A stretch of 64,000 bases of DNA from a virus, in the IMG/VR virus record IMGVR_UViG_3300042288_000581, positions 21,677 to 85,676 of that record; one strand, written 5' to 3'. How positions within the stretch are numbered: position 1 is the stretch's first letter; each line of letters opens with the position of its first letter. The position numbers and the translations under genes are program-made. Under the pieces are notes generated by a model that was not told the DNA's origin, searched no databases, and was given only the letters and a program-made list of their open reading frames with translations. This document shows positions 1-64,000 of this stretch, piece after piece.

Positions 1-2
1 CT

Positions 3-266
3 TTCAATCAGTATTGTATTCAAAGATGGCAACAACGCAAACTTGATGCTGTAGAATACAAAGGTGGAAAGTGCGAACGTTGTGGGTATGATAAATACTC
101 AGAGGTTTTAGAGTTCCACCATCTCGACCCTACACAAAAAGAAGCAGCTTGGAATAAGATGCGTCTTTGGAGTTGGGAAAAGATAATGACAGAACTAGAC
201 AAATGTGCTATACTTTGTGCTAACTGTCATCGTGAAGTTCACGTAGAACTTAGGCAGGGCGATTAG
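3..266 (+). CDS. HNH endonuclease, 3' part (5' end outside window)
   Basis: The last 87 codons of an open frame that enters from the left edge. It shows a CxxC pair (CERC), then FHHLDP, then CANCHREVH, the cysteine/histidine pattern of small HNH nucleases. Such enzymes in phages are usually homing endonucleases that nick DNA near tRNA clusters, which fits its place at the start of a tRNA array. The stop codon TAG lies inside the tRNA-Val gene that follows, so the last three codons overlap the tRNA acceptor arm. The start and full length cannot be seen. Target site unknown. Confidence 0.75.
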   Translation, partial: FNQYCIQRWQQRKLDAVEYKGGKCERCGYDKYSEVLEFHHLDPTQKEAAWNKMRLWSWEKIMTELDKCAILCANCHREVHVELRQGD

Positions 267-328
267 CTCAGCGGTAGAGCTCTTGCCTTACAAGCAAGCT
301 GTCACTGGTTCGATTCCAGTATCGCCCA
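257..328 (+). tRNA. trnV: tRNA-Val (UAC)
   Basis: Acceptor GGGCGAT pairs with ATCGCCC; anticodon loop CTTACAA gives UAC; T-arm CTGG-TTCGATT-CCAG; discriminator A. Its 5' end overlaps the stop codon of the upstream HNH gene by 10 nt. Confidence 0.95.
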
Positions 329-336
329 TATAAACT

Positions 337-564
337 ATGAATACATATTATATTTCTTTAATACTAATCTGTGCCATGATTTATATCATATGGCAGGATC
401 CAAATGTTCCAGAGTATATTAATCTTAGATTAAAATTACTCCATATTAACTTCATTCGTTGGAACATGGCAAGGAATATGAAACGACAACTTGATAAGGA
501 ATCAAAGAAAATGCAAAAAGAAATGATGGAATGGTTAAAAGAAAATGGCAAAGATAAGATGTAA
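337..564 (+). CDS. small protein with N-terminal membrane segment
   Basis: 75 residues. Residues 4-20 are hydrophobic (ISLILICAMIYIIW), followed by a charged, lysine-rich amphipathic C-terminus. It looks like a small inner-membrane-anchored phage protein. It starts 9 nt after tRNA-Val without a clear Shine-Dalgarno, and its end overlaps the next gene by 20 nt, so the two are probably translated from one message. Function not recognised. Confidence 0.55.
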   Translation: MNTYYISLILICAMIYIIWQDPNVPEYINLRLKLLHINFIRWNMARNMKRQLDKESKKMQKEMMEWLKENGKDKM

Positions 565-802
565 CGCATGTGGCGTAGAGATAGAAGTATACCAAGCAAA
601 TAAAAGTAAAGCGTGTGGTTGTGATAATCATACGCTTTTGAGGCTAGATAGGAATGGTCTTCCTATCATTACAGGCAACGACCTTTCATTAGTAACTGCT
701 ATTGATGGGATCGGAAAACCGAAAGAAAAGAAGCTTGACATTCCTTTGGCATCAGGTTATACTAAAAGGATACCAAGGAAATTGGATTTTGAAATTCGTT
801 GA
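545..802 (+). CDS. small zinc-ribbon-like protein
   Basis: 85 residues. The N-terminus carries CNACG and later CGC, a Cys pattern of a small zinc ribbon or rubredoxin-like knuckle, followed by an unrecognised tail. I recall similar small proteins as conserved hypotheticals in cyanomyoviruses. It overlaps the upstream membrane peptide by 20 nt, so it is co-expressed with it. An early promoter lies inside its 3' third (735-763) and serves the genes downstream. Function unknown; metal binding is inferred from cysteines only. Confidence 0.65.
   Translation: MAKIRCNACGVEIEVYQANKSKACGCDNHTLLRLDRNGLPIITGNDLSLVTAIDGIGKPKEKKLDIPLASGYTKRIPRKLDFEIR
735..763 (+). promoter_or_regulatory. sigma70-type (early) promoter
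   Basis: TTGACA, a 17-nt spacer, then TATACT. It lies within the end of the upstream gene, about 85 nt ahead of the paralogous pair at 847 and 1154. A perfect -35 with a near-consensus -10 at ideal spacing makes chance less likely. Confidence 0.6.
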
Positions 803-806
803 TTGG

Positions 807-814
807 TATAAATA
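807..814 (+). promoter_or_regulatory. T4-type late promoter TATAAATA
   Basis: Perfect TATAAATA octamer in the 44-nt gap before the gene at 847. Together with the early promoter at 735 the pair of genes may be expressed both early and late. Confidence 0.6.
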
Positions 815-846
815 GGATAGAATAAACGTATTGTTTAAATAAAAAT

Positions 847-1137
847 ATGGCTTATCTAATTAGAGTAGGAGAAAACCCAACTTACTGGTCTGGCAATCCA
901 GAAGCTGTTTTTGTAAATCAAGCTGCGGAAGCAAAAGAGTACGCTACCAAGAAAGAAGCAGAAAAAGAACTCAAGGAAATTGCTGAGTCTCATGGATATT
1001 CGACTCTTAATGCGGTAAAGTCTGAGGATGCTCTCTCGGTAGAACTTCCTGTAGTAGAAACAGAAGAAGTATCTGAAGAAACTGTGGTAGAAGAATCACC
1101 ACTATCAGTAGAAGATCTAAGAAAACTAGCTTCTTGA
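847..1137 (+). CDS. small acidic protein, paralogue of the next gene
   Basis: 96 residues. The N-terminus (YLIRVGENPTYWSGN) matches the start of the following gene (YIVRVVGYNGYWTGN), and both continue with an AKEYA/AQQFD-type segment, so they look like an ancient tandem duplication. The C-terminal third is rich in Glu and Val. No family recognised. Preceded by both an early (735) and a late (807) promoter. Confidence 0.65.
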   Translation: MAYLIRVGENPTYWSGNPEAVFVNQAAEAKEYATKKEAEKELKEIAESHGYSTLNAVKSEDALSVELPVVETEEVSEETVVEESPLSVEDLRKLAS

Positions 1138-1153
1138 TTTGGAGGAATTTATT

Positions 1154-1501
1154 ATGACATATATTGTTCGTGTTGTTGGTTATAATGGATACTGGACTGG
1201 TAATACCGAACCAGGAAAATTGTGGTCAACTAATATCGAAGAAGCTCAACAATTTGACAACAAAGAAGATCCACAAAAAATTGTTGACAGTGGAAACAAC
1301 ATGGAAGTGGTAGAATATTCTTCTGCCCTTCCAGATGTTGTTGAATTGAAATCTGCTCCTGATTGGGATGCGATTGATAAAGCAGCAAAAGAAATTGAAG
1401 AAAGAAAATTAAAACAAGAATTTGTTGATCTCTCTCCATCCGAGTTTGTTCAAGACTTCGATGAATCAATTGACCAAGTTGATGTTGAAGTGATTGAGTG
1501 A
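1154..1501 (+). CDS. small acidic protein, paralogue of the previous gene
   Basis: 115 residues from the ATG at 1154, chosen because GGAGGA lies 8 nt upstream; a TTG at 1139 is in frame but lacks a ribosome site. It has the same YIVRV...GYWTGN opening as its neighbour, then diverges into a Glu/Lys-rich, acidic C-terminus. It ends two bases before tRNA-Ser(GCU). Function unknown. Confidence 0.65.
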   Translation: MTYIVRVVGYNGYWTGNTEPGKLWSTNIEEAQQFDNKEDPQKIVDSGNNMEVVEYSSALPDVVELKSAPDWDAIDKAAKEIEERKLKQEFVDLSPSEFVQDFDESIDQVDVEVIE

Positions 1502-1503
1502 TT

Positions 1504-1592
1504 GGAAGTGTGGCTGAGAGGTCTAAAGCAGCGGTTTGCTAAACCGCCGATGTCTTTATGGGCATCCGTTGGTTCGAATCCAACCACTTCCG
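1504..1592 (+). tRNA. trnS: tRNA-Ser (GCU)
   Basis: Class II tRNA with long variable arm. Acceptor GGAAGTG pairs with CACTTCC; anticodon loop TTGCTAA gives GCU; discriminator G as expected for Ser. Its 3' end (T-arm through CTTCCGTTGC) is nearly repeated at the second tRNA-Ser, so the two tRNAs bracket the porin gene with direct repeats. Confidence 0.95.
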
Positions 1593-1625
1593 TTGCCCAT
1601 TACGGGCATGACATGTCGTTTAAAC
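1593..1625 (+). repeat. three consecutive small palindromes
   Basis: Between tRNA-Ser and the porin start: TGCCC-attac-GGGCA (1594-1608), GACATGTC (1610-1617) and GTTTAAAC (1618-1625). They may shape the 5' leader of the porin message or be processing signals. Role unknown. Confidence 0.45.
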
Positions 1626-1636
1626 ATTAAGAAACT

Positions 1637-2515
1637 ATGATGATTCGTTCATTTATTGCTGCTGGTGTTGCTGCTGCTTCTATTGCTGCTCCTGCCATGG
1701 CACAAGTTACCAGTGTGACTCAACTGAAAGATGTCCAACCTACTGACTGGTCTTATCAAGCTATCTCTAACCTGATCTCTCGTTACGGTTGTGTCGCTGG
1801 TTATCCTAACGGCACTTTCAAGCCTGGTGAACCTGCTTCTCGTGCTGAGCTCGCCGCTCTCACTAACGCTTGCCTTGACCGTATCAGCGAGTATCAGAGC
1901 GCCGCTGACGCTGCTCTGGCTGCTGCTCTACGCGCTCAGTTTGCTAAGGAGATTGCTGCTACCAACACCCGCGTGAGCGCCCTTGAGGTCGCTGCTGCTC
2001 GCAAGGCACAGGGCGTTGGCAACTACGTTGGTCTCGGTGTGCTGCTGAATCAGCAAGGCGTTGCTGGTGCTGGTCAGACCGCTCAGAAGACTGTGGGTGG
2101 TGCTACCCTCCAGGCTCGCTATGCTGTGAAAAACTTCAGCAACCAGAATGCTGTGTCTATTCGTCCTTATCTGAATGCCGTTGCTGGTCCCTCTGGCAAC
2201 ATTGGCACTGCTGGTGGTGCTCTCGTCTCTTATGACTGGTCTATCGCTCGCAAGGCAGGTGTAAGCGCCGCTAACATCTATGCTGCTGCTGGTTATCAAG
2301 TGCCTTTTGTTAACAACTCTGATGCTAACTTCCAATCGGCAGTTGGTAATCGTGGACAAGCTGTGCTTGCTATTGGTCTTGAAGGTCGTATCACCAACTC
2401 CCTCGTTGGTTTTGCTGATCTGAAATTCCCTACCACCAACGCTGCTAACAGCTACGGTGCTACCAACGGCACCTACTCGCCTGTGTTTACCACGGGTCTC
2501 GGCATCAAATTCTGA
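1637..2515 (+). CDS. miniature SLH-domain outer-membrane porin-like protein
   Basis: 292 residues. A signal peptide is evident (basic start, Ala-rich core, cut near AMA-Q at about residue 23). Residues 28-80 form an S-layer-homology domain (DVQPTDWSYQAISNLISRYGCVAGYPNG, then FKPGEPASRAELAA). Residues 82-118 are an Ala-rich coiled coil, and the rest is beta-barrel-like, ending in Phe as outer-membrane barrels do. Cyanobacterial SomA/OprB porins have the same order, but with a much longer barrel. It probably sits in the host outer membrane, with the SLH domain bound to peptidoglycan. Codons are GC-rich and favour C endings, unlike most neighbours but like gp32, which suggests high expression. 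It lies between two tRNA-Ser genes. Confidence 0.85.
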   Translation: MMIRSFIAAGVAAASIAAPAMAQVTSVTQLKDVQPTDWSYQAISNLISRYGCVAGYPNGTFKPGEPASRAELAALTNACLDRISEYQSAADAALAAALRAQFAKEIAATNTRVSALEVAAARKAQGVGNYVGLGVLLNQQGVAGAGQTAQKTVGGATLQARYAVKNFSNQNAVSIRPYLNAVAGPSGNIGTAGGALVSYDWSIARKAGVSAANIYAAAGYQVPFVNNSDANFQSAVGNRGQAVLAIGLEGRITNSLVGFADLKFPTTNAANSYGATNGTYSPVFTTGLGIKF

Positions 2516-2520
2516 TGACC

Positions 2521-2570
2521 GTGGGGGGTTGACAGACCCCCCAGACCTCCTATATAATATGGAGGTCAAC
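2521..2570 (+). promoter_or_regulatory. strong early promoter with -35 box in a hairpin loop
   Basis: TTGACA at 2529-2534, 18-nt spacer, TATAAT at 2553-2558. A 7-bp GC hairpin (GGGGGGT / ACCCCCC, 2523-2541) has the -35 in its loop and arm. GACCTCC (2544-2550) and GGAGGTC (2561-2567) flank the -10. It lies just behind the porin stop codon and would drive tRNA-Ser(UGA) and what follows. The hairpin may also end porin transcription. Confidence 0.8.
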
Positions 2571-2574
2571 AAAT

Positions 2575-2659
2575 GGAAGTGTGTCCGAGTGGTTGAAGGA
2601 ACTTGTCTTGAAAACAAGCATGGTGAAAGCCATCGTGGGTTCGAATCCTACCACTTCCG
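2575..2659 (+). tRNA. trnS: tRNA-Ser (UGA)
   Basis: Class II. Acceptor GGAAGTG/CACTTCC, identical to the other tRNA-Ser; anticodon loop CTTGAAA gives UGA; discriminator G. The first copy of the 97-nt repeat element begins at its last base. Confidence 0.95.
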
Positions 2660-2755
2660 TTGCTACTTGCGCTGGAGCTGATAATCCAGAATGCCGTAGC
2701 AAGATAGAGGGTAAGCCTCTGTTATATCCTTGAGGTATATTACGCTTACTCCATC
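2659..2755 (+). ncRNA. structured repeat element, copy 1 (candidate ncRNA)
   Basis: 97 nt, 94 identical to copy 2 at 6263-6359, and flush with the 3' end of a tRNA in both places. Foldable stems: TTGCTAC/GTAGCAA enclosing CTGGA/TCCAG; GGGTAAGC with GCTTACTC (8 bp, one G-U), enclosing a TTGA-capped hairpin. Two of the three differences between copies form one pair (U-A here, C-G there) and the third turns an A-U into a G-U, so all keep pairing. Starts of short frames are not shared with coding character. Function unknown. Confidence 0.7.
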
Positions 2756-2757
2756 AA

Positions 2758-2831
2758 CGGTGTGTAGCGCAGCTTGGTAGCGCAACTGCTTTGGGAGCAG
2801 AAGGTCGCAGGTTCAAATCCTGCCACGCCGA
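2758..2831 (+). tRNA. trnP: tRNA-Pro (UGG)
   Basis: Acceptor CGGTGTG pairs with CACGCCG (one G-U); anticodon loop TTTGGGA gives UGG; T-arm CGCAGG-TTCAAAT-CCTG. It starts two bases after the repeat element. Confidence 0.92.
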
Positions 2832-2852
2832 TTCTTCTTTTAGGAGACATTA

Positions 2853-3125
2853 ATGATTTCGCAACTGGTTATTTACACAAGAGATAACTGTGAATATTGT
2901 CGTAAGCTCAAGGTCATCCTTGATAGTTTTACTGTCAAATACACGCAGTATAAACTGGATGTTGACTTCAATAGGGAAGCATTCTATAATAAGTTTGGTG
3001 AAGGTGCTACTTTTCCTCGTGTGACTCTTGATGGTCATCTGATGGGAGGATGTAATGAAACCATCGAATATTTAACTAGTATCGGTTGCCTACAAGAAGA
3101 AAAAGACATGGAGTGTATGGTATGA
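2853..3125 (+). CDS. grx: glutaredoxin
   Basis: 90 residues, normal length for a glutaredoxin. It has a CEYC redox motif at 14-17, a cis-proline in TFPRV near residue 53 and a GG turn (LMGGCNET) that binds glutathione in the family. It should reduce disulfides with glutathione in the host cytosol; T4-like phages use such proteins to feed ribonucleotide reductase. The start has TAGGAGA 7 nt upstream. It ends inside the next gene by 4 nt (ATGA-type overlap). A second, different glutaredoxin is at 18300. Confidence 0.9.
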   Translation: MISQLVIYTRDNCEYCRKLKVILDSFTVKYTQYKLDVDFNREAFYNKFGEGATFPRVTLDGHLMGGCNETIEYLTSIGCLQEEKDMECMV

Positions 3126-3295
3126 AAACGATTACAGAAGAAACTTTTTGCCACGACTTTGATGAGATTATGGATGCTGTGATGCTCAATAAAGAAAGTT
3201 TTATTATTACGACTGCTAATGGTTCTGATGTTATGCTTCTTCCATATTCATACTATGAGCGAATACAAGGGGAATTAACTCAGTTGGTAGAGTAG
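3122..3295 (+). CDS. orphan Phd/YefM-like antitoxin-fold protein
   Basis: 57 residues from the ATG at 3122. The pattern MKTITEE...FDEIMDAV...ESFIITTANGSDVMLLPYSYYERI fits the N-terminal DNA-binding fold of Phd/YefM antitoxins (swapped start strand, helix, then a hairpin ending in LLPY..YE). No toxin gene of the Doc or YoeB type is adjacent: the glutaredoxin is upstream and tRNA-Ala downstream. The last 9 codons, including the stop, lie within tRNA-Ala. It may act as a DNA-binding regulator or neutralise a host toxin; both are inference. Confidence 0.65.
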   Translation: MKTITEETFCHDFDEIMDAVMLNKESFIITTANGSDVMLLPYSYYERIQGELTQLVE

Positions 3296-3341
3296 CGCCT
3301 TTGCAAGGCGAATGTCAGCGGTTCGAGTCCGCTATTCTCCA
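3269..3341 (+). tRNA. trnA: tRNA-Ala (UGC)
   Basis: Acceptor GGGGAAT pairs with ATTCTCC; anticodon loop TTTGCAA gives UGC; discriminator A. The antitoxin-like gene runs 27 nt into it and uses a D-arm TAG as stop. Confidence 0.95.
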
Positions 3342-3348
3342 TATTTAC

Positions 3349-3441
3349 GGGGGTGTAGCTCAATTGGCAGAGCGGAAAGCTTATACCTTTCGTATACGGC
3401 AGATTACCGTGCGGTTGGGGGTTCGAGTCCCTCCGCCCCTA
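3349..3441 (+). tRNA. atypical tRNA with long variable region, possible tRNA-Ile (UAU)
   Basis: 93 nt. Normal acceptor (GGGGGTG/CGCCCCT), D-arm (GCTC/GAGC) and T-arm (GGGGG-TTCGAGT-CCCTC). A perfect anticodon stem GAAAG/CTTTC holds loop CTTATAC, giving UAU. About 25 nt then separate the anticodon arm from the T-arm, with an ACGG/CCGT hairpin, although Ile tRNAs should have a short variable loop. TATAC/GTATA offers a competing fold around the anticodon. Either a genuinely odd tRNA or one with an insertion. Confidence 0.6.
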
Positions 3442-3465
3442 TATAAACAAACACATGAGGTTATT

Positions 3466-3669
3466 ATGGGTTACGAAACACTTACTGAATTTGAGCGAGC
3501 CCTTGCTAGATTCGGTGACAAAGTAGAACTTATCGTTGGTTTAGAAGTTGGTGGTAAAATGAATGCTGATGAAGCATACAAAGAGATTAAAGACATGATG
3601 AAGGAACTAAAAAAACTTCGCAAGCAGCATATCAAATCTGGTAAAGACCTCGACAATTTTGAACTATGA
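3466..3669 (+). CDS. small helical protein, unknown function
   Basis: 67 residues from the ATG at 3466, which has GAGGT 5 nt upstream. Mostly alpha-helical, with a Lys-rich C-terminal half (MMKELKKLRKQHIKSGKDL) that may bind nucleic acid. It overlaps the start of the next gene by 4 nt, so the two are translationally coupled. No family recognised. Confidence 0.65.
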   Translation: MGYETLTEFERALARFGDKVELIVGLEVGGKMNADEAYKEIKDMMKELKKLRKQHIKSGKDLDNFEL

Positions 3670-4253
3670 TTTCACAAGGATTAGTTGAAACTGAACACGA
3701 AGACCCTGGATTTGAGATTACTCATCTATCATTCAGGAGACGGGAATCTTCTCACCTCTATGGTGGTCCCGTACATTACTACATTGGCAATATTGTATTC
3801 CGTTTGACTAACGAGGATGCCAAAGGTCGCATGGAATATATCATGGCAAAGAATGAGCGAGTTCGTGTAGCACCAGATGAAGAGTTACATGAAAAGTATT
3901 ATGATGGTCTTCATTTCAAGTTTGATACAGAAGAAAGGGAAGAAGATGCTGTGAAAGATGAAGATGGACAAAAGTTTTATCCATTAGAAATCATCAACAA
4001 ACATGGCATCAAAGATGAAGATGTATTCATTTGGGGATACCGTCGTAACATGGATCCACTTCACGATTTCATTCAATACAATGAGAAGTTTGATTGTTAC
4101 CGAATGCACGAATACTTCCAAGACACCCCAGTAGTTCGTGGTATAATCCAGTATCTACAAGACATGAAAGATGGTAAACCCAATCCGAGTCGTACAGTCT
4201 ATCACGAACAGTTCCTCGCAACGCTCACAAATCTCTGTTGGTGGTGGGACTAG
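3666..4253 (+). CDS. conserved hypothetical protein
   Basis: 195 residues, acidic, no signal peptide or membrane segment. I do not recognise a catalytic motif. It begins with an ATGA overlap with the preceding gene and probably forms an operon with the small genes up to 5178. The 3' end (from 4171) overlaps a different frame that encodes a zinc-finger-like protein; a run of TGG repeats just before the stop lies where the frames meet. Confidence 0.6.
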   Translation: MISQGLVETEHEDPGFEITHLSFRRRESSHLYGGPVHYYIGNIVFRLTNEDAKGRMEYIMAKNERVRVAPDEELHEKYYDGLHFKFDTEEREEDAVKDEDGQKFYPLEIINKHGIKDEDVFIWGYRRNMDPLHDFIQYNEKFDCYRMHEYFQDTPVVRGIIQYLQDMKDGKPNPSRTVYHEQFLATLTNLCWWWD

Positions 4254-4386
4254 AATCTGTTCCAAGTGCCACACCGAGCAACCCCTTGACAAGGACCACT
4301 ACCAAGTGGTAAAATACTTTCGCACAGGATTCTCCTACTACTGTAATGAGTGTAACAAACCCAAACCGCGTGAAGACCATTCTTGA
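4171..4386 (+). CDS. small double-CxxC zinc-finger-like protein
   Basis: 71 residues as drawn. The meaningful part is ICSKC...YYCNECN, two CxxC knuckles about 25 residues apart, a pattern common in small phage zinc-ribbon proteins and some HNH relatives. No HNH histidines are visible. The only in-frame ATG (4171) overlaps the upstream gene by 83 nt, and homology-like sequence begins only near codon 27. So the start is uncertain and a +1 frame fusion with the upstream gene is possible. Confidence 0.5.
   Translation: MVNPIRVVQSITNSSSQRSQISVGGGTRICSKCHTEQPLDKDHYQVVKYFRTGFSYYCNECNKPKPREDHS
4286..4315 (+). promoter_or_regulatory. possible early promoter
   Basis: TTGACA, 18-nt spacer, TAAAAT, with a CCACT/AGTGG hairpin in the spacer. 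It lies within the zinc-finger gene, 30 nt before the next start codon. Moderate support only. Confidence 0.4.
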
Positions 4387-4615
4387 TCGTTTCCCTTATC
4401 GCTACGTTCAAGCAGGCATCCTGGAGATTAACGGCAAACCAGATTATCGAATTCAGAAGATGTGTTCGTTTACTGGTCGTTACCGTGACATGTATCTCTG
4501 TGATAACGAAATGCAGTTTATGACAGCGATTGAGGATTTTGAGTATACTAAGTGGCTTGACCCAGATACAGTTCCATGCTATATTAAAGGAGATGACGAT
4601 GATGAAGATGAATGA
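4346..4615 (+). CDS. small protein with acidic tail, unknown function
   Basis: 89 residues. A basic/aromatic N-terminal half (RFPYRYVQAGI...GRYRDMYLC) is followed by an extremely acidic C-terminus ending in DDDDEDE. Its end overlaps the next gene, whose ribosome site lies inside it. No known family. Confidence 0.55.
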   Translation: MSVTNPNRVKTILDRFPYRYVQAGILEINGKPDYRIQKMCSFTGRYRDMYLCDNEMQFMTAIEDFEYTKWLDPDTVPCYIKGDDDDEDE

Positions 4616-4973
4616 CTCAGTAAAGTATCAACTTGAGCGAGCAGAAGATGCTCTACGCACAGCACTTAAGTTTGCTGATAAAGAAAGTGTTTATGTAATC
4701 TCTGCGATTTCTAAAGCATTGATTGAAATTGACAATACGATGTTTGCTGAGCGCATTGAAGCAGCTGCTAAAGAAAGGGGCGGTTCCGCAGTGGAAGGTT
4801 TGATTTCTATTGACAAAACCAAAAGAGAAGATGGCAAAGTACAATATGATTTTAAGTATGCCAGCACTCCTGTAAAGTTTAATGAGCATATGAATGTATT
4901 TGCTCCTTATACATATTATACAGAGTCACGGACGGACTATAACAGTACTGGTGGAGTCAATGTTACCCTTTGA
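4599..4973 (+). CDS. conserved hypothetical protein
   Basis: 124 residues from the ATG at 4599, chosen from several in-frame ATGs because AAGGAG (4587-4592) then sits 6 nt away. The first 60 residues form helices (YQLERAEDALRTALKFADKESVYVISAISKALIEI). The rest is beta-rich with many Tyr. No recognised domain. It overlaps genes on both sides within the small-gene operon. Confidence 0.55.
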   Translation: MMKMNDSVKYQLERAEDALRTALKFADKESVYVISAISKALIEIDNTMFAERIEAAAKERGGSAVEGLISIDKTKREDGKVQYDFKYASTPVKFNEHMNVFAPYTYYTESRTDYNSTGGVNVTL

Positions 4974-5178
4974 ATGCTTAGGTATGAATCCTGTTAAGAT
5001 GAGAATTGTTGAAAAACTTGACAACGATGATGAAGTTATTACTTACTTCGATGTTTTGGAAGTGGAAGACAAATATTATTATGTCTATAATGAAGTAAAC
5101 CACGGACCTTTCGACGATTTTGAAAAAGCAGTAGAAGCTGCATACGAGGATTTGATTCCTCAACCTGTCTCGGAATGA
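4960..5178 (+). CDS. small acidic protein, unknown function
   Basis: 72 residues from the ATG at 4960 (GGAG just upstream; an alternative start is ATG 4984). The pattern DVLEVEDKYYYVYNEVNHGPFDDFEKAVEAAYEDL suggests a small alpha/beta domain. Last gene of the 3466-5178 operon. Family not recognised. Confidence 0.55.
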   Translation: MLPFECLGMNPVKMRIVEKLDNDDEVITYFDVLEVEDKYYYVYNEVNHGPFDDFEKAVEAAYEDLIPQPVSE

Positions 5179-5320
5179 CACTAAACTTGCCCTGGTCGGG
5201 TGAAGTCCCCCTTCATGAGTTTCCAGTTTCTCTCAAAAACTGGTGGTGCGGATGGGGTTACTCCCGCCCAGTTTCCTGCCTCTGGTCAAAGGGCAGGTGG
5301 CGAGCCGAGCAACGGGGGGA
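5179..5320 (+). other. GC-rich structured spacer without a gene
   Basis: No convincing frame. Hairpins: CCAGTTT/AAACTGG (5223-5243) and CCTGCC/GGCAGG (5275-5297), plus a GC-rich stretch around GCGG and CCGC. It ends at the hairpin-promoter before tRNA-fMet. It might be a 3' UTR, a terminator region or a small RNA. Confidence 0.4.
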
Positions 5321-5360
5321 TTGACAACCCCCACTTCCCTCATATATAATATGGGGGTCA
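5313..5360 (+). promoter_or_regulatory. early promoter with -35 box in a hairpin loop
   Basis: TTGACA at 5321-5326, 18-nt spacer, TATAAT at 5345-5350. GGGGG and CCCCC flank the -35. The bases after the -10 (ATGGGGGTCAAC) match those after the promoter at 2529. It drives tRNA-fMet and tRNA-Leu. Confidence 0.8.
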
Positions 5361-5361
5361 A

Positions 5362-5438
5362 CGCGGGATGGAACAGTCTGGTAGTTCAGCGGTCTCATAA
5401 GCCGCAGGTCGTGGGTTCAAATCCCACTCCCGCCCCCA
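5362..5438 (+). tRNA. trnfM: initiator tRNA-fMet (CAU)
   Basis: The acceptor CGCGGGA/TCCCGCC leaves a C-C mismatch at position 1-72, the bacterial initiator hallmark. The D-stem has A11-U24 (GAAC/GTTC). The anticodon loop is CTCATAA, with two G-C pairs at 29-41 and 30-40. CCA appears encoded at 5436-5438. These features separate it from the elongator Met gene at 7359. Confidence 0.85.
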
Positions 5439-5439
5439 C

Positions 5440-5520
5440 GTCGCTGTGGCGGAATTGGTAGACGCGCTGGGTTTAGGTTCCAGTGTTTTTAACGTGAAGG
5501 TTCAAGTCCTTTCAGCGACA
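5440..5520 (+). tRNA. trnL: tRNA-Leu (UAG)
   Basis: Class II. Acceptor GTCGCTG/CAGCGAC; anticodon loop TTTAGGT gives UAG; discriminator A. It starts one base after the encoded CCA of tRNA-fMet. Confidence 0.93.
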
Positions 5521-5759
5521 TTGGTAGTCGTTAGGCAGATAGCCTAGAAAGACGCCAACTATCTGGCCAGGTAGTATTAAGTTAGCCTAGTCCGAGATTG
5601 GCACGGTCGTTATGATATGCTCAAACAGATTGCCTTTCGCAATCAAGCCTCTATCACGCAATCAAAGGCATGAAAAACTGGAGATTGCAACCCAATATGT
5701 TGGGTTTGCTCAAAACTACATGGTATCGTAGCAGATACATAGTGTAGCAGAGAGCATCT
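5521..5759 (+). ncRNA. structured spacer, candidate non-coding RNA
   Basis: 239 nt without a gene between tRNA-Leu and tRNA-Gly. Many clean hairpins: TAGGC/GCCTA, CAGATAG/CTATCTG, GATTGC/GCAATC, AACCCAA/TTGGGTT with a TATG loop, GTATC/GATAC and GCAGA/TCTGC. TAGCCTAG occurs twice. I see no group I intron core or tmRNA features. The number of stems in so short a stretch argues for a folded RNA of unknown class. Confidence 0.5.
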
Positions 5760-5831
5760 GCGGGGTTAGTTCAGCGGTAGAACGCTATCCTTCCAAGTTA
5801 GATGTCGTCGGTTCGATTCCGATACCCCGCT
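5760..5831 (+). tRNA. trnG: tRNA-Gly (UCC)
   Basis: Acceptor GCGGGGT/ACCCCGC; anticodon loop CTTCCAA gives UCC; T-arm ATCGG-type with TTCGATT loop; discriminator T. Confidence 0.92.
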
Positions 5832-5853
5832 CTTATCCTTGAGGATAAATAAC

Positions 5854-6024
5854 ATGTCACTTATTTCACAAAGAGACAGAGAAGTTGCCATAGCAGCTCT
5901 TGAAAAATATGTTGCCGACGCAGAGAATACTGAGTATTATCTGGGCACACCAAATCATTCGTCATTTGAAATCAATGCCCTTCTCAACTGGATTAGACTT
6001 GAATATTTCAAACATGAAAATTAA
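5854..6024 (+). CDS. small protein, unknown function
   Basis: 56 residues from the ATG at 5854, preceded by GAGGATAAATAAC. That stretch holds both a Shine-Dalgarno-like GAGGA and a weak late-promoter-like GATAAATA. Sequence is charged and helical with no recognised motif. Its end overlaps the next small gene by 11 nt. Confidence 0.5.
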   Translation: MSLISQRDREVAIAALEKYVADAENTEYYLGTPNHSSFEINALLNWIRLEYFKHEN

Positions 6025-6184
6025 TCTATGGTATTGTGCTATTGTAAAGCAATGGCGCTGGTCTCTTACCGATAACCATCGCCCAATGGTTAGACAAGAA
6101 AGTGGTCAACAACCACATCTACGTGATGCTATGAATGACATAGCAAATACTGTAGAATACATGATGGATTGTAAGCAATCCTGA
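6014..6184 (+). CDS. small protein, unknown function
   Basis: 56 residues from the ATG at 6014, overlapping the previous gene, which supports coupled translation. Trp-rich start (MKINLWYC...QWRWSL), then a helical segment. It ends 7 nt before tRNA-Asn. Family unknown. Confidence 0.45.
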   Translation: MKINLWYCAIVKQWRWSLTDNHRPMVRQESGQQPHLRDAMNDIANTVEYMMDCKQS

Positions 6185-6190
6185 TTTCAT

Positions 6191-6263
6191 TCCCTTATAG
6201 CTCAATTGGCAGAGCACGGAGCTGTTAACTCTGGGGTTCCTGGTTCGAGTCCAGGTGGGGGAG
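6191..6263 (+). tRNA. trnN: tRNA-Asn (GUU)
   Basis: Acceptor TCCCTTA pairs with TGGGGGA using two G-U pairs; anticodon loop CTGTTAA gives GUU; discriminator G. The second copy of the 97-nt element starts at its last base. Confidence 0.93.
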
Positions 6264-6359
6264 TTGCTACTTGCGCTGGAGCTGATAATCCAGAATGCCG
6301 TAGCGAGATAGAGGGTAAGCCTCTGTTACATCCTTGAGGTGTATTACGCTTACTCCATC
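6263..6359 (+). ncRNA. structured repeat element, copy 2 (candidate ncRNA)
   Basis: 97 nt, differing from copy 1 (2659-2755) at three positions that all preserve the proposed stems. It sits directly behind tRNA-Asn as copy 1 sits behind tRNA-Ser. No tRNA follows here; a late promoter and a 33-codon gene do, so the element does not depend on a downstream tRNA. Confidence 0.7.
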
Positions 6360-6367
6360 TAAACTCT

Positions 6368-6375
6368 TATAAATA
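6368..6375 (+). promoter_or_regulatory. T4-type late promoter TATAAATA
   Basis: Perfect octamer, 21 nt before the ATG of the 33-codon gene at 6396, which supports that gene being expressed. Confidence 0.55.
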
Positions 6376-6395
6376 AACACTAAAGGTCGAACATC

Positions 6396-6497
6396 ATGAC
6401 TAACTTCAGCAAGCAAATTGAGATTTTTATGGAAAGCGATTGCCGTTATTGGCATATTGCTCAGGCCCCCGTGCTTGCTCATAAGTGGAAACGATGA
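6396..6497 (+). CDS. 33-residue peptide, unknown function
   Basis: Short frame with an AAAGG ribosome site and a late promoter just upstream. Reads MTNFSKQIEIFMESDCRYW and continues basic. Too short to classify; supported mainly by its signals. Confidence 0.4.
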   Translation: MTNFSKQIEIFMESDCRYWHIAQAPVLAHKWKR

Positions 6498-6528
6498 CCG
6501 ACATCTGACACATAAGCAAGATTTATCA

Positions 6529-6566
6529 GGGGGGCAGTTGACAAAACCGCCCCCCTATTTTATTGT
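6529..6566 (+). promoter_or_regulatory. overlapping terminator hairpin and early promoter
   Basis: A 7-bp hairpin, GGGGGGC (6529-6535) with GCCCCCC (6549-6555), is followed by a U-rich tail (TATTTTATT) as in an intrinsic terminator. Its 13-nt loop contains TTGACA (6538-6543), 17 nt ahead of TATTGT (6561-6566). It may end upstream transcription and start the tRNA-Lys to tRNA-Arg run. Confidence 0.65.
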
Positions 6567-6613
6567 AGATACATCGGTGGGAGACCCACCAGCACCTTGA
6601 CAATTTAACTCTT

Positions 6614-6685
6614 GGGTCTGTAACTCAACGGTAGAGTAACTGGCTTTTAACCAGCAAGTTGTGGGTTCGAATCCCGCCAGACCCA
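6614..6685 (+). tRNA. trnK: tRNA-Lys (UUU)
   Basis: Acceptor GGGTCTG/CAGACCC; anticodon loop CTTTTAA gives UUU; discriminator A. Confidence 0.95.
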
Positions 6686-6688
6686 TAT

Positions 6689-6779
6689 GAGAGAGTGGCT
6701 ACTGTTGGCAATACGTGTGGCTGCGGTCTGTAAAACCGTTACATAAGAACCATCGGGGGTTCAATTCCCTCCTCTCTCA
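6689..6779 (+). tRNA. trnY: tRNA-Tyr (GUA)
   Basis: Acceptor GAGAGAG/CTCTCTC; anticodon loop CTGTAAA gives GUA; T-arm with TTCAATT loop; discriminator A. The D-arm (GCTAC/GTGGC) has an unusually large loop of about 14 nt. Confidence 0.85.
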
Positions 6780-6783
6780 CCTT

Positions 6784-6857
6784 GACCCATTAGTCTAGCG
6801 GTCTATGACGCCACCCTGTCACGGTGGAGATCACGGGTTCGAATCCCGTATGGGTCG
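6784..6857 (+). tRNA. trnD: tRNA-Asp (GUC)
   Basis: Acceptor GACCCAT/ATGGGTC; anticodon loop CTGTCAC gives GUC; discriminator G, as usual for Asp. Confidence 0.95.
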
Positions 6858-7035
6858 TTGAGAGTCAGTATTCTAACTCTCACGCATTTCTTAGAGTTTG
6901 CCAGTGTGTAGAGAAATGTTGTAGCAACAACTGGAATTGGGGAGGGATTTCTAACCACCATCGGATGATGGCAGGATTCATAAGGCTACGAAGCGTAATC
7001 CGTAAGCAACTTCGTGTGGGATACCCCTCCCATCT
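6858..7035 (+). ncRNA. structured spacer, candidate non-coding RNA
   Basis: 178 nt without a gene between tRNA-Asp and tRNA-Glu. Starts with a TGAGAGT/ACTCTCA hairpin (6859-6882). A long-range stem GGGAGGG (6940-6946) with CCCTCCC (7025-7031) encloses CCATC/GATGG (6958-6971) and GGATT/AATCC (6974-7001), the shape of a multibranch RNA. Class unknown. Confidence 0.45.
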
Positions 7036-7109
7036 GGTCCCATCGTCTAGTCGGCCTAGGACAACACTCTTTCACAGTGTAGACACGGGTTCGAATCCCG
7101 TTGGGACTA
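7036..7109 (+). tRNA. trnE: tRNA-Glu (UUC)
   Basis: Acceptor GGTCCCA/TGGGACT with a G-U first pair; anticodon loop CTTTCAC gives UUC; D-arm CGTCTAG typical of Glu. Confidence 0.9.
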
Positions 7110-7112
7110 TCT

Positions 7113-7185
7113 CGGGGAGTAGCTCAGTTGGTAGAGCACATGTCTGAAGAACATGGTGTCGGTGGTTCAACTCCACCCTCTTCGA
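7113..7185 (+). tRNA. trnF: tRNA-Phe (GAA)
   Basis: Acceptor CGGGGAG/CTCTTCG with two G-U pairs; anticodon loop CTGAAGA gives GAA; discriminator A. Confidence 0.9.
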
Positions 7186-7189
7186 CCTT

Positions 7190-7261
7190 GGAACCGTAGC
7201 TCAGTGGTAGAGCACTCGGCTGATAACCGAGCGGTCACAAGTTCAAATCTTGTCGGTTCCA
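7190..7261 (+). tRNA. trnI: tRNA-Ile (GAU)
   Basis: Acceptor GGAACCG/CGGTTCC; anticodon loop CTGATAA gives GAU; discriminator A. Confidence 0.95.
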
Positions 7262-7264
7262 CTT

Positions 7265-7354
7265 GGGAGAGCACCTTGGATGGTGGGTACGACGGTATCA
7301 GAGACGGTTCGATTCCGTTCATTGGCAATGGTGGTTCGATTCCACCCTCTCCCA
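7265..7354 (+). tRNA. atypical tRNA-like gene, possible degenerate tRNA-Ser (CGA)
   Basis: 90 nt with a good acceptor (GGGAGAG/CTCTCCC), T-arm (GGTGG-TTCGATT-CCACC) and a CATT/AATG variable-arm hairpin. The middle is odd: the only 5-bp stem in the anticodon position has loop TTCGATT (CGA, U at position 37), a second T-arm look-alike. About 30 nt lie between acceptor and that stem instead of about 20. It may be a fused or decayed tRNA. Confidence 0.45.
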
Positions 7355-7358
7355 ACTT

Positions 7359-7432
7359 GGCAGTATAGCTCAGTCTGGCAGAGCACGGGTCTCATATTCC
7401 TATGGTCGGTAGTTCAAATCTACCTACTGCCT
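7359..7432 (+). tRNA. trnM: tRNA-Met (CAU), elongator-type, weak anticodon stem
   Basis: Acceptor GGCAGTA/TACTGCC; CAU in the loop CTCATAT; T-arm GGTAG-TTCAAAT-CTACC. The anticodon stem has mismatches (CGGGT against TCCTA), so folding is weaker than in its neighbours. Confidence 0.75.
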
Positions 7433-7433
7433 T

Positions 7434-7504
7434 GTGTCGTTAGTCTAATGGTAAGACAGGAGATTGTGGTTCTCTACATGAGGGTTCGATTCCCTCACGA
7501 CACC
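7434..7504 (+). tRNA. trnH: tRNA-His (GUG)
   Basis: Acceptor GTGTCGT/ACGACAC; anticodon loop TTGTGGT gives GUG; discriminator C, typical of His. Confidence 0.93.
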
Positions 7505-7506
7505 CC

Positions 7507-7578
7507 GCCCCTATAGCTCAGTGGTAGAGCAACTCACTAGTAATGAGTAGGTCGTTGGTTCAAATCCGACTGAGGGCT
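7507..7578 (+). tRNA. trnT: tRNA-Thr with anticodon AGU
   Basis: Anticodon stem ACTCA/TGAGT holds loop CTAGTAA, giving AGU, unusual in bacteria and phages because A34 is rare there outside Arg. Acceptor GCCCCTA/TGAGGGC has one C-A mismatch. A normal tRNA-Thr (UGU) is at 44640. Confidence 0.8.
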
Positions 7579-7650
7579 TCTGAGGTCGCCAAGCGGTAAG
7601 GCAGCGGGTTTTGGTCCCGCCATTCGTGGGTTCGAATCCTACCCTCAGAA
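7579..7650 (+). tRNA. trnQ: tRNA-Gln (UUG)
   Basis: Acceptor TCTGAGG/CCTCAGA; anticodon loop TTTTGGT gives UUG. It abuts tRNA-Thr with no spacer, so RNA processing must separate them. Confidence 0.93.
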
Positions 7651-7653
7651 TGT

Positions 7654-7725
7654 GTTGGGTTGGTGTAATTGGTAACATCTTGGTCTCCAAAACCAAAGTT
7701 CAGAGTTCAAGTCTCTGGCCCTTCG
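7654..7725 (+). tRNA. trnW: tRNA-Trp (CCA)
   Basis: Anticodon stem TTGGT/ACCAA with loop CTCCAAA gives CCA; T-arm CAGAG-TTCAAGT-CTCTG. The acceptor GTTGGGT/GCCCTTC has two U-U mismatches, so it may be partly decayed or edited by host enzymes. Confidence 0.8.
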
Positions 7726-7728
7726 CCT

Positions 7729-7803
7729 ACTCTCTTAGCTCAGTGGATATAGAGCACTTGACTACGGATCAAGGTGTCGTAGGTTCGAATCCTACAGAGA
7801 GTG
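7729..7803 (+). tRNA. trnR: tRNA-Arg (ACG)
   Basis: Acceptor ACTCTCT/AGAGAGT; anticodon loop CTACGGA gives ACG; discriminator G. Last of the main array. Confidence 0.92.
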
Positions 7804-7958
7804 TTTGGTATTGAATGTTACAATCTCAATATCATATATAAAATACGTTCATCCCTATGGGACGGAAGTAAGTCGCGGAACGGAACGTTCATTCGCTATA
7901 GCGAACGCAAACGACCGAAGGAACGCTCTTTAACCTAAACCATTAAGGAGAAAACCTA
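7804..7958 (+). other. leader region rich in GAACG/CGTTC and palindromes
   Basis: No gene. It holds TATTGA/TCAATA, TCCC-tat-GGGA, a perfect 14-nt palindrome TTCGCTATAGCGAA, and the pentamer GAACG or its complement several times. A TATATAAAAT stretch near 7843 could be a promoter -10. AAGGAG at 7945 serves the gene at 7959. Confidence 0.4.
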
Positions 7959-8120
7959 ATGTCACAAGCAACTTATCGTGGTTGTCAGTATAATACTGAT
8001 ACCGCCAAGCAAGAATATCAACGCTGGTATTTGCAAACTCACGCACCAGCTCACCCAACCAATAAATATCGTGGTGTTGAGTATCGCCCTTGTAATAATA
8101 ACAAGGAGGTAACACAATGA
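7959..8120 (+). CDS. DUF4278-like small protein
   Basis: 53 residues, with TYRGCQYN near the start and KYRGVEYRP near the end. The YRG(V/C)xY motif is that of DUF4278, a short family found in cyanobacteria and their phages; function unknown. AAGGAG stands 8 nt before the ATG. The stop overlaps the next ATG (ATGA), so both are translated from one message. Confidence 0.7.
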   Translation: MSQATYRGCQYNTDTAKQEYQRWYLQTHAPAHPTNKYRGVEYRPCNNNKEVTQ

Positions 8121-8203
8121 ATTGGTTACTAGTTATTCGCAAACAAATTGAAAAGCAAAGAAAACTTCAAGAAGCTCAATATCATATGGCAACTCTTGGA
8201 TAA
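8117..8203 (+). CDS. 28-residue basic peptide
   Basis: Starts in an ATGA overlap with the DUF4278 gene and has its own AAGGAGG 8 nt upstream. Reads MNWLLVIRKQIEKQRKLQ then a short tail, an amphipathic basic helix. Followed directly by a strong terminator, which supports a real gene end here. Confidence 0.55.
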   Translation: MNWLLVIRKQIEKQRKLQEAQYHMATLG

Positions 8204-8207
8204 TTTT

Positions 8208-8233
8208 AAAGGGGGCATATGCCCCCTTTTTTT
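8208..8233 (+). terminator. intrinsic terminator
   Basis: Perfect palindrome GGGGGCATATGCCCCC (8211-8226) followed by seven T and preceded by three A. It ends the + strand unit; being symmetrical it may also stop the converging minus-strand operon. Confidence 0.9.
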
Positions 8234-8558
8234 AATCTCTTTGTCTCCAGTCTTCTGGTTTGTCTCTACCTTCAGAGAAGAAATCAACGATGTCATCTAC
8301 AGAATCAAATCTTCTGACACCAAATCTTTCGTTACCCAATCCACCGATATCAAGTTGATTTAGAAAATCATCCATGTCACCATCTTGCATGTCTGGATTT
8401 TCTGCCTTCCGTCTTGCTTGACGAAGCATTGTGCCAGCAGTGCGATTTGCTTTAGCTAGTTTTTCTGCCCAAATCATATCTTCTAAACCTACCGCTTCGT
8501 GTAAGATAATCTTTCTGCAGATTTCTTCTAAGCGTAGACGATATTGTGTAGAGAGCAT
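8232..8558 (-). CDS. conserved cyanophage hypothetical protein
   Basis: 108 residues from the ATG at 8558, with GGAG upstream on the minus strand. Reads MLSTQYRLRLEEICRKI, then a helical stretch with LEDMIWAEKLAKANR and an acidic C-terminus ending in WRQRD. I recognise this as a protein shared by many cyanomyoviruses, function unknown. Last gene of the minus-strand operon; its stop abuts the terminator at 8208-8233. Confidence 0.75.
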   Translation of the reverse strand: MLSTQYRLRLEEICRKIILHEAVGLEDMIWAEKLAKANRTAGTMLRQARRKAENPDMQDGDMDDFLNQLDIGGLGNERFGVRRFDSVDDIVDFFSEGRDKPEDWRQRD

Positions 8559-8577
8559 ATGTAGTCTCCATATAGGG

Positions 8578-8778
8578 TTATTTAGCATTAATCATTGATT
8601 CCAAATCATTGATTCTACTGAACTCTTCGTATGCTCGCTCAGACCTTTCGGATAGAATATCAGAAATATCATCAAGGATTACATCATTGTCAATGTATTC
8701 ATCCAGATATTTGTCTAACGCTTCTTTTAGATAGCGTTTACGGTGCCACTCGGGTGAATATGGTTTGTAGTGTGTCAT
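8578..8778 (-). CDS. conserved cyanophage hypothetical protein
   Basis: 66 residues, MTHYKPYSPEWHRKRYLKE followed by an acidic helical part (YIDNDVILDDISDILSERSE). Similar small proteins recur in cyanomyoviruses next to the preceding gene; function unknown. A consensus promoter lies 24 nt upstream of its start. Confidence 0.75.
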   Translation of the reverse strand: MTHYKPYSPEWHRKRYLKEALDKYLDEYIDNDVILDDISDILSERSERAYEEFSRINDLESMINAK

Positions 8779-8801
8779 GACAAAACAGATATATGTGGCT
8801 A

Positions 8802-8830
8802 ATTATAAGATATATATGTAAATTTGTCAA
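8802..8830 (-). promoter_or_regulatory. sigma70-type promoter, minus strand
   Basis: On the minus strand TTGACA (8830-8825), 17 nt, TATAAT (8807-8802): perfect consensus with ideal spacing. It drives the two conserved genes at 8578-8778 and 8232-8558. The -35 overlaps the stop codon of the micro-gene upstream. Confidence 0.85.
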
Positions 8831-8916
8831 GAGGGATATGCGTGAGTCAATCCCCAAACAATAAAAAGACCAATAGAACCAAACAAACAAATACTACTAA
8901 GAATTAAACGAGTCAT
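8827..8916 (-). CDS. 29-residue single-membrane-segment peptide
   Basis: Starts in an ATGA overlap with the stop of the next gene upstream, the best evidence for it. Residues 4-23 are hydrophobic (LILSSICLFGSIGLFIVWGL). Comparable in size to small photosystem or cytochrome b6f subunits, but I see no specific match. Confidence 0.5.
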   Translation of the reverse strand: MTRLILSSICLFGSIGLFIVWGLTHAYPS

Positions 8917-9146
8917 AATTGGTGCTCGACATACTCGTGATACATTTTTTTGATATCTTTATCTACATCAGTTAAACTATTCAAGGGAGCTTTGTATCCT
9001 TGACTAATAAGATAATCTATGAACTCATAAACATTTGCTTTGATTGGCAGACCTAATCTAACAAAAGACGACAAAAGGAAATGTCTTTTTTGCCACTTGT
9101 CATTCTTCTCTCTCCAATCATATGGACTAGTGCTTATGTGATTCAT
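8913..9146 (-). CDS. small protein, unknown function
   Basis: 77 residues, Trp/Lys-rich N-terminus (YDWREKNDKWQKRHF) and a helical remainder. Overlaps its neighbours on both sides in the minus-strand operon. Not recognised. Confidence 0.55.
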   Translation of the reverse strand: MNHISTSPYDWREKNDKWQKRHFLLSSFVRLGLPIKANVYEFIDYLISQGYKAPLNSLTDVDKDIKKMYHEYVEHQL

Positions 9147-9252
9147 CTTTCATTTCCTCGTTTGCTAGTTTGAGAATGTAATAGATGATATAAACAGTGC
9201 CTGCTAATCCGATACCAAGAATAGTGATAACTCCCCAAGGTAAGTTACTCAT
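9127..9252 (-). CDS. 41-residue membrane peptide
   Basis: ATG at 9252 is 5 nt after GAGGA on the minus strand; an ATG six bases earlier is also in frame. Residues 5-26 form one membrane helix (PWGVITILGIGLAGTVYIIYY), then an acidic tail. Overlaps the downstream gene by 20 nt. Confidence 0.5.
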   Translation of the reverse strand: MSNLPWGVITILGIGLAGTVYIIYYILKLANEEMKDESHKH

Positions 9253-9355
9253 GTTCATCCTCGTAAGTAGATGGTTCTTCAAATAACTCATCCATCTTTT
9301 GTTGGTAAACTCTTTCTCTTAGTTCTTGTAAATCTTCTTCCGTTAAAACAATCAT
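9245..9355 (-). CDS. 36-residue acidic peptide
   Basis: Reads MIVLTEEDLQELRERVYQQ and ends acidic. Its start overlaps the stop of the next upstream gene (ATGA) and its end overlaps the following start, the pattern of a compact operon. Function unknown. Confidence 0.5.
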   Translation of the reverse strand: MIVLTEEDLQELRERVYQQKMDELFEEPSTYEDEHE

Positions 9356-9531
9356 TTGTCTTTTAATAATTCTTCTACTCTTTTACGCATGTTTGTGCTA
9401 TCTTGCTTGAGATAATCTCTCAAAGAATAACCACGCTGCCCTTTCATAATACATGTTCCTTGATAGAACATGGTGGCAGCAAACACTAGAAGGGATGCTA
9501 TTCCTATTATTTCAGGGTAATGTTGAGCCAT
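9352..9531 (-). CDS. 59-residue membrane-anchored protein
   Basis: N-terminal hydrophobic helix (IIGIASLLVFAATMF, about residues 8-22), then a basic cytoplasmic-type tail with MRKRVEELLKDK. ATGA overlap with the following gene. Function unknown. Confidence 0.5.
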   Translation of the reverse strand: MAQHYPEIIGIASLLVFAATMFYQGTCIMKGQRGYSLRDYLKQDSTNMRKRVEELLKDK

Positions 9532-9695
9532 GGTAGTAGTGGGGGAATTACTCCAATAAGTCGAAGCAAACCTTCAGCAAAAAGAGACAAAACAACCCAG
9601 CCAACACACATTGAGATAATTGAAGCATTACGATTATGTTGTCGTATTGCATCATCTATCATCTCCTTCACTTCTTCTTTGGTTACTTGTGTCAT
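9507..9695 (-). CDS. 62-residue membrane protein
   Basis: Starts MTQVTKEEVKEMIDDAIRQHNR, a charged helix, followed by one hydrophobic segment (MCVGWVVLSLFAEGLLRLIGVI). No strong ribosome site is visible; the frame extends further upstream. Overlaps neighbours on both sides. Confidence 0.5.
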   Translation of the reverse strand: MTQVTKEEVKEMIDDAIRQHNRNASIISMCVGWVVLSLFAEGLLRLIGVIPPLLPWLNITLK

Positions 9696-9795
9696 GAATT
9701 TTAGCGATACCAATAATGGGAAACATAACAAGGGCAAAGCATAGGATGCCCAAACTGATAGGGTTATTTAAGATTTCAACTATTATGTGAGTCAT
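9652..9795 (-). CDS. 47-residue membrane peptide
   Basis: Residues 12-31 are hydrophobic (ISLGILCFALVMFPIIGIA), followed by a charged tail. It overlaps the gene upstream by 20 nt and the next one by 44 nt, a spacing like the rest of this operon. Function unknown. Confidence 0.45.
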   Translation of the reverse strand: MTHIIVEILNNPISLGILCFALVMFPIIGIAKIHDTSNQRRSEGDDR

Positions 9796-9988
9796 TTTTC
9801 TTTACATGGATGTAACACTCAAGTGGTTTTTGTGTCTCTGCGTCAAAGTTTTGATCTAAGTAAACACAAAGTTTCTCAATGATTTTTAGATATTCATCAT
9901 GCATCCATTCGCTACCAGTTTCGTGATAGGCATAGTGCTTACATGCTGTGATAATTCGATTGACATCTCTGCTTGATAGGTTATACAT
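9776..9988 (-). CDS. small protein, unknown function
   Basis: 70 residues, MYNLSSRDVNRIITACKHYAYHETGSEWMHDEYLKIIEKL and a short tail. Helical, no known motif. First gene of the minus-strand micro-gene operon; a precise promoter could not be fixed upstream of it. Confidence 0.55.
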   Translation of the reverse strand: MYNLSSRDVNRIITACKHYAYHETGSEWMHDEYLKIIEKLCVYLDQNFDAETQKPLECYIHVKKNDSHNS

Positions 9989-10187
9989 ATGGTTACTCTC
10001 TATACATTATTATGTCGCCATGTTGTCTGTGAAAATCAAGGTGCTTTTTGCCCCAAGGTATCACCCTCCATTCAGTTTTTCCATTCCAAAGTAAAAGGCA
10101 GATGTGAATGTATCTCATACACATGTAGTATAACGAGCTATTTAGATGAGTCAATATACTTATTAAGATTTGCTGACAAACGGGGGC
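9989..10187. other. divergent intergenic region without a gene
   Basis: About 200 nt between the minus-strand operon and the hli promoter. Short frames exist on both strands but lack ribosome sites or composition of a gene. It should hold the minus-strand promoter; I cannot assign it with confidence. Confidence 0.4.
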
Positions 10188-10216
10188 TTGACAGGGGCGC
10201 TGGGATGCTATATACT
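10188..10216 (+). promoter_or_regulatory. early promoter of the hli operon
   Basis: TTGACA, 17-nt spacer, TATACT, 28 nt before the first hli start. The -35 is embedded in a G-rich stretch (GGGGGCTTGACAGGGGC) that is repeated at the psbA promoter. Confidence 0.85.
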
Positions 10217-10243
10217 ATGTAAAGATTTACAACAGAATGTAAC

Positions 10244-10447
10244 ATGACTGTAACAACGAATGATCGTGGTCAACAGAACATGTGGGCAAAGGAGCCCACT
10301 ATGGTTTACCAAGAATACAATCGCAAGGGTCTTCTGACTCCTATGCAAACTACGGAGATGTACAATGGACGCTGGGCAATGGTCGGTATTATTGCTGGTG
10401 CTATTTCTTATGCTCTCACTGGTAAACTCTTCTTCGGAGTCTTCTGA
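10244..10447 (+). CDS. hli: high-light-inducible protein (Hli)
   Basis: 67 residues. The C-terminal single membrane helix carries EMYNGRWAMVGIIAGAISYA, the ExxNGRxAMxG chlorophyll-binding motif of Hli/SCP proteins. These sit in the thylakoid membrane next to photosystem II or chlorophyll synthase and quench excess excitation. Phage copies protect the host photosystem during infection. Own promoter at 10188; the stop overlaps the next start (TGATG). Confidence 0.95.
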   Translation: MTVTTNDRGQQNMWAKEPTMVYQEYNRKGLLTPMQTTEMYNGRWAMVGIIAGAISYALTGKLFFGVF

Positions 10448-10533
10448 TGACTGAAGTAATCTTTACTTTTACTGCGGTTGCTTTTTTCGTAACCCTGTGC
10501 TATGCTGTAGAACAACTCGCTGAAACTTATTAA
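10447..10533 (+). CDS. 28-residue membrane peptide between two hli genes
   Basis: Starts in a TGATG overlap with hli. Mostly one hydrophobic helix (VIFTFTAVAFFVTLCYAV) and a short acidic end, no Hli motif. It may be a thylakoid-targeted micro-protein; the position between two hli genes is the only clue. Confidence 0.55.
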   Translation: MTEVIFTFTAVAFFVTLCYAVEQLAETY

Positions 10534-10544
10534 GGAGAACTACT

Positions 10545-10664
10545 ATGAAATTCGGATTCACCCCTGAGGCAGAGATCCTCAACGCTCGTCTGGCAATGCT
10601 CGGTTTCGTCATTGCTGTTGGAACATACGCTACTACTGGTCAGATTATTCCTGGCATTTGGTGA
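10545..10664 (+). CDS. hli: second, short high-light-inducible protein
   Basis: 39 residues from the ATG at 10545, preceded by AAGGAG. Residues 8-28 contain AEILNARLAMLGFVIAVGTY, the ExxNARxAMxGF motif of short Hli proteins, so it is essentially just the chlorophyll-binding helix. Same operon as the longer hli; the pair may form the heterodimers known for Hli proteins. Confidence 0.92.
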   Translation: MKFGFTPEAEILNARLAMLGFVIAVGTYATTGQIIPGIW

Positions 10665-10668
10665 TAAC

Positions 10669-10697
10669 TTGACAAAATAAAATATCTTTGATAAGAT
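10669..10697 (+). promoter_or_regulatory. early promoter overlapping the hli terminator
   Basis: TTGACA (10669-10674), 17 nt, TAAGAT (10692-10697). The -10 runs into the left arm of the terminator hairpin, so polymerase starting here would transcribe only its right half and could pass on to the oxygenase gene. Confidence 0.65.
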
Positions 10698-10726
10698 GTA
10701 AGCAATTGCTTACATCTTTTTTTTAA
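10695..10726 (+). terminator. intrinsic terminator of the hli operon
   Basis: A 12-bp perfect inverted repeat (AGATGTAAGCAA / TTGCTTACATCT, 10695-10718) followed by a run of T. The next gene starts at the end of the T-run. Confidence 0.9.
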
Positions 10727-11331
10727 TGTCAGACTCATATGTTAATCAAAATTATGTCATAGATGAGTTGTTTCCTTGTCCAATATTGATAGTTGATGAT
10801 TGCTGTAATCATCTTTTGGCAGATTTGGAAACATCTTGTAAAAAAGAAGTTGAAGAATATTCATTTAAAAACAATATTCTCTACGTTGATTCAACTCATA
10901 CTTCATTTAAAAAATTAAATACATATCCATTTGATTCTTTGGGAGAATATATAAACCATTATTCTTTAATAATGCTTGGTGCTCAAGGATATAATATCAA
11001 TGATGATACAAAATTAAGTATTGATATGTGGTGTAATGTATGTGAAAAAGAAAGTTTCCTATTTCCACACACACATTCAGGATCTATGTTATCTGGAGTT
11101 TTTTATGTAAAAACAAGTCAAGAAGATTCTATAATATTTTACAATACACAAAAATTGATTAGCAATATTTATAAAGCAAATAGTCCCACTAGAATTTCTT
11201 GTTCACAGACAACTTATAAATGTTTTCCTGGAACATTATTGATTTGGAATAGTGATTTATTACATGGAAATCCTAGAAGAGGATCGGAAGAAGAAAAAAT
11301 CGCAATATCTTTTAATATATCATTCAACTAA
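10726..11331 (+). CDS. 2OG-Fe(II) oxygenase family protein
   Basis: 201 residues. The HxH in FPHTHSGSMLSGVFYV (about residues 122-138) and the later histidine in LLHGNPRRGSEEEKIAISFN give the Fe(II) triad and 2-oxoglutarate-binding Arg region of this superfamily; phage members resemble the putative oxygenases near virion genes. The substrate is unknown. AT-rich unlike the hli genes before it, which suggests separate acquisition. The start lacks a ribosome site and lies at the end of the terminator T-run. Confidence 0.8.
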   Translation: MSDSYVNQNYVIDELFPCPILIVDDCCNHLLADLETSCKKEVEEYSFKNNILYVDSTHTSFKKLNTYPFDSLGEYINHYSLIMLGAQGYNINDDTKLSIDMWCNVCEKESFLFPHTHSGSMLSGVFYVKTSQEDSIIFYNTQKLISNIYKANSPTRISCSQTTYKCFPGTLLIWNSDLLHGNPRRGSEEEKIAISFNISFN

Positions 11332-11334
11332 TTA

Positions 11335-13605
11335 TTATTTTGATTGATAAATTATTCTTCGTGGAAATGTCAACCCAGATGAAGGTCTTGGTGTTGCCGT
11401 AGCATCTGGAGTAACGTAACCTGTAGTTTTTCTTAGTGTTTTTGGGAATAAAACATATGGTTGAGTTCTAGCATCAACCGCAGTGTAAGATCTATCAATC
11501 TGAGAATATCTTAGGGTGATAGTTCCTGTCATGATAGAAGAGTTTTGTGAAATATAATAATAAGTTCCAGGAGCAACGTTAGTGGTGTCCCAAATGATAC
11601 TGCCTGATGTTGCTCCATTATTTGTAATGCCAGTTGTCACTACGTTACCAGTTCCAATAATTTGTAATGTTTTAATCCAAAATGGTTGACCAGGAGTGTT
11701 TACCGAAAACTCCATGATCTCACCAACTCTCACATCAAAGTTTTGATTGGATCCATTTCTCCCAAACAATCTATCTGCGTTTGATGTAAATTCATACGAA
11801 GTTGACCCTGTATTTGTAACATAATGTTTGTGATAGAAACCAGGAAACGTTCTTGAATAATTATAATTTGGTCCTGTATAACCATAGTATCTTAATAAAT
11901 TTAGAAAGTCTGATTGTTTAAATCTTGGATATCTTTCTGCCAGACAAGCAATCATACCAGCTACTTGTGGTGATGCCATGCTTGTCCCACTCAACACATT
12001 CAAAGAGAACGAATTGTTTCTTGGATCTTTCAGTGTTTGTGATGTGTATACTGAAGACAGAATATTTGTTCCTGCTGCCCACACATCACATGTGTTGCCA
12101 TGGGATGAAGAGTTTGCTTTGAATTCTACCCACACTTGTTCGGAATCTGGTGATGTTGTGCTCATTTTTAGGGCAGCAACTGAATCTATATTTCCTACGG
12201 TTATTCCTGCTGGAACAGCAGCGGGATCTGTTCCTCTCTTATAAAAATCTATAAATCCAGTATAGACTTGGGTGCTGTTTTGACTTTGGTAATTATAAAC
12301 TAACGAATTATTATAATCTGGGTGCGTAGAACTCACACTGGTATCACCGTAATTTCCAGCAGCGGATACAAAAACAATACCATTTGATATCGCATCTTCA
12401 ATATCTGCTTGATGCGATATTCCACCTCTAATTGGCAACCAAACACACCATTGTGATGATTGTGTTGGGTAGTTATTATATATGAAGGTGGTATATAATC
12501 CTCCCCAAAGACCATACGTTCCTCTTAGGATATTTAAATCTGATTGAGTATTTGTAAAAGAAACGTTTATATTTGATCCTCTATATCTAACTTGCGTTAT
12601 TTGAGTGATGGGAAGTAGTGTAACATAACCATAACTGTGGTTGGTTATGGTTGGATTTCTTCTTCCAGTTGCTGGATTAATTGGTTTGTTTAAATGAAAT
12701 GCTCTTAGCAGATCATACATTAATGATGGAGGAACCTTTGTTGTGCTGTAAGCGTACAGATTATAAATGTTTGCTTTTCTTGCCCACCCCAATCTATTGC
12801 CAACACAAGTTCCAGCTACGTGTGTTCCGTGATCTCCATAGTCTCCATAATTATATGTTGTTGGAACGGATGCGTCTACTACATCGTTATCAATATTCTG
12901 AACAGCATTTCTGTATAAACTCCACCAGTTAATTTGATTAACTCTACTGCCACCAGTGCCATCAGAATTTACTGCGAACTCAGGATGATTGATAGGAATT
13001 TCATCATCAACAATAACCACGTCAACGTTCTCTCCATTGAAAGGTATCGTTGTTGAAGCTGTTGCGTTTCCAGTTCTATCACTACCCCAAGTAGAATACC
13101 TTGCTTCGCCTAAACTATTTAAAAAATCAGTTCCTGCGTCATCTAAATCCAAAACTGCTCCTGGATTTGAGTGTGCTAATAACCCCCAGTTCAAATCAGT
13201 GTTTGAAAACCCAGCAGACTTTCTTGCGAACACTCCATTGTTTATGAATGTTGATCCAAGGGGAACTGCTACAACTCCCTTTTCTTCCATCGTAAGATCC
13301 ACATCCCATACCCTGGGATCTTCTTTTAATTTTTCTGCTTCTTCTTTAGTCAGTAGATAGTGTGTATTTCTACTCAAGGGTCTTTTGTTTGTTCTTTCTA
13401 CTGATCTATCAGGAACATAATCGTTGCCAGTAGCATCTCTCATCTCATCATAAAAGTTATCTAAGTCATCAAAGTTGTGTAGAGTTACAACATATTCTCT
13501 TAACGCATCACTATCATCTTGTTCTTTTGTGTGACAAGAAATAGTATTTGTGTTTAAATTTGACTCTCGTGACCCTCTTTCTAAGAGAATATCTTCTAAG
13601 TTCAT
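11335..13605 (-). CDS. subtilisin-like serine protease with cupredoxin-like C-terminal domain
   Basis: 756 residues. Residues 37-105 resemble the I9 propeptide inhibitor. The S8 protease domain (about 130-575) keeps the triad: D200 (VVIVDDEIPINHP), H259 (GDHGTHVAG), S542 (GTSMASPQVAG), with N418 in SAAGN as oxyanion residue. About 625-700 is a cupredoxin-like fold (YYYISQN...MTGTITL) whose Cys and His ligands are absent. No signal peptide, so it probably acts in the virion or in the lysate. The fibre gene is the neighbour upstream, one base away, and the two should share its late promoter. Possible roles: maturation of the fibre or digestion of host surface protein; both inferred. Confidence 0.9.
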   Translation of the reverse strand: MNLEDILLERGSRESNLNTNTISCHTKEQDDSDALREYVVTLHNFDDLDNFYDEMRDATGNDYVPDRSVERTNKRPLSRNTHYLLTKEEAEKLKEDPRVWDVDLTMEEKGVVAVPLGSTFINNGVFARKSAGFSNTDLNWGLLAHSNPGAVLDLDDAGTDFLNSLGEARYSTWGSDRTGNATASTTIPFNGENVDVVIVDDEIPINHPEFAVNSDGTGGSRVNQINWWSLYRNAVQNIDNDVVDASVPTTYNYGDYGDHGTHVAGTCVGNRLGWARKANIYNLYAYSTTKVPPSLMYDLLRAFHLNKPINPATGRRNPTITNHSYGYVTLLPITQITQVRYRGSNINVSFTNTQSDLNILRGTYGLWGGLYTTFIYNNYPTQSSQWCVWLPIRGGISHQADIEDAISNGIVFVSAAGNYGDTSVSSTHPDYNNSLVYNYQSQNSTQVYTGFIDFYKRGTDPAAVPAGITVGNIDSVAALKMSTTSPDSEQVWVEFKANSSSHGNTCDVWAAGTNILSSVYTSQTLKDPRNNSFSLNVLSGTSMASPQVAGMIACLAERYPRFKQSDFLNLLRYYGYTGPNYNYSRTFPGFYHKHYVTNTGSTSYEFTSNADRLFGRNGSNQNFDVRVGEIMEFSVNTPGQPFWIKTLQIIGTGNVVTTGITNNGATSGSIIWDTTNVAPGTYYYISQNSSIMTGTITLRYSQIDRSYTAVDARTQPYVLFPKTLRKTTGYVTPDATATPRPSSGLTFPRRIIYQSK

Positions 13606-13606
13606 A

Positions 13607-15724
13607 TTAGGTTTCTAATTGTAGAACTGTTAACGTTACTGTAATTGCTGTGGTTGAACCACTTTTATTGACAACTTTAGCGTAGATATTCGTGGATGGT
13701 ATTGTGTCATTATTCCACCCAATTGTGCCAGGAGTTATGATTGTTGTTTGAGCTGCCGTGTGAATAACTTCAGCGATTACACCTGCTCCTGGTGCTGGAT
13801 CTGTATTTTCTGAACGTGAAGCATCGGATAATCTACTGCCAGTATCGGAATATAATGTTACCCATGCTGCTTCTGAAGTTTGAATCTTCAGTAAAGCATA
13901 AGACTTAAATCCGACAATTGTAATGTTTTCAGATGCTCCGTTTACTATTGAAGAAGTGCTGGCAAATACTGTTGATCTTCCGCCAGCAGAATCAGCTGGA
14001 GACCAGTTAGTTCCATTCCATTTTAGTGTTTGTCCAACTTGTGGTGTGCCAATTTGTACATCACTCAGAGCGTCAATTGATAATGAACCAATACCAGTCA
14101 GATAACTACTTAAGTTGGGTGGTGTAAAGGTAAATACACCATTTGTACTGTTGTATGATAAACTGCCGCCACCAGAAGCAGTTGCAGTTGATACAGATAC
14201 TCCATCTCTTCCAATAAAGTTATCGGTGACGTTTACCCAGCGAATTCCATTGTAACGAATGGTTTGATTAGATATTGGTGATGTTATTGTTACATCTGTT
14301 AGAGCACTGAGGGCAGTAACTAATGTTGGTCTATTTGTCAGATCATTATAAGAACCAGTGATAGCAACAGTTGATAGTGTTGGTCTATTCAATAAGTCGT
14401 TATATGAACCAGTTGCTGATACAGTGGATAGTGTTGGGCGATTTGCTAAATCAAAATAATCTCCTGTTGTGGCAACGGTTGATAGTGATGGTCTGTTTAA
14501 GATTCTCGACACACCAGTATTAGCATTCCAATCAGAAGGAACTTGTGCTGCTGGGATAACTGGTTGATCTACAAGGTCATTGTATGATGCTGAGATAGCA
14601 ACGGATGCTAGGCTTGGTCTGTTTGCCAAATCAGCGTATTCACCGCTGGTTGCTACGGTTGCTAAACTTGGTCTATTCGTTAAATCATTGTATGAACCAG
14701 ATGTTGCTACAGTAGCAAGAGTTGGTTTATTTAAGATGCGTGTAACACCTGTCGTTGCTGACCAATCAGATGGAACTTGTGCTGCTGGAATTGTTGGTGT
14801 ATTTGAGAGATCATTGTATGAACCAGATGTTGCTACAGCAGATAGTGTGGGTTTGTTTAAAATTTGAGCAACACCAGTTGTAGCATTCCAATCAGCATTT
14901 GTTTCACTTGTCAAATAAACAGAAAGATTTGGTGGGGTGAACGTGAATGTGCCATTATTATTATCATATGACAATGAACCACCACCAACCGCTGCGTTTG
15001 TAGTTACCGAAAGGTCTGTTAGTGTGATACCACCACCACCTCCACCACCAGTTAAATCAGCTGCTGGTGCCCATACAGTACCATTCCATTTTAGAACTTG
15101 ACCAACTGAAGGTGTGCCATCCACATCAGCGAGATCATTGATGAGAGATGGAATGAAAGGTTTGAATGTCAGGTCATTGTAAGAACTAGATGTCGCTACT
15201 GTAGCAAGTGCTGGTCTGTTTGATAAATCATTATACGATAAGCTTGCGTTTACAAACTGTGTGCCATTGTAACGTAGAGTTTGACCAGTGATTACACCAC
15301 CGATTTGAACATCAGTTAGACTATCTAAGTTTGTTACATTACTTCCGCCACCACCAATTACGGTGAGAGTTCCATCAGGTGCTATACTTAGCGTTGAACC
15401 ATCTGGTTTTACTGCTCCAGCGATTGTTGTTGTTGCTGTTGGAACAGAAAAATTTAGTTTTCCATTTGCGTCATCATAAGTTACTGATATATTAGTTTCT
15501 GTGTTTACAGAAACCATGTCACCAATAATATCTTGGACTTGTTCCGTTGATAATGGTGCCTGCCATGATACAGTTGAACCAGTTGAAGTTAGAACATAAC
15601 CAGCCAATCCTGTACTGGTTCCATCAAAAATTCCAGTTTGTGCGAGATTTAAACTATCACCTGTTTTAACTTCTTCTAATTGTCTTGTAACAGCGTTGGC
15701 AATTAATGGGTATCTATTTGCCAT
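13607..15724 (-). CDS. repeat-rich tail fibre protein
   Basis: 705 residues. About ten copies of an 18-residue unit of the type SYNDLTNRPSLATVATSG occupy roughly residues 165-485. Several LTDVQIG..GQTLRYNGTQW units surround them and there are Gly-rich turns, all typical of trimeric fibre shafts. The C-terminal domain (FKSYALLKIQTSEAAWVTLY and onward) is one I associate with cyanophage fibre proteins and is probably the receptor-facing end. A TATAAATA late promoter is 33 nt upstream. It is transcribed with the protease. Confidence 0.85.
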   Translation of the reverse strand: MANRYPLIANAVTRQLEEVKTGDSLNLAQTGIFDGTSTGLAGYVLTSTGSTVSWQAPLSTEQVQDIIGDMVSVNTETNISVTYDDANGKLNFSVPTATTTIAGAVKPDGSTLSIAPDGTLTVIGGGGSNVTNLDSLTDVQIGGVITGQTLRYNGTQFVNASLSYNDLSNRPALATVATSSSYNDLTFKPFIPSLINDLADVDGTPSVGQVLKWNGTVWAPAADLTGGGGGGGITLTDLSVTTNAAVGGGSLSYDNNNGTFTFTPPNLSVYLTSETNADWNATTGVAQILNKPTLSAVATSGSYNDLSNTPTIPAAQVPSDWSATTGVTRILNKPTLATVATSGSYNDLTNRPSLATVATSGEYADLANRPSLASVAISASYNDLVDQPVIPAAQVPSDWNANTGVSRILNRPSLSTVATTGDYFDLANRPTLSTVSATGSYNDLLNRPTLSTVAITGSYNDLTNRPTLVTALSALTDVTITSPISNQTIRYNGIRWVNVTDNFIGRDGVSVSTATASGGGSLSYNSTNGVFTFTPPNLSSYLTGIGSLSIDALSDVQIGTPQVGQTLKWNGTNWSPADSAGGRSTVFASTSSIVNGASENITIVGFKSYALLKIQTSEAAWVTLYSDTGSRLSDASRSENTDPAPGAGVIAEVIHTAAQTTIITPGTIGWNNDTIPSTNIYAKVVNKSGSTTAITVTLTVLQLET

Positions 15725-15756
15725 TCGTAACCTACAATGAGTGCCCTATTTAGTTA

Positions 15757-15764
15757 TATTTATA
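15757..15764 (-). promoter_or_regulatory. T4-type late promoter, minus strand
   Basis: TATAAATA on the minus strand, 33 nt before the fibre start. It would drive the fibre and protease genes late in infection. Confidence 0.75.
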
Positions 15765-15783
15765 AATGGTGGGACTGGGGGGC

Positions 15784-15817
15784 TTGACAGGGGCGGGGAA
15801 CCGTGCTACTATAAATA
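15784..15817 (+). promoter_or_regulatory. psbA promoter, early and late elements overlapped
   Basis: TTGACA (15784-15789), 17 nt, TACTAT (15807-15812). The -10 overlaps a perfect late octamer TATAAATA (15810-15817). So psbA can be read by host-type polymerase early and by the late factor afterwards. Confidence 0.75.
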
Positions 15818-15823
15818 AATGTT

Positions 15824-15875
15824 AAGAAATGGAAACATTTCTTCACAATACTTACCCTCAACTACTCGGAGTATT
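15824..15875 (+). promoter_or_regulatory. structured psbA leader
   Basis: Hairpin 1: AAGAAATG / CATTTCTT, 8 bp, capped by a GAAA tetraloop. Hairpin 2: AATACT / AGTATT with a 17-nt loop; its right arm touches the CGGAG ribosome site, so it could control translation. Conserved psbA leader motifs (PhotoRC) are known in cyanobacteria and cyanophages; whether this is one needs a covariance-model test. Confidence 0.55.
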
Positions 15876-15878
15876 TCA

Positions 15879-16961
15879 ATGACTGCAACTATCGCACAAC
15901 GTCGCGGTGGTGAAAACATTTGGGAAAGCTTCTGCGAGTGGGTTACCTCTACCAACAATCGTCTTTATGTTGGTTGGTTTGGAACTCTTATGATTCCTAC
16001 CCTCCTTGCAGCAACCATCTGCTTCATCGTCGCTTTCATCGCCGCACCCCCCGTGGATATTGACGGCATCCGTGAGCCTGTCGCTGGTTCACTAATGTAT
16101 GGAAACAACATCATCTCTGGTGCTGTTGTTCCTTCAAGCAACGCTATTGGTCTTCACTTTTATCCCATCTGGAATGCCATGTCGCTCGATGAGTGGCTAT
16201 ATAATGGTGGTCCTTATCAACTGGTGGTCTTCCACTTTCTTATCGGTGTCTTCTCTTACATGGGTCGTGAATGGGAACTTTCTTACCGACTTGGTATGCG
16301 TCCTTGGATTTGTGTTGCCTACAGCGCACCCGTTGCTGCTGCTACTGCAGTTTTCCTCGTCTATCCCTTTGGACAAGGTTCCTTCTCTGATGGTATGCCG
16401 CTCGGCATTAGCGGAACATTTAACTACATGCTTGTTTTTCAGGCGGAGCATAACATCCTCATGCACCCCTTCCATATGCTTGGGGTGGCTGGTGTATTTG
16501 GTGGTTCTCTTTTCTCTGCTATGCATGGATCTTTGGTCACTAGTTCCCTCGTCCGCGAAACAACTGAAACTGAATCTCAGAACTACGGATACAAGTTCGG
16601 ACAAGAAGAAGAGACCTACAACATTGTAGCTGCTCACGGTTATTTTGGTCGCCTTATTTTCCAATACGCTTCCTTCAATAACTCTCGTAGTCTTCACTTC
16701 TTCCTTGCTGCCTGGCCTGTAGTTGGCATCTGGTTTGCTGCTCTTGGTGTTAGTACCATGGCATTCAACCTCAACGGATTCAACTTTAATCAGTCGCTGC
16801 TTGATAACAACGGTCGCGTGATCAACACCTGGGCAGACATCCTTAACCGTGCTAATCTCGGTTTTGAAGTGATGCACGAGCGTAACGCTCACAACTTCCC
16901 TCTTGACCTTGCTGCTGCTGATATGACACCTGTTGCTCTTACAGCACCTGCTATCGGTTGA
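15879..16961 (+). CDS. psbA: photosystem II reaction-centre protein D1
   Basis: 360 residues, the standard cyanobacterial length, starting MTATIAQRR after GGAG. All D1 hallmarks are present: five membrane helices, [33 protein letters not shown], the QB site (NSRSLHF), and the C-terminus [10 protein letters not shown] with the CtpA cleavage site after Ala344. Glu in MGREWEL corresponds to position 130, the high-light form. WNAMSLDEW replaces the commoner WEAASLDEW. It replaces photodamaged host D1 in the thylakoid during infection. Ends with its own terminator. Confidence 0.99.
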
Positions 16962-16980
16962 TTGTTTTCAATACATCACA

Positions 16981-17005
16981 GACCTCCTTCGGGGGGTCTT
17001 TTTTT
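16981..17005 (+). terminator. intrinsic terminator of psbA
   Basis: GACCTCC / GGGGGTC around a TTCG tetraloop, followed by seven T, 19 nt after the psbA stop. Confidence 0.93.
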
Positions 17006-17046
17006 GTCTAGAAACTAACCTACATAGAGAGGTATGTCATACAAAA

Positions 17047-17208
17047 ATGAAAACCTTAACACTCACAGAAAAAGAAATAAAACTTTTAGCAGATGCTGTG
17101 TGGATGAGACAAAGATGTTTTATTGCTGGTGACAGAAGATTTAAAGAATATGGAAAAATGTTAGACCAGTTACTTGAAGATATGAATTATACTCCAACAA
17201 GATTTTGA
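17047..17208 (+). CDS. small helical protein, unknown function
   Basis: 53 residues from the ATG at 17047. Reads MKTLTLTEKEIKLLADAVWMRQR, then a helical, basic remainder ending in TPTRF; it could be a small nucleic-acid-binding protein. It ends 2 nt before the next start. Confidence 0.6.
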   Translation: MKTLTLTEKEIKLLADAVWMRQRCFIAGDRRFKEYGKMLDQLLEDMNYTPTRF

Positions 17209-17210
17209 TT

Positions 17211-17918
17211 ATGACTTACGATACAGTTTTTATTTCTGATGTTCATTTGGGCACCAATAGGTGTAACACTCAGAAATTTTTAAAATTTATCAAAGAACTT
17301 AAAACAAAAAAGTTAGTATTGGTAGGTGATATTATTGACATCGCTTGCTTAGAAACATATCATACACATTGGAAAAAAGAACACACTGAATGTGTTCATC
17401 AGATTTTAAATCTCGCCAAGAAAGGCACAGAAATTGTTTATATTCTAGGAAATCACGAAGGTCAGATTCGTCGTTACTGTGATTTTGAGCACAAGAATTT
17501 TAAAATGGTGGATGAATACACACATAAAGATTCAAAAGGCAATAAGTTTCTTTGTGTACACGGTGATAAGTATTCAGAATATTCTTCTGGGTCTTGGAAG
17601 CAATTGATATTCAACAAGGGATATGAATTTATCACACCATTGAGTTTGTTTCTAGAAAGATTCTTTCGTTTCTCATTGGTGTATGCTTTGAAAAATACCA
17701 TTCGTGGAAAGAGATACATCAATCAATATGAGACTGATGTGGCATCATATTGTATACAGAGAGATAAGAAATATGATGGTGTGATTTGTGGTCATATTCA
17801 TCACGCAAACATTCGTTACTTCAATAAACTTCTTTATATGTGCTGTGGGGATTGGTGTGACACTTGCTCGGCAATTGTAGAAAAGAATGGAATATATTCT
17901 TTAGAAAGATACAAATAA
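17211..17918 (+). CDS. calcineurin-like metallophosphatase (LpxH-like)
   Basis: 235 residues. All metal-binding motifs of the family are seen in order: SDVHLG near the start, VGDIIDI, LGNHEG, CVHGDKY and GHIHHA. The size and spacing resemble UDP-2,3-diacylglucosamine hydrolase (LpxH, lipid A synthesis) and related proteins, more than DNA-repair nucleases of the Mre11 type. Probably cytosolic or peripheral to the membrane. The substrate is not provable from sequence; lipid A remodelling is one option. Confidence 0.8.
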   Translation: MTYDTVFISDVHLGTNRCNTQKFLKFIKELKTKKLVLVGDIIDIACLETYHTHWKKEHTECVHQILNLAKKGTEIVYILGNHEGQIRRYCDFEHKNFKMVDEYTHKDSKGNKFLCVHGDKYSEYSSGSWKQLIFNKGYEFITPLSLFLERFFRFSLVYALKNTIRGKRYINQYETDVASYCIQRDKKYDGVICGHIHHANIRYFNKLLYMCCGDWCDTCSAIVEKNGIYSLERYK

Positions 17919-17952
17919 CGGTAATAAATATAACGTTATTGGAGACACATTG

Positions 17953-18300
17953 ATGGATGAAGTGCTGGGGGTTCATCACATCGCAGAGTTATGCGAGTGT
18001 AATGCTGACCTTTTAAACAACTCAGAATTTATTAGCACTTCCCTTAGGCAAGCAGTAGAACACGCGAACGCAACGTTACTAGAAGAAATCAAATACGAAT
18101 TCACGCCACAGGGAATCACTGCTGTTTGCTTACTATCAGAAAGTCACATCAGTATTCATACTTGGCCTGAGAAAGGATATGCTGCTGTAGATATCTTTAC
18201 GTGTGGTGACCATACCATGCCTCACAAGGCTTGCGAATATATGATTCAGGTGCTAGAATGTGTAAAACCAAACATTCGCGTATATTTGAGAGGTATTTGA
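17953..18300 (+). CDS. speD: S-adenosylmethionine decarboxylase proenzyme
   Basis: 115 residues, the short bacterial class. The self-cleavage site is in LLSESHISIHTWPEKG: the Glu-Ser bond breaks and the Ser becomes the pyruvoyl group. The downstream AAVDIFTCG is the conserved Cys region. It makes decarboxylated SAM for spermidine synthesis, which may help condense or replicate phage DNA. A hairpin (ATAACG/CGTTAT) with AATAAATA in its loop lies just upstream, a possible late promoter. Its stop overlaps the glutaredoxin start. Confidence 0.95.
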   Translation: MDEVLGVHHIAELCECNADLLNNSEFISTSLRQAVEHANATLLEEIKYEFTPQGITAVCLLSESHISIHTWPEKGYAAVDIFTCGDHTMPHKACEYMIQVLECVKPNIRVYLRGI

Positions 18301-18569
18301 TGGAAATAGTAGCATATACTTTGCCAGGATGTTCTCATTGTAAAACCCTTAAAGAACTTTTTAAGAGAGCAAAGACAGATTATACTGAGGTAGTTGTAAA
18401 GAGAGACATGCCTTTAGATGAATTTGAATCATTATTTCCAGGAGTCAATATGTTTCCTTTTGTTGTTGTGGATGGAAGACAGATTGGAGGACTTGTTGAC
18501 GCGGTTAAATTATTTGTGAAAGAAGGACTAGTAACAAGCTCCAAGAATAAAAATGGCGGCAGCAATTGA
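18300..18569 (+). CDS. grx: glutaredoxin
   Basis: 89 residues. CSHC at about 11-14, FPFVVVDGRQIGG with the cis-Pro and the GG turn. It differs in sequence from the glutaredoxin at 2853, so the phage carries two. It is coupled to speD by a TGATG overlap. Probably a disulfide reductant for nucleotide synthesis enzymes. Confidence 0.92.
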   Translation: MEIVAYTLPGCSHCKTLKELFKRAKTDYTEVVVKRDMPLDEFESLFPGVNMFPFVVVDGRQIGGLVDAVKLFVKEGLVTSSKNKNGGSN

Positions 18570-18903
18570 AACATTGTATGATGTAGTAAACGAAGCAATC
18601 AATCTTGTTTTTTCTGAAGACAAATATGATTTAGATTTTTTTGTTTATCTTTCGTCTCAAAAAATCTCAAGAAATGATATAAAAAAATTTATTAAATCAT
18701 ACTTGTATACATCTCTTGTTGATCAAGTTAATGAATTAAATTTATATTTAATTGATAATGCTTTATTAAAAGAAGCTTATGAATGGATGGGCGAACAGAG
18801 AGTAATAAAAACCAGAGATTTTTTGAATAAAATTATTGAAGATGCTAAACAGTATGAAAAATCAAAACGACCTGGAAGAAAACCAAAAACTTCAAATAAA
18901 TAA
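18553..18903 (+). CDS. conserved hypothetical protein with basic tail
   Basis: 116 residues, all-helical in appearance (YDVVNEAINLVFSEDKYDLDF and onward), ending in KSKRPGRKPKTSNK, an AT-hook-like basic tail (RPGRKP) that could bind AT-rich DNA. AT-rich codons. Overlaps the glutaredoxin by 17 nt. No family recognised. Confidence 0.6.
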   Translation: MAAAIETLYDVVNEAINLVFSEDKYDLDFFVYLSSQKISRNDIKKFIKSYLYTSLVDQVNELNLYLIDNALLKEAYEWMGEQRVIKTRDFLNKIIEDAKQYEKSKRPGRKPKTSNK

Positions 18904-19055
18904 AGGTATAGAATTCATGTTGCGTAGGAGGGTTGATAAAGTCAAACCTAAGCATGGATTAAATTTAAGTAACACTTTTCACCTCCTACGCAGAACATTC
19001 CATTTTCATCTGGAGTTTTCCTGGGAGGTTGACAAACCAACAAGGGAGTAGTAAG
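18904..19055 (+). ncRNA. long-hairpin intergenic region
   Basis: 152 nt without a gene. An 11-bp perfect inverted repeat, TGCGTAGGAGG (18921-18931) with CCTCCTACGCA (18982-18992), has a 50-nt loop; AAAGT/ACTTT and a TTAAATTTAA palindrome can pair within it. The right arm CACCTCCTA resembles the anti-Shine-Dalgarno end of 16S rRNA. It may be a regulatory leader or small RNA. Confidence 0.45.
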
Positions 19056-19298
19056 ATGGAGTCAGCAACACCATATATCTTATTCTTTAGTGGAATAGGT
19101 ATCGTAGGGTCTTTTATGATTGGACTGATGATCGGATGGTTCGGAAACGATATCGTCTATTCATTTTTAAACAAGAACAGGATTGTTCCTATGCATCCTG
19201 AAATGTTTGATGAAAATGGTCAACTGATTCCTGATGAGATCGTAGCGGTTCGCTTTGAGAATTCTGAAGATTTTGAGGAGTACGACGAAGAGGATTAA
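19056..19298 (+). CDS. conserved small membrane protein
   Basis: 80 residues from the ATG at 19056, with GGGAG 9 nt upstream. One long hydrophobic segment (YILFFSGIGIVGSFMIGLMIGW, about 7-28), then a cytoplasmic acidic domain with MFDENGQLIPDEIVAVRF, a phrase I associate with a conserved cyanophage protein. Function unknown. Abuts RNase H. Confidence 0.7.
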   Translation: MESATPYILFFSGIGIVGSFMIGLMIGWFGNDIVYSFLNKNRIVPMHPEMFDENGQLIPDEIVAVRFENSEDFEEYDEED

Positions 19299-20189
19299 AT
19301 GATTCTAATTGATATGAATCAGATTATGATTAGTAATCTGATGGTGCAACTGAAAGGCGATGCTTTGAATGAAAATCTTGTTCGTCATATGGTGCTTACT
19401 GCCCTTCGCGCATTTGAAAAACAATACTCTCCTAAGTATGGTGAGGTTGTTCTTGCGTATGACAGTAAGCACTACTGGCGAAAGGAAGCATTTCCTTATT
19501 ACAAACAGAATAGAAAGAAAGACCGAGAAGCATCTGATCTAGATTGGAATGCTATCTTCGAAGTCTTGAATAAGATACGCGATGAAATTAAAAACTTTTT
19601 TCCGTATAAAGTTGTTGAGGTATATGGAGCTGAGGCTGATGATGTTATCAGTACTCTCACCACCTATCAAGCCTATCGTAATATTAAACTCCAGAAAGCA
19701 GGAGAAGATGCTGAACAAGTTTTAATCTTGTCTGGCGATAAAGATTTTATTCAACTACAAAAATATCCTTTTGTGAAGCAATACAATCCTATTTTAAAAA
19801 AGGAGATTAAACATGCGGACCCAAAAGCATATGCTAGAGAGCATATCATTAAGGGAGATAAGTCAGATGGCATACCTAACTTCCTATCTGATGCTGATAC
19901 ATTTGTGGTAGGTAAAAGACAGAAACCTATAAGTAAGAAAAACTTAGAAAAGTGGGTAAAGCAAGATCCATCTGCATTCTGTCTTGATCAACAAGCGAGA
20001 GAAAACTATGAGCGCAATCGAAAATTGATTGATCTTTCTTGTATTCCAGAACACCTTGCTACAGAAATTGTTAATTATTACAAGTCACTAAATAGCAACG
20101 AAAGGAAAGTTCCATTGGAATACTTCCAAGAACATCAACTTACCAAGTTGATGGAAGATTTCGTATTTCGTAACACACAACCATTTTGA
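19299..20189 (+). CDS. rnh: RNase H / 5'-3' exonuclease (T4 Rnh)
   Basis: 296 residues, a FEN-1-like nuclease as in T4 Rnh (305 residues). Acidic metal-binding residues lie in ILIDMNQ at the start, YGAEADD (about 109-115), SGDKDF (about 147-152) and KGDKSDGIPN. It removes RNA primers from Okazaki fragments together with gp32, whose gene is 5 kb downstream. Starts directly at the stop of the small membrane protein gene. Confidence 0.93.
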   Translation: MILIDMNQIMISNLMVQLKGDALNENLVRHMVLTALRAFEKQYSPKYGEVVLAYDSKHYWRKEAFPYYKQNRKKDREASDLDWNAIFEVLNKIRDEIKNFFPYKVVEVYGAEADDVISTLTTYQAYRNIKLQKAGEDAEQVLILSGDKDFIQLQKYPFVKQYNPILKKEIKHADPKAYAREHIIKGDKSDGIPNFLSDADTFVVGKRQKPISKKNLEKWVKQDPSAFCLDQQARENYERNRKLIDLSCIPEHLATEIVNYYKSLNSNERKVPLEYFQEHQLTKLMEDFVFRNTQPF

Positions 20190-20195
20190 ATTGAC

Positions 20196-20645
20196 ATGGC
20201 AACTAAAACATATCGCCCTCTAATTTCAGAGGTGCTACGCAAAACCAATAACGCAAAGACTAAAGAAGAAAAGAAACGAATTTTGTTAGAAAATAACACG
20301 CAAGTTCTTCGTTCTCTTTTCATCTGGAACTTTGATGATAGTGTAGTTTCTATGCTACCTGAGGGAGAAGTTCCGTATGTAACTAATCCAGCACCAGAAG
20401 GAACGGATCATCTGTTACTTGAAAATGAAGGTAAGAAAATGTTCCACTTTGTCAAAGGTGGATCTAATATTACCCAAAGTAAAAGAGAACAAATCTTTTT
20501 AGGTATGCTTGAAAATCTTCATCCTGATGAAGCAGAGATTCTTTGCTTGGTGAAAGATAAGAAGCTTCAAACAAAATACAATAGAATTTCAAAAGCATTA
20601 GTACAAGAAACATTTCCACAAATTCAATGGGGAGGACGTAGTTAA
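20196..20645 (+). CDS. conserved T4-like cyanophage protein (DUF6433-type)
   Basis: 149 residues. Phrases such as TKEEKKRILLENNTQVLRS, SMLPEGEVPY and LHPDEAEILCLVKDKKL are ones I know from a family conserved in T4-like marine phages with no known function. It probably belongs to replication or transcription, judged by its neighbours (RNase H and thyX). It ends one base into the next gene. Confidence 0.75.
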   Translation: MATKTYRPLISEVLRKTNNAKTKEEKKRILLENNTQVLRSLFIWNFDDSVVSMLPEGEVPYVTNPAPEGTDHLLLENEGKKMFHFVKGGSNITQSKREQIFLGMLENLHPDEAEILCLVKDKKLQTKYNRISKALVQETFPQIQWGGRS

Positions 20646-20899
20646 TGAAAATTCTCCATCAAAACTGTGATCCTAGTATTGCCAAAGATCGTGGTTTACC
20701 TTATAATGCTTATCTAGTTACCTATGAAATTGATGGAGCACTCGCATATGATTTAGTTATTCCAGATAAACAAATCGAAATTTTTGATTATTACTGGGAT
20801 AGATATAGAGAGGGTTTGAAGGGTTGGAAACAATCTGAGGGGAGAGTTAATCCAAAGCTTTGGGATTCCCCGTCAAAAGAACAAAAGAAAAAGAGGTAA
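20645..20899 (+). CDS. conserved hypothetical protein
   Basis: 84 residues, mixed alpha/beta, with a Lys-rich end (KEQKKKR). Overlaps the upstream stop by one base (TAATG). Phrases like DYYWDRYREGLKGW recall a cyanomyovirus family of unknown function. Confidence 0.65.
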   Translation: MKILHQNCDPSIAKDRGLPYNAYLVTYEIDGALAYDLVIPDKQIEIFDYYWDRYREGLKGWKQSEGRVNPKLWDSPSKEQKKKR

Positions 20900-20900
20900 A

Positions 20901-21296
20901 ATGATTATTAATCAATCAGCAAAGACACAAGCGTTGTCTTATCTTGTTGGAAGTGATACAACCGTAGAGGCATTAACACTAAGGTTGTTTTCTAATAACT
21001 CTGCTATCACTGATAGCACTGTTGTTGCTTCTGTAACTGAAGTTACTACTGGAGATGGATATACTCCTAAAGTATTAACTGGTTCTTCGTGGACAGTTAG
21101 TGCTGGTCCTCCTCCTTCAGCTTCATATCCACAACAAACTTGGACATTCACAGCACCAAAAGGAAATATCTATGGTTACTATGTAACTAACGCTTCTGGT
21201 ATTTTACTTTTGGCAGAAAAATTTTCTACTGGTCCATACAATGTTCAGACCAGTGGTGATGTTATTTCAGTAACTTTATCCTTGCGTCTTACTTGA
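20901..21296 (+). CDS. beta-rich, probably virion-associated protein
   Basis: 131 residues, rich in Ser/Thr/Val, with a pattern of beta strands (TWTFTAPKGNIYGYYVTN...LLLAEKF) resembling small phage surface or neck proteins. No membrane segment. It lies among replication genes, so its role is unclear. Confidence 0.6.
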   Translation: MIINQSAKTQALSYLVGSDTTVEALTLRLFSNNSAITDSTVVASVTEVTTGDGYTPKVLTGSSWTVSAGPPPSASYPQQTWTFTAPKGNIYGYYVTNASGILLLAEKFSTGPYNVQTSGDVISVTLSLRLT

Positions 21297-21299
21297 TAT

Positions 21300-21566
21300 A
21301 TGAATGAAGATAATATTGAATTGAATAGTGAAGAAGAAATTTTAAACGATGAGAACTACGAGTCTCCTATCGTACAAAGAAATATGTTCTATGCTAATGA
21401 TGCGTTGAAACCACCGCCACCAGATGCTTCTGAAATTGATAAAAGAAAGTATCTACAAATACGCGAGTCTGTAAAACGTCTTCGTCGCCTAGAAAAAAAT
21501 CCATTATTTCAAATACAAATGATGGACTTAAAACAACAAGTGAAGGATGAATCTAATGACGGTTAA
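21300..21566 (+). CDS. conserved small acidic protein
   Basis: 88 residues. Acidic start, then PPPPDASEIDKRKYLQIRESVKRLRRLEKNP, a helical basic segment. Its end overlaps the thyX start. Unknown function. Confidence 0.6.
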   Translation: MNEDNIELNSEEEILNDENYESPIVQRNMFYANDALKPPPPDASEIDKRKYLQIRESVKRLRRLEKNPLFQIQMMDLKQQVKDESNDG

Positions 21567-22188
21567 ACTTATTTCGGTGACACCAGATGCGGAAAAGACA
21601 ATGGCATATATTGCTAGAGTGTCTAACCCTAGTAATCAAGATAACGAAAACTATGCGGGGTTACTTCGTTATTGTATTGAGCATAATCATTGGTCTGTGT
21701 TTGAACAATCTCATATGACACTTGAGATTGAAACAACTCGTGGCATCGCGGCACAAGTGCTTCGTCACAGGAGCTTCACATTCCAAGAGTTTTCACAGCG
21801 TTATGCTGATACAAATCTAATTACTGAAAATATTCCTGTACCTGATCTTCGTCGTCAGGATACTAAGAATCGTCAGAACTCCACTGACGACCTTGGAGAC
21901 TATGTGAAACTGAAGTTTCAAGCAGAGATTGCTGAGCACTTCACCGCCGCCAACAACCTCTATAAGCGTCTCCTAGAGGCGGGAGTCGCTAAGGAGTGTG
22001 CTCGCTTTGTGTTGCCCCTGGCAACGCCCACAAGGATCTACATGACGGGCTCATGTCGCTCATGGATTCATTACATTGACCTTCGCTCTGCCCATGGTAC
22101 TCAAAGGGAACACATGGAGATTGCTGAGGGATGTAAAGAGGTTTTTAAAACCCAGTTCCCAACGGTTGCGGAAGCCATGGAATGGTGA
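21556..22188 (+). CDS. thyX: FAD-dependent thymidylate synthase
   Basis: 210 residues from the ATG at 21556 (AAGGA 8 nt upstream). The ThyX signature is LRHRSFTFQEFSQRY (about 74-88), a variant of RHRxxSxNExSxRY. The substrate-binding residues of the C-terminal half (CRSWIHYIDLRSAHGTQREH) are also present. It makes dTMP using FAD and methylenetetrahydrofolate, supplying phage DNA synthesis. Confidence 0.97.
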   Translation: MTVKLISVTPDAEKTMAYIARVSNPSNQDNENYAGLLRYCIEHNHWSVFEQSHMTLEIETTRGIAAQVLRHRSFTFQEFSQRYADTNLITENIPVPDLRRQDTKNRQNSTDDLGDYVKLKFQAEIAEHFTAANNLYKRLLEAGVAKECARFVLPLATPTRIYMTGSCRSWIHYIDLRSAHGTQREHMEIAEGCKEVFKTQFPTVAEAMEW

Positions 22189-22215
22189 TATAATGGGGTC
22201 AACCACGAAGACCCC
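22166..22215 (+). promoter_or_regulatory. promoter and start-site hairpin
   Basis: TTGCGG, 17 nt, TATAAT (22189-22194). The bases that follow (GGGGTCAACC) match the start regions of the promoters at 2529 and 5321. GGGGTC (22195-22200) pairs with GACCCC (22210-22215), placing a hairpin right before the ATG at 22216. Confidence 0.55.
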
Positions 22216-22779
22216 ATGAATATCTTCTACCTCAGTTACGACCCTCGTACTTGTGCCGCCGAGCATTGCGATAAGCATGTGGTTAAAATGATTGTTGAGT
22301 ACGCTCAGCTTCTTTCCACTGCTCATCGTGTGCTCGACGGCATTCCTTATACGCAAAAATCTCCCAAAGGTAAAACAGTTAAGCGTTACCGATTAGAAAA
22401 ACCACGGGAAGATGTGCTTTATAAAGCTTGTCACATCAACCATCCATCTGCTGTATGGGTTAGACAATCTCGCTCGCACTATCGTTGGTTATTCGATTTG
22501 TTTCAGCACTGTTGTGTAGAGTATACCCGTCGCTATAAAAATTATCATAGCACAGAAAGTTTGATTAGTTATCTTTGGGTTGCTCCATTTAACATACCAG
22601 AAGCAGGATGGATAGATCCGCCCCCCGCAATGCCAGATAAATATAAAGTGCCTGGAGATACCATCCAGTCATATCGTAACTATTATATCGGAGATAAAAT
22701 TTCATTTGCGAAATGGAAATCTCCTTCCACCACTCCATCATGGTTTACTGAAGATGCCAACTTACAAATTCAAAGATAA
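22216..22779 (+). CDS. conserved phage protein, possible DNA-metabolism role
   Basis: 187 residues. Begins MNIFYLSYDPRTCAAEHCDKHVVKMIVEYAQLLSTAHRVLDG, a sequence I know as a conserved cyanophage family. The HVVKMIxExAQLL phrase faintly recalls pyrimidine-dimer glycosylase-like proteins, but I cannot confirm it. It has its own promoter and no strong Shine-Dalgarno. Neighbours are thyX and phoH. Confidence 0.65.
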   Translation: MNIFYLSYDPRTCAAEHCDKHVVKMIVEYAQLLSTAHRVLDGIPYTQKSPKGKTVKRYRLEKPREDVLYKACHINHPSAVWVRQSRSHYRWLFDLFQHCCVEYTRRYKNYHSTESLISYLWVAPFNIPEAGWIDPPPAMPDKYKVPGDTIQSYRNYYIGDKISFAKWKSPSTTPSWFTEDANLQIQR

Positions 22780-22984
22780 TAATACAGGTGAAGAGTTTGA
22801 AAAGTGGATGATGATGGCAGAAAGAGAACCTTATCTTGAAGCTAATCCTCATATTACTCAGATGCCCACTATACTACACGCGGTATCTGAAGTAGGAAAC
22901 TGGCAAAACAAAACCGATAGCGATTGGAAACACATCATCAATCGTGCCGCAGATACACCTGGATCTAACATTAACCGTCTCTAA
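22754..22984 (+). CDS. small FmdB-like protein lacking cysteines
   Basis: 76 residues, MPTYKFKDNNTGEEFEKWMMM. The opening resembles the FmdB putative regulatory family (MPxYxYxCxxCG) but the cysteines are replaced. Overlaps the previous gene by 26 nt and ends one base before phoH. Confidence 0.65.
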   Translation: MPTYKFKDNNTGEEFEKWMMMAEREPYLEANPHITQMPTILHAVSEVGNWQNKTDSDWKHIINRAADTPGSNINRL

Positions 22985-22985
22985 T

Positions 22986-23744
22986 ATGCCTGTAAGAACT
23001 CGTAAAACAAAGCAAGCTGTTCCATCGGGAATGAGCGTCAAACAAATGAAGCGCAAGAAACCATTAAACATGGATTATTTCGCTAAGGATATTGAACCAC
23101 TTACTGAAGCACAACGCAAGATGTTTGAAGAGTGGGAAAATGATAAGCATCTATTTGCTTATGGTGCTGCTGGAACTGGTAAAACATTCGTGGCACTTTA
23201 CCTAGCACTCAAGGATGTTCTTAATGAGAATACTCCATACGAAAAGGTATACATTGTTCGCTCTCTTGTAGCAACCCGTGAGATTGGTTTCCTACCTGGA
23301 GACCATGAAGATAAGTCATCGCTTTACCAAATTCCTTATAAGAATATGGTGAAGTATATGTTTGAACTTCCCACTGATGAGGAGTTTGAACTACTGTATG
23401 GTAATCTAAAAACTCAGGGAACTATTAGCTTCTGGTCTACATCATTCCTTCGCGGAACCACAATGGATAATTGTATTATCCTTGTTGACGAAATGCAAAA
23501 TCTAAACTTCCATGAACTCGACTCTATCATTACCCGTGTTGGTCAGGATTGTAAGATCATCTTCTCTGGTGACGTTCAACAGACTGACTTAGTTCGCACT
23601 AATGAACGCAACGGTATCCTTGACTTCCAGCGTATCATTGGTACAATGGAAGAGTTTGCTTCTGTTGAGTTTGGTGTTCAAGACATTGTTCGTTCTGGAC
23701 TTGTTCGTTCTTATCTGATTAGTAAAATTAATTTGGGATTCTAA
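22986..23744 (+). CDS. phoH: PhoH-like P-loop ATPase
   Basis: 252 residues from the ATG at 22986. Walker A GAAGTGKT (about 58-65), Walker B IILVDEMQN, then IFSGDVQQTD (sensor region). Common in marine phages; host PhoH belongs to the phosphate regulon, but phage function is unproven and may concern RNA metabolism. It abuts the nuclease gene downstream. Confidence 0.95.
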   Translation: MPVRTRKTKQAVPSGMSVKQMKRKKPLNMDYFAKDIEPLTEAQRKMFEEWENDKHLFAYGAAGTGKTFVALYLALKDVLNENTPYEKVYIVRSLVATREIGFLPGDHEDKSSLYQIPYKNMVKYMFELPTDEEFELLYGNLKTQGTISFWSTSFLRGTTMDNCIILVDEMQNLNFHELDSIITRVGQDCKIIFSGDVQQTDLVRTNERNGILDFQRIIGTMEEFASVEFGVQDIVRSGLVRSYLISKINLGF

Positions 23745-24419
23745 ATGTTTATTCATTCTTCGTCATTCGCCCCCATTGAATTGGAACCTATTATGGTAGA
23801 TGGTCGCAGGGTTTACCCTGTTCCTTCTGGTGGTAAGTATCCATCTATTACTACAGTTCTTGGGGTGTGCCCGAAGAAGAAAAAGAAACTCAATGAGTGG
23901 AGACAGCGTGTGGGTGCTGATAAAGCACAGGCAATTTCTAATCGCTCTGCTACTCGTGGTACTCACTTCCACAAAATAGTTGAAGATTTTCTGAATAACT
24001 GCTATAATGAAAGCAACTTCAAAGGGAATCCCCTCCCCCTTTTGATGTTCAAAAATGCTGTGCCAACACTCAATAGAATCACTAAGGTCTATTTACAAGA
24101 AGCAGCATTATACTCAGATCACCTAGAAGTAGCTGGGCGAGTTGATTGTATTGGTGAGTTTGATGGTATTCCATCCATCATTGACTTCAAAACCTCAAAG
24201 GAAGAGAAGCGTGAAGAATGGATGGAAGATTATTATATTCAAGAAACAGCATATGGTTGTATGTTTTACGAACTATATAATACACGCATCAAACAACTTG
24301 TAACTATCGTTGCTTGCGAAGATGGCAATACGCAAGTTGTTATCAAGCAACCAAAAAAAGAATATCTCGATAGACTAATCGAACTACGCGCACTCTACCA
24401 GGAAATCTATGGAGGATAA
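23745..24419 (+). CDS. PD-(D/E)XK exonuclease (MGME1/Cas4-like)
   Basis: 224 residues. RGTHFHKIVEDF holds the conserved His of this nuclease clade; EVAGRVDCIGEFDGIPSIIDFKTSK (about 129-153) gives the D...(D)xK core; QETAYGCMFYEL is the QxxxY motif IV. It most resembles single-strand DNA exonucleases of the MGME1/RecB type. Likely to act in phage DNA recombination or host DNA degradation. Overlaps the gp33 start. Confidence 0.88.
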   Translation: MFIHSSSFAPIELEPIMVDGRRVYPVPSGGKYPSITTVLGVCPKKKKKLNEWRQRVGADKAQAISNRSATRGTHFHKIVEDFLNNCYNESNFKGNPLPLLMFKNAVPTLNRITKVYLQEAALYSDHLEVAGRVDCIGEFDGIPSIIDFKTSKEEKREEWMEDYYIQETAYGCMFYELYNTRIKQLVTIVACEDGNTQVVIKQPKKEYLDRLIELRALYQEIYGG

Positions 24420-24657
24420 TATACTACAGGAAAAATTTATGACAGTTGCAAGATTCTCTTCAGAAGTGGAGACGCTTGTGAACAGTGATTCAATGAGCTA
24501 TATTGATGCTATCATTCATTATTGTGATATCAACGATATTGAGTTGGAGACTGTGCCCAAGTTGATTTCAAAACCACTAAAAGAAAAACTAAAACATGAA
24601 GCTCAACAATTGAACTTCATCAAAAAAACATCTAGAGCAAAATTAATGTTAGTATGA
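24409..24657 (+). CDS. 33: late transcription coactivator gp33
   Basis: 82 residues from the ATG at 24409; an alternative ATG at 24439 (MTVARFSSEVE) also has AGGA upstream and matches the usual start in relatives. The pattern MSYIDAIIHYCDINDIELETVPKLI...LKHEAQQLNFIKKTSR is that of cyanophage gp33. It links the sliding clamp to RNA polymerase carrying the late sigma factor at TATAAATA promoters. Confidence 0.85.
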   Translation: MEDNILQEKFMTVARFSSEVETLVNSDSMSYIDAIIHYCDINDIELETVPKLISKPLKEKLKHEAQQLNFIKKTSRAKLMLV

Positions 24658-24998
24658 GCGACTTCTTTGATTCAGATATCGTCCGTAACGAGGCGAAAGA
24701 AATGGAGTTCCTACAAATGAAAGCAATGGAACTCACACTTGCTTCTCCCATGAAAGGAAGCAAGGAAGATCAACTTGAATATATTAATGTTGTTCGTTCT
24801 CTAGTTGAAAAACAACAAATCTTTTACACTCGTCTCAAACTTTCTGATGATCCTCGCGCAGTAGAAATGTGTGAGCAGATTGAACAAGGTGCCAAGATGC
24901 TTTATGGATGGTGGGAAACGCAAGATGTTCTCTCCTTGATGCGTAACATGCTTGACAAGCTCGACGAGTTTGAAAAAGAGATCGAGGCAGAGGGTTGA
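24654..24998 (+). CDS. DUF1825-like conserved protein
   Basis: 114 residues. FFDSDIVRNEAKEMEFLQ, then KQQIFYTRLKLSDDPRA, are typical of the helical DUF1825 family shared by cyanobacteria and cyanophages; function unknown. Overlaps gp33 by 4 nt. The gp32 promoter hairpin overlaps its last codons. Confidence 0.7.
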   Translation: MSDFFDSDIVRNEAKEMEFLQMKAMELTLASPMKGSKEDQLEYINVVRSLVEKQQIFYTRLKLSDDPRAVEMCEQIEQGAKMLYGWWETQDVLSLMRNMLDKLDEFEKEIEAEG

Positions 24999-25023
24999 CA
25001 CCGACCTCTGCCCGTGGTATGAT
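24986..25023 (+). promoter_or_regulatory. gp32 promoter with -35 box in a hairpin loop
   Basis: TTGACA (24995-25000), 17 nt, TATGAT (25018-25023). An 8-bp perfect hairpin, GGCAGAGG (24986-24993) with CCTCTGCC (25005-25012), carries the -35 in its 11-nt loop. Fourth case of this arrangement in the window. Confidence 0.8.
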
Positions 25024-25078
25024 GACTAAGTGATGAGGTGTCACACAGACCAAATCCAAAACAATCCGAGGTAATCCT

Positions 25079-25996
25079 ATGTCTTTCGCTGATCTCAAGC
25101 GCAAATCTCAAAACTCCTTTGCTTCTCTGACTAAGGAACTTGAGAAAGCAAACTCCACTTCCAGTTCCGATGACCGTTTCTGGAAACCTAGCGTTGACGC
25201 CGCTGGCAATGGTTTTGCTGTTATTCGTTTCCTTCCTGCTCCTGATGGTGAGGAAATCCCGTTCGTGAAACTCTATTCCCACGCCTTTCAAGGTGATGGT
25301 GGTTGGTATATCGAGAACTCTCTCACCACTCTGGGTCAGAAAGATCCTGTGGGTGAGGTGAATCGTCGCCTGTGGAATAGTGGTCGTGATGCTGATAAAG
25401 AAACTGCCCGTAAGCAGAAGCGTAAACTGACTTACTACGCTAACATCTATGTGGTGAGCGATAAAGCAAACCCCGATAATGAAGGCAAAGTGTTCCTGTA
25501 TAAGTTCGGTAAGAAAATCTTTGATAAGATTACCGCTGCTATGCAACCTGAGTTTGAAGATGAGACTCCCGTGAATCCTTTCGATCTGTGGGAAGGTGCT
25601 AACTTCAAACTGAAGATCACCAACGTTGCTGGTTACTGGAACTACGACAAGTCTGAGTTCGCTGCTCCTTCTGCTCTCGCCGCTGATGATTCCAAACTGG
25701 AAAACATTTGGCGTCAGGCACACTCCCTCCAAGCATTCGTATCTCCTGATAACTTCAAGAGCTATGAAGAACTGGAGGAGCGTTTGAATCTGGTGCTGGG
25801 TATCACCCAGACTCCTGCTGCTGCCCGCGCCGCTCAGGTGACTCGCGTGATGGATGAGGAAGAGGATGAAGAGTTCTCTGCTCCCGCTCCCGTTGCTCGC
25901 CGTGAACCTGCCCTACCTAAGGTAGCAGTTGCTGCTGGAACTGACGATGATGACGATGCTCTAAGTTACTTTGCTCGTCTCGCTGAAGAAGACTGA
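25079..25996 (+). CDS. 32: single-stranded DNA-binding protein gp32
   Basis: 305 residues, close to T4 gp32 (301). N-terminal FADLKRKSQNSFASLTKELEK is the basic cooperativity region. The core has FAVIRFLPA and LYSHAFQG and a WxIENSLTT segment. The C-terminus is strongly acidic (DEEEDEEF, GTDDDDDAL). It coats single-stranded DNA in replication and recombination. Zinc-binding cysteines of T4 are absent, as in cyanophages. Codons are GC-rich like the porin gene, pointing to very high expression. Own promoter and terminator. Confidence 0.97.
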   Translation: MSFADLKRKSQNSFASLTKELEKANSTSSSDDRFWKPSVDAAGNGFAVIRFLPAPDGEEIPFVKLYSHAFQGDGGWYIENSLTTLGQKDPVGEVNRRLWNSGRDADKETARKQKRKLTYYANIYVVSDKANPDNEGKVFLYKFGKKIFDKITAAMQPEFEDETPVNPFDLWEGANFKLKITNVAGYWNYDKSEFAAPSALAADDSKLENIWRQAHSLQAFVSPDNFKSYEELEERLNLVLGITQTPAAARAAQVTRVMDEEEDEEFSAPAPVARREPALPKVAVAAGTDDDDDALSYFARLAEED

Positions 25997-26002
25997 TAAG
26001 TT

Positions 26003-26022
26003 GGGGGCATCTGCCCCCTTTT
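26003..26022 (+). terminator. intrinsic terminator of gp32
   Basis: GGGGGC-atct-GCCCCC followed by TTTTATTT, 7 nt after the stop. The converging gp53 gene ends within the T-run. Confidence 0.92.
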
Positions 26023-26725
26023 ATTTACCCGAAAGTTTTGTCGTTTTGTCAACGTAAGCTGATGATCTAGAGTATTCCATGCCAGCTTCAAATTGCGAAA
26101 TAAATTCTTGAACGAATTGAGGTTTTAAAATATAAATTTCTCTCTTCACATCGTTTAATTTCAACTCATATTCATAGTTCGTGATTGCCGTGATGACACT
26201 ACTGCCATTTACTTTCATAGTAGCACCTGATCCGCTATCATAATAATAGAATTTTCCATCGCTAGGTTTAAGTGGACTGTTAGAGAAAGTAGATTCAACT
26301 TTTAATCCAGATTGTAGCACAACTCTACCAGCACTATCTTTCACTTCTCTGGTTTCGTAGTGATGAATTCTATCAGCAGGAAGTACAGACTGATTACCAG
26401 GAGCATCTTTGTATGCTTCGTTTACCATATCGTATAGTCTTGTCTCTGGTTTTGGTAAATCAGAATAAGTATTTAAGATGTTGTTGGTGATGGCGATAAT
26501 CCAATCATACTCTGGATTCTCATAAAATTTATCTGCTAAAACATCCAACCTATCAGTATCAATCATGGCATACTTATCAAACAAAGTATTGTAGTTGAAA
26601 GATGATTCGGATAACTTGTAACGACGAAAGAAATTTTTGACAAGAACATATTCTGTTTCCGAATATGGAAACGTCAAAGGTTTTTTATCGTACTCTACGT
26701 TAGGTAGTCTGTTGAAGTATGCCAT
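26021..26725 (-). CDS. 53: baseplate wedge subunit gp53
   Basis: 234 residues. MAYFNRLPNVEYDKKPLTFPYSET, VKNFFRRYKLSE and NPEYDWIIAITNNI are the conserved N-terminal gp53 features. It joins baseplate wedges into the hexagonal ring. Last gene of the minus-strand structural operon gp4 - unassigned - gp48 - gp53. Confidence 0.95.
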   Translation of the reverse strand: MAYFNRLPNVEYDKKPLTFPYSETEYVLVKNFFRRYKLSESSFNYNTLFDKYAMIDTDRLDVLADKFYENPEYDWIIAITNNILNTYSDLPKPETRLYDMVNEAYKDAPGNQSVLPADRIHHYETREVKDSAGRVVLQSGLKVESTFSNSPLKPSDGKFYYYDSGSGATMKVNGSSVITAITNYEYELKLNDVKREIYILKPQFVQEFISQFEAGMEYSRSSAYVDKTTKLSGK

Positions 26726-26727
26726 GA

Positions 26728-27615
26728 TTATCTAAACTTAGTGTTACCTTCACCAATTTCATCAGCAAAGAGTAGTTTGAGTTCTCTGAAATTAACTTGT
26801 AGTCCTAGTCCTATTGGTCTTCCATCTTCAAATGTCATGTATTGTCCCTCGGTAATATAATCAACACTTACACTTGTTATGGCAGATGTTTTAAATCTTG
26901 GAAGATATAAATGTTCTTCTGATGTCTCTCCTCCTTGGTGAAAAGAAACTCTACATACATTAGGAATGCCAATAAAGTTTCTTACATTGGCATTTAAAAT
27001 TTTAGCAGTATTCCCTTTTGGTGCTGCTGCTTGTTTGAATACTGTAGCAATTTTATCTATCGCTTTTGCTTCTGTTTCAGTTTGAGCAATCATCTTAAAT
27101 GTGTAACCATGATTTCTTAGTTGAGTACCTTGATATAACAATTCTGTATTTGGATTTGTAATGTATCCACTAACAAGTCCTAGATAATCGTTGAGTTGTA
27201 GATTTGAACCAACTCCTGGAGCAGTTGATAATTTTTCTGCTGCTAGTTTTAATGCATCTTCCAGCACGCCCGTAGCAGCACCTGCTGTCATTTTACTTAC
27301 AAACTCTCCAATGTTGTTTCCTACTTTGTCTAAATTGGTAATGCCACCAACCGCACCAATAGCAGCAGCTGCCAATCCAGAAAAAGATCTATCGCCCCAG
27401 GTTCCAACGATAGAACTGCCAATATCATTTGGCATAGTTATTATTATTTCATCAAGTTTAGCTGGTGTTAGTGCTATCGCACTTTTGTTGTATAATACAC
27501 CAGAAGCAGCACCAGTAATCGCTCCATCACTATACGGTGCCTTGTATTCAAAAAATTTAAATTTTATATAGTCGGAACTACCATTAATATTTTCTGGATA
27601 CTTTAAAGTTGCCAT
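26728..27615 (-). CDS. 48: baseplate tail-tube cap gp48
   Basis: 295 residues. NPNTELLYQGTQLRNHGYTFKMIAQTE and the beta-rich C-terminal part (YMTFEDGRPIGLGLQVNFREL) are typical of T4-like gp48, a tube-fold protein that starts the tail tube on the baseplate hub. An Ala/Gly-rich helical insert occupies about residues 80-135. Two bases separate it from gp53. Confidence 0.9.
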   Translation of the reverse strand: MATLKYPENINGSSDYIKFKFFEYKAPYSDGAITGAASGVLYNKSAIALTPAKLDEIIITMPNDIGSSIVGTWGDRSFSGLAAAAIGAVGGITNLDKVGNNIGEFVSKMTAGAATGVLEDALKLAAEKLSTAPGVGSNLQLNDYLGLVSGYITNPNTELLYQGTQLRNHGYTFKMIAQTETEAKAIDKIATVFKQAAAPKGNTAKILNANVRNFIGIPNVCRVSFHQGGETSEEHLYLPRFKTSAITSVSVDYITEGQYMTFEDGRPIGLGLQVNFRELKLLFADEIGEGNTKFR

Positions 27616-28293
27616 TTACGTTACGTCTGTGATATCTTCTGGGCTTCCGTATCCTTTTATGATACGCTTGGCTTTGATGCGATCATTATATTTTTCGTTG
27701 GTTTCTTTCCACACATCAGATGATTTATATGGAATTAGTACCCCACTTCTTTCTCTAACAAAGTGTTCTACTGGTAGTGTAATAGCAGTATCCCATTCAT
27801 TGATAGAAAGATCTAAAAGGAATCCATCTACATGGTCTAAAATATATTTATGAAGACATGATCGAGGCAAGTCTATTCTATCATCTTTTAGTTTTTGTAT
27901 TGCTATTACTCTTTTTCTTGGTTCTAGATAATGAAGATTGAAACCAAAGAAATGATCTGTGTTGGCTTTGATGACGTAGACTAGAGGAAAAGTATCGTAG
28001 TATGGTAGATACTTCATCTTTGCTTTGTATTCAAAAAGAAACAGTCTACCCTGTCTCGCATATCTTCTTAATCTATTTTGATCTTGAGCATCACTATCAT
28101 CATTTCTATCTCTGCGTTCATCTCTTATTGTTTTGTCTGGATTCTGTTTGTATTCAAGTGCCATCGAACGAACAGTCTTTCTATACCACTGCCAAGTCTG
28201 TTCTTCTCCATCAGTTTTTTCTTTTACTCTTTCAAAGAGTGTTTGGTATCCTTTTGATTTTCCTCTTGATTCTTTTTTGAATCCTTTTGCCAT
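27616..28293 (-). CDS. conserved cyanomyovirus protein, probable head/tail assembly role
   Basis: 225 residues, very basic. A phrase GRLFLFEYKAKMKYLPYYDTFPLVYVI with FFGFNLHYLEP recurs in T4-like marine phages next to baseplate genes. Its place between gp4 (head completion) and gp48 (tube cap) suggests a virion assembly protein. I cannot assign a T4 gene number; a gp2-like end-binding role is one guess. Abuts gp48 exactly. Confidence 0.6.
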   Translation of the reverse strand: MAKGFKKESRGKSKGYQTLFERVKEKTDGEEQTWQWYRKTVRSMALEYKQNPDKTIRDERRDRNDDSDAQDQNRLRRYARQGRLFLFEYKAKMKYLPYYDTFPLVYVIKANTDHFFGFNLHYLEPRKRVIAIQKLKDDRIDLPRSCLHKYILDHVDGFLLDLSINEWDTAITLPVEHFVRERSGVLIPYKSSDVWKETNEKYNDRIKAKRIIKGYGSPEDITDVT

Positions 28294-28296
28294 ACG

Positions 28297-28731
28297 TCAT
28301 ACCCCCAAGTGATCTTCGGTGAGAATAAGGAACTGCATCTGTCTATCCTCACACCAGTCACTTGCGGCTTCCCATTTCGCTTGGTTCTTTAGAAACGTCA
28401 GGACTTTATCTTTGTATAATTTAGTTTGTTTCTTTGCTGGGGGTGGAGGAGATGTTTGATTCTTTGGTTTGATTTCAACAAGATATTTTTTAATTTCATT
28501 TGTTTTGGTACGAACTTTAATATAGAAGTCCACATAGTATCTGTGTACTCTACCATCCACTGGGGAACGATAAGGTATCACAACTTCCTCACTGCCCCAT
28601 TCAATCACACTATTATTTCTATCACAGAAAATCATAAATTTCCTTTCCCATAACGAGCGATAGATTATATTCATAGGGTTGCCCCTATACTTCGTGGGAT
28701 TTATTGGGCGATAAAATCCCGAGTACGCCAT
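28297..28731 (-). CDS. 4: head completion protein gp4
   Basis: 144 residues from the ATG at 28731. MAYSGFYRPINPTKYRGNP, then SLWERKFMIFCDRN and VIPYRSPVDGRVHRYYVDFYI, with EIKPK: the gp4 family, which has a TnsA-like nuclease fold with the E/D...EIK residues. T4 gp4 (gp50/4) is needed before tails join heads. A late promoter (28766-28759, minus) lies 28 nt upstream, overlapping that of the divergent gene. Confidence 0.92.
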   Translation of the reverse strand: MAYSGFYRPINPTKYRGNPMNIIYRSLWERKFMIFCDRNNSVIEWGSEEVVIPYRSPVDGRVHRYYVDFYIKVRTKTNEIKKYLVEIKPKNQTSPPPPAKKQTKLYKDKVLTFLKNQAKWEAASDWCEDRQMQFLILTEDHLGV

Positions 28732-28734
28732 AAA

Positions 28735-28742
28735 TATAAATA
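28735..28742 (+). promoter_or_regulatory. late promoter TATAAATA (rightward)
   Basis: Perfect octamer, 25 nt before the tail-tube-fold gene. It overlaps the leader of the leftward gp4 transcript. Confidence 0.75.
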
Positions 28743-28758
28743 TAAAACTACTCAAAGG

Positions 28759-28766
28759 TATTTATA
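28759..28766 (-). promoter_or_regulatory. late promoter TATAAATA (leftward)
   Basis: Perfect octamer on the minus strand, ending 1 nt before the ATG of the rightward gene, 28 nt from gp4. With the rightward octamer it forms a crossed pair: each promoter lies in the other's leader. Confidence 0.75.
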
Positions 28767-28767
28767 G

Positions 28768-29421
28768 ATGGGTGTTAAGAATTACCTTACCGCTATTGTT
28801 AATGGTAGGGGAATGGCAAGGAGTAATACCTATTCCGTATACTTTACTCTCACTGATTCACTTAGAGGTTTGTTGACTGGAACTGGTCGTTCTGGTGGAC
28901 TAGAAGCACCTGTATTTGGAAGTAAGGGAGTATCTAAAGTTGGTGAAAGAATATTATTAATGTGTGATGAAGTTTCTCTCCCTGGTATTCAATCAAATAC
29001 TGGATCAATTGCTGGAAGATATCAGGGGCAGGGTCCAATTTACTATCCAACTTCACCAATTTATAGTGACATACAATTATCATTTATGTGTGATGCCGAA
29101 ATGCAGGCATTTAAATTTTTGTTGGATTGGCATGGAGCAATTTATAATACTACATCGGCATCAAGATCTGGAGAAAAAGTTAGAAGATTGAAGTATCCTA
29201 AAGATTACCAGTGTCAAATTAATATAGAAAAAAGAGAAAGAAACAAAGATGATGAGATTGGTGTAGCTACACTTGGTTATGTTTTAAATAATGCTTGGCC
29301 TTATTCAGTAGATGCTATCCCATTATCATATGGTTCTTCACAATTAGTAAAGTGTACTGCTAATTTTTATTATAGTTCTTGGGATAAATCTGAAAATGGA
29401 TTACGTTGGCCTAACCGATAA
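28768..29421 (+). CDS. tail-tube-fold protein (gp54/gp19-like)
   Basis: 217 residues. VSLPGIQSNTG, YYPTSPIYSDIQLSFMCDAEMQAFKFLLDWHGAIY and a late LNNAWPYSVDAIPLSYGSSQLVKCTANFYYSSW follow the T4 tail-tube fold: recognition of the tube interface, then the closing strands. Its neighbours are gp48 and the hub genes, so the baseplate tube initiator gp54 fits better than the main tube gp19, which usually follows the sheath gene. Late promoter at 28735. Confidence 0.75.
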   Translation: MGVKNYLTAIVNGRGMARSNTYSVYFTLTDSLRGLLTGTGRSGGLEAPVFGSKGVSKVGERILLMCDEVSLPGIQSNTGSIAGRYQGQGPIYYPTSPIYSDIQLSFMCDAEMQAFKFLLDWHGAIYNTTSASRSGEKVRRLKYPKDYQCQINIEKRERNKDDEIGVATLGYVLNNAWPYSVDAIPLSYGSSQLVKCTANFYYSSWDKSENGLRWPNR

Positions 29422-29424
29422 ATA
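29417..29424 (+). promoter_or_regulatory. possible late promoter GATAAATA
   Basis: One mismatch to TATAAATA, 34 nt before gp26, overlapping the stop codon of the upstream gene. Confidence 0.45.
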
Positions 29425-29457
29425 AATTGTAATAATATTATTTCTTTTGGAGTAATC

Positions 29458-30174
29458 ATGGCTTTACCAAAACCACCAGTCCCAACATATGAATTGGAAC
29501 TACCATCAACGGAAAAACCAGTTAAGTTCAGACCATTCTTAGTCAGTGAAGAAAAAGTTTTACTGATGGCAATGGAGTCTGAGGATGAGAAACAAATTCA
29601 AGATGCTGTAGTTAACATCGTGAAGTCTTGTGTACTTACTAGAGGCATTAAAGTATCAGATTTGGCATCGTTTGATATTGAATATTTGTTTCTCAACATT
29701 CGTGCTAAGTCTGTTGGTGAAGAAGTTCAGATGAAGATTACTTGTAGTGATGATAATGAAACTCAAGTAAATTATACTTTAGATCTAAACGAAGTTAAAG
29801 TACAAAAAACACCAGAACATACAAACACAATCCTACTCGATGATACTACTGGATTAATAATGAAGTATCCTGGAATGGATCAGTTCATCAAGACACAAAT
29901 CATGATGAAGAGTTTGAACGCCGAAGAAGTTTTTGATATCATTGTTGATTCTGTAGATCAAATTTTTGTTGGTGAAGATGTTTACGAAGCAAAAAATACT
30001 TCCAAGAAAGAAATAGAAGAATGGATTGGTGGTCTTACATCAAAGCAGTTTGAAAAAGTCAAAGACTTCTTTGCTACGATGCCAAAACTATCTCATACTT
30101 TTACTGTTAAGAATCCAAAGACAGAAGTTGAATCTGAGTACACCATTGAGGGTCTTGTAAATTTTTTCGGGTGA
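29458..30174 (+). CDS. 26: baseplate hub subunit gp26
   Basis: 238 residues. FRPFLVSEEKVLLMAMESEDEKQIQDA and VSDLASFDIEYLFLNIRAKSVGE are signature phrases of the T4-like baseplate hub protein gp26 family. A C-terminal part ends in YTIEGLVNFFG. It is needed to assemble the central hub. TTGGAG lies upstream as ribosome site. Followed after two bases by the gp51-like gene, as gp26 and gp51 functions are linked in T4. Confidence 0.92.
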   Translation: MALPKPPVPTYELELPSTEKPVKFRPFLVSEEKVLLMAMESEDEKQIQDAVVNIVKSCVLTRGIKVSDLASFDIEYLFLNIRAKSVGEEVQMKITCSDDNETQVNYTLDLNEVKVQKTPEHTNTILLDDTTGLIMKYPGMDQFIKTQIMMKSLNAEEVFDIIVDSVDQIFVGEDVYEAKNTSKKEIEEWIGGLTSKQFEKVKDFFATMPKLSHTFTVKNPKTEVESEYTIEGLVNFFG

Positions 30175-30176
30175 GC

Positions 30177-30344
30177 ATGTTCCATGATAATTTGGCTAAT
30201 CATTATCAGTCAAATTTTAATCTGATGTACATTCATAAATTTTCTTTGAGTGAATTGGATAACATGCTACCTTGGGAAAGAATTGTTTATGTTACTATGT
30301 TGAATCAGTACATAGAAGAACAAAACCGTAAGAACAAGCAATGA
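30177..30344 (+). CDS. 51: gp51-like baseplate hub assembly protein
   Basis: 55 residues. FSLSELDNMLPWERIVYVTMLNQYIEEQN matches the WERxxYVxxLxxxIEEE pattern of gp51 and of the T-extension of tail-assembly chaperones. It starts 2 nt after gp26 ends and finishes in an ATGA overlap with the next long gene. In other tailed phages this pair is made by a ribosomal frameshift; here it looks like a separate gene. Confidence 0.75.
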   Translation: MFHDNLANHYQSNFNLMYIHKFSLSELDNMLPWERIVYVTMLNQYIEEQNRKNKQ

Positions 30345-32935
30345 ATCCCGAAGACTTAGATTTACCACAGCCGCCTGAGGGGGTACTTGATCCCAAGATA
30401 CCCTGGTCTTATGTTAGTCCAAAATCTCGTTTGTGGGTAACTTTAAAAGCTCGTCTTACTGGAAGACCAACAGATGGTGAACATTATTCTTCCTATGTAA
30501 ACATAACAGAAGCAGAAGCCGATAAGCTGATTGAAAATTTAAAGAAGGATCCTCGTGGGTATCCTTCTTTGGATCAAGAAAGTGGTACTCCTGTTCAGTG
30601 GATGGAGAGGCAGCAGAAATATCAAGAGTGGTTAGTTGAAGAGTATCTTGAGAAACCATTTCGCAAGAAAGTAGATGCGAAGATAGAAGAAGCTGAAGTA
30701 GATCGTTTGGTTAATCAGCGAAGAGAAACTAAGATCAAGCCAGCAACTCCTCTTATACCAGCAACGAAACCACCAGCGCCAGAACCACAACCAGCGCCAG
30801 ATCTCATACCAGAAATTCCTGAAGAACCAAAGGTAGAATTAATACCAGAAATACCAGTACCAGTTGTTCAACCAGAACCAGAGAAACCTAAACCAACTCC
30901 ATTGAGAGATGAGGATCTCATTCCTCCCAATAAAATGCCATCTAATGTCATGAGATCCATGACAAAATATGGAATGGTGTTGGATAAAATAGGTAATGAA
31001 TTATCAAGACAAAACTTTAGACTACAAAGAAGTCTAGGTTACCTAAGAAGAATAGATGAAGACTTAAATGATGTTAAGTTCTTACTCGAACAGATGGGTG
31101 AGAACTATCAAGAAGCACTTGATGATATTGAAACTGAAGAAAGAAAAAGAGAAGCAAGAAAACAATTCTTCCAGAAATTAACATCTCCATTTACTGGCAA
31201 GAAACAATCCACACAACCAACTACAAAACTAGCAGAGGGTGGGGTATCAACGCTTCCATCTCAAGGAAAAGTTATACCACCTGGGGTATATGATAATCCA
31301 ACTGTTGGTAAATTGGCGCCAGGAACAGCAGTAATTCCTTTGAATAGAAATTATGGAAAGGAAATACTCAATCAATATGACAATCAACAATACAATCAAG
31401 CACTGGCTGACGTATTAACTAAACCAATCAATGCTTTACTTGGTGCTGCGGTATCAGTATTTGGTTCGGTTCTTCGTTCATTGGGACCATTTGCTGGTTA
31501 CTTTAACGTAAACATTCCAAAAAATATAGAATTAATTTCTTCTATTCTTGGTCTGTCGCGCAGTGAAGTTATCGAAATGTTTGGTGGTCCTGGGTATGCT
31601 GGCACAGAAGAAAATATATTTGATGTAAATCGTTTCTATAAATCCTGGCGGATTTATATGAATAACAATCGTCTATTTTTTCCTGGAGCGAGTGGAGTAT
31701 TTGGTGGACCTCCAGGATTGCCTTCGGGAGAAATAGCAAAAGACATTGGAACAATTTCTTCTGAGAAAGATTTAAGATTTGTTGGCGGAACTAATGTAGG
31801 AAAACTTCCCGCTTGGATACCTTTTTCTAAAGCAGATACAAAAAAAATTGGTTATGTATCTGGATTTGGTTATCGTTGGGGTAGACAACACAGTGGTATT
31901 GATTTAGATGGCGATCCAGGTATAAAAATTATCACCCCATTTGCGGGTACTGTGTATGATATTAATAGAAATTATCCTATTGATGGTGGTGGTGGATATG
32001 GAAATTTGATTGGCATCGAACACGATCAACCAAAAATATTTACTTACTATGGACACTTACAAGACGTAGCTGCTAGTCTTCAAATAGGTTCCAAAGTTAA
32101 GGCGGGTGAAGTTATTGGTACACTAGGAAATACTGGTAGGTCTACTGGTCCTCACCTACATTGGGAAGTAAGAACACAGAAATACGGTGGGCAAATAGAC
32201 CCAGTAGAATGGACTCACCAGAACAAACCAAGTTTTTCTGAGGGTGGATTTTTAAATACTCTAGGTAGAGTCCTTCCAGGTACTGGAACCGTAATGGCAC
32301 CAAAGAGTAGTGGACCAAAAGATATACAAGGCATCAGACAAACTCTTGCTGGGTATCAAAATAAATTACTTGGCATTCCTTTGGGCAAGCCTTCGTTCCC
32401 TAAAGGAAATATGGGTGAGTATTCTCAAAAAGAAAATAGAAGATACTACGAAAAGACTGGTAAGTATTTTATTCCTACCGATTTTGGTCCAGGATATTTA
32501 CCAGGCATTCATGGATTGTATACACCACCCAACGCTCAGAGGCAAGTTAAACCTCAGGGTGCTATAACATCAACCAACAATCAACAATTAAGAAACGCTA
32601 TACAAAACGCAAGAGATATAACCAACATGCCAGGTGGTGGAGCATACAAACCTTTAGTTAACAGTGCCGCAAGAACTGCTGTAAAGCAACAGCAATACTA
32701 TGATAAATTGAGAGATGTGATGAGAGACGCTGGAATGAAAGGCGCTGATCAAAACATGGATATATATGGCAACTTAAAAAATAAACCAAAACCAAAAACT
32801 GTTTCGATGTCTGTGCCTTCCACATCTTCCCCAACCATAATTCCACAATCATCTAAATCACAGGTTGCTTTTGTGTCTGTTGACATCCCAACAAGTTCTG
32901 TCATGTCAACTACTCAGATGAGGAGGATAGCATAA
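30341..32935 (+). CDS. tail protein with M23 (LytM) peptidase domain
   Basis: 864 residues. A Pro/Glu-rich linker covers about 130-200 and a coiled coil about 205-285. The M23 domain (about 505-630) keeps the zinc ligands: HSGIDLDGD and GPHLHWEV. The C-terminus is Gln/Asn-rich and extended. M23 enzymes cut peptide cross-links in peptidoglycan, so it should help the tail pass the wall during DNA injection. Length and position next to gp26/gp51 fit a tail-interior or tape-measure-type protein. First of three long genes in a row. Confidence 0.85.
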   Translation: MNPEDLDLPQPPEGVLDPKIPWSYVSPKSRLWVTLKARLTGRPTDGEHYSSYVNITEAEADKLIENLKKDPRGYPSLDQESGTPVQWMERQQKYQEWLVEEYLEKPFRKKVDAKIEEAEVDRLVNQRRETKIKPATPLIPATKPPAPEPQPAPDLIPEIPEEPKVELIPEIPVPVVQPEPEKPKPTPLRDEDLIPPNKMPSNVMRSMTKYGMVLDKIGNELSRQNFRLQRSLGYLRRIDEDLNDVKFLLEQMGENYQEALDDIETEERKREARKQFFQKLTSPFTGKKQSTQPTTKLAEGGVSTLPSQGKVIPPGVYDNPTVGKLAPGTAVIPLNRNYGKEILNQYDNQQYNQALADVLTKPINALLGAAVSVFGSVLRSLGPFAGYFNVNIPKNIELISSILGLSRSEVIEMFGGPGYAGTEENIFDVNRFYKSWRIYMNNNRLFFPGASGVFGGPPGLPSGEIAKDIGTISSEKDLRFVGGTNVGKLPAWIPFSKADTKKIGYVSGFGYRWGRQHSGIDLDGDPGIKIITPFAGTVYDINRNYPIDGGGGYGNLIGIEHDQPKIFTYYGHLQDVAASLQIGSKVKAGEVIGTLGNTGRSTGPHLHWEVRTQKYGGQIDPVEWTHQNKPSFSEGGFLNTLGRVLPGTGTVMAPKSSGPKDIQGIRQTLAGYQNKLLGIPLGKPSFPKGNMGEYSQKENRRYYEKTGKYFIPTDFGPGYLPGIHGLYTPPNAQRQVKPQGAITSTNNQQLRNAIQNARDITNMPGGGAYKPLVNSAARTAVKQQQYYDKLRDVMRDAGMKGADQNMDIYGNLKNKPKPKTVSMSVPSTSSPTIIPQSSKSQVAFVSVDIPTSSVMSTTQMRRIA

Positions 32936-32936
32936 G

Positions 32937-35060
32937 ATGAACCTCAATGAGCAAATTGCTGCGAAGGCAAAACAAAACAGAGAGGAAGCACTAAGTTTTG
33001 AACAATCTTTACAATTAGAATTCGATTCTTTAACTGAAAAATCGGAAGAAAATTTAGAAAAACTTAATGAGCAAATTGATCTAAGAAACGAAGCAATTGA
33101 AATAGAAAATGAAATTGCCAATAAAGTAAGCGTTATTGCAGCAATGTTTTCTAAGAACGCATTGCTTGAAAATTTATTTTACAATAAAGTAGAAGAAAAA
33201 ATATCTAAGTTTCCCAAGAAAACACCAGAAGAATTAAATATTCCATCTCCACAAACACCTTCACCATCATCGCCAAATAAAATGGCAAGCGGTGGTGTTG
33301 TTCCTGGGCAAACAAAACAAGAAAGAAAAGAAAAACAATTACAACCATACGCAGATACATTATCACTGCCATTACAAGCATCTGGTATTGCTGCTCTATC
33401 TGTGCTCGGTGATTTTATAAAATCATCTGGTTCTTTGGGGGGATTTTTCAAACCATATCTGAATAGTATTGTAAAACCATTTTCAGTTGCTCTAGGTATT
33501 ACTGATAGCGTTGTTAATTCTTTGGTGGGTGGTCCTGTACAAGCCGCGATGCTTGATTTAAATCAACAGCAAAGAGATTTTGGTAAAACTTGGGGGCAAT
33601 TTTTAGGTGATGAGGATTTTATTAAAAAGTTTATTGATAGAACAATAGATCCAACCGATCCAAATAGACCGTCAGGATTTGTTCCAGCAAACTGGAAGGA
33701 CGATCCAGAATTTACAGCAGAATTAAACAGAGTAGCAAAAAAATTCAATATCAATGCCAATGATCTTCTTGCGGTGATGTTAGTTGAAACTGGTGGAACA
33801 TTAAAACCAGATATTAGAAACCCCAAAAGCGGAGCAACTGGATTAATACAATTCATTCCTTCTACAGCAGCTGGATTGGGAACATCTACGGATGAACTTG
33901 CTCGCATGACTAGAGCGCAGCAAATGAAATATGTAGAAAAATATTTTGATAACAAATTACCTCAAGGTGCTACAGGTGGGCAAATATATGCCGCAGTATT
34001 TTTACCAGCATTTATTAAAGAAGATGTTTTGACAGTCAAAGGAGAAAGATATTATGAAGCAAACGTCGGTCTGGATTATAACCAAGATGGAAAAATTACT
34101 AGATCAGATTTAGACGCACACGTAGAAGAGAAAAAGAAAAAATATAAACTACAGGAAGGAGCAAGTATAGGTAAAAACATATCACCAGGAACACCATATT
34201 TAATTACTGGACCAGATGGTGGATATGATACCACAATTCTTGGGATGCCAGTTACACTACATGGTTCTGAAATTGTTGTTGAAAGTAGTGAAGGATTTCA
34301 GGTATATCCTGTTAAAAATAAACGATATGATATTTTTAAAGATCCTCTCGGAGTATCAAAAAGATGGAGACAAATTGCTATGGGATCTAACACTCAACGT
34401 GTGAATGAATTTTCTACTGGTGGTTCTGCTGATTTCTGGAAGATTGCTGCTTTAGCTTCAAAGGAAGATAGTTTACATCCACAAGGACAAGCTGATATAG
34501 CCCAAGCGTTGTATAATCGTGCTGCTATAGGAACATACCCTGGTGGTAAATCTATAGGTGCTATCATTACTGCTCCTGGTCAGTTCGAACCTACTTTCCA
34601 TAACGCTGGCGTGTGGGCAGCAATAAGAGATAGGAAATCTGCTATTGCTGCTGCTGGAAATGGACAGAAGGTAGATATGGCGGCTCAATCAATAACAAAT
34701 CCATCATTACAAAGAGAGGCACAAAGATTTATTGGTGGTAGAACAGACTTTATGGGAGAAAGTCAAAAACCATATATGAAACCTGGAGATGTTACAAGAG
34801 GACCAAGATATAATTTTCATGGATGGTTTTATGATGCTAAGTTACCTAAACCAGCACCAGTTCCTAAGATGATATCATCTCAAACAAGAACACCTTCCAC
34901 ACAATCGCAATCATCAAACAGAATTATTGTGAACAATATGTCTTCCCCCAGTCAACCAAATTTTGTACAACAAGTTCAGAGTGCGATTACTTTTATCCCC
35001 AATTTAATTTTTAATTCTCATAAGTTAAAAAGAGAGTTAGGAATGAGACGTGCTCGATAA
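32937..35060 (+). CDS. tail protein with lytic transglycosylase and SleB-like hydrolase domains
   Basis: 707 residues. An N-terminal coiled coil (about 5-70). An SLT-type transglycosylase domain around 268-345 has VETGG with the catalytic Glu and SGATGLIQFIPSTA. An EF-hand-like loop DYNQDGKITRSDL (about 381-393) may bind calcium. About 500-640 is a cell-wall hydrolase of the SleB/hydrolase-2 type (LASKEDSLHPQGQADIAQALYNRA, then GQFEPTF). Two wall enzymes in one virion protein, plus the M23 domain next door. One base separates it from that gene. Confidence 0.85.
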   Translation: MNLNEQIAAKAKQNREEALSFEQSLQLEFDSLTEKSEENLEKLNEQIDLRNEAIEIENEIANKVSVIAAMFSKNALLENLFYNKVEEKISKFPKKTPEELNIPSPQTPSPSSPNKMASGGVVPGQTKQERKEKQLQPYADTLSLPLQASGIAALSVLGDFIKSSGSLGGFFKPYLNSIVKPFSVALGITDSVVNSLVGGPVQAAMLDLNQQQRDFGKTWGQFLGDEDFIKKFIDRTIDPTDPNRPSGFVPANWKDDPEFTAELNRVAKKFNINANDLLAVMLVETGGTLKPDIRNPKSGATGLIQFIPSTAAGLGTSTDELARMTRAQQMKYVEKYFDNKLPQGATGGQIYAAVFLPAFIKEDVLTVKGERYYEANVGLDYNQDGKITRSDLDAHVEEKKKKYKLQEGASIGKNISPGTPYLITGPDGGYDTTILGMPVTLHGSEIVVESSEGFQVYPVKNKRYDIFKDPLGVSKRWRQIAMGSNTQRVNEFSTGGSADFWKIAALASKEDSLHPQGQADIAQALYNRAAIGTYPGGKSIGAIITAPGQFEPTFHNAGVWAAIRDRKSAIAAAGNGQKVDMAAQSITNPSLQREAQRFIGGRTDFMGESQKPYMKPGDVTRGPRYNFHGWFYDAKLPKPAPVPKMISSQTRTPSTQSQSSNRIIVNNMSSPSQPNFVQQVQSAITFIPNLIFNSHKLKRELGMRRAR

Positions 35061-35063
35061 ATA
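35056..35063 (+). promoter_or_regulatory. possible late promoter GATAAATA
   Basis: One mismatch to the late octamer, 25 nt before the next long gene, overlapping the upstream stop codon. TAGGAG at 35071-35076 is the ribosome site. Confidence 0.45.
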
Positions 35064-35088
35064 CAACAAGTAGGAGACCTGTAAAGAA

Positions 35089-37536
35089 ATGCCAGCAGAA
35101 AATAATACTTTAACAGGTTTTATACTATCTAAAGCTACTCAAAGTAGAAAGGCAGCGAAGAAGAAAGATAAAAGCAAGAAGAAAAAATCCAAGAAAGATA
35201 CACCACAACAGTCAACTAACTTATTGACAGGTGCTCTATCTTCAGTTACTAATTTATTTAAACCAGACAAAGGAAAAGCAGAGGAAGTAGAGAGTAAACA
35301 ACCAAGAACTTCTGGTGGTGCTACTGGTCTTGCTAAAATTTTAACTGAAGGATTTGGATCTCTTACAGCAGATACTCTTGGTCTTGCTGGTGGTCTTGCT
35401 GCCATAACCAACATTTTAAATCAGCAGTTACAAGCACAATCCTTCACGGCTACTGGTGTACAAGCAATCACAAGTATTCTATCAGATCAACTTGAGAATC
35501 AATCTTCTATAGTTTCTGGTGTTAAATCATTGAGACCAGGCGGTGGTGTTGGTAAAGCACCGAGAGCAACGGGTGCACCGAGAGCAACGGGTGGTGGAAG
35601 AGGTGGTGGCAGCGCAGATGGTGGTGGCACACTTACTGGTGCTTTATTACAACGTGCTGGTGATATGGGTATTGGTGCTGGTATTATGGGTGGATTAAGA
35701 ACTGCCATACAATATCCTCTCACTATACCTATAATTGCTACTACTCTCAGTGCATTTAAACTCAGTCAAGATTCTAAATCTACTGCGGAAAGAGTAGTAA
35801 CTGAAAAAGAAAAGAAATCTGGTCAAGCATTAACAGAAAAACAAAAGGAAAAAGTTCTCATAGAACAAGCATCAAATCCTTTGACTGGTGGATTTTTAAT
35901 TCCTACACTCGTCAATCAACAATTAGAAAATGATAAAAATAAATCTTCAGGGGCAATAATCAAACATTCTTCTGGCACCATGAAGTTTGCTGGTGGCATG
36001 ACTGGTGGAACGAATAGTATGATAGGCGAAGCAGGTAAAGAAGCAGTCGTTGATTTGAATTCGAGATCTGCTCGTAGCATGTTTAATGCTAAACCTTCTG
36101 CCACTCCAGAGGGCGAATCTGATCCTGGAATGCAAGCATCAGGTGCCTCTACTCTTGCGGTAGTTGATCAGTTCATCAAAGGTATGGGACCATTAGGTGC
36201 TCCAGTCGCACAAGCACTAGGTCCAGACATTTCTAATTTAGCAAGAACATTTGGTATGTCACAAACACTTCCAAACATAAAAGTTGGTGGTGGTAGATTT
36301 AGAGAAGATGCTGGTGCCAAAAAAACAAGAGATAAGTTTTTAGAAAATTTAATTGCTGGATCTTTAGAAGCATTGGGGGCTAAGAAAAAAGAAGAGAAAA
36401 CAGAAGGAACAACACCAAATCCTACAGTAACTACACCTCCACCAGGAGTTACTCCACCACAATCAAATCCATCTGGCAATCCAGCATCTCCACCACCTTC
36501 AAATGGAAATCAAAAACCAATGGACGGTAAGTATTCCGATCCAACCAGTCAAAAGGGCGCGGCTATACCAGATCTAACAGTCGAAGAAGGAAAACATTTA
36601 GAAAATAAAGAAGTAAAGCAAAGATACTTACCATTCCGTTCAGAATCAAAGTGGAATAAAAGTCATCATATATTATTAAACAGCGGCAATGGGTCTTTTG
36701 AAGTTTGGGAAAAACCAGGAATATTTAATTGGGCACCGAAAATGGTTTACCAAGGAAAGAAAGATGGTGCTGGCAATATACAAAACAGTGCTATTGCTAC
36801 GGAAGCTTTTAATGAAGTGAGAGCTTTTATGCGTGTTCATATGCCAGAGAGTGCTAAAAATACTTTCAAGTGGATAGCAGAAACAGACATCTCCAACGCA
36901 AGAAGTTCTAGAGTTAGAGGTGATCAAGAAAGGGGAGGAACTATCAAACCATCAATGAAAGAAGGTGGCGTTGTCAAGAAACCTTGGTGGGATTTCTTAG
37001 GGTGGGTAACAGGTATGAAGTCAGTTGAACAAGGAAAGACTGGCATCTATTCCGATGCTCCAATGGGTAGACTTGCTGATAGAACAGCAAATACAAATAA
37101 AGCTATACAAGAAATGATGGGTAGAAATTATGAGAAAGGTGGGTCAGTAAAACAATCAGGCATATCAGATGATGTGGGTGACATCAGGAGAATGATTACT
37201 GCGTCACAAATGAGACAACAAGGAAGAAACTTATTAGGAACCGATAAAGAATTTCCTGGTCAACCTACTGTTGTTGGGGATGATTTGATTCCACGACCAA
37301 CAGCAACGGCAGTAGCACCACGATCATCTCCTGCCAAATCTGTGCCTACTCCAACAGCACAACCATTTGATGGTTTGGATACTGCTACCATTATAAATTT
37401 ATATCAGCAAGCTGGACCAGCTCCTATTATACCAGTATCAAATGATGAAGGGCAATCAACAAGTTCTTATGTTGGTGATGCTTTTGGTAGTGGAATAGCT
37501 TTTTCTGTGTTGACCATTAATCCTTGGGGGAATTAA
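35089..37536 (+). CDS. tape-measure-like tail protein
   Basis: 815 residues. Lys-rich start (AAKKKDKSKKKKSKK), hydrophobic Ala/Gly/Leu-rich segments (TADTLGLAGGLAAITN, GIGAGIMGGLRTAIQYPLTIPII) and the phrase NSMIGEAGKEAVVDLNSRSA near residue 312. That resembles the GEAGPEAVxPL motif common in tape-measure C-termini. A Pro-rich linker follows (about 445-485). No enzyme domain was recognised. It probably fills the tail tube and may insert in the host membrane on ejection. Confidence 0.65.
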   Translation: MPAENNTLTGFILSKATQSRKAAKKKDKSKKKKSKKDTPQQSTNLLTGALSSVTNLFKPDKGKAEEVESKQPRTSGGATGLAKILTEGFGSLTADTLGLAGGLAAITNILNQQLQAQSFTATGVQAITSILSDQLENQSSIVSGVKSLRPGGGVGKAPRATGAPRATGGGRGGGSADGGGTLTGALLQRAGDMGIGAGIMGGLRTAIQYPLTIPIIATTLSAFKLSQDSKSTAERVVTEKEKKSGQALTEKQKEKVLIEQASNPLTGGFLIPTLVNQQLENDKNKSSGAIIKHSSGTMKFAGGMTGGTNSMIGEAGKEAVVDLNSRSARSMFNAKPSATPEGESDPGMQASGASTLAVVDQFIKGMGPLGAPVAQALGPDISNLARTFGMSQTLPNIKVGGGRFREDAGAKKTRDKFLENLIAGSLEALGAKKKEEKTEGTTPNPTVTTPPPGVTPPQSNPSGNPASPPPSNGNQKPMDGKYSDPTSQKGAAIPDLTVEEGKHLENKEVKQRYLPFRSESKWNKSHHILLNSGNGSFEVWEKPGIFNWAPKMVYQGKKDGAGNIQNSAIATEAFNEVRAFMRVHMPESAKNTFKWIAETDISNARSSRVRGDQERGGTIKPSMKEGGVVKKPWWDFLGWVTGMKSVEQGKTGIYSDAPMGRLADRTANTNKAIQEMMGRNYEKGGSVKQSGISDDVGDIRRMITASQMRQQGRNLLGTDKEFPGQPTVVGDDLIPRPTATAVAPRSSPAKSVPTPTAQPFDGLDTATIINLYQQAGPAPIIPVSNDEGQSTSSYVGDAFGSGIAFSVLTINPWGN

Positions 37537-37539
37537 AAA

Positions 37540-38943
37540 ATGAACGATTTAAATGCGGTAGTAAAGGAAGTATACATTGAAGGATTAAAAGGTAAGAAGT
37601 ATATCCTTACTGGTTCGAAACCAGCAGCTCAGATTGAAAGTATTCGTATCTATGAAGGAATTGATATGCCTACCATGGCAGCAGAATTAACATTAATTGA
37701 TACCGCGACTAACTTGATTGCCACCGCACCAATTGTAGGAACAGAAAAAGTTGTCATAAAAATACAAGTTCCAGCAATTTCAAAAACGGAATACAAGTAT
37801 GAGTTTGTAATTTATGGCATAAGAAATAGAATTGTTTCTAGAAATACTCAGATGTATATCTTAGATTTGTTTACCATGGAAGCACTTAAGAATGAAGTCC
37901 TTCGTATTGGTAAAAAAGTAGAAGGCACTGGAGACACTATTGTAAAAGATATACTAACAAATTATCTAGAAGCGGGGTCTAAAATTAAATCTTCCAACTT
38001 TGAAACTTGTAAATATAAGACAAAAGAAATTCCATCTATGAAAAGACCTTTTGACATGATAGCGTCTTTACTCCCCGAGTGTGTGTCAAGTGCTGCTAAT
38101 CCACAACAAAAAGCAGCGGCATCTAAAACAACTAAAACAGATAATCCAGGAGCAATAAAATCCGATGTTCCTGATACAACAAAGATAATTTCTGGAAGTG
38201 CTGGTTATAAGTTCTTTGAAACATACGATGGATACGTTTTTAAATCTATTGATAAGTTAGTATCGGACCCAGAAAAACATAAAGAGTATGCGTATTCAAT
38301 TGCTCAAACACCAGAGTCAAATACCGAAAACAACACTTACAAAATACTAAATTATTCTTTCGGCAGTCAAGAAAATATTTTACAGAAAATGAGATATGGT
38401 GTGTATGGTTCTGTAATTTCTTTCTTCAATCCATCATCATTAGAATACGAAGAGTATAAATTTTCCTTGGAAAAAGAATATCAACAGATGAAACATCTCG
38501 GCACTGATGAAAAGATTCCTGATCAGATTAAAAACTTTTCACAGTACCCATCGAGAGTAATGCTTCAGTTCTATGATCATGAAACATTCTATTCTGGTTT
38601 TGGTATCGCTGACCCAACACAATCTTCTGGCGGGCAAGCAACACCATATCCAGACTTCAAAAAACAATGGATGGCACAATCTATTAGCAGAAGTATGATA
38701 ATGAAAAATCAGGTACTAAATATTACTATACCATTGAATTTAGAATTAAGAGCAGGCGATAAGTTAAAAGTTAAGTTACCAAATCAATCTCTCGCATCAG
38801 AAAGAGAGAAAGAACTTTTTGATAAAGCTAATAGTGGAGTTTATTTAATTAGTAAAATATCTTATGAAGTTCTAAGAGATAATAACGTAGGACTTGTTGC
38901 CGTTTCAAATGTGGAATTAATACGAGACAACTTAGGTAGTTAA
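37540..38943 (+). CDS. 27: baseplate hub protein (gp27-like)
   Basis: 467 residues. KVVIKIQVPAISKTEYKYEFVIYGI and YILDLFTMEALKNE at the start, then PFDMIASLLPEC and a beta-rich C-terminal half (VLNITIPLNLELRAGDKLKVKLPN), match the hub fold of T4 gp27 and Mu gp44-type proteins. It should form the trimeric torus that carries the spike. Four bases after the tape-measure-like gene. Confidence 0.8.
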   Translation: MNDLNAVVKEVYIEGLKGKKYILTGSKPAAQIESIRIYEGIDMPTMAAELTLIDTATNLIATAPIVGTEKVVIKIQVPAISKTEYKYEFVIYGIRNRIVSRNTQMYILDLFTMEALKNEVLRIGKKVEGTGDTIVKDILTNYLEAGSKIKSSNFETCKYKTKEIPSMKRPFDMIASLLPECVSSAANPQQKAAASKTTKTDNPGAIKSDVPDTTKIISGSAGYKFFETYDGYVFKSIDKLVSDPEKHKEYAYSIAQTPESNTENNTYKILNYSFGSQENILQKMRYGVYGSVISFFNPSSLEYEEYKFSLEKEYQQMKHLGTDEKIPDQIKNFSQYPSRVMLQFYDHETFYSGFGIADPTQSSGGQATPYPDFKKQWMAQSISRSMIMKNQVLNITIPLNLELRAGDKLKVKLPNQSLASEREKELFDKANSGVYLISKISYEVLRDNNVGLVAVSNVELIRDNLGS

Positions 38944-38944
38944 G

Positions 38945-39157
38945 ATGGAAAACATTCACAAACATATTGAACACGACAAAAAAATAATTGATGATGCTTT
39001 AGTGTCATCGCAAGCAAGAAGACATGCTGAAGAAGAATTAGAAGCACTAGAAAAATTTCTGGAGAGACACCCAGAAACTCAGCACGACCCAACTCCATTT
39101 GAATTATTTTGCGATGAGAATCCAAATGCTTTAGAGTGTAGAATTTATGATAACTAA
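38945..39157 (+). CDS. cp12: CP12-like Calvin-cycle regulator
   Basis: 70 residues. The C-terminus FCDENPNALECRIYDN is the CP12 signature (CxxxPxxxECRxY), and EEELEALEKF matches the central helix. The N-terminal cysteine pair of full CP12 is missing, as in some cyanobacterial forms. CP12 locks GAPDH and phosphoribulokinase in an inactive complex; the phage copy would divert NADPH and ATP from carbon fixation. It lies in the middle of baseplate genes, one base after the hub gene and two before the next, so it is probably expressed late. Confidence 0.93.
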   Translation: MENIHKHIEHDKKIIDDALVSSQARRHAEEELEALEKFLERHPETQHDPTPFELFCDENPNALECRIYDN

Positions 39158-39159
39158 TC

Positions 39160-41802
39160 ATGCTGTTACCTGAATTAAATACACCAATTGGATTCGCAGG
39201 TAAAGACGGATTCTATTGGTGGATTGGGCAAGTTGAAACAGACAAAGACCCAAAGGCATCTTTTAGATATAAAGTAAGAATCGTAGGGCAACATCTAAAG
39301 AGTTGTACATCTGTTCCCTATGAGGATTTGCCTTGGGCTACTGTGCTAATGCCAGTGACACACACATCAAGTGAAGGAAAGAGCAATCATTCTCCTGTAA
39401 GATTACAGAAAGGTGATTGGGTAATGGGATTCTTTCTTGATGGTGCTACTGGACAACACCCCGTCATCATGGGGCAGATGGCAAAGGTATATAATTCTTC
39501 GAAAAATAAATCAATTGAAACTTCAGTCCCTGCTGATGCTTGTTTATCATATCAACGTTATGTTCCACCAACAAACCCATCCGTAACGTTGCCAGCTGGA
39601 GCACAAGACGCAGCAGCGAATCAAACAACAGGAACCGCCACAACACAACTACCACCATCAACTCTTGCTGCTGGAACAAATGGAGAAAAAACTGTAGGCA
39701 ATCCAGCAGGTTCTTACTTCTGTGTTGGTGTTGCTGACCCACTGTGTAAGAAAACAAACACAGTTAAGACAAAGATGGAGCAAACGCTCACAGAATTTTT
39801 GGGCAGCGTCTCGAAAAATGGTGGGCAGATTGGCACACAAATGTTGAGTAGTACAACAGGGACTGTAGTTGACTATGCTGGAACAGCACAGGGATATATC
39901 AGTAGAATAAATGGCATCGCAAGAACATATGTTGAAGCAGCTAAAGCAAAGTTACATTCTCTTTTAAAGCAAGGTGTCAAAGTAGTTGTAAAATTTTTGC
40001 TTGGTATTCCATCACCAGAATCGCTCAAAGACCCTAAGACTGGTACAGTTATTAAGAAGAGAAGGTTGGGAGTTCTCGGTAAATTAACCAAGTGGTTGAA
40101 TGAACAATTAGGAAAACTAAACTGTCAGATTGCTGACCTTGAGGAAAAGTTATTTGATTTCTTGACTAATCTATTGACGAATCTGTTGCTTGAGGCAGTT
40201 AACGCAGCAACATGTGTTATTGAAGGAATCATCTCACAAATTTTAAGTCAAATCTCAAGTTTTCTAGAGAGTATTGTATCATCTATTCTCGGTCCTTTAC
40301 AGGCGTTGCTTGGAATCATAGCAAGTCCATTGAATATTCTTGGAGCAGCTCTACAATTCATCTTTCAACTCCTTGGTATCAGTTGCTCTGGAGCAGGAGA
40401 AAAATGTTTAACAGAAGAGCAACTGAAATCCGCATGTAATAAGAGAGCAAAGAAAAAACCTGGAGCAGATGACTTCGCTAAACTAGATGCTTTGATAGAT
40501 AAGATTGCTTCTGAGGGTGTCTCTGAGTTACAGACAACTTGTGAGGAAGCGTATTCTTTGCCTTGCCCAGAACCTACTACAGCAGTTCCTGGTGGAGGTA
40601 TTCCTGGCACACCATCTGGACCTGTCATACCACCAGAACCAGAACCGCCATCGCCATTCCCAGAGGTGCCAGAGTATGTAGAACCAACAACGCCCACTCC
40701 AACAGATCCAGTGCCTGTGGCAGTATTCCCCCCAGTGAATGTAGAGGAAGATGAATTTGACACGATTGTAATTAGTGGTGTATCAACAGTAGAAACAAAT
40801 GTAGATGCTAGAGTTTCTATTGATTTGAAAAGAGAAGAAGATATTATAATGTCTGGTTCATCAACTAACGTATTCTCTCCCGTATCTACTGGCACACCAG
40901 ATCCACTATTGTTTACTCTAATCGCTAACAAAACAAGAGTAACAAGAAGAGAAAACATTGCTTTTACCCTTGCTGTTTCTTCTGGTTCAGTTCCTGATGG
41001 AACTGAGTATGATTTCTTACTCTTCGGCAATGTTGAGAGTCGTGATTTTGTTGGTGGTACAACGGTAGGAAAAATGAGAATGGTCGGAAACGTTGCTGTT
41101 ACTACAGTTACAATTTCTGAAAACATTAGTGTCTCCACAGAAGAAGTAGTTACGTTTAGTGTTTTGGGACCAGGCGTGACAGTAGACTTTACAATCTATA
41201 ATGATTCTCCAGTCACACCCACAACTCCAGAAGATAGAGAATTTATTCCACCTACTTTTGGTCCACCTATTGTAGATGATAGGGGAAGGATACTTGATAT
41301 TCCTATCGTTGATCCTGGAGATAATTATATTAAACCACCATTCATACGAATCTATGGTGAGGGAAATGGAGCATCAGCATCTGCGGTTGTGGATGAAAAC
41401 GGGAAGATCGTTAAGGTTAAAGTTGAACGCCCTGGATCAGGTTATGTTCCTAATAAACCATCAGGTACAAACTGTTTCATAGATGGATTCATTGTCATCA
41501 GACCAGGATATGGATACACTTCATCTCCAATCATCTATGTAAATGGTGAGAAAACTGTAGCACAAGCAGAAATTACAAATGGATATGTGAGTAACATCAA
41601 GATAATAAATAAAATTAAAACCTTCGATGAGTTTCCTACGATAGAAATCATTGGTGGTGGTGGCAATGGAGCACTAGCAATTCCATCTTTCTCTTGCTTA
41701 GAGCAAGAATTGTTTGATAGATATACTCAAGGTATTGCTCCATTCGGAACAGCTGAAGTTGTTGATTGTCCCGATGGCAATTGTGATGATTGTACTGTGT
41801 AA
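39160..41802 (+). CDS. 5: baseplate central-spike protein with gp5-type OB domain
   Basis: 880 residues. About 15-110 is the OB-fold of gp5-like proteins (YKVRIVGQHLKSCTSVPYEDLPWATVLMPV, then GDWVMGFFLDG and GQHPVIMGQM). About 325-405 is a strongly hydrophobic, amphipathic helical stretch (LTNLLTNLLLEAVNAATC, ILGPLQALLGIIASPLNILG). A Pro-rich linker (about 465-530), Ig-like strands and YxSSPxIxVNG/GSGY repeats follow. No lysozyme domain is seen. It probably sits on the hub at the tail tip. Confidence 0.8.
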   Translation: MLLPELNTPIGFAGKDGFYWWIGQVETDKDPKASFRYKVRIVGQHLKSCTSVPYEDLPWATVLMPVTHTSSEGKSNHSPVRLQKGDWVMGFFLDGATGQHPVIMGQMAKVYNSSKNKSIETSVPADACLSYQRYVPPTNPSVTLPAGAQDAAANQTTGTATTQLPPSTLAAGTNGEKTVGNPAGSYFCVGVADPLCKKTNTVKTKMEQTLTEFLGSVSKNGGQIGTQMLSSTTGTVVDYAGTAQGYISRINGIARTYVEAAKAKLHSLLKQGVKVVVKFLLGIPSPESLKDPKTGTVIKKRRLGVLGKLTKWLNEQLGKLNCQIADLEEKLFDFLTNLLTNLLLEAVNAATCVIEGIISQILSQISSFLESIVSSILGPLQALLGIIASPLNILGAALQFIFQLLGISCSGAGEKCLTEEQLKSACNKRAKKKPGADDFAKLDALIDKIASEGVSELQTTCEEAYSLPCPEPTTAVPGGGIPGTPSGPVIPPEPEPPSPFPEVPEYVEPTTPTPTDPVPVAVFPPVNVEEDEFDTIVISGVSTVETNVDARVSIDLKREEDIIMSGSSTNVFSPVSTGTPDPLLFTLIANKTRVTRRENIAFTLAVSSGSVPDGTEYDFLLFGNVESRDFVGGTTVGKMRMVGNVAVTTVTISENISVSTEEVVTFSVLGPGVTVDFTIYNDSPVTPTTPEDREFIPPTFGPPIVDDRGRILDIPIVDPGDNYIKPPFIRIYGEGNGASASAVVDENGKIVKVKVERPGSGYVPNKPSGTNCFIDGFIVIRPGYGYTSSPIIYVNGEKTVAQAEITNGYVSNIKIINKIKTFDEFPTIEIIGGGGNGALAIPSFSCLEQELFDRYTQGIAPFGTAEVVDCPDGNCDDCTV

Positions 41803-41814
41803 GAGGTGAAGTAA

Positions 41815-43347
41815 ATGCCAAAGAACTGGTTAGAATTACAGAACGATTTAAGAACAGGAGCACGTAGTCTTCCCAGACCTACTGTAAGCGGGAAGTGCGG
41901 TACTGGATTAAGAAACTTCACCCCAGATGCTAATTTAAACCTTCCAAGTTTAGCAGATGCTACTTCTGGTGTCAATAGTTTTCTTGGAGACATACAAGAT
42001 GAGATAGACCAGTTTGGTTCTGAAGTGATGGGAGTGCTTCAAGATATTGGAGCATGGATTCCACCAGAACTACAGGGATTTGGAAGTTCTGGTTCACTAA
42101 ATCCAGAATCAGATGTTCAAGCAAGTAAAGTAGCAGACATAACAAAACTAGAAACAACAACATCGCAAGGTGGTAATTTAATTAAGCAAGAAGGATATAA
42201 TGAGTTAACTGGTGGTGCGTTCTGGCAAGTGAGAACAGCACAAGGAGCTGGAGTACGTGTAGAACCAAATGGTTCTTTGCTTTTATCATCAGTTAAAAAT
42301 CCATCAAACGACCCAAACACGGGCAACATGTCCATTCATAGTGATGGACCATCTCAAATTAAAATCAACGAATATCTTGCTATTGAAGTAAACAATGACA
42401 ATGATGCCTTAGCAGCAGAGAATCCGTCTGTAAAGGGAACAGCATTTTCGTTGGTTGTAAACGGAGACTTAGCAATAGAAGTTAGAAGTGGAAATGTTGC
42501 GGTTAAATCTGCTGGCAACCTGACTTTAGCAGCAGCAAAATCATTAGAGTTAAAAGGTTCTGACATCAAATTACTCGCTGGTGGTGGACCAGGAGAAAAA
42601 ACAGGTTCAGCAAAGCCAGGAGAGGAATATGGTGGATTGATTGACATGCGATGTGGTTCTTATAATAATACAGCATCAACAAAGGTTACACAAGAGTCAG
42701 CTAAGTTTATGAAAGTGGATGGAGAATATACCATTCAAATGGACAACGCTGCTTCATCGTTGAACATCAATTCTGCTGGTGACTTGGATATTAATGTCGC
42801 TCGTGACATGCTTGAAACAATTGGCGGCAAGAAAGCAACTACAGTTTTAAATACAAACCCTGCTTTAGCAGCTGTTATAGCAACAGCATCAGCAACTCCT
42901 CCAATGATAACAGCGAAGGCGGCGTATACAATTAACAATAAGTTTAAAGATATTACGCCAGCAACAACCTCAACGCCAGAAATTACTAAACCATTGTTGC
43001 TAGTGGAAAATGGATTGTCTGCTGATGGTGGAGTCACATTCAACATCACCAAAGGCGACATAGTGTTTAGTACAAAGGTGGGCAACTTTGCTTCTGGAAA
43101 TGCCAAGAGTGTTGTAGCTGATATTGTAACACCCATCCTAGACAAAACGTTGGCACCATCTCTAATTAAAATGAATAAACCAGGAATGTATGTCGGGTCT
43201 GATGCTTCTGATCTTGCCATGTTTGGCAAAGGAGCAGTTTACATGACAGCGGGACCATATACACCAGGAACGCCACCTACCGCACTAACTATAGGTATTA
43301 CAGCCGCCAAGATTAATTTAGTTGCTCCAGCAATTTTCTTAAATTAA
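41815..43347 (+). CDS. spike protein with beta-helix repeats
   Basis: 510 residues. From about 155 it shows short beta repeats (GDLAIEVRSGNVAVKSAGNL, TLAAAKSLELKGSDIKLLAG) like the C-terminal beta-helix of gp5 and VgrG spikes. The N-terminus (LQNDLRTGARSLPRP) may dock to the preceding OB protein. The two genes together appear to replace one gp5. It ends the baseplate operon. Confidence 0.75.
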   Translation: MPKNWLELQNDLRTGARSLPRPTVSGKCGTGLRNFTPDANLNLPSLADATSGVNSFLGDIQDEIDQFGSEVMGVLQDIGAWIPPELQGFGSSGSLNPESDVQASKVADITKLETTTSQGGNLIKQEGYNELTGGAFWQVRTAQGAGVRVEPNGSLLLSSVKNPSNDPNTGNMSIHSDGPSQIKINEYLAIEVNNDNDALAAENPSVKGTAFSLVVNGDLAIEVRSGNVAVKSAGNLTLAAAKSLELKGSDIKLLAGGGPGEKTGSAKPGEEYGGLIDMRCGSYNNTASTKVTQESAKFMKVDGEYTIQMDNAASSLNINSAGDLDINVARDMLETIGGKKATTVLNTNPALAAVIATASATPPMITAKAAYTINNKFKDITPATTSTPEITKPLLLVENGLSADGGVTFNITKGDIVFSTKVGNFASGNAKSVVADIVTPILDKTLAPSLIKMNKPGMYVGSDASDLAMFGKGAVYMTAGPYTPGTPPTALTIGITAAKINLVAPAIFLN

Positions 43348-43435
43348 TAGCGATTTCAAAATTGACCTTTAATTACCAAAAGGTCGTAAAAAAAATCTCG
43401 GCAAATTTTTGGTCAAAAAAGTCGAGCTCACCCCC
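43348..43435 (+). other. intergenic region with hairpin
   Basis: GACCTTT / AAAGGTC hairpin (about 43366-43388) followed by a run of A rather than T, so not a typical terminator on this strand. A GAGCTC palindrome lies before the promoter. No gene. Confidence 0.4.
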
Positions 43436-43464
43436 TTGACAGAATCCCTAAATACGGGTAAACT
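43436..43464 (+). promoter_or_regulatory. early promoter
   Basis: TTGACA, 17 nt, TAAACT, 31 nt before the ATG at 43495. Restarts early-type transcription after the late baseplate genes. Confidence 0.7.
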
Positions 43465-43494
43465 AGCAATGTGACGCTTTGAGGTCTGAGTCTT

Positions 43495-43683
43495 ATGAGT
43501 TTCTTAAATCCTTCTGAACAAGCTCTCGACAAGATCGCAGTAGACCTCTATAATAAGAAGGTAGTCATCCGAGGTGAAGATGGAACGATTATCACGTTTA
43601 AATGTGCTACGATCAATGAATTAGTTGAACTTAAGGATAAATGTTCCAAACTTCTTAAGTCGGACAATTTCATTTACAGATAA
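43495..43683 (+). CDS. conserved small protein
   Basis: 62 residues. LNPSEQALDKIAVDLYNKKVVIRGEDG and onward; compact alpha/beta, no known motif. A TGAGGT ribosome-type site is upstream. Ends one base before a tRNA (CAU anticodon). Confidence 0.6.
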   Translation: MSFLNPSEQALDKIAVDLYNKKVVIRGEDGTIITFKCATINELVELKDKCSKLLKSDNFIYR

Positions 43684-43684
43684 T

Positions 43685-43757
43685 GCTGGTTTAGCTATCT
43701 GGTGAAAGCACCCGACTCATAATCGGATATAGGCGAGTTCGATCCTCGCAACCAGCA
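43685..43757 (+). tRNA. tRNA with CAU anticodon: tRNA-Ile2 or elongator Met
   Basis: Acceptor GCTGGTT/AACCAGC; anticodon arm CCGA-CTCATAA-TCGG; discriminator A. The GACTCATAATC arm is like bacterial and T4 tRNA-Ile2, in which C34 is changed to lysidine to read AUA. With fMet (5362) and Met (7359) this would complete the CAU set. TilS recognition cannot be judged by eye. Confidence 0.8.
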
Positions 43758-43758
43758 C

Positions 43759-43787
43759 TTGACAGTCCCTAGAGCACCTGCTATAAT
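43759..43787 (+). promoter_or_regulatory. consensus early promoter
   Basis: TTGACA, 17 nt, TATAAT: perfect. 13 nt before tRNA-Leu. Confidence 0.9.
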
Positions 43788-43800
43788 ACTGTCATACCAC

Positions 43801-43884
43801 GGGGATGTGGTGGAAGTGGTAGACACACCAGACTTAAAATCTGTTGGGAGCAATCCCGTGGGGGTTCAAGTCCCCCCGTCCCTA
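43801..43884 (+). tRNA. trnL: tRNA-Leu (UAA)
   Basis: Class II. Acceptor GGGGATG/CGTCCCT; anticodon stem CCAGA/TCTGT with loop CTTAAAA gives UAA; T-arm GGGGG-TTCAAGT-CCCCC; discriminator A. Confidence 0.95.
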
Positions 43885-43917
43885 TTTCTCACTAAATACA
43901 GTGTAGTGGGAAAAGTA

Positions 43918-44184
43918 ATGAAATACACACTTTCTCAAGCATATTGTTTTTATATGGGTGAGGTTGTTCGTATGTATTTCATTCAAGGTCTTCCTTATAC
44001 GTTTGACGAACTTCCTCAACTTATACAAGACCATCCATCAGTTCAAACAGAAGCTCTTTCTCATCGTGATTATGATGATGAAGATTTGTATGTTTATTCC
44101 AATTATTTAATAATGGAAGAAATGCATCCATTGATGTTTGACATAGAAGTAGAAAATCCAGAATTATTGCCTAAAGATGATTGA
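43918..44184 (+). CDS. conserved small acidic protein
   Basis: 88 residues from the ATG at 43918 with GGGAAAAG upstream. Tyr-rich and acidic (HRDYDDEDLYVYSNYLIMEEMHP). No recognised family. Ends 8 nt into the cpeT-like gene, so the two are coupled. Confidence 0.6.
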   Translation: MKYTLSQAYCFYMGEVVRMYFIQGLPYTFDELPQLIQDHPSVQTEALSHRDYDDEDLYVYSNYLIMEEMHPLMFDIEVENPELLPKDD

Positions 44185-44662
44185 CAAATTTTGTGAATAC
44201 TTTGAGGGTAATTTTAATAATTGTATGCAAGCAATGTCTCATCCTACAAAGTTTGCTATGATTGAGATGATTCACGAAAAAATTGGTAAAAACCAGTTTC
44301 GCTGTACTCAACAATATTATGTTGATAAACGAGCGTATCGTAAATCAGTTATTGAGGTCATTCCTCAAGAGTCAACACTTCTTGTGAAAAATTACAAAGA
44401 AGAAAACGACTTGACATATCTCTCTGGATGTGATATACTATTTGAGTTGATAGGTGATGAATTTCACGGCAAAAATCTCTGTAAAGAATGTCTTGTCTCC
44501 TGGTCGGGAAAAGAAACCTATCTACAAACACAAAGTATTCTCGGAAACGGTTACTATCACGTAATTGACAAGGGATACGATATAAATACCGACGAACATG
44601 TTTGGGGTTCCTTTAATGGGAATTTCCAGTTCGTCAAATGCCCTAATAGCTCAGCTGGATAG
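44177..44662 (+). CDS. cpeT: CpeT-like phycobiliprotein lyase
   Basis: 161 residues. EYFEGNFNNCMQA at the start, YVDKRAYRKSVIEVIP and LLVKNYKEE in the middle, then SGCDILFELIGDEFHGKN, KETYLQTQ and TDEHVWGSFNGNFQFVKC near the end follow the CpeT/CpcT pattern. These proteins attach bilins to phycobiliprotein cysteines in the phycobilisome. Presence suggests a phycoerythrin-bearing host. The stop codon TAG and the last seven codons lie in tRNA-Thr. An internal promoter-like site is at 44411. Confidence 0.85.
   Translation: MIDKFCEYFEGNFNNCMQAMSHPTKFAMIEMIHEKIGKNQFRCTQQYYVDKRAYRKSVIEVIPQESTLLVKNYKEENDLTYLSGCDILFELIGDEFHGKNLCKECLVSWSGKETYLQTQSILGNGYYHVIDKGYDINTDEHVWGSFNGNFQFVKCPNSSAG
44411..44439 (+). 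promoter_or_regulatory. possible internal early promoter
   Basis: TTGACA, 17 nt, TATACT, inside the cpeT-like gene, about 200 nt before tRNA-Thr. It could supply the tRNA independently. Coding constraint could also explain it. Confidence 0.45.
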
Positions 44663-44713
44663 AGCAACGGTTTTGTAAACCGTAGGTCGTTGGTTCAAGT
44701 CCGACTTGGGGCT
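44640..44713 (+). tRNA. trnT: tRNA-Thr (UGU)
   Basis: Acceptor GCCCTAA/TTGGGGC with G-U pairs; anticodon loop TTTGTAA gives UGU; discriminator T. 23 nt overlap with the end of the cpeT-like gene. Confidence 0.95.
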
Positions 44714-44739
44714 CTCCGTGTGAAGGAAGTCAAATCACA

Positions 44740-44764
44740 CCTAAGGTTCGCCTTGGGTTTTTTT
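44740..44764 (+). terminator. intrinsic terminator
   Basis: CCTAAGG / CCTTGGG around a TTCG tetraloop, then seven T. Separates the tRNA/cpeT-like unit from the late fibre genes. Confidence 0.9.
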
Positions 44765-44765
44765 G

Positions 44766-44773
44766 TATAAATA
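44766..44773 (+). promoter_or_regulatory. late promoter TATAAATA
   Basis: Perfect octamer directly after the terminator T-run, 38 nt before the giant virion gene. Confidence 0.85.
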
Positions 44774-44811
44774 ACTCAGAAGAAATAACCATAGTTACGG
44801 GTAACTGAGTA

Positions 44812-47800
44812 ATGCCATTAACGAGATTAGATAATCTACTTTCAAGTAAGACTGGTAAGTATCTTTATGTTTCTCCTGACGACTTTAATGCTACAGATGC
44901 GTTAGACAACAGAGGAAATTCACCAACAAGACCATTCGTAAGCATTCAGAGAGCTTTTCTTGAAGTAGCAAGATTCTCGTATCTCCCAGGAATTGACAAT
45001 GATCGTTTCGATCAATTTACGATCATGTTGTCTCCTGGTGTACACCACATTGACAACCGCCCAGGCATAGAAAACGTAGCAGATCTACCTGTTTTTCAGT
45101 ATAATCAAGCACTTGGCGAGTGGGAAACAAACAGCAATGTAAGTTTTAATCTAAGCGATCCAAATAACATTCTTTATAAATTTAATGGACGTGATGGTGG
45201 TGCTACAATTCCTAGAGGTACATCTCTTGTAGGTATGGATTTGCGTAGAACTCAACTACGTCCACTTTATGTTCCTGATCCTGCGGACAAAGATGTTCCT
45301 CGTTGTGCCTTATTTAATGTAACTGGTGGTTGTTATTTCTGGCAGTTCACTATTCAGGATGGAGATCTTTCTTCTAATTCTCCTCTTTACGATGCCACTG
45401 CTGGTATTGGTAAAGTTTACACTCAACCAAACGACACTGTAACTAAACTCGTTCCTGAGTTTTCACACCACAAGATTACAAACTTTGTTTTTGCTGATAG
45501 ACAGGATCTTGGTCTTCTTTACAGAAAGATTTCTCACGTATTCAGCGATTTCCAACCACCTATTGATGATGTATATGTAGAGGGTCAAACTCTTCCTGTA
45601 ACAGAATATTGGTCTTCCACCACTACTTATACTGCTGGGGATAAAGTTCTTTATAATGGTCAAGCATATCAAGCTTCCTCATCTTCAACAAATTCAGTTC
45701 CATCAACAAATCCAAATAAATGGACGTTGATGGTTATTCGTAATAGAGAATTTGATTTTAGAGTACAAGAAAATAGAATTGTTGGTCCTCTACAGGATGC
45801 TATTCGTCTTGATGAGGTAAGAATTGATGATTCTTCTCCTGCTGGTGTTGCTACATTAACGGTACGCACGAAAATTAATCATGGATTTTTTCCTGGTCAA
45901 TATGTTGCTATTACTAATAATGGTTTAAATGATACTCTAAATGGAGTATTTCAGGTATTCAGCATCAGTCCAACAGACCCCAAAGTATTTACTTATAGAG
46001 TACCAGCGACCGCCACTGGATTGGGTCTTGTTAGTGGCACAACTTACACTGCTGCTTCATCCCCTGCTCTTGACACCAATGCTACCGTACAGGCGGAGGT
46101 GGATAGCGTAGAATCAGCATCACCATACGTCTTCAACGTTTCGATTCGTTCGACTTGGGGTATTTGTGGTATCTGGGCAGATGGTAAGAAAGCCACTGGT
46201 TTCAAATCCATGGTTATCGCTCAGTACACTGGTGTTTCTCTACAGAAAGACGATCGTGCGTTTATTCGCTACGATGAGTTCAGCAACACATGGAATCAGG
46301 CACCTCTAACTGATGCGTTTGCTACAACTCCTTATCACATCAAGGGTGACGCATACTGGAAAGACGATTGGAGAAACTTCCACGTTAAGGCATCTGATGA
46401 CTCCTTCATTCAGTGCGTTTCGATCTTCGCTGTAGGTTTTGCTGATCACTTCCTAATGGAGTCTGGTGGTGATATGTCTATCACCAACTCAAACTCGAAC
46501 TTTGGTAATACCTCACTCCATGCTATTGGTTACAAAGGATTTGCTTTCAACCAAGATAAAGGTGGATATGTTACGGATATTATCCCACCAAAATCACTGT
46601 CTACATTAAAGACAATTAGAAAGCAATATTATACATTTGATGTACCTCTAGTAAGAGGCACTTCGCTAAATCCAAACTCAACGAGACTTTATTTGGGCGC
46701 AGAAGATGCTCGCAATCCAGAAGATCGCCCAGCAGCTTCTATTGACGGTTATAGACTTGGTGCTAAGAGAAACGAAAAAATCTTTGTAAAATTAGATGCT
46801 TCTGGTGCTAAATCAGCAGATTTGATTCATTCTGGATTTAAGAAGTGGACAGCATCTCTATCAACCTTAAATCCTACGGGTGTTGGATTTACTACTGAGT
46901 ATAATCTCAGACAAGATGCTGCCAATTTAATTGATGCTAACAAGACATTTATTCAATCTGAAGCATTTGGATATATTTTAGAGAAATACCCAAATCTTCA
47001 GAATATTCCTTATGTAAATCCAAATATTACTGCAGAAACTGGTCGTTTTAGAGACGCAAGTAATCTAATCAAGGCAAACCGCCAAGAAATTATTGATTAT
47101 GCGTTTTCACAAATGCAAACTGCTTTCCCAGCATTTACTGTTCCTGGGGGAGGAAATGCCAACGAAAAGTGTAAGAGAGATATTGGTTATATTGTAGATG
47201 CCATTGCCAATGATTTGTACACTGGTGGCAACTCCAATATGATTGACGCTACTAGAGCGTATTTCAATTCTTCTGGTCAACCACTTACAAATGGTCTCGC
47301 TGGTGAAGAAACTCAATCGGTATTTGCTTTTAACAGAGCCAAAGATTGGTCAAAGAAAGCAATTTCAAACTTATTAACAAATACATCACTTCTTAATACT
47401 CCAACACTTTCTGCTTCTGGTACAACTATTACTGTAACAACTCTCACACCACATAATCTACAACCAAACCAATTTGTAACTGTTGGTGGTGCTACACAAA
47501 CAGCATTTAATGGAAAATTTCAGGTTCTTTCTGCTGGATTAACAAGCACTCAGTTTAGATATACCGTACCAACAGCTCCTGGAGTAACAAATGCCACTGG
47601 TGCTATTTACGTCTCAACAATTACGATTGATCCAGTAAATGATGACGCAAATGTTGGTAGATTTAAGGATGGTAGCAAATTAATTACTGCCAACAGACAG
47701 GAAATTATTGATAGAGCAGCTGCTGAAATTGCTGTTCAATTCCCAGATTTTTACTATCCTGGAGATCCTCAAACAACATCAATCTCTCGTTACAAAGATG

Positions 47801-50800
47801 CTTATCGTTTAATTCAACAAAATAAGCAAGAGATTGTGGATGGAGCATACGCAGAAATTGCCATTCAGTATCCTAGTTTTACAAATCCAGATCCAGATAA
47901 GTGTAAGCGTGATATTGAATTCTTTATTGATGCTGTTTCTCTAGATATTTCTCAGGGTGCTGGCAACGTATATACACGCAAATTCCTCCAACAATATTTT
48001 ACCAATGCCACCACACTACTTCCAAATGGACTGGCGGGGGAAATTGATCAGTCAAACGTTGCTTTTGTAAAAGCTCGTAATTTGATGAAAGATGCGCTGA
48101 CCAATCAATTAACAATCAAAGATGCTACCATTACTTCTGGACCAGCAAACTATAGCGGAACTGGTGGTAACATCCCAAACACAAGTCCTAATTCGTGTGC
48201 TGACGTAAGATTAGCAATTGACAGTCTTACTTTTATTGTTACTTCTAATTTAAGCGCAGGAAACATTACAAATCTTGCTCCTGAACAAGTTTCTACTGTT
48301 ATTCCAGCTGGAGAAACTAAGTGTAAGCGTGATATTGGTTACATCGTTGACTCTATCGCACAAGACCTCTTCTGGGGTGGAAACGAGTTCACTGTTGGTG
48401 CTGTAAGAGAGTATTTCACGCAAGCAGGTACACCAATTTCCAATGGATTAGTTGGCGAATCGGCAGAATCTGTTGTTGCTTTTAATAAGGCAAGAGATTG
48501 GTGTAAGAGAGCTCTTACCAATCAACTTTATACAAAGAATCTTGCTTTATCAACTGGTCCAGCAACTGCTGGTGGTTCTGGTGGCAATGTTTCCTACAAT
48601 GCCTCTGGTAACGGTGCTACTTGTACAGATGTACAATCAGCAGTAGATTCTCTATTCTCAATTGTTACTAGCGTTGTTAATGCGGGTAGTATTTCTGGTC
48701 TTCCTGCTGTAGATAATGGAGATTGGGATTGTGCTAACGTAAGACAGACGATTGATACTCTAACAAATATCATCACTAGCACTATTCTTGCTGGTAATTT
48801 GAATAATCTTCCTGTTAGAAATCCTGGTCCTTGGTCACAGGTAAGTGAATCAAGCAAGTGTAAGCGTGACATTGGATACATTGTAGAAGCTATCACTTCT
48901 GACCTAAGATTGGGCGGAAACGTTAATACAATTAACGCAGCAGAAGCATATTACACTGGAAATCAACTTGATTACATTGAGAATGAAAAACTAGAAACTC
49001 TAGATGCTTATCGTTATGTGAGAGATTTGGCGATTTCTTCGATGAGAAATCACAATACATATCTTCCAAACGCAAGCACGACATTTGGATCGCCAATCGT
49101 TACGGTGAATAGCACTGTTGGTCTTGTTGTTGGTATGAGAGTTCGTAGTGTTAATGCGATTCCAACTTCTTCTAGCAGCACAATAGCATATACAACAACA
49201 ATTCCATCAACCGCATATATTAAAAAGATTGGCGATGGTGTTAATGGATTAGCATCAAACCAAATTCAACTCGGAACCCAAGGTAGTAAGTTAGATTTTG
49301 GTTCTACAGTAAATGCTACTGCTACGGCGACAAATGTTAATCTTTATGTTGAATTTACACGAGGGGTTTGGACAAATACACTAACACCATCCACCGACTC
49401 TAGTGTAATACAAGATTATAATTATTTGACTGCTGGGGATCCAGCAACTGGAGCTCCAGGTGGCGAGTGTGCTTCTACAGCAAGCACGATTGTTAACTTC
49501 TATCAGATTCTATCTACTATTCTTAATAGTGGGATCGGGACTGTACCTAGAGTTGCCTCATCTATTAATACAGGTGCTTTGGCACAAAGAGCCACGCTGT
49601 TTACTCTAACAGAGTCTGATAGCAATGGATTACCTACTTCCAACCCACACCAGTTAGAAACAGGAACTCCTGTCAGACTTGTACCTAGAGCAAGATCTGG
49701 TATTAATGTAGACAAACGATTGATTCGTCTGCCAAAAGGATTTGATACAAATACTGTATATTATGTTATTGCTCCTGGAAGAATTACAGATCCATTTAAT
49801 TATTCTACGATTGGTTCGTTCAACGGATCTAATCAACAGAATCTATTACTAGCAACTAGTGAAGAAAACGCAGCTGCTGGTATCTACATCTACTCGTCTG
49901 AAACAGATGGTATTGATGCCAACGTAGAAATTGATGTATATCAATATGTTCTTGACATTAACTATGATTTACATCAATATCAGACTAAGATTGCTTCTGG
50001 ATCAAGCACAATTCTTGAAACTGATAGACCACATGCTTTTGACAGACCATCAACAAACGTAGAACCACAGTTAGTATTTTTCCGCGTTGGGTCTGATATT
50101 ACTGGATCTTCACTACCAACACTATCATCTCAGTTTGGCGGAACCACTATTTCTGGCAAAAATCTTTACTTCGTTCGTTATGTAAATGCTAGAAGATTTA
50201 CCATTCACGAAACATTTGCGAACGCTCGTGATAACATTGCTCCTATTTCTTTCCAACCAGGAAGCACTGCGGTATTCTATACGTTCTCTAATAAGCGTAG
50301 ATCTCCTCTGAGATATGATCCTAAGATTGGTGCTGCTGCTACTGATGGATGTTGGTATCTAGAAACTCTATCTGCTGGCAACACGATCATTCCTAGAATG
50401 AAGCAGTCGGATTATGCTGGTAGATTGAGAACCACTGATTCATACTTTGAAAGAATTGAGGATAACAGAACCAAGGAAGATAGAGTATATCGTCTTCGTT
50501 ATGTTATTCCTAAGAATCTCAAGACAGTTCGTGATCCAATCAGAGGATTCGTATTTAAGATTCGTACAGATGAAAAGAGAAGACTATTACCACAAAGAAT
50601 TCTTCTTAAACCAACATCAACAGGAGCAGATACAGCAACGTTGCTCGCTCCAGTATCGGGAGAAAGACTTGGACTCACAACTGCTGAGCAACTTGTACTG
50701 AATCCAAATTTTGTATCTACATATGATCCATCTGCCTTTGGCAATCCGAAGAGACTTGAGACAACTTCAAAAGTTGCTTTTACGGTTCAATCAGCAAGAA

Positions 50801-53800
50801 AAGTTTCTGTAAATAATAAAAATTATTTACAATTAACTGCTTTTGATATTGGAATTGATGCTGAAGCCTACAAAACAAAACTTTTTACTACAGTAAAAAT
50901 TACTTCACCAGAAGGTGGTAATGGTGTCTTTGTCTCAAGCATTCCTAATTCAAACAGCACTAACTTAATATCTTGGTCTGGCAACTGTTCTGGTAGTGGA
51001 TATGTACATGGTTATTTTGCGTATGAAAATAACTATTACATGATCCTGAAAGATTTGACAGGAAACTCGGTGCTTGATTACAGTAGTACCACCCCCACTA
51101 TATTTACACAAGGTTCAGTAACTGCTTCACTCATTAGTGAACCAAATGATGGTAGATCAGATATAACCAAGTATCCATATGTTGTTGAAGGTGCCAATGT
51201 CTATACACTAACTCCTGGTGATAGAATAAATGACGACAATGGTGTTTCCTACACGATTGCTAGTGTGGAAGATGTTTCTGATATGGAGAATACTTTCTAC
51301 ATTTTTGATATTAATACCATTCGTAGAAGAATTCCTGGTCAGCAAGATGGTGTATATTACTTGACTTGTGTAAGAGGTAATATTTCTCCATATCCAACTG
51401 GTTCGGGTGTTGGCGAAAACTTCAGAAACTTTAAGTTCTCACAACCAATCTCTAAGTTGTATCCAGAGTTCTATAAGAATGATCCAGAATGGTATAAGGG
51501 TGTAGATTTAACAACTACAACTCTTTCAGATCCACCTCCAACAGTATCTACCGCAGACAACTACATTCATGGTCTGGTAACTGTAAACGATGCTAAGAAT
51601 AGCTTGACCAAAGAGATGGTTCTTGATTTTGTTCAAGATCCAGGAACTGGTGGATACACATTTAACGGTACATCTACCATCCAGGCACAGTCTGGTACAG
51701 CTTCTGCTGGATCTGAAGGTAGAAGAATTCCTATCAATGGAACTTCTCAGTATCCAACAGAAGGAAAACTTTATGTAGAACTTCGCAGACCATCCATCGC
51801 TCGTTCTGGTAACCATACATTTGAATATCTAGGATTCGGTCCTGGTAACTACTCAACTGGTTTCCCAGCAAGACAGGAAATCATTCTTACTGATGTTCAG
51901 GACTTCTACGCTCAAGCGAAGAAGCAAGACGCTGGTATCGTCTTCTACACTGGTTTAAACTCAAACGGTGACCTTTACATCGGTAACAGAAAGATCAACG
52001 CTATTACTGGTGAAGAGACATTCCTAGAGTCTGCTAAACTTGTTGAATCTTCAGATGAAGCTGATGTAATTGGTGGTCTTGTTACCACGTTTGATACTGC
52101 GGTGACATTTAACGAAATTATTACAGTCAATGGTTCTGAAGGCAGAGCAGAAAGTTTCTTCAATGCTCCTATCGTAATCAATAACACTACAGCATTTGGA
52201 TCTGTCGAGAATTTCCCATCACTTAAGATTGTAACGGGAGAAGGAACTGTAGTTGGTTATGATCCATACCTCGAAGTAAATATCGCACAACAAAAAACTG
52301 GCGATATCATCCTACATCAAGGAAGACTACAAACAACAGTTGTTGATTTAAATCCAAGAGGATTACAAGATTATCAGATCATGACGGCTCTATCTAATAG
52401 AACGCCAGATCTTGCTAATACATTTGGATTAACTACGAACGGTCCTTCGCAGTTACAAAATACTGATTTTGGTACTAAGTTCCCTCTAGCATCAGGTTTG
52501 ATTCAATTAAAAGGTAATCAAACTTTATTCACTGGATCTCTTGGATGGATCTATGCGAATGATTACATTCGTATTGAGAATCGTTCTGGTGGTGGATTTA
52601 ACGCTCAGATAATTGGTATTCAGGGCGCAGCTTCTGGTACTATTGTTAGATTGACGTGGAATGTTGGCATTACTAACGCAGCGTTACAAATTTCTTCTTC
52701 TTCGCAAATTCGTATTACTGGTGCTACGGGTGCTCTTGCTCCTCTCAACGGTGTATGGCCTGTTTATAGTACTGTTGGCATTCCATTTGTTCCTACCAAT
52801 AACTTTGTTAATATTATTGTTAATGCTAACTTACCACTTTACACTGCTATTCCTCTTCCAAATAATGGATACCCAGTTGATGCGGTAGCACAACCAAATA
52901 TTGTAATCGAGAAATCGAAAGCAGCATTTAAAGAGTTTGGTGTTCTTGGGTCTGAGGCGATTAGAACAGAAACGGAAACAATTGGTGATTATAAATTAGG
53001 TATTAACACTGTAGCACGTTCTGCTCATAGCGCCTATGAGACAGCATTTGTTTCTGCTGAAACAACACCAAGAGCAAACCTTGATGTTGTCGGTACAGCA
53101 TTTATTAGTGGCAAGAAGATTCTTTCTTATCTCACTGAAACTGGAACAACTAAGACGCAAACAAATAGAGATGACGCACTCGTTGTGGGTGGCGATAGTG
53201 CTAACCCACTCACCGCTGCCGCTACTCTAAGAATTTCTACCAATAATAACGGTAGAGTTGGTATTAATGTAAACAACGCAGATCTTGATAGAACTCTGGT
53301 TGTCGCTGGAAATGGTAGAATTACTGGAGACTTTAGATTCCAGTCAGATATTGAAGTTAATGGTGGCGATATTACCACGACAAACGCAGTATTTAATATC
53401 GCAAATGAAGCAAATGCTCTAACGTTCTCTGCTGGTGCTAATGCCACCACAGCAAATCTATTCAATACCACAACTAGCTCTCAGACAGTTAATATTGGTA
53501 CTGGTGTTGCTGCTACTGGCACATTTAATGTTCATAACAATAGTTACAACTCTATTGTAAATATTGGTGTTGTTCCGCAGATTACAAACCCAGCAACTCC
53601 AAATGCTTTCCCATCTTCAATCATTACATTTGGTGGAGCAATAAACAATCCTTCTCAAAGTATCTTTAGAGTAAGAAATTATCAGACTGTTTTGGATGGA
53701 ACTCTTGAAATTAAGGGAACACAACTTCTAGCTACAACTCCATCAACAGAATTTACTTTATTCCCATCGAATTTAACTACATTAAAGATTGGTCCTACTG

Positions 53801-56064
53801 CTGGTATTGTGGAAATTGGTGGATCTGCTGGCATCAGTTATATTAAGAATGGTTTGCGTGTAAGTAACAAGACAATTTTTGAAAGTGATATTGAACAAAA
53901 TGGTGGTTTTAGAAATGCTAGTGTAGGAGCAACTAGAAATACATTAGGAACTATTAAAATTTCTCAAGTTTCTAGAACTGGAAATACCGCAACAATAACA
54001 ACTACTGCGGTACATGGATTAACTACAGGTATGCCTGTTAGAATAGTATGTAGCAATAGTCAGTTCACTACCATTGGTACTGTTAATGTTACTGTTGTTA
54101 ATACAACAAGATTTACATATACAACTACTGGAAGTGGCACGATTTCTTCAACTTCTGCTACTGGTACTGTAATTAGAACAGGATTTGGTAAGTTCCATAA
54201 TCAAGGACAATTATCTGGATTCAATGGGGCAACATCTTCTAATTTAAATGTGGATTATTATGAATATGTTGAAGATATTGCTTCATCTCAAAGTATCACT
54301 GCGGTATTATCAGTTACAGATCCATCACCAGCCACTAAGTTAGTTATTAATAATAATTATCTCGTGTCGGGTAATTCGGTAGTCTTTACAAATACTGGTA
54401 ATTTTACTAATGTTAACACCACTACGACATATTATGTTGTTAATGCCGATTTAAATGGAGTAGTTCTTTCAACGACAAGTGGTGGTAGCGGCATTGTTAT
54501 TAATCTTGCATCTGGTTCTACTTCTCCTGGTAATGCTACACTTAGATTAAAAGATACTTTAATTGACACTGGTGGAGCTTCAGAAATCAGTTCTACTCTT
54601 ACAACACTACCTATTAACAACCCATCTGGGATAAATGAAATTGGGACATATTTCTTAATCAATACGGAAATAGTTAGAACAACGAACTTACCTTCTTCTG
54701 TTTATCCATATACTGTTGAAGTTTTGAGAGGACAAGATGGAACAGCTGCTGTTGCTCACCCAGATGGATCTAAAGTTGTAAAATTAAATAAATCGGAAAA
54801 TGCTACTTATATTTTCCCATCTAGTATTACTGATGTTCAACCAAGTATAAATCTTGCTGAATTTAGCGGAACATTTAAAATAAATGATTTATTAAGAATT
54901 GATAAAAATACTGCGGATGAAGAATTTGTAACCATTTCTAGCATCAATCCAGATGAATCGCAAACATTTGAAATCAATAATGGAGGAATTGGTGCTGGCA
55001 AGGTATTAACTTTTAAAGTTACTACTACAACAGGTGATACATTTGCTCGTGGCGATGTCACGATTGGAACTGATACAAGCACTTCTAGTTTAAACGGTGT
55101 TGATATTATATCGGGTGGTGGTAATTTAAAAGTACATAATTCAATTGAACTAAGTGGAAATACTTCCACTACTATACCAGCAAAACAATATTTTGTAATT
55201 ACTAATGGATCTGCTCCGAGATTATATGTAGAAAGTGCGACTGGAAATACCAGATTATATAATGGAGCAAATTTACAGGTATTTAAAGATTCTTTCTTCT
55301 CATCTGGTGTATTCGACAAAAATAGGTTGGATATCGCTAGTGATATTGCCTTTGAAGTATTAGGTGCTTCTGGAAATACGAGACTTTCTGGAACATTAAC
55401 TACAGGAGATGATGTTATTATTAAGAGTGGTCTTTCTGGAACAAATACCATAACTTTAGACGCACAGTTAGGTACTACAGTAATTGGTAAACCATTATCA
55501 TCTGCCGCAACTGGCGCTACATTAACTCTTAATGCTACATATAGTACTTCTGCTCCAGCAATTACATCAGTATTTGCTGTCGAAAACCTCGGTATTAATA
55601 ATGATAAACCATTTAGAATTAGATTGGATGGATCTATTCAAGCATTTGGTAGAGAGAATTTCTATACTAAAAATGGTGGTAGAAGAACTATTTCTATTGA
55701 TGCCCAAAGTGGAAATTTAAATGCTACAAATCAAAGACTACAACCAAATACACAATATTTGGTCAGACCTACTTCCGAACTAATTCTGTATCTACCTGTG
55801 GCTTCTGATTGTGTAACTGGAGATGTGGTTAGATTTATTGATATTCAGGGAAGTTTGAATTACAATGTATCTCTAAAAATTAGATCTGAAGGCGGAACAA
55901 ATATTCAAAAAACGCAAGGTGGCACTGGTGGATGGTCTGGCGGAGAGTTAATAGTTAACACTCCAAATGCTGGATTTGGTCTAATGTTTGTTGGAGATAC
56001 AGATTCTTCTGGTGTTAATACGATACCAAGTGATAATAGAGGTTGGTGGATAGTGGAGGTTTGA
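44812..56064 (+). CDS. vrlC: giant VrlC-like virion structural protein
   Basis: 3750 residues. The N-terminus (SPDDFNATDALDNRGNSPTRPF, SIQRAFLEVARFSYLPG, MLSPGVHHIDNRPG) is one I know from the VrlC-like giant structural proteins of cyanomyoviruses. About residues 690-1450 contain repeated helical units built on KCKRDIGYIVDAI..DL..GGN (about 785, 1029, 1169, 1348) and ANRQEIIDYA. Beta modules of the HGLxxGxxVxV...FTY type recur at about 345, 870 and 3060. The C-terminal 800 residues are fibre-like beta repeats. Likely a long side or distal tail component; exact position in the particle is unknown. Confidence 0.85.
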   Translation: MPLTRLDNLLSSKTGKYLYVSPDDFNATDALDNRGNSPTRPFVSIQRAFLEVARFSYLPGIDNDRFDQFTIMLSPGVHHIDNRPGIENVADLPVFQYNQALGEWETNSNVSFNLSDPNNILYKFNGRDGGATIPRGTSLVGMDLRRTQLRPLYVPDPADKDVPRCALFNVTGGCYFWQFTIQDGDLSSNSPLYDATAGIGKVYTQPNDTVTKLVPEFSHHKITNFVFADRQDLGLLYRKISHVFSDFQPPIDDVYVEGQTLPVTEYWSSTTTYTAGDKVLYNGQAYQASSSSTNSVPSTNPNKWTLMVIRNREFDFRVQENRIVGPLQDAIRLDEVRIDDSSPAGVATLTVRTKINHGFFPGQYVAITNNGLNDTLNGVFQVFSISPTDPKVFTYRVPATATGLGLVSGTTYTAASSPALDTNATVQAEVDSVESASPYVFNVSIRSTWGICGIWADGKKATGFKSMVIAQYTGVSLQKDDRAFIRYDEFSNTWNQAPLTDAFATTPYHIKGDAYWKDDWRNFHVKASDDSFIQCVSIFAVGFADHFLMESGGDMSITNSNSNFGNTSLHAIGYKGFAFNQDKGGYVTDIIPPKSLSTLKTIRKQYYTFDVPLVRGTSLNPNSTRLYLGAEDARNPEDRPAASIDGYRLGAKRNEKIFVKLDASGAKSADLIHSGFKKWTASLSTLNPTGVGFTTEYNLRQDAANLIDANKTFIQSEAFGYILEKYPNLQNIPYVNPNITAETGRFRDASNLIKANRQEIIDYAFSQMQTAFPAFTVPGGGNANEKCKRDIGYIVDAIANDLYTGGNSNMIDATRAYFNSSGQPLTNGLAGEETQSVFAFNRAKDWSKKAISNLLTNTSLLNTPTLSASGTTITVTTLTPHNLQPNQFVTVGGATQTAFNGKFQVLSAGLTSTQFRYTVPTAPGVTNATGAIYVSTITIDPVNDDANVGRFKDGSKLITANRQEIIDRAAAEIAVQFPDFYYPGDPQTTSISRYKDAYRLIQQNKQEIVDGAYAEIAIQYPSFTNPDPDKCKRDIEFFIDAVSLDISQGAGNVYTRKFLQQYFTNATTLLPNGLAGEIDQSNVAFVKARNLMKDALTNQLTIKDATITSGPANYSGTGGNIPNTSPNSCADVRLAIDSLTFIVTSNLSAGNITNLAPEQVSTVIPAGETKCKRDIGYIVDSIAQDLFWGGNEFTVGAVREYFTQAGTPISNGLVGESAESVVAFNKARDWCKRALTNQLYTKNLALSTGPATAGGSGGNVSYNASGNGATCTDVQSAVDSLFSIVTSVVNAGSISGLPAVDNGDWDCANVRQTIDTLTNIITSTILAGNLNNLPVRNPGPWSQVSESSKCKRDIGYIVEAITSDLRLGGNVNTINAAEAYYTGNQLDYIENEKLETLDAYRYVRDLAISSMRNHNTYLPNASTTFGSPIVTVNSTVGLVVGMRVRSVNAIPTSSSSTIAYTTTIPSTAYIKKIGDGVNGLASNQIQLGTQGSKLDFGSTVNATATATNVNLYVEFTRGVWTNTLTPSTDSSVIQDYNYLTAGDPATGAPGGECASTASTIVNFYQILSTILNSGIGTVPRVASSINTGALAQRATLFTLTESDSNGLPTSNPHQLETGTPVRLVPRARSGINVDKRLIRLPKGFDTNTVYYVIAPGRITDPFNYSTIGSFNGSNQQNLLLATSEENAAAGIYIYSSETDGIDANVEIDVYQYVLDINYDLHQYQTKIASGSSTILETDRPHAFDRPSTNVEPQLVFFRVGSDITGSSLPTLSSQFGGTTISGKNLYFVRYVNARRFTIHETFANARDNIAPISFQPGSTAVFYTFSNKRRSPLRYDPKIGAAATDGCWYLETLSAGNTIIPRMKQSDYAGRLRTTDSYFERIEDNRTKEDRVYRLRYVIPKNLKTVRDPIRGFVFKIRTDEKRRLLPQRILLKPTSTGADTATLLAPVSGERLGLTTAEQLVLNPNFVSTYDPSAFGNPKRLETTSKVAFTVQSARKVSVNNKNYLQLTAFDIGIDAEAYKTKLFTTVKITSPEGGNGVFVSSIPNSNSTNLISWSGNCSGSGYVHGYFAYENNYYMILKDLTGNSVLDYSSTTPTIFTQGSVTASLISEPNDGRSDITKYPYVVEGANVYTLTPGDRINDDNGVSYTIASVEDVSDMENTFYIFDINTIRRRIPGQQDGVYYLTCVRGNISPYPTGSGVGENFRNFKFSQPISKLYPEFYKNDPEWYKGVDLTTTTLSDPPPTVSTADNYIHGLVTVNDAKNSLTKEMVLDFVQDPGTGGYTFNGTSTIQAQSGTASAGSEGRRIPINGTSQYPTEGKLYVELRRPSIARSGNHTFEYLGFGPGNYSTGFPARQEIILTDVQDFYAQAKKQDAGIVFYTGLNSNGDLYIGNRKINAITGEETFLESAKLVESSDEADVIGGLVTTFDTAVTFNEIITVNGSEGRAESFFNAPIVINNTTAFGSVENFPSLKIVTGEGTVVGYDPYLEVNIAQQKTGDIILHQGRLQTTVVDLNPRGLQDYQIMTALSNRTPDLANTFGLTTNGPSQLQNTDFGTKFPLASGLIQLKGNQTLFTGSLGWIYANDYIRIENRSGGGFNAQIIGIQGAASGTIVRLTWNVGITNAALQISSSSQIRITGATGALAPLNGVWPVYSTVGIPFVPTNNFVNIIVNANLPLYTAIPLPNNGYPVDAVAQPNIVIEKSKAAFKEFGVLGSEAIRTETETIGDYKLGINTVARSAHSAYETAFVSAETTPRANLDVVGTAFISGKKILSYLTETGTTKTQTNRDDALVVGGDSANPLTAAATLRISTNNNGRVGINVNNADLDRTLVVAGNGRITGDFRFQSDIEVNGGDITTTNAVFNIANEANALTFSAGANATTANLFNTTTSSQTVNIGTGVAATGTFNVHNNSYNSIVNIGVVPQITNPATPNAFPSSIITFGGAINNPSQSIFRVRNYQTVLDGTLEIKGTQLLATTPSTEFTLFPSNLTTLKIGPTAGIVEIGGSAGISYIKNGLRVSNKTIFESDIEQNGGFRNASVGATRNTLGTIKISQVSRTGNTATITTTAVHGLTTGMPVRIVCSNSQFTTIGTVNVTVVNTTRFTYTTTGSGTISSTSATGTVIRTGFGKFHNQGQLSGFNGATSSNLNVDYYEYVEDIASSQSITAVLSVTDPSPATKLVINNNYLVSGNSVVFTNTGNFTNVNTTTTYYVVNADLNGVVLSTTSGGSGIVINLASGSTSPGNATLRLKDTLIDTGGASEISSTLTTLPINNPSGINEIGTYFLINTEIVRTTNLPSSVYPYTVEVLRGQDGTAAVAHPDGSKVVKLNKSENATYIFPSSITDVQPSINLAEFSGTFKINDLLRIDKNTADEEFVTISSINPDESQTFEINNGGIGAGKVLTFKVTTTTGDTFARGDVTIGTDTSTSSLNGVDIISGGGNLKVHNSIELSGNTSTTIPAKQYFVITNGSAPRLYVESATGNTRLYNGANLQVFKDSFFSSGVFDKNRLDIASDIAFEVLGASGNTRLSGTLTTGDDVIIKSGLSGTNTITLDAQLGTTVIGKPLSSAATGATLTLNATYSTSAPAITSVFAVENLGINNDKPFRIRLDGSIQAFGRENFYTKNGGRRTISIDAQSGNLNATNQRLQPNTQYLVRPTSELILYLPVASDCVTGDVVRFIDIQGSLNYNVSLKIRSEGGTNIQKTQGGTGGWSGGELIVNTPNAGFGLMFVGDTDSSGVNTIPSDNRGWWIVEV

Positions 56065-56065
56065 T

Positions 56066-57157
56066 ATGGCATACGCAGACGCAATAAAATATAATAAATT
56101 AAAGAGTTTATCTGGTTATCCAGTGGGAACTATTGTTCCTTGGTCTGGAACAGAAGATACTATACCAGTGGGGTGGAAAGTGTGTAATGGATCCTATTTA
56201 AACATTACTGCTTATCCAAGATTGTTTAAGTGTATTGGAAATACTTATGGTGGTACTGAGGGATCTACATTTAGATTGCCTGATATTGTTGGTAAGGGGA
56301 TAGTTGATATTTTTAGGGGGCATTATGGTTATTTAAAATCAACTGCTTCTACATATTCTAATACAAATAACAATCCTATGGAGGGATTAAATACTGCTGC
56401 GTGGACTCCTGTTACGACGAGAGGGATATCTGATGATCCATATTGGGCACAGATTGGAAATGCTGATAATGGAAATACTGGATCTGCTACTGGCAATCCA
56501 GTACCATCCACGATTGATTTAGTTGGAGTTAGAAATAATAGTATTCCTGGATTGTCAGCAACTGTTAGCGGACTTGCTTTAACACCTGGAATCCTACAAA
56601 GAGGATATCAAATTATGCCTAGAAAACTGGGAGATGGTCATATCGCAATTCACGCACATACTATACCCATTCAAACTGGTCAAGAAATTTCACACACACA
56701 AGGATCTACAAATTTAGATGATTTTGAAGATTTTTGGAGGCGTCCTTGTGAAGCACAAACAACTAATGAGAATAATGCGAAAAGAACCGATGAGTATAGA
56801 AATAATGTGACGGGAGATCATGCTCGTCCAGGTGGTGGTAATACGAGCGCAAACAATGAATTTGCTGGAAATGGATTTTCTGGGGGTGATATGTTAGCGC
56901 ATGTTGGTGGACAAAAGAATTTTCACACCAGTATTAACGCAGAATTTAGAACTTGGGCGTCTATAGGTGGTCATAGTCATGGATCAAATACAATTACTTT
57001 TACAAGTGGATTGTCTGTTAGGTCAACAAGCACTTACACAGATATAGTTTCAAGTGATGTAGTAATAGATAACTCTGCTGGTCTAGATGCAGGTACTATA
57101 AATGCTACCACTTTATGCCCTTCTGTATCCATGATTTTTATTATTAAGGTTTTCTAG
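56066..57157 (+). CDS. tail fibre protein with phage tail-collar domain
   Basis: 363 residues. Residues 17-80 form a tail-collar domain: YPVGTIVPWSG, PVGWKVCNGSYLNI, YPRLFKCIGNTYGG, FRLPDIVG. Later HIAIHAHTIPIQ and GHSHGSN are His motifs like those in the trimeric tip of T4 gp12, where His pairs hold metal ions. It ends MIFIIKVF, a collar-protein terminus. One base after the giant gene; probably a receptor-binding fibre subunit. Confidence 0.85.
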   Translation: MAYADAIKYNKLKSLSGYPVGTIVPWSGTEDTIPVGWKVCNGSYLNITAYPRLFKCIGNTYGGTEGSTFRLPDIVGKGIVDIFRGHYGYLKSTASTYSNTNNNPMEGLNTAAWTPVTTRGISDDPYWAQIGNADNGNTGSATGNPVPSTIDLVGVRNNSIPGLSATVSGLALTPGILQRGYQIMPRKLGDGHIAIHAHTIPIQTGQEISHTQGSTNLDDFEDFWRRPCEAQTTNENNAKRTDEYRNNVTGDHARPGGGNTSANNEFAGNGFSGGDMLAHVGGQKNFHTSINAEFRTWASIGGHSHGSNTITFTSGLSVRSTSTYTDIVSSDVVIDNSAGLDAGTINATTLCPSVSMIFIIKVF

Positions 57158-57167
57158 GAGATTACAA

Positions 57168-58085
57168 ATGGCAACTACTTATTCTTTCGAAAGAGGTAAA
57201 TATGGTGGTCCATGTGGAACAATTTTTCCATATTTTAGATCTATGCAAAATTTGAACCCCAGAGAACAAGAATATATTGATTATATACCAGCTGGATATT
57301 TACGTTGTAGGGGTCAAATATTAAATGCCGATCAATATCCAAATTTAGCTTTAGTTTTGGGGGTTGGAGAATCATGTATTTACAGAAAAACAGGAACTTC
57401 TTTACAAAACGCAAATGATGATGGAACGGGTGGGCAAATACAATTACCAGATTTGGGGTCAAAATATATTACATCTTCTTCTGTTCCAGGAAGTTATTTA
57501 AATGCTACCACAACCAATACTGCCACTAATACTGAAGTTGCTAGAGCGGGAATTGCTGTAGATTTACAATCAAATGCTTCATCGTCCAATCAAATTTCTT
57601 TTTCATATAATGGAGATTTTGTGTTTACGCAACATGAAATACCAGTTAATGGGCAAATACGAATCACTGGTCCCTCATCTACTAGCAGAAGATCTGTTAG
57701 CGAAGGTGAGATTATGGGTCACGGTCATGGTAGTACATTAGCTACTGGAAGAATTGCCTCTGGATTTCAATGTTTTGTTAGTCAAACTGCTCCCAGAACA
57801 TTTTTATGTCAAAATGCATCTCCACAGGGGGGTGCGAGAGTGCCCACGGGAAGAGAATGGGCGACATGGCAACTAGATACTACAGGGAGTGATGAATTAA
57901 CAAATCATTCCCATTCTGGATTATTTCCTAATATCACTTCCAGTAGTTCCACTGCTTTTCTTAATAGAGCACAAATACCTTCTAGTGGAATAACAACTAC
58001 AGTAACTTTTAATAAATTTAATAGATTCTCGATAGATAGAGTTTCTGGAAAATTTATTTTGTGCGAATATCTAATTAAATTTTAA
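57168..58085 (+). CDS. tail fibre protein with divergent collar domain
   Basis: 305 residues. IPAGYLRCRGQILNADQYPNLALVLG, then GGQIQLPDLGSKYI, give a collar domain at about 42-105. HGHGS and NHSHSGLFPNI are His motifs as in the neighbour. Terminates in CEYLIKF. Probably forms a tip with the flanking collar proteins. Confidence 0.8.
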   Translation: MATTYSFERGKYGGPCGTIFPYFRSMQNLNPREQEYIDYIPAGYLRCRGQILNADQYPNLALVLGVGESCIYRKTGTSLQNANDDGTGGQIQLPDLGSKYITSSSVPGSYLNATTTNTATNTEVARAGIAVDLQSNASSSNQISFSYNGDFVFTQHEIPVNGQIRITGPSSTSRRSVSEGEIMGHGHGSTLATGRIASGFQCFVSQTAPRTFLCQNASPQGGARVPTGREWATWQLDTTGSDELTNHSHSGLFPNITSSSSTAFLNRAQIPSSGITTTVTFNKFNRFSIDRVSGKFILCEYLIKF

Positions 58086-58090
58086 GAAAT

Positions 58091-61000
58091 ATGGCTATTA
58101 CCATTAATTCTCTTACGCCAACTAATCCAACAGTTTTTGCTGGTGGATCATTAACATTTTCTGTTTCTGCCACCTCAAATATATCAGGAGCTACTCTAGA
58201 TTATCTTTGGCAAACTAGTAGTAGTTCTACTGGACCATGGTTAACACTGCCTGATAATGGTGCCAATAGTATTACTTTAACGAATATTCCAATTACAGCT
58301 AGTGGTGATTATATTAGAGTTGCTATATCTGAAAGCACTCCATATTCTCCAGTAACATATAATTATACTGTTACTGGAACTGGTTCTTCTGCTTGGACTT
58401 TTACTGGATCTGCGAGTGGTAATAATCCATCTCTTACTGCTACTGTTGGTGATACTTTAAGATTTGCTGTAAGTTCTACCAATAGTAATACTTTTTATAT
58501 TAAAACTGCTGCTGTGGGGGGAACTGGAAGTACGGTATCTACAGGAATAACAAATAATGGTACTCAGAATAATACCGTTGTTTGGAATACTGCTGGCGCT
58601 GCTGCTGGAACTTATTATTATATCTCAGCAGAAAACCCAAATAATATGGTTGGAGTTATTACATTAGCTCCAGCAACGACTACTTTGGTGAGCACTGTCA
58701 ATAGTGATGAAGTTCCTGGATTCCAACGTCAGTTGACAGTAAATGCGCCGCCATTATTATCTGTTTCTGATCAAAATCTGTCATCTTATACTGTAGCTAC
58801 TGGTTCTAGTCTATCATTTACAGTTGAAGCTACTACAAATAGTAGTTTGTCTAATTTTATTAATACTACCTCTGCTAATGTTACGCCAATAGTTTTTCAG
58901 TGGCAACAGAGTACAGATGGTGGAACTACGTGGACTAATATTACAGCAGGAACAAACATAGCAATAACAGATACGTTACTTAGTTTTGCAACTACTCCAG
59001 TACAATATTATAAACGATCTGTTCTTACTCTTTCGAATATTGCATTCACTCAAAATAATAGAAGGTATAGGTGTCAGGTTACATATACTAAAGATGGTGT
59101 TACTGCTTCCAATAGCCCAGTAAGTACAAATGCTATAACTTTATTGGTTAATCCACAAATACTTATTTCTAAACAACCAGGGACTGGAACTGATACAACT
59201 AGTACAGTATCATATGTTACAAATATTCCTAGTAGTGGTAATGCCACTCTTAGTGTAACTTCTTTCACAACTGCTCCAACCACAATATCGTATTCATGGG
59301 AGTGGAGGTGGAGTGATCAAACAACTTATACTCCTATATTGTCTTCAAACCCTCAACTATCAACAACTCCATTTAGATTGGTAACAGGAACAAATGGAAC
59401 GAGTGCTATTCTTCAATTAGAAAGAGTTAAATTATTAGCTGGTTCTAGTAGCAATTTATTGTATATACGAGTAAGTATAAGTGGATTATCTGGTGAACAA
59501 ACTATCACTTCTAACGACGCTGGACTATATTTGACACAAACTGCTGTTATTGATAGTCCAACTGATGATTTTGCGATTGAAGATAGATATGGTCCAGTTC
59601 CAAATCGTTCTTCGTATCAAGAAACTCAGCAAACAATAACTGTGTCAGCTTCTGTTGATGTTAGTATTGATACTGGCGTCAGAGGACCAATAACTTTGGG
59701 ATGGCAAAGAAAATATGCTGGGGAGACTGGATGGACTGATGTTGGAACTACTAAAAATGATGCTGGCACGGATCTACCAGCATCAACAAGCACTGATCCT
59801 AGATCGTCTGGGTCGCATACATTTACAACACCACCATTGAGAAGAAGTACAGATCATCTATCTCAATATAGAATGTATGTTACATATCTGAGTGGTGGTA
59901 ATTCAGTTACTACTTATTCTGATCCATGTACTATTTCTGTGTATAGAACTGCTTATATTGATAATGATCCAGGAAATTCTGAAGTATTTCAAAACAGTAT
60001 TGCTTCTTTTAGTGTTACTGCTTCTCCATCTAGCGGAACAGACATAGCGTATAAATGGGAATATAGTTTAAATGGGACAACCTGGAGTGATATTTCAAAT
60101 AATCCTCCATTGTTAAATGTCACTTCTATAACATATAATTCTTATACCGCAACAGTTACTTGTTCTTCCGCTCATGGATTAGTTTCTGGTGATAGAGTTT
60201 ATGTTGCTGGAGTAACACCTTTAACTTACAATGGAGTTTGGACAGTATTATCCACTGGTCTTACATCAACTCAATTTACATATACCATGTTTAACATACC
60301 AACAACAAATGGTATTGGACCATTCACGGTTCATAGATCACCTAGGTATGTTGGTATTAATACTAGTTCTTTGTTAATATATGTTGCTAGTTCGAGCATT
60401 CTTGAAAGATATTATAGATGTGTTCTCACCGTTCCTGATTCGATTGGAACAGTAGAAACTGGATATGGGTCATTAATTATTAGATCCGACACATTCCTGG
60501 GAATTTCTTCAATTAATGATAGACAAGTACAAGAATATGAAAGCGTTACGTGGACTGTAAATGCTACTTCTGCGAGCTTAAGTACTCCCGCATATCAGTG
60601 GCAAAAAAGTACAAATTATACTTCCGCAAATCCTAATGCTGCCACTTGGAGTGATATTGTTGGTGCAAATTCTCCTACTTTTACAATATCTTCAGTTCTC
60701 TCTGCCAATGCGGGGTTCTATAGATGTCGTGTGATTAGTGCGGGATCTACAATTAATTTTAGTAACGTTGCTAGATTACAAGTTTTACCAGTAACTATAA
60801 ACATTACAACAAATACGCCATCTTCGCTTGCTATTGAAGAAGATTTTGCTGGAACAACATTATCTGTGGTTGCGTCTAGTACTACTCCAGGAACGATACA
60901 ATATCAATGGCAATTAAAACCAGCTGGTTCTTCTACGTGGTCTGACGCTCCTGTGGGATTTAATCAAACGAACACTGTAGGTGAAAATTATAGAATTCCA

Positions 61001-63643
61001 TCTCTTTCTATATCTGATAGTGGCAATGTATATCGTTGTAGATTAACTATATCTGGTAATCCAAATACTTACTACACGAATGAAACTACAGTTAGAGTTG
61101 ATAGAGTATTTAACTATTTTGCCGACGCAGCAACTAAAAATATTACTCAGGGAAGTACTCTCATTCTAGATATATCGCCATTTTATACAGGAACAGATAC
61201 AGCAACGTATAGATGGCAGGCTAGTATAACTGGTCCAACTGGAACTTATTTTAATTTATCGGATGGTATTAATGGACCATTATATAATATTAACATAAAC
61301 GGAGCAACTAGTTCACAAATATCATTATATAATATTCCATCTTCTTTATCTAACGCTTATTTTAGATGTGTTGTTACTTTTAATCAAGTTAAAAAAGTAA
61401 AGTATTATAGAAGTAGTCCAATAACTTTAATATATCCTACTCCAGTTAATACTTTTAATACGGAAATTATACGAATTGTAGTAACAACAGCTATTATAGA
61501 ATCACCATCATATAATGATCAACGTCAAAAGGTTGGAGCTGCTATTGGTACTGTTATTTGTGTGCCCAAACCAGCTGATTATATTGAAGATCCATCTGCC
61601 ATAACAGATGATGCCGATAGGTGGAAAATTGCGTTAACTGGTCAAATGTCTTCTGGTAGTCCAGCTCAAGGTGTGTCTAACACAACAAGACCTTATGGAC
61701 CAAATGATAGATTTCCTGGATTTATTGAAATGCGAGGTCAATTATTAAAAGCACAGGATTTTCCCGATTTAGCAAGAATTCTCGGAAATACTTACGGTGG
61801 AAATATTCCATCAACCAGACAATATCCAAATTATCAAAGTACAGATGTCTTTAGGTTACCATGTCCATATGGCAAGTATTTGTTGGGAACAGGAAATGTA
61901 GATAATAATAGATCATCACCTTCTGTCGTACCTTTATATGCCCCAGATGGATCTTCTGGCGGTCAGATAGGAAATGCTGGGTCTATGGGAGGAGAGTATA
62001 ATTTTGAAAAATATGATCAGTTGCCTCCAGGAAGTCCCAATATTAGTGGCGAAACAGATGGTACTGCTCCTACAGTTTCTCCATATCTGTTTACTGTTGG
62101 GACATTCAGAACTGATGGGTGGGAAAATTGTACAGTGGAAGTTGATGCTCAATTTACAGGAACTACAACTTATCAGATATCTGATTCTGCTGGTATTGCT
62201 CAAGTATCTTTGAGTGGTCCTCCTCCACATACACATAGAATTAATTCAATTGTATTTTCTGATACTAATAGAGTTTATGGTGGTAGTGGGAATTGTGGCG
62301 CTAATCAATCTATATCTGCTGTTGGAACTATACGTCAAGGACCAGAGGGAATTATTAATAATACCAGAAATCCTTCTAGAACACACAGTCATGCGCTATC
62401 ATTCGATCCGAATGATTCCACGCTTGGTGAAGGAACTGGAGAAACGATAACTCCTCCATCAGGTGGGGAATCTGGATTCTCTTATACAAGTCCAGGCAAC
62501 TATGTTTTTACTGTTCCTTCCACAGTAAATAGTTTTACTTTTACTTTATATTCTGCTTCTGGTGGAGGTGGTGGTAATGACGCAGCGAATCCTGGTTCTG
62601 CGGGTGGAGCTGGAGCTAGAGTTACTGGCACTTGTACAAATATACCTGGAGGCAGTAGTATAAGAGTGATAATTCCTTTTGCTGGTGGCGGTGGTAGTGG
62701 ATGTGTATCAAATGCTGGTGCTGGAAATGGTGGTGGATCTCAAGGTACTGGATTTGGTGGAGGATCTGGTGGTAGATCTGGTGGACAAGGTTGCTCGGGT
62801 GGTGGTGGTGGCGGCGGCGGCGCTGCTTTCATGTATTGTGAAACTGTGGGTTCTGGACCAAATCCAAATGGTTTACAAAGAGGAACAATATTGGTAATTG
62901 TTGGAGGCGGTGGCGGTGGTGGCGGTAGTGGATATCATAATAATAATACTAGACCAAGATTTCCTGGTGGAGCTGCTTCAACAAGTTGGGCATCCTCAAC
63001 AATAAATTCATCATCATATTATACAAATCAATCCACACTAACTTTTAGAGCATATGATGCAAATGGAGCCAATCCAGTATCTGGTAGAATAGGAGCTGAT
63101 AGAGGTGCCAACGCTGATGGTGGCGGTGGCGGCGGCGGTGGTGGAGGATTTACTGGTGGATCTGGCGGTGGTAATGCGGGTGGCGATGTTAATGCTCCAG
63201 GAGGAAGTGGAGGAACTTCTGCGTACAATTCTTCTTTCTTTTCGGCAGCTCCTGGTCTATCAACTGGTTATTCTGGTGGCGCAGCTGGTGGGGCCAACAA
63301 TAATGGTTCGACGGGATCAGCAACAATTACTGTTATATTCAGCGGTGGTGGCACTACAGGATCAAACCCATCTACTGGTGGTGTAAATAGTGCTGATCAT
63401 AATGGAAATTGGGGTGTTTTGAGGGGATCTGCCAACCAATTTTTGAGCGAATCAATTAATCATCACATTACTACTGGCACTGCTCAAAATCTTGGGATTA
63501 CTCTTCCCTCAGGAACTATAACAATGAGTACTAGATCAAGAAGTACGTTTGATAATTATTTGAATTTTTATATGAGGAATAATGAACCAATTCCTATACA
63601 ACAACCATATTTTAGATTAAAATATCTAATCAAAGCTTTCTAA
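58091..63643 (+). CDS. giant Ig-domain adhesin with collar and Gly-rich tip
   Basis: 1850 residues. About ten Ig-like domains (pattern YxWQxSxxG..W..I......Y.I..v....YRC.V) fill about 1-1130. Residues near 100-200 hold a cupredoxin-like domain (TYYYISAENPNNMVGVITL) also found in the subtilisin-like protease. A beta module of the HGLxxGxxVYVAG type is at about 690. A collar domain (FIEMRGQLLKAQDFPDLARILGNTYGG) is near 1210. About 1460-1760 is a Gly-rich domain (FTVPSTVNSFTFTLYSASGG and poly-Gly runs), like the receptor-binding tips of gp38-type adhesins. Ends KYLIKAF. Probable host-range determinant. Confidence 0.85.
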   Translation: MAITINSLTPTNPTVFAGGSLTFSVSATSNISGATLDYLWQTSSSSTGPWLTLPDNGANSITLTNIPITASGDYIRVAISESTPYSPVTYNYTVTGTGSSAWTFTGSASGNNPSLTATVGDTLRFAVSSTNSNTFYIKTAAVGGTGSTVSTGITNNGTQNNTVVWNTAGAAAGTYYYISAENPNNMVGVITLAPATTTLVSTVNSDEVPGFQRQLTVNAPPLLSVSDQNLSSYTVATGSSLSFTVEATTNSSLSNFINTTSANVTPIVFQWQQSTDGGTTWTNITAGTNIAITDTLLSFATTPVQYYKRSVLTLSNIAFTQNNRRYRCQVTYTKDGVTASNSPVSTNAITLLVNPQILISKQPGTGTDTTSTVSYVTNIPSSGNATLSVTSFTTAPTTISYSWEWRWSDQTTYTPILSSNPQLSTTPFRLVTGTNGTSAILQLERVKLLAGSSSNLLYIRVSISGLSGEQTITSNDAGLYLTQTAVIDSPTDDFAIEDRYGPVPNRSSYQETQQTITVSASVDVSIDTGVRGPITLGWQRKYAGETGWTDVGTTKNDAGTDLPASTSTDPRSSGSHTFTTPPLRRSTDHLSQYRMYVTYLSGGNSVTTYSDPCTISVYRTAYIDNDPGNSEVFQNSIASFSVTASPSSGTDIAYKWEYSLNGTTWSDISNNPPLLNVTSITYNSYTATVTCSSAHGLVSGDRVYVAGVTPLTYNGVWTVLSTGLTSTQFTYTMFNIPTTNGIGPFTVHRSPRYVGINTSSLLIYVASSSILERYYRCVLTVPDSIGTVETGYGSLIIRSDTFLGISSINDRQVQEYESVTWTVNATSASLSTPAYQWQKSTNYTSANPNAATWSDIVGANSPTFTISSVLSANAGFYRCRVISAGSTINFSNVARLQVLPVTINITTNTPSSLAIEEDFAGTTLSVVASSTTPGTIQYQWQLKPAGSSTWSDAPVGFNQTNTVGENYRIPSLSISDSGNVYRCRLTISGNPNTYYTNETTVRVDRVFNYFADAATKNITQGSTLILDISPFYTGTDTATYRWQASITGPTGTYFNLSDGINGPLYNININGATSSQISLYNIPSSLSNAYFRCVVTFNQVKKVKYYRSSPITLIYPTPVNTFNTEIIRIVVTTAIIESPSYNDQRQKVGAAIGTVICVPKPADYIEDPSAITDDADRWKIALTGQMSSGSPAQGVSNTTRPYGPNDRFPGFIEMRGQLLKAQDFPDLARILGNTYGGNIPSTRQYPNYQSTDVFRLPCPYGKYLLGTGNVDNNRSSPSVVPLYAPDGSSGGQIGNAGSMGGEYNFEKYDQLPPGSPNISGETDGTAPTVSPYLFTVGTFRTDGWENCTVEVDAQFTGTTTYQISDSAGIAQVSLSGPPPHTHRINSIVFSDTNRVYGGSGNCGANQSISAVGTIRQGPEGIINNTRNPSRTHSHALSFDPNDSTLGEGTGETITPPSGGESGFSYTSPGNYVFTVPSTVNSFTFTLYSASGGGGGNDAANPGSAGGAGARVTGTCTNIPGGSSIRVIIPFAGGGGSGCVSNAGAGNGGGSQGTGFGGGSGGRSGGQGCSGGGGGGGGAAFMYCETVGSGPNPNGLQRGTILVIVGGGGGGGGSGYHNNNTRPRFPGGAASTSWASSTINSSSYYTNQSTLTFRAYDANGANPVSGRIGADRGANADGGGGGGGGGGFTGGSGGGNAGGDVNAPGGSGGTSAYNSSFFSAAPGLSTGYSGGAAGGANNNGSTGSATITVIFSGGGTTGSNPSTGGVNSADHNGNWGVLRGSANQFLSESINHHITTGTAQNLGITLPSGTITMSTRSRSTFDNYLNFYMRNNEPIPIQQPYFRLKYLIKAF

Positions 63644-63663
63644 ATAAAAAAAACGGCAAAGAC

Positions 63664-64000
63664 ATGGAAAAAATATTATCAGTATATTTGGATCCACATT
63701 CTGATCATCCAGATGTAGTAAATAGATTTATTTTTATTTACAAAGGACTTAATCTTCAAATTGATACAGATGGCATAAAAGAATTTATTGATTCTTTGCC
63801 AGAATTTTGGCACACTGAAAATGATAAATTAACTTTATTTACAGTTTTTTCTAATAATAGTTATTATTGTGAAAGGCAAAAAAACGTATACAATTATTCT
63901 ACAAAGACATTTGAAAAAATACCTTACAGATTCGATGCCGCAAATGAAGAAGAAAGCAACAAATTTGTTGCTTTCTTGGCTGAGTTTTTTCAAAATAAAC
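63664..64000 (+). CDS. unknown protein, 5' part (runs off window)
   Basis: First 112 codons of an open frame beginning MEKILSVYLDPHSDHPDVVNRF, 20 nt after the adhesin stop. Mixed alpha/beta with many Tyr/Phe, AT-rich codons. No ribosome site except a weak one. No family recognised. Confidence 0.55.
   Translation, partial: MEKILSVYLDPHSDHPDVVNRFIFIYKGLNLQIDTDGIKEFIDSLPEFWHTENDKLTLFTVFSNNSYYCERQKNVYNYSTKTFEKIPYRFDAANEEESNKFVAFLAEFFQNK

Follow-up and report, generated by a model that had tools for sequence, protein, structure and literature searches.

A subtilisin-like protease paired with a tail fibre gene in a cyanobacterial T4-like virus: a candidate exchangeable enzyme of the fibre tip

Why should a tailed marine virus of cyanobacteria encode a subtilisin-like protease directly behind a tail fibre gene? 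The window, the whole 64,000-nt stretch of DNA that we analysed, sits within an 85.7-kb IMG/VR record (IMGVR_UViG_3300042288_000581), and psbA, a high-light-inducible protein and T4-type baseplate and fibre genes mark its source as a cyanobacterial T4-like virus. The protease is encoded by an ATG-initiated open reading frame (11335..13605 including the stop, 756 aa) on the minus strand, a strand assignment absent from the preliminary description of this DNA. Its product matched Pfam Peptidase_S8 (PF00082) with E=2.2e-22 and 80.1 bits, against a cut-off of 21.8, and also PHROG 9158 (E=9e-112) and PHROG 15006, annotated as a tail fiber protein. An Rfam search around the locus detected no RNA element.

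Alignment, motifs, the Pfam match and an AlphaFold2 model place the catalytic domain at residues ~190-577 (11875..13038, minus strand). The Asp/His/Ser triad and the oxyanion Asn occur in the D-H-N-S order of S8 peptidases, as D200 (13006-13008), H259 (12829-12831), N418 (12352-12354) and S542 (11980-11982), all on the minus strand and within the subtilase motifs VVIVDDE, GDHGTHVAG, SAAGNYG and SGTSMASP, respectively. The intact catalytic residues listed in the preliminary description are thus confirmed. An alignment with relatives, taken from viral contigs and from named phages, showed all four conserved in every one of the 113 unique sequences that span the four columns; 33 further relatives do not span them all, and alignment of the Asp in the S-CAM1 member is doubtful. 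The dN/dS ratio of the catalytic region, measured against three relatives, was ~0.09-0.13. This combination of invariant residues and low dN/dS argues that the subtilase match is not due to chance and, at the level of sequence, makes loss of activity very unlikely, in support of the earlier suggestion that the enzyme is probably active. Binding at phage tips often relies on reused enzyme folds, and by that precedent the protein could be catalytically inactive, its subtilase fold retained for binding alone; the 113 conserved catalytic sets and the low dN/dS make this very improbable.

An I9-like inhibitor region had also been proposed ahead of the triad. The Pfam I9 model found no match in the subtilase at E values up to 1, so this proposal did not hold as a family match; it did hold as a predicted fold. 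In the AlphaFold2 model, built on an 87-sequence alignment (mean pLDDT 76, with ~90 over most of residues 190-577), residues 36-104 form a beta-alpha-beta-beta-alpha-beta arrangement with pLDDT ~90, preceding the catalytic domain in the manner of pro-subtilisins. The best Foldseek matches in the PDB were themselves subtilisins with pro-domains: ProN-Tk-SP (1.2e-15), unautoprocessed pro-subtilisin E (3.6e-15) and fervidolysin. We therefore refer to residues ~35-110 (13276..13503, minus strand), which include a conserved DPRV motif, as an I9-like rather than an I9 pro-domain. The 34 residues that precede it are variable (25-65% identity) and missing in many relatives. Subtilases with I9 pro-domains process themselves, as is established for subtilisin, and the same would be expected of the viral enzyme. 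With subtilisin E, Tk-SP and fervidolysin it has in common the pro-domain and catalytic fold, the D/H/N/S residues and a predicted zymogen form, at ~12-20% identity over structural alignments. Unlike these bacterial proteins, it is the product of a phage late gene coupled to a fibre, has no signal peptide that could be seen by eye, and adds a cupredoxin-like module and a short tag at its C-terminus.

The partner gene (13607..15724, minus strand) encodes a 705-aa fibre protein matching PHROG 9627 and PHROG 9729 (tail fiber protein), and its stop codon is separated from the subtilase ATG by 1 nt. Its N-terminal ~57 aa (15554..15724, minus strand), 47-49% identical to virion structural proteins of S-H9-1 and S-CAM4, are a probable virion anchor. 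A pattern match to the T4-type late promoter box, TATAAATA, lies at 15757..15764 on the minus strand, ~40 nt upstream of the fibre ATG, and is conserved in three close relatives, which bears out the late promoter described earlier for this gene. Of 111 fibre genes across relatives, 55 have the box within 120 nt upstream, against the 6.4 that shuffled sequences would give, but it precedes just 2 of 134 subtilase genes. The pair is therefore probably read as one late transcript and expressed as one late unit. A function at the fibre or at the surface of the cell, as suggested previously, is also plausible. The same description had raised prohead maturation; late expression is all that would favour a prohead protease, a role that is hardly credible for an enzyme partnered with a fibre and showing no link to heads; moreover, S-SCSM1, a related phage, encodes its prohead protease as another gene product, gp040.

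The pairing extends well beyond this virus, being conserved across more than 100 related viral sequences. In nearly all relatives the upstream gene retains the ~122-aa C-terminal domain (residues 583-704 of the window fibre; 13613..13978, minus strand), while the remainder varies widely in length and sequence. When loci were picked by subtilase similarity alone, this domain lay directly upstream in 55 of 56 unique loci, and the sole exception was the second of two tandem subtilases. An independent collection, the GTDB genomes, gave the domain in 8 of the 8 loci with enough upstream sequence. The gap between the paired genes was exactly 1 nt in 86 of 139 pairs. Conversely, 126 of 137 genes with the fibre domain were followed by a subtilase, a figure biased by a domain profile built mostly from paired loci. 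A profile of the domain did not match solved structures.

Coupling this tight is also what would be seen if the subtilase were a tail maturation protease, processing itself, the fibre encoded next to it or another component of the tail as the particle is put together, so that a released tip or a trimmed fibre is what matters. We regard this as unlikely but as the main rival to an entry protease at the fibre tip. The self-processing of subtilases with I9 pro-domains fits it, as do the further domains of some relatives that a cut could release: the L005 relative is a subtilase with an extension, and L006:9575-12694, a close relative with 73% identity across the region in common, has an insertion of ~290 aa between the pro-domain and the catalytic domain, with the alpha/beta-hydrolase signatures GHSQG and GGHDAF and weak database matches. 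However, conservation of the partner is confined to its end domain, so a shared cleavage site elsewhere in the fibre is not apparent. Moreover, the subtilase slot also accepts proteins that are not proteases, as described below, and such replacements would not be tolerated if maturation required the enzyme.

Evidence for an exchangeable position behind the fibre gene came from the end of the protein. The subtilase terminates in the tag RPSSGLTFPR (residues 740-749; 11359..11388, minus strand), recognised by pattern match; the usual end of these subtilases is R-P-x-[ST]-G-x-x-[YFW]-P-R with a few more residues after it. The pattern had 80 unique occurrences in the open reading frames examined, compared with 0.4 in shuffled ones, and in 67 of the 80 it lay within 15 aa of the C-terminus. 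It is common to subtilases, to a kumamolisin-like sedolisin in the same slot, and to small proteins that end non-protease cassettes. The sedolisin (L060:7986-9260; S53, kumamolisin E=8.8e-31) was initially read as a non-subtilase protein with the tag, until the kumamolisin match identified it. Sedolisins of this type use an E/D/S catalytic set; the window protein is instead a D/H/N/S subtilase.

Where no subtilase stands behind the fibre domain, the place is usually taken by a different family, ending in ..GIAFCARTT, and in 7 of 7 cases its gene overlapped a small one (77-93 aa) whose product has the same tag at its end (L022:3581-6117, L031:2359-4571, L083, L090, L091, L099 and L108). The only functional assignment in this alternative cassette was one connector-like PHROG match. 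Sf-CH1b agrees with its pattern, and S-BM3 does so in a looser form. In the siphovirus P-SS2 the fibre domain ends gp087 and the tag ends gp090 (RPTSGFIYPRRI); the domain-bearing genes of the siphoviruses S-CRES2 and S-CBS2 have no tagged neighbour.

Six complete subtilases had no fibre domain directly upstream; the tag was missing from five of them, and the remaining one occupies the second position in a tandem pair. Neither the domain upstream nor the tag was present for the subtilases of P-SSM2, S-SCSM1 (gp144), S-T4 and Sf-CH8; these follow genes whose C-termini resemble one another but not the fibre domain (..TPxTGxxGxTTYRxxR..). In about 14 paired subtilases the C-terminus is instead a cupredoxin-like module and the tag is missing, so the tag cannot be the sole attachment. 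The simplest reading of these sequence patterns would be a partner-specific mounting.

The cupredoxin-like module of the window protein occupies residues 589-700 (11506..11841, minus strand). The family profile A4 matched nitrite reductase, rusticyanin and plastocyanin (E 1e-4 to 1e-3) as well as amicyanin, and 15 of 22 members matched Pfam Copper-bind. Many relatives retain the complete set of copper ligands, H..C..H..M, on proteins that may belong to the tail. Most ligand positions are lost in the window protein, which has Q, S, S and M and has therefore probably lost its copper. The same module occurs at 58349-58669 on the plus strand, in a fibre-like open reading frame of 1850 aa (58091-63643) of the same genome. 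The preliminary description mentioned neither this module nor the conserved pairing, the tag or the replacement of the protease by other proteins.

Published virion proteomes allowed the location of homologues to be assessed. In P-SS2, gp086-gp090 were detected in purified virions by mass spectrometry with averages of 45, 11, 17.5, 6 and 4 peptides, respectively (PMC2784084); since gp087 bears the domain and gp090 the tag, relatives of the cassette are virion proteins. For S-SCSM1, 45 virion proteins are reported from mass spectrometry, with the NMNAT named among those detected (PMC9602691), and by our count the GenBank record labels 47 genes 'virion protein'. This label is attached to the non-structural NMNAT and withheld from several structural homologues, and we took it to mark detection by mass spectrometry. 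It is carried by gp144, which contains the subtilase, by gp145, the partner encoded upstream, and by gp141 and gp140 of the alternative cassette; gp144 is of the untagged type and has a different partner from that in the window cassette. Mass spectrometry of S-CREM1 virions found only 14 proteins, and its main text does not name the peptidase/subtilase. A fold search of virus models also matched the S-SCSM1 'baseplate wedge' and the S-CAM1 'proximal tail fiber'. By analogy with these homologues, we infer that the window subtilase is located in the virion.

These data bear on whether the enzyme might instead act inside the infected cell, degrading host proteins or aiding lysis as a late product that is not part of the tail. 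The missing signal peptide and late expression are compatible with such a role, and carry-over into virion preparations could account for detection there. Against it, the subtilase nearly always adjoins genes encoding fibre ends, has modules in common with fibres (at 58349-58669 of the window and in the P-SSM2 tail spike), and has cassette relatives that are virion proteins. We consider an intracellular enzyme improbable.

An intact, self-inhibited enzyme paired behind a fibre gene in more than 100 viral sequences is therefore probably an exchangeable enzyme tip. Our preferred reading, to which we assign a probability slightly above one half (about 0.55), is a virion-borne protease at the fibre tip that is made as a self-inhibited zymogen and cuts host surface proteins at entry. 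The late two-gene tail cassette would first supply the fibre, anchored in the virion by its N-terminus and offering its ~122-aa C-terminal domain as a mounting point, and second the subtilisin-type protease. In the host cytoplasm, the I9-like pro-domain would fold and inhibit the protease, which would remove the pro-domain itself, and the cupredoxin-like module and RPxSGxxYPR tag would help the particle to retain the enzyme. When the virus meets its next cyanobacterial cell, the protease at the tip may cleave proteins of the cell surface, whether S-layer proteins, outer-membrane proteins or giant cell-surface proteins, and so aid adsorption or open access. Docking on the fibre domain, self-processing and the choice of cell-surface proteins as substrate are steps that we only infer. 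The arrangement resembles the polysaccharide-degrading depolymerases of tail fibres and tailspikes in placing a proposed enzyme at the receptor-binding tip, but the enzyme is a protease rather than a glycan lyase or hydrolase, and it has its own gene, behind that of the fibre, instead of being part of the fibre polypeptide.

More tentatively, and at rather less than even odds, the cassette may represent a general mounting system for marine phage tail tips. The fibre domain would be the socket and the RPxSGxxYPR tag or the cupredoxin-like module the plug; the warheads (S8 and S53 enzymes, proteases with inserted alpha/beta-hydrolase-like domains and non-protease tips) would be swapped among myo- and siphoviruses. 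If these proposals are correct, the tail fibres of many marine phages bear proteases as well as sugar-cutting enzymes, and one standard attachment point serves to swap them. Functions would then be given to many cyanophage tail genes now labelled 'hypothetical', attention would turn to the cell-surface proteins of marine cyanobacteria as targets or barriers, and tail-tip exchange would be directly testable in a laboratory cyanophage.

The family itself is not rare in cyanomyoviruses: it matched 47 phage records, mostly annotated as hypothetical or tail, and more than 560 IMG/VR stretches. To our knowledge such subtilases are absent from T4 itself, so the view that a late-gene subtilase is unusual in T4-like tails stands for T4 and fails for the T4-like cyanophages. 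The cyanophage subtilases of PHROG 9158, the 'subtilisin-like serine proteases' of S-H9-1 and S-H38 and the S-CREM1 peptidase belong to the same family at ~27-41% identity to the window protein, with the same gene arrangement where examined, and an S8 peptidase, T4-GC518, was already listed for P-HM1/P-HM2 (Sullivan et al. 2010, PMC3037559). Cyanophage subtilases were thus known before, mostly as hypothetical proteins. The papers searched held no account of them as tail-tip or fibre-paired proteins, and the open-access literature searched no description of the fibre-protease pairing or the C-terminal tag; the conserved cassette, the tag and the exchange with sedolisin or non-protease tips therefore appear to be new. 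Full-length relatives in genome contigs were limited to nine marine MAG or assembly contigs. A cellular origin was considered for these and rejected: the phage cassette is present in each of the eight whose upstream sequence is long enough to show it, so they are probably phage contigs.

Some loci carry tandem subtilase genes, two in L010:3370-7966 and three in L011:5290-12514, in which the downstream copies lack the tag. A terminator-like element, an 11-bp strong hairpin followed by a T run, lies at 10693-10718 on the plus strand, just before a 2OG-Fe(II) oxygenase gene (10726-11331). Finally, TATAAATA boxes diverge within 15757-15817, one on the minus strand for the fibre-subtilase pair and one on the plus strand directly before psbA, suggesting that a late promoter may drive psbA.
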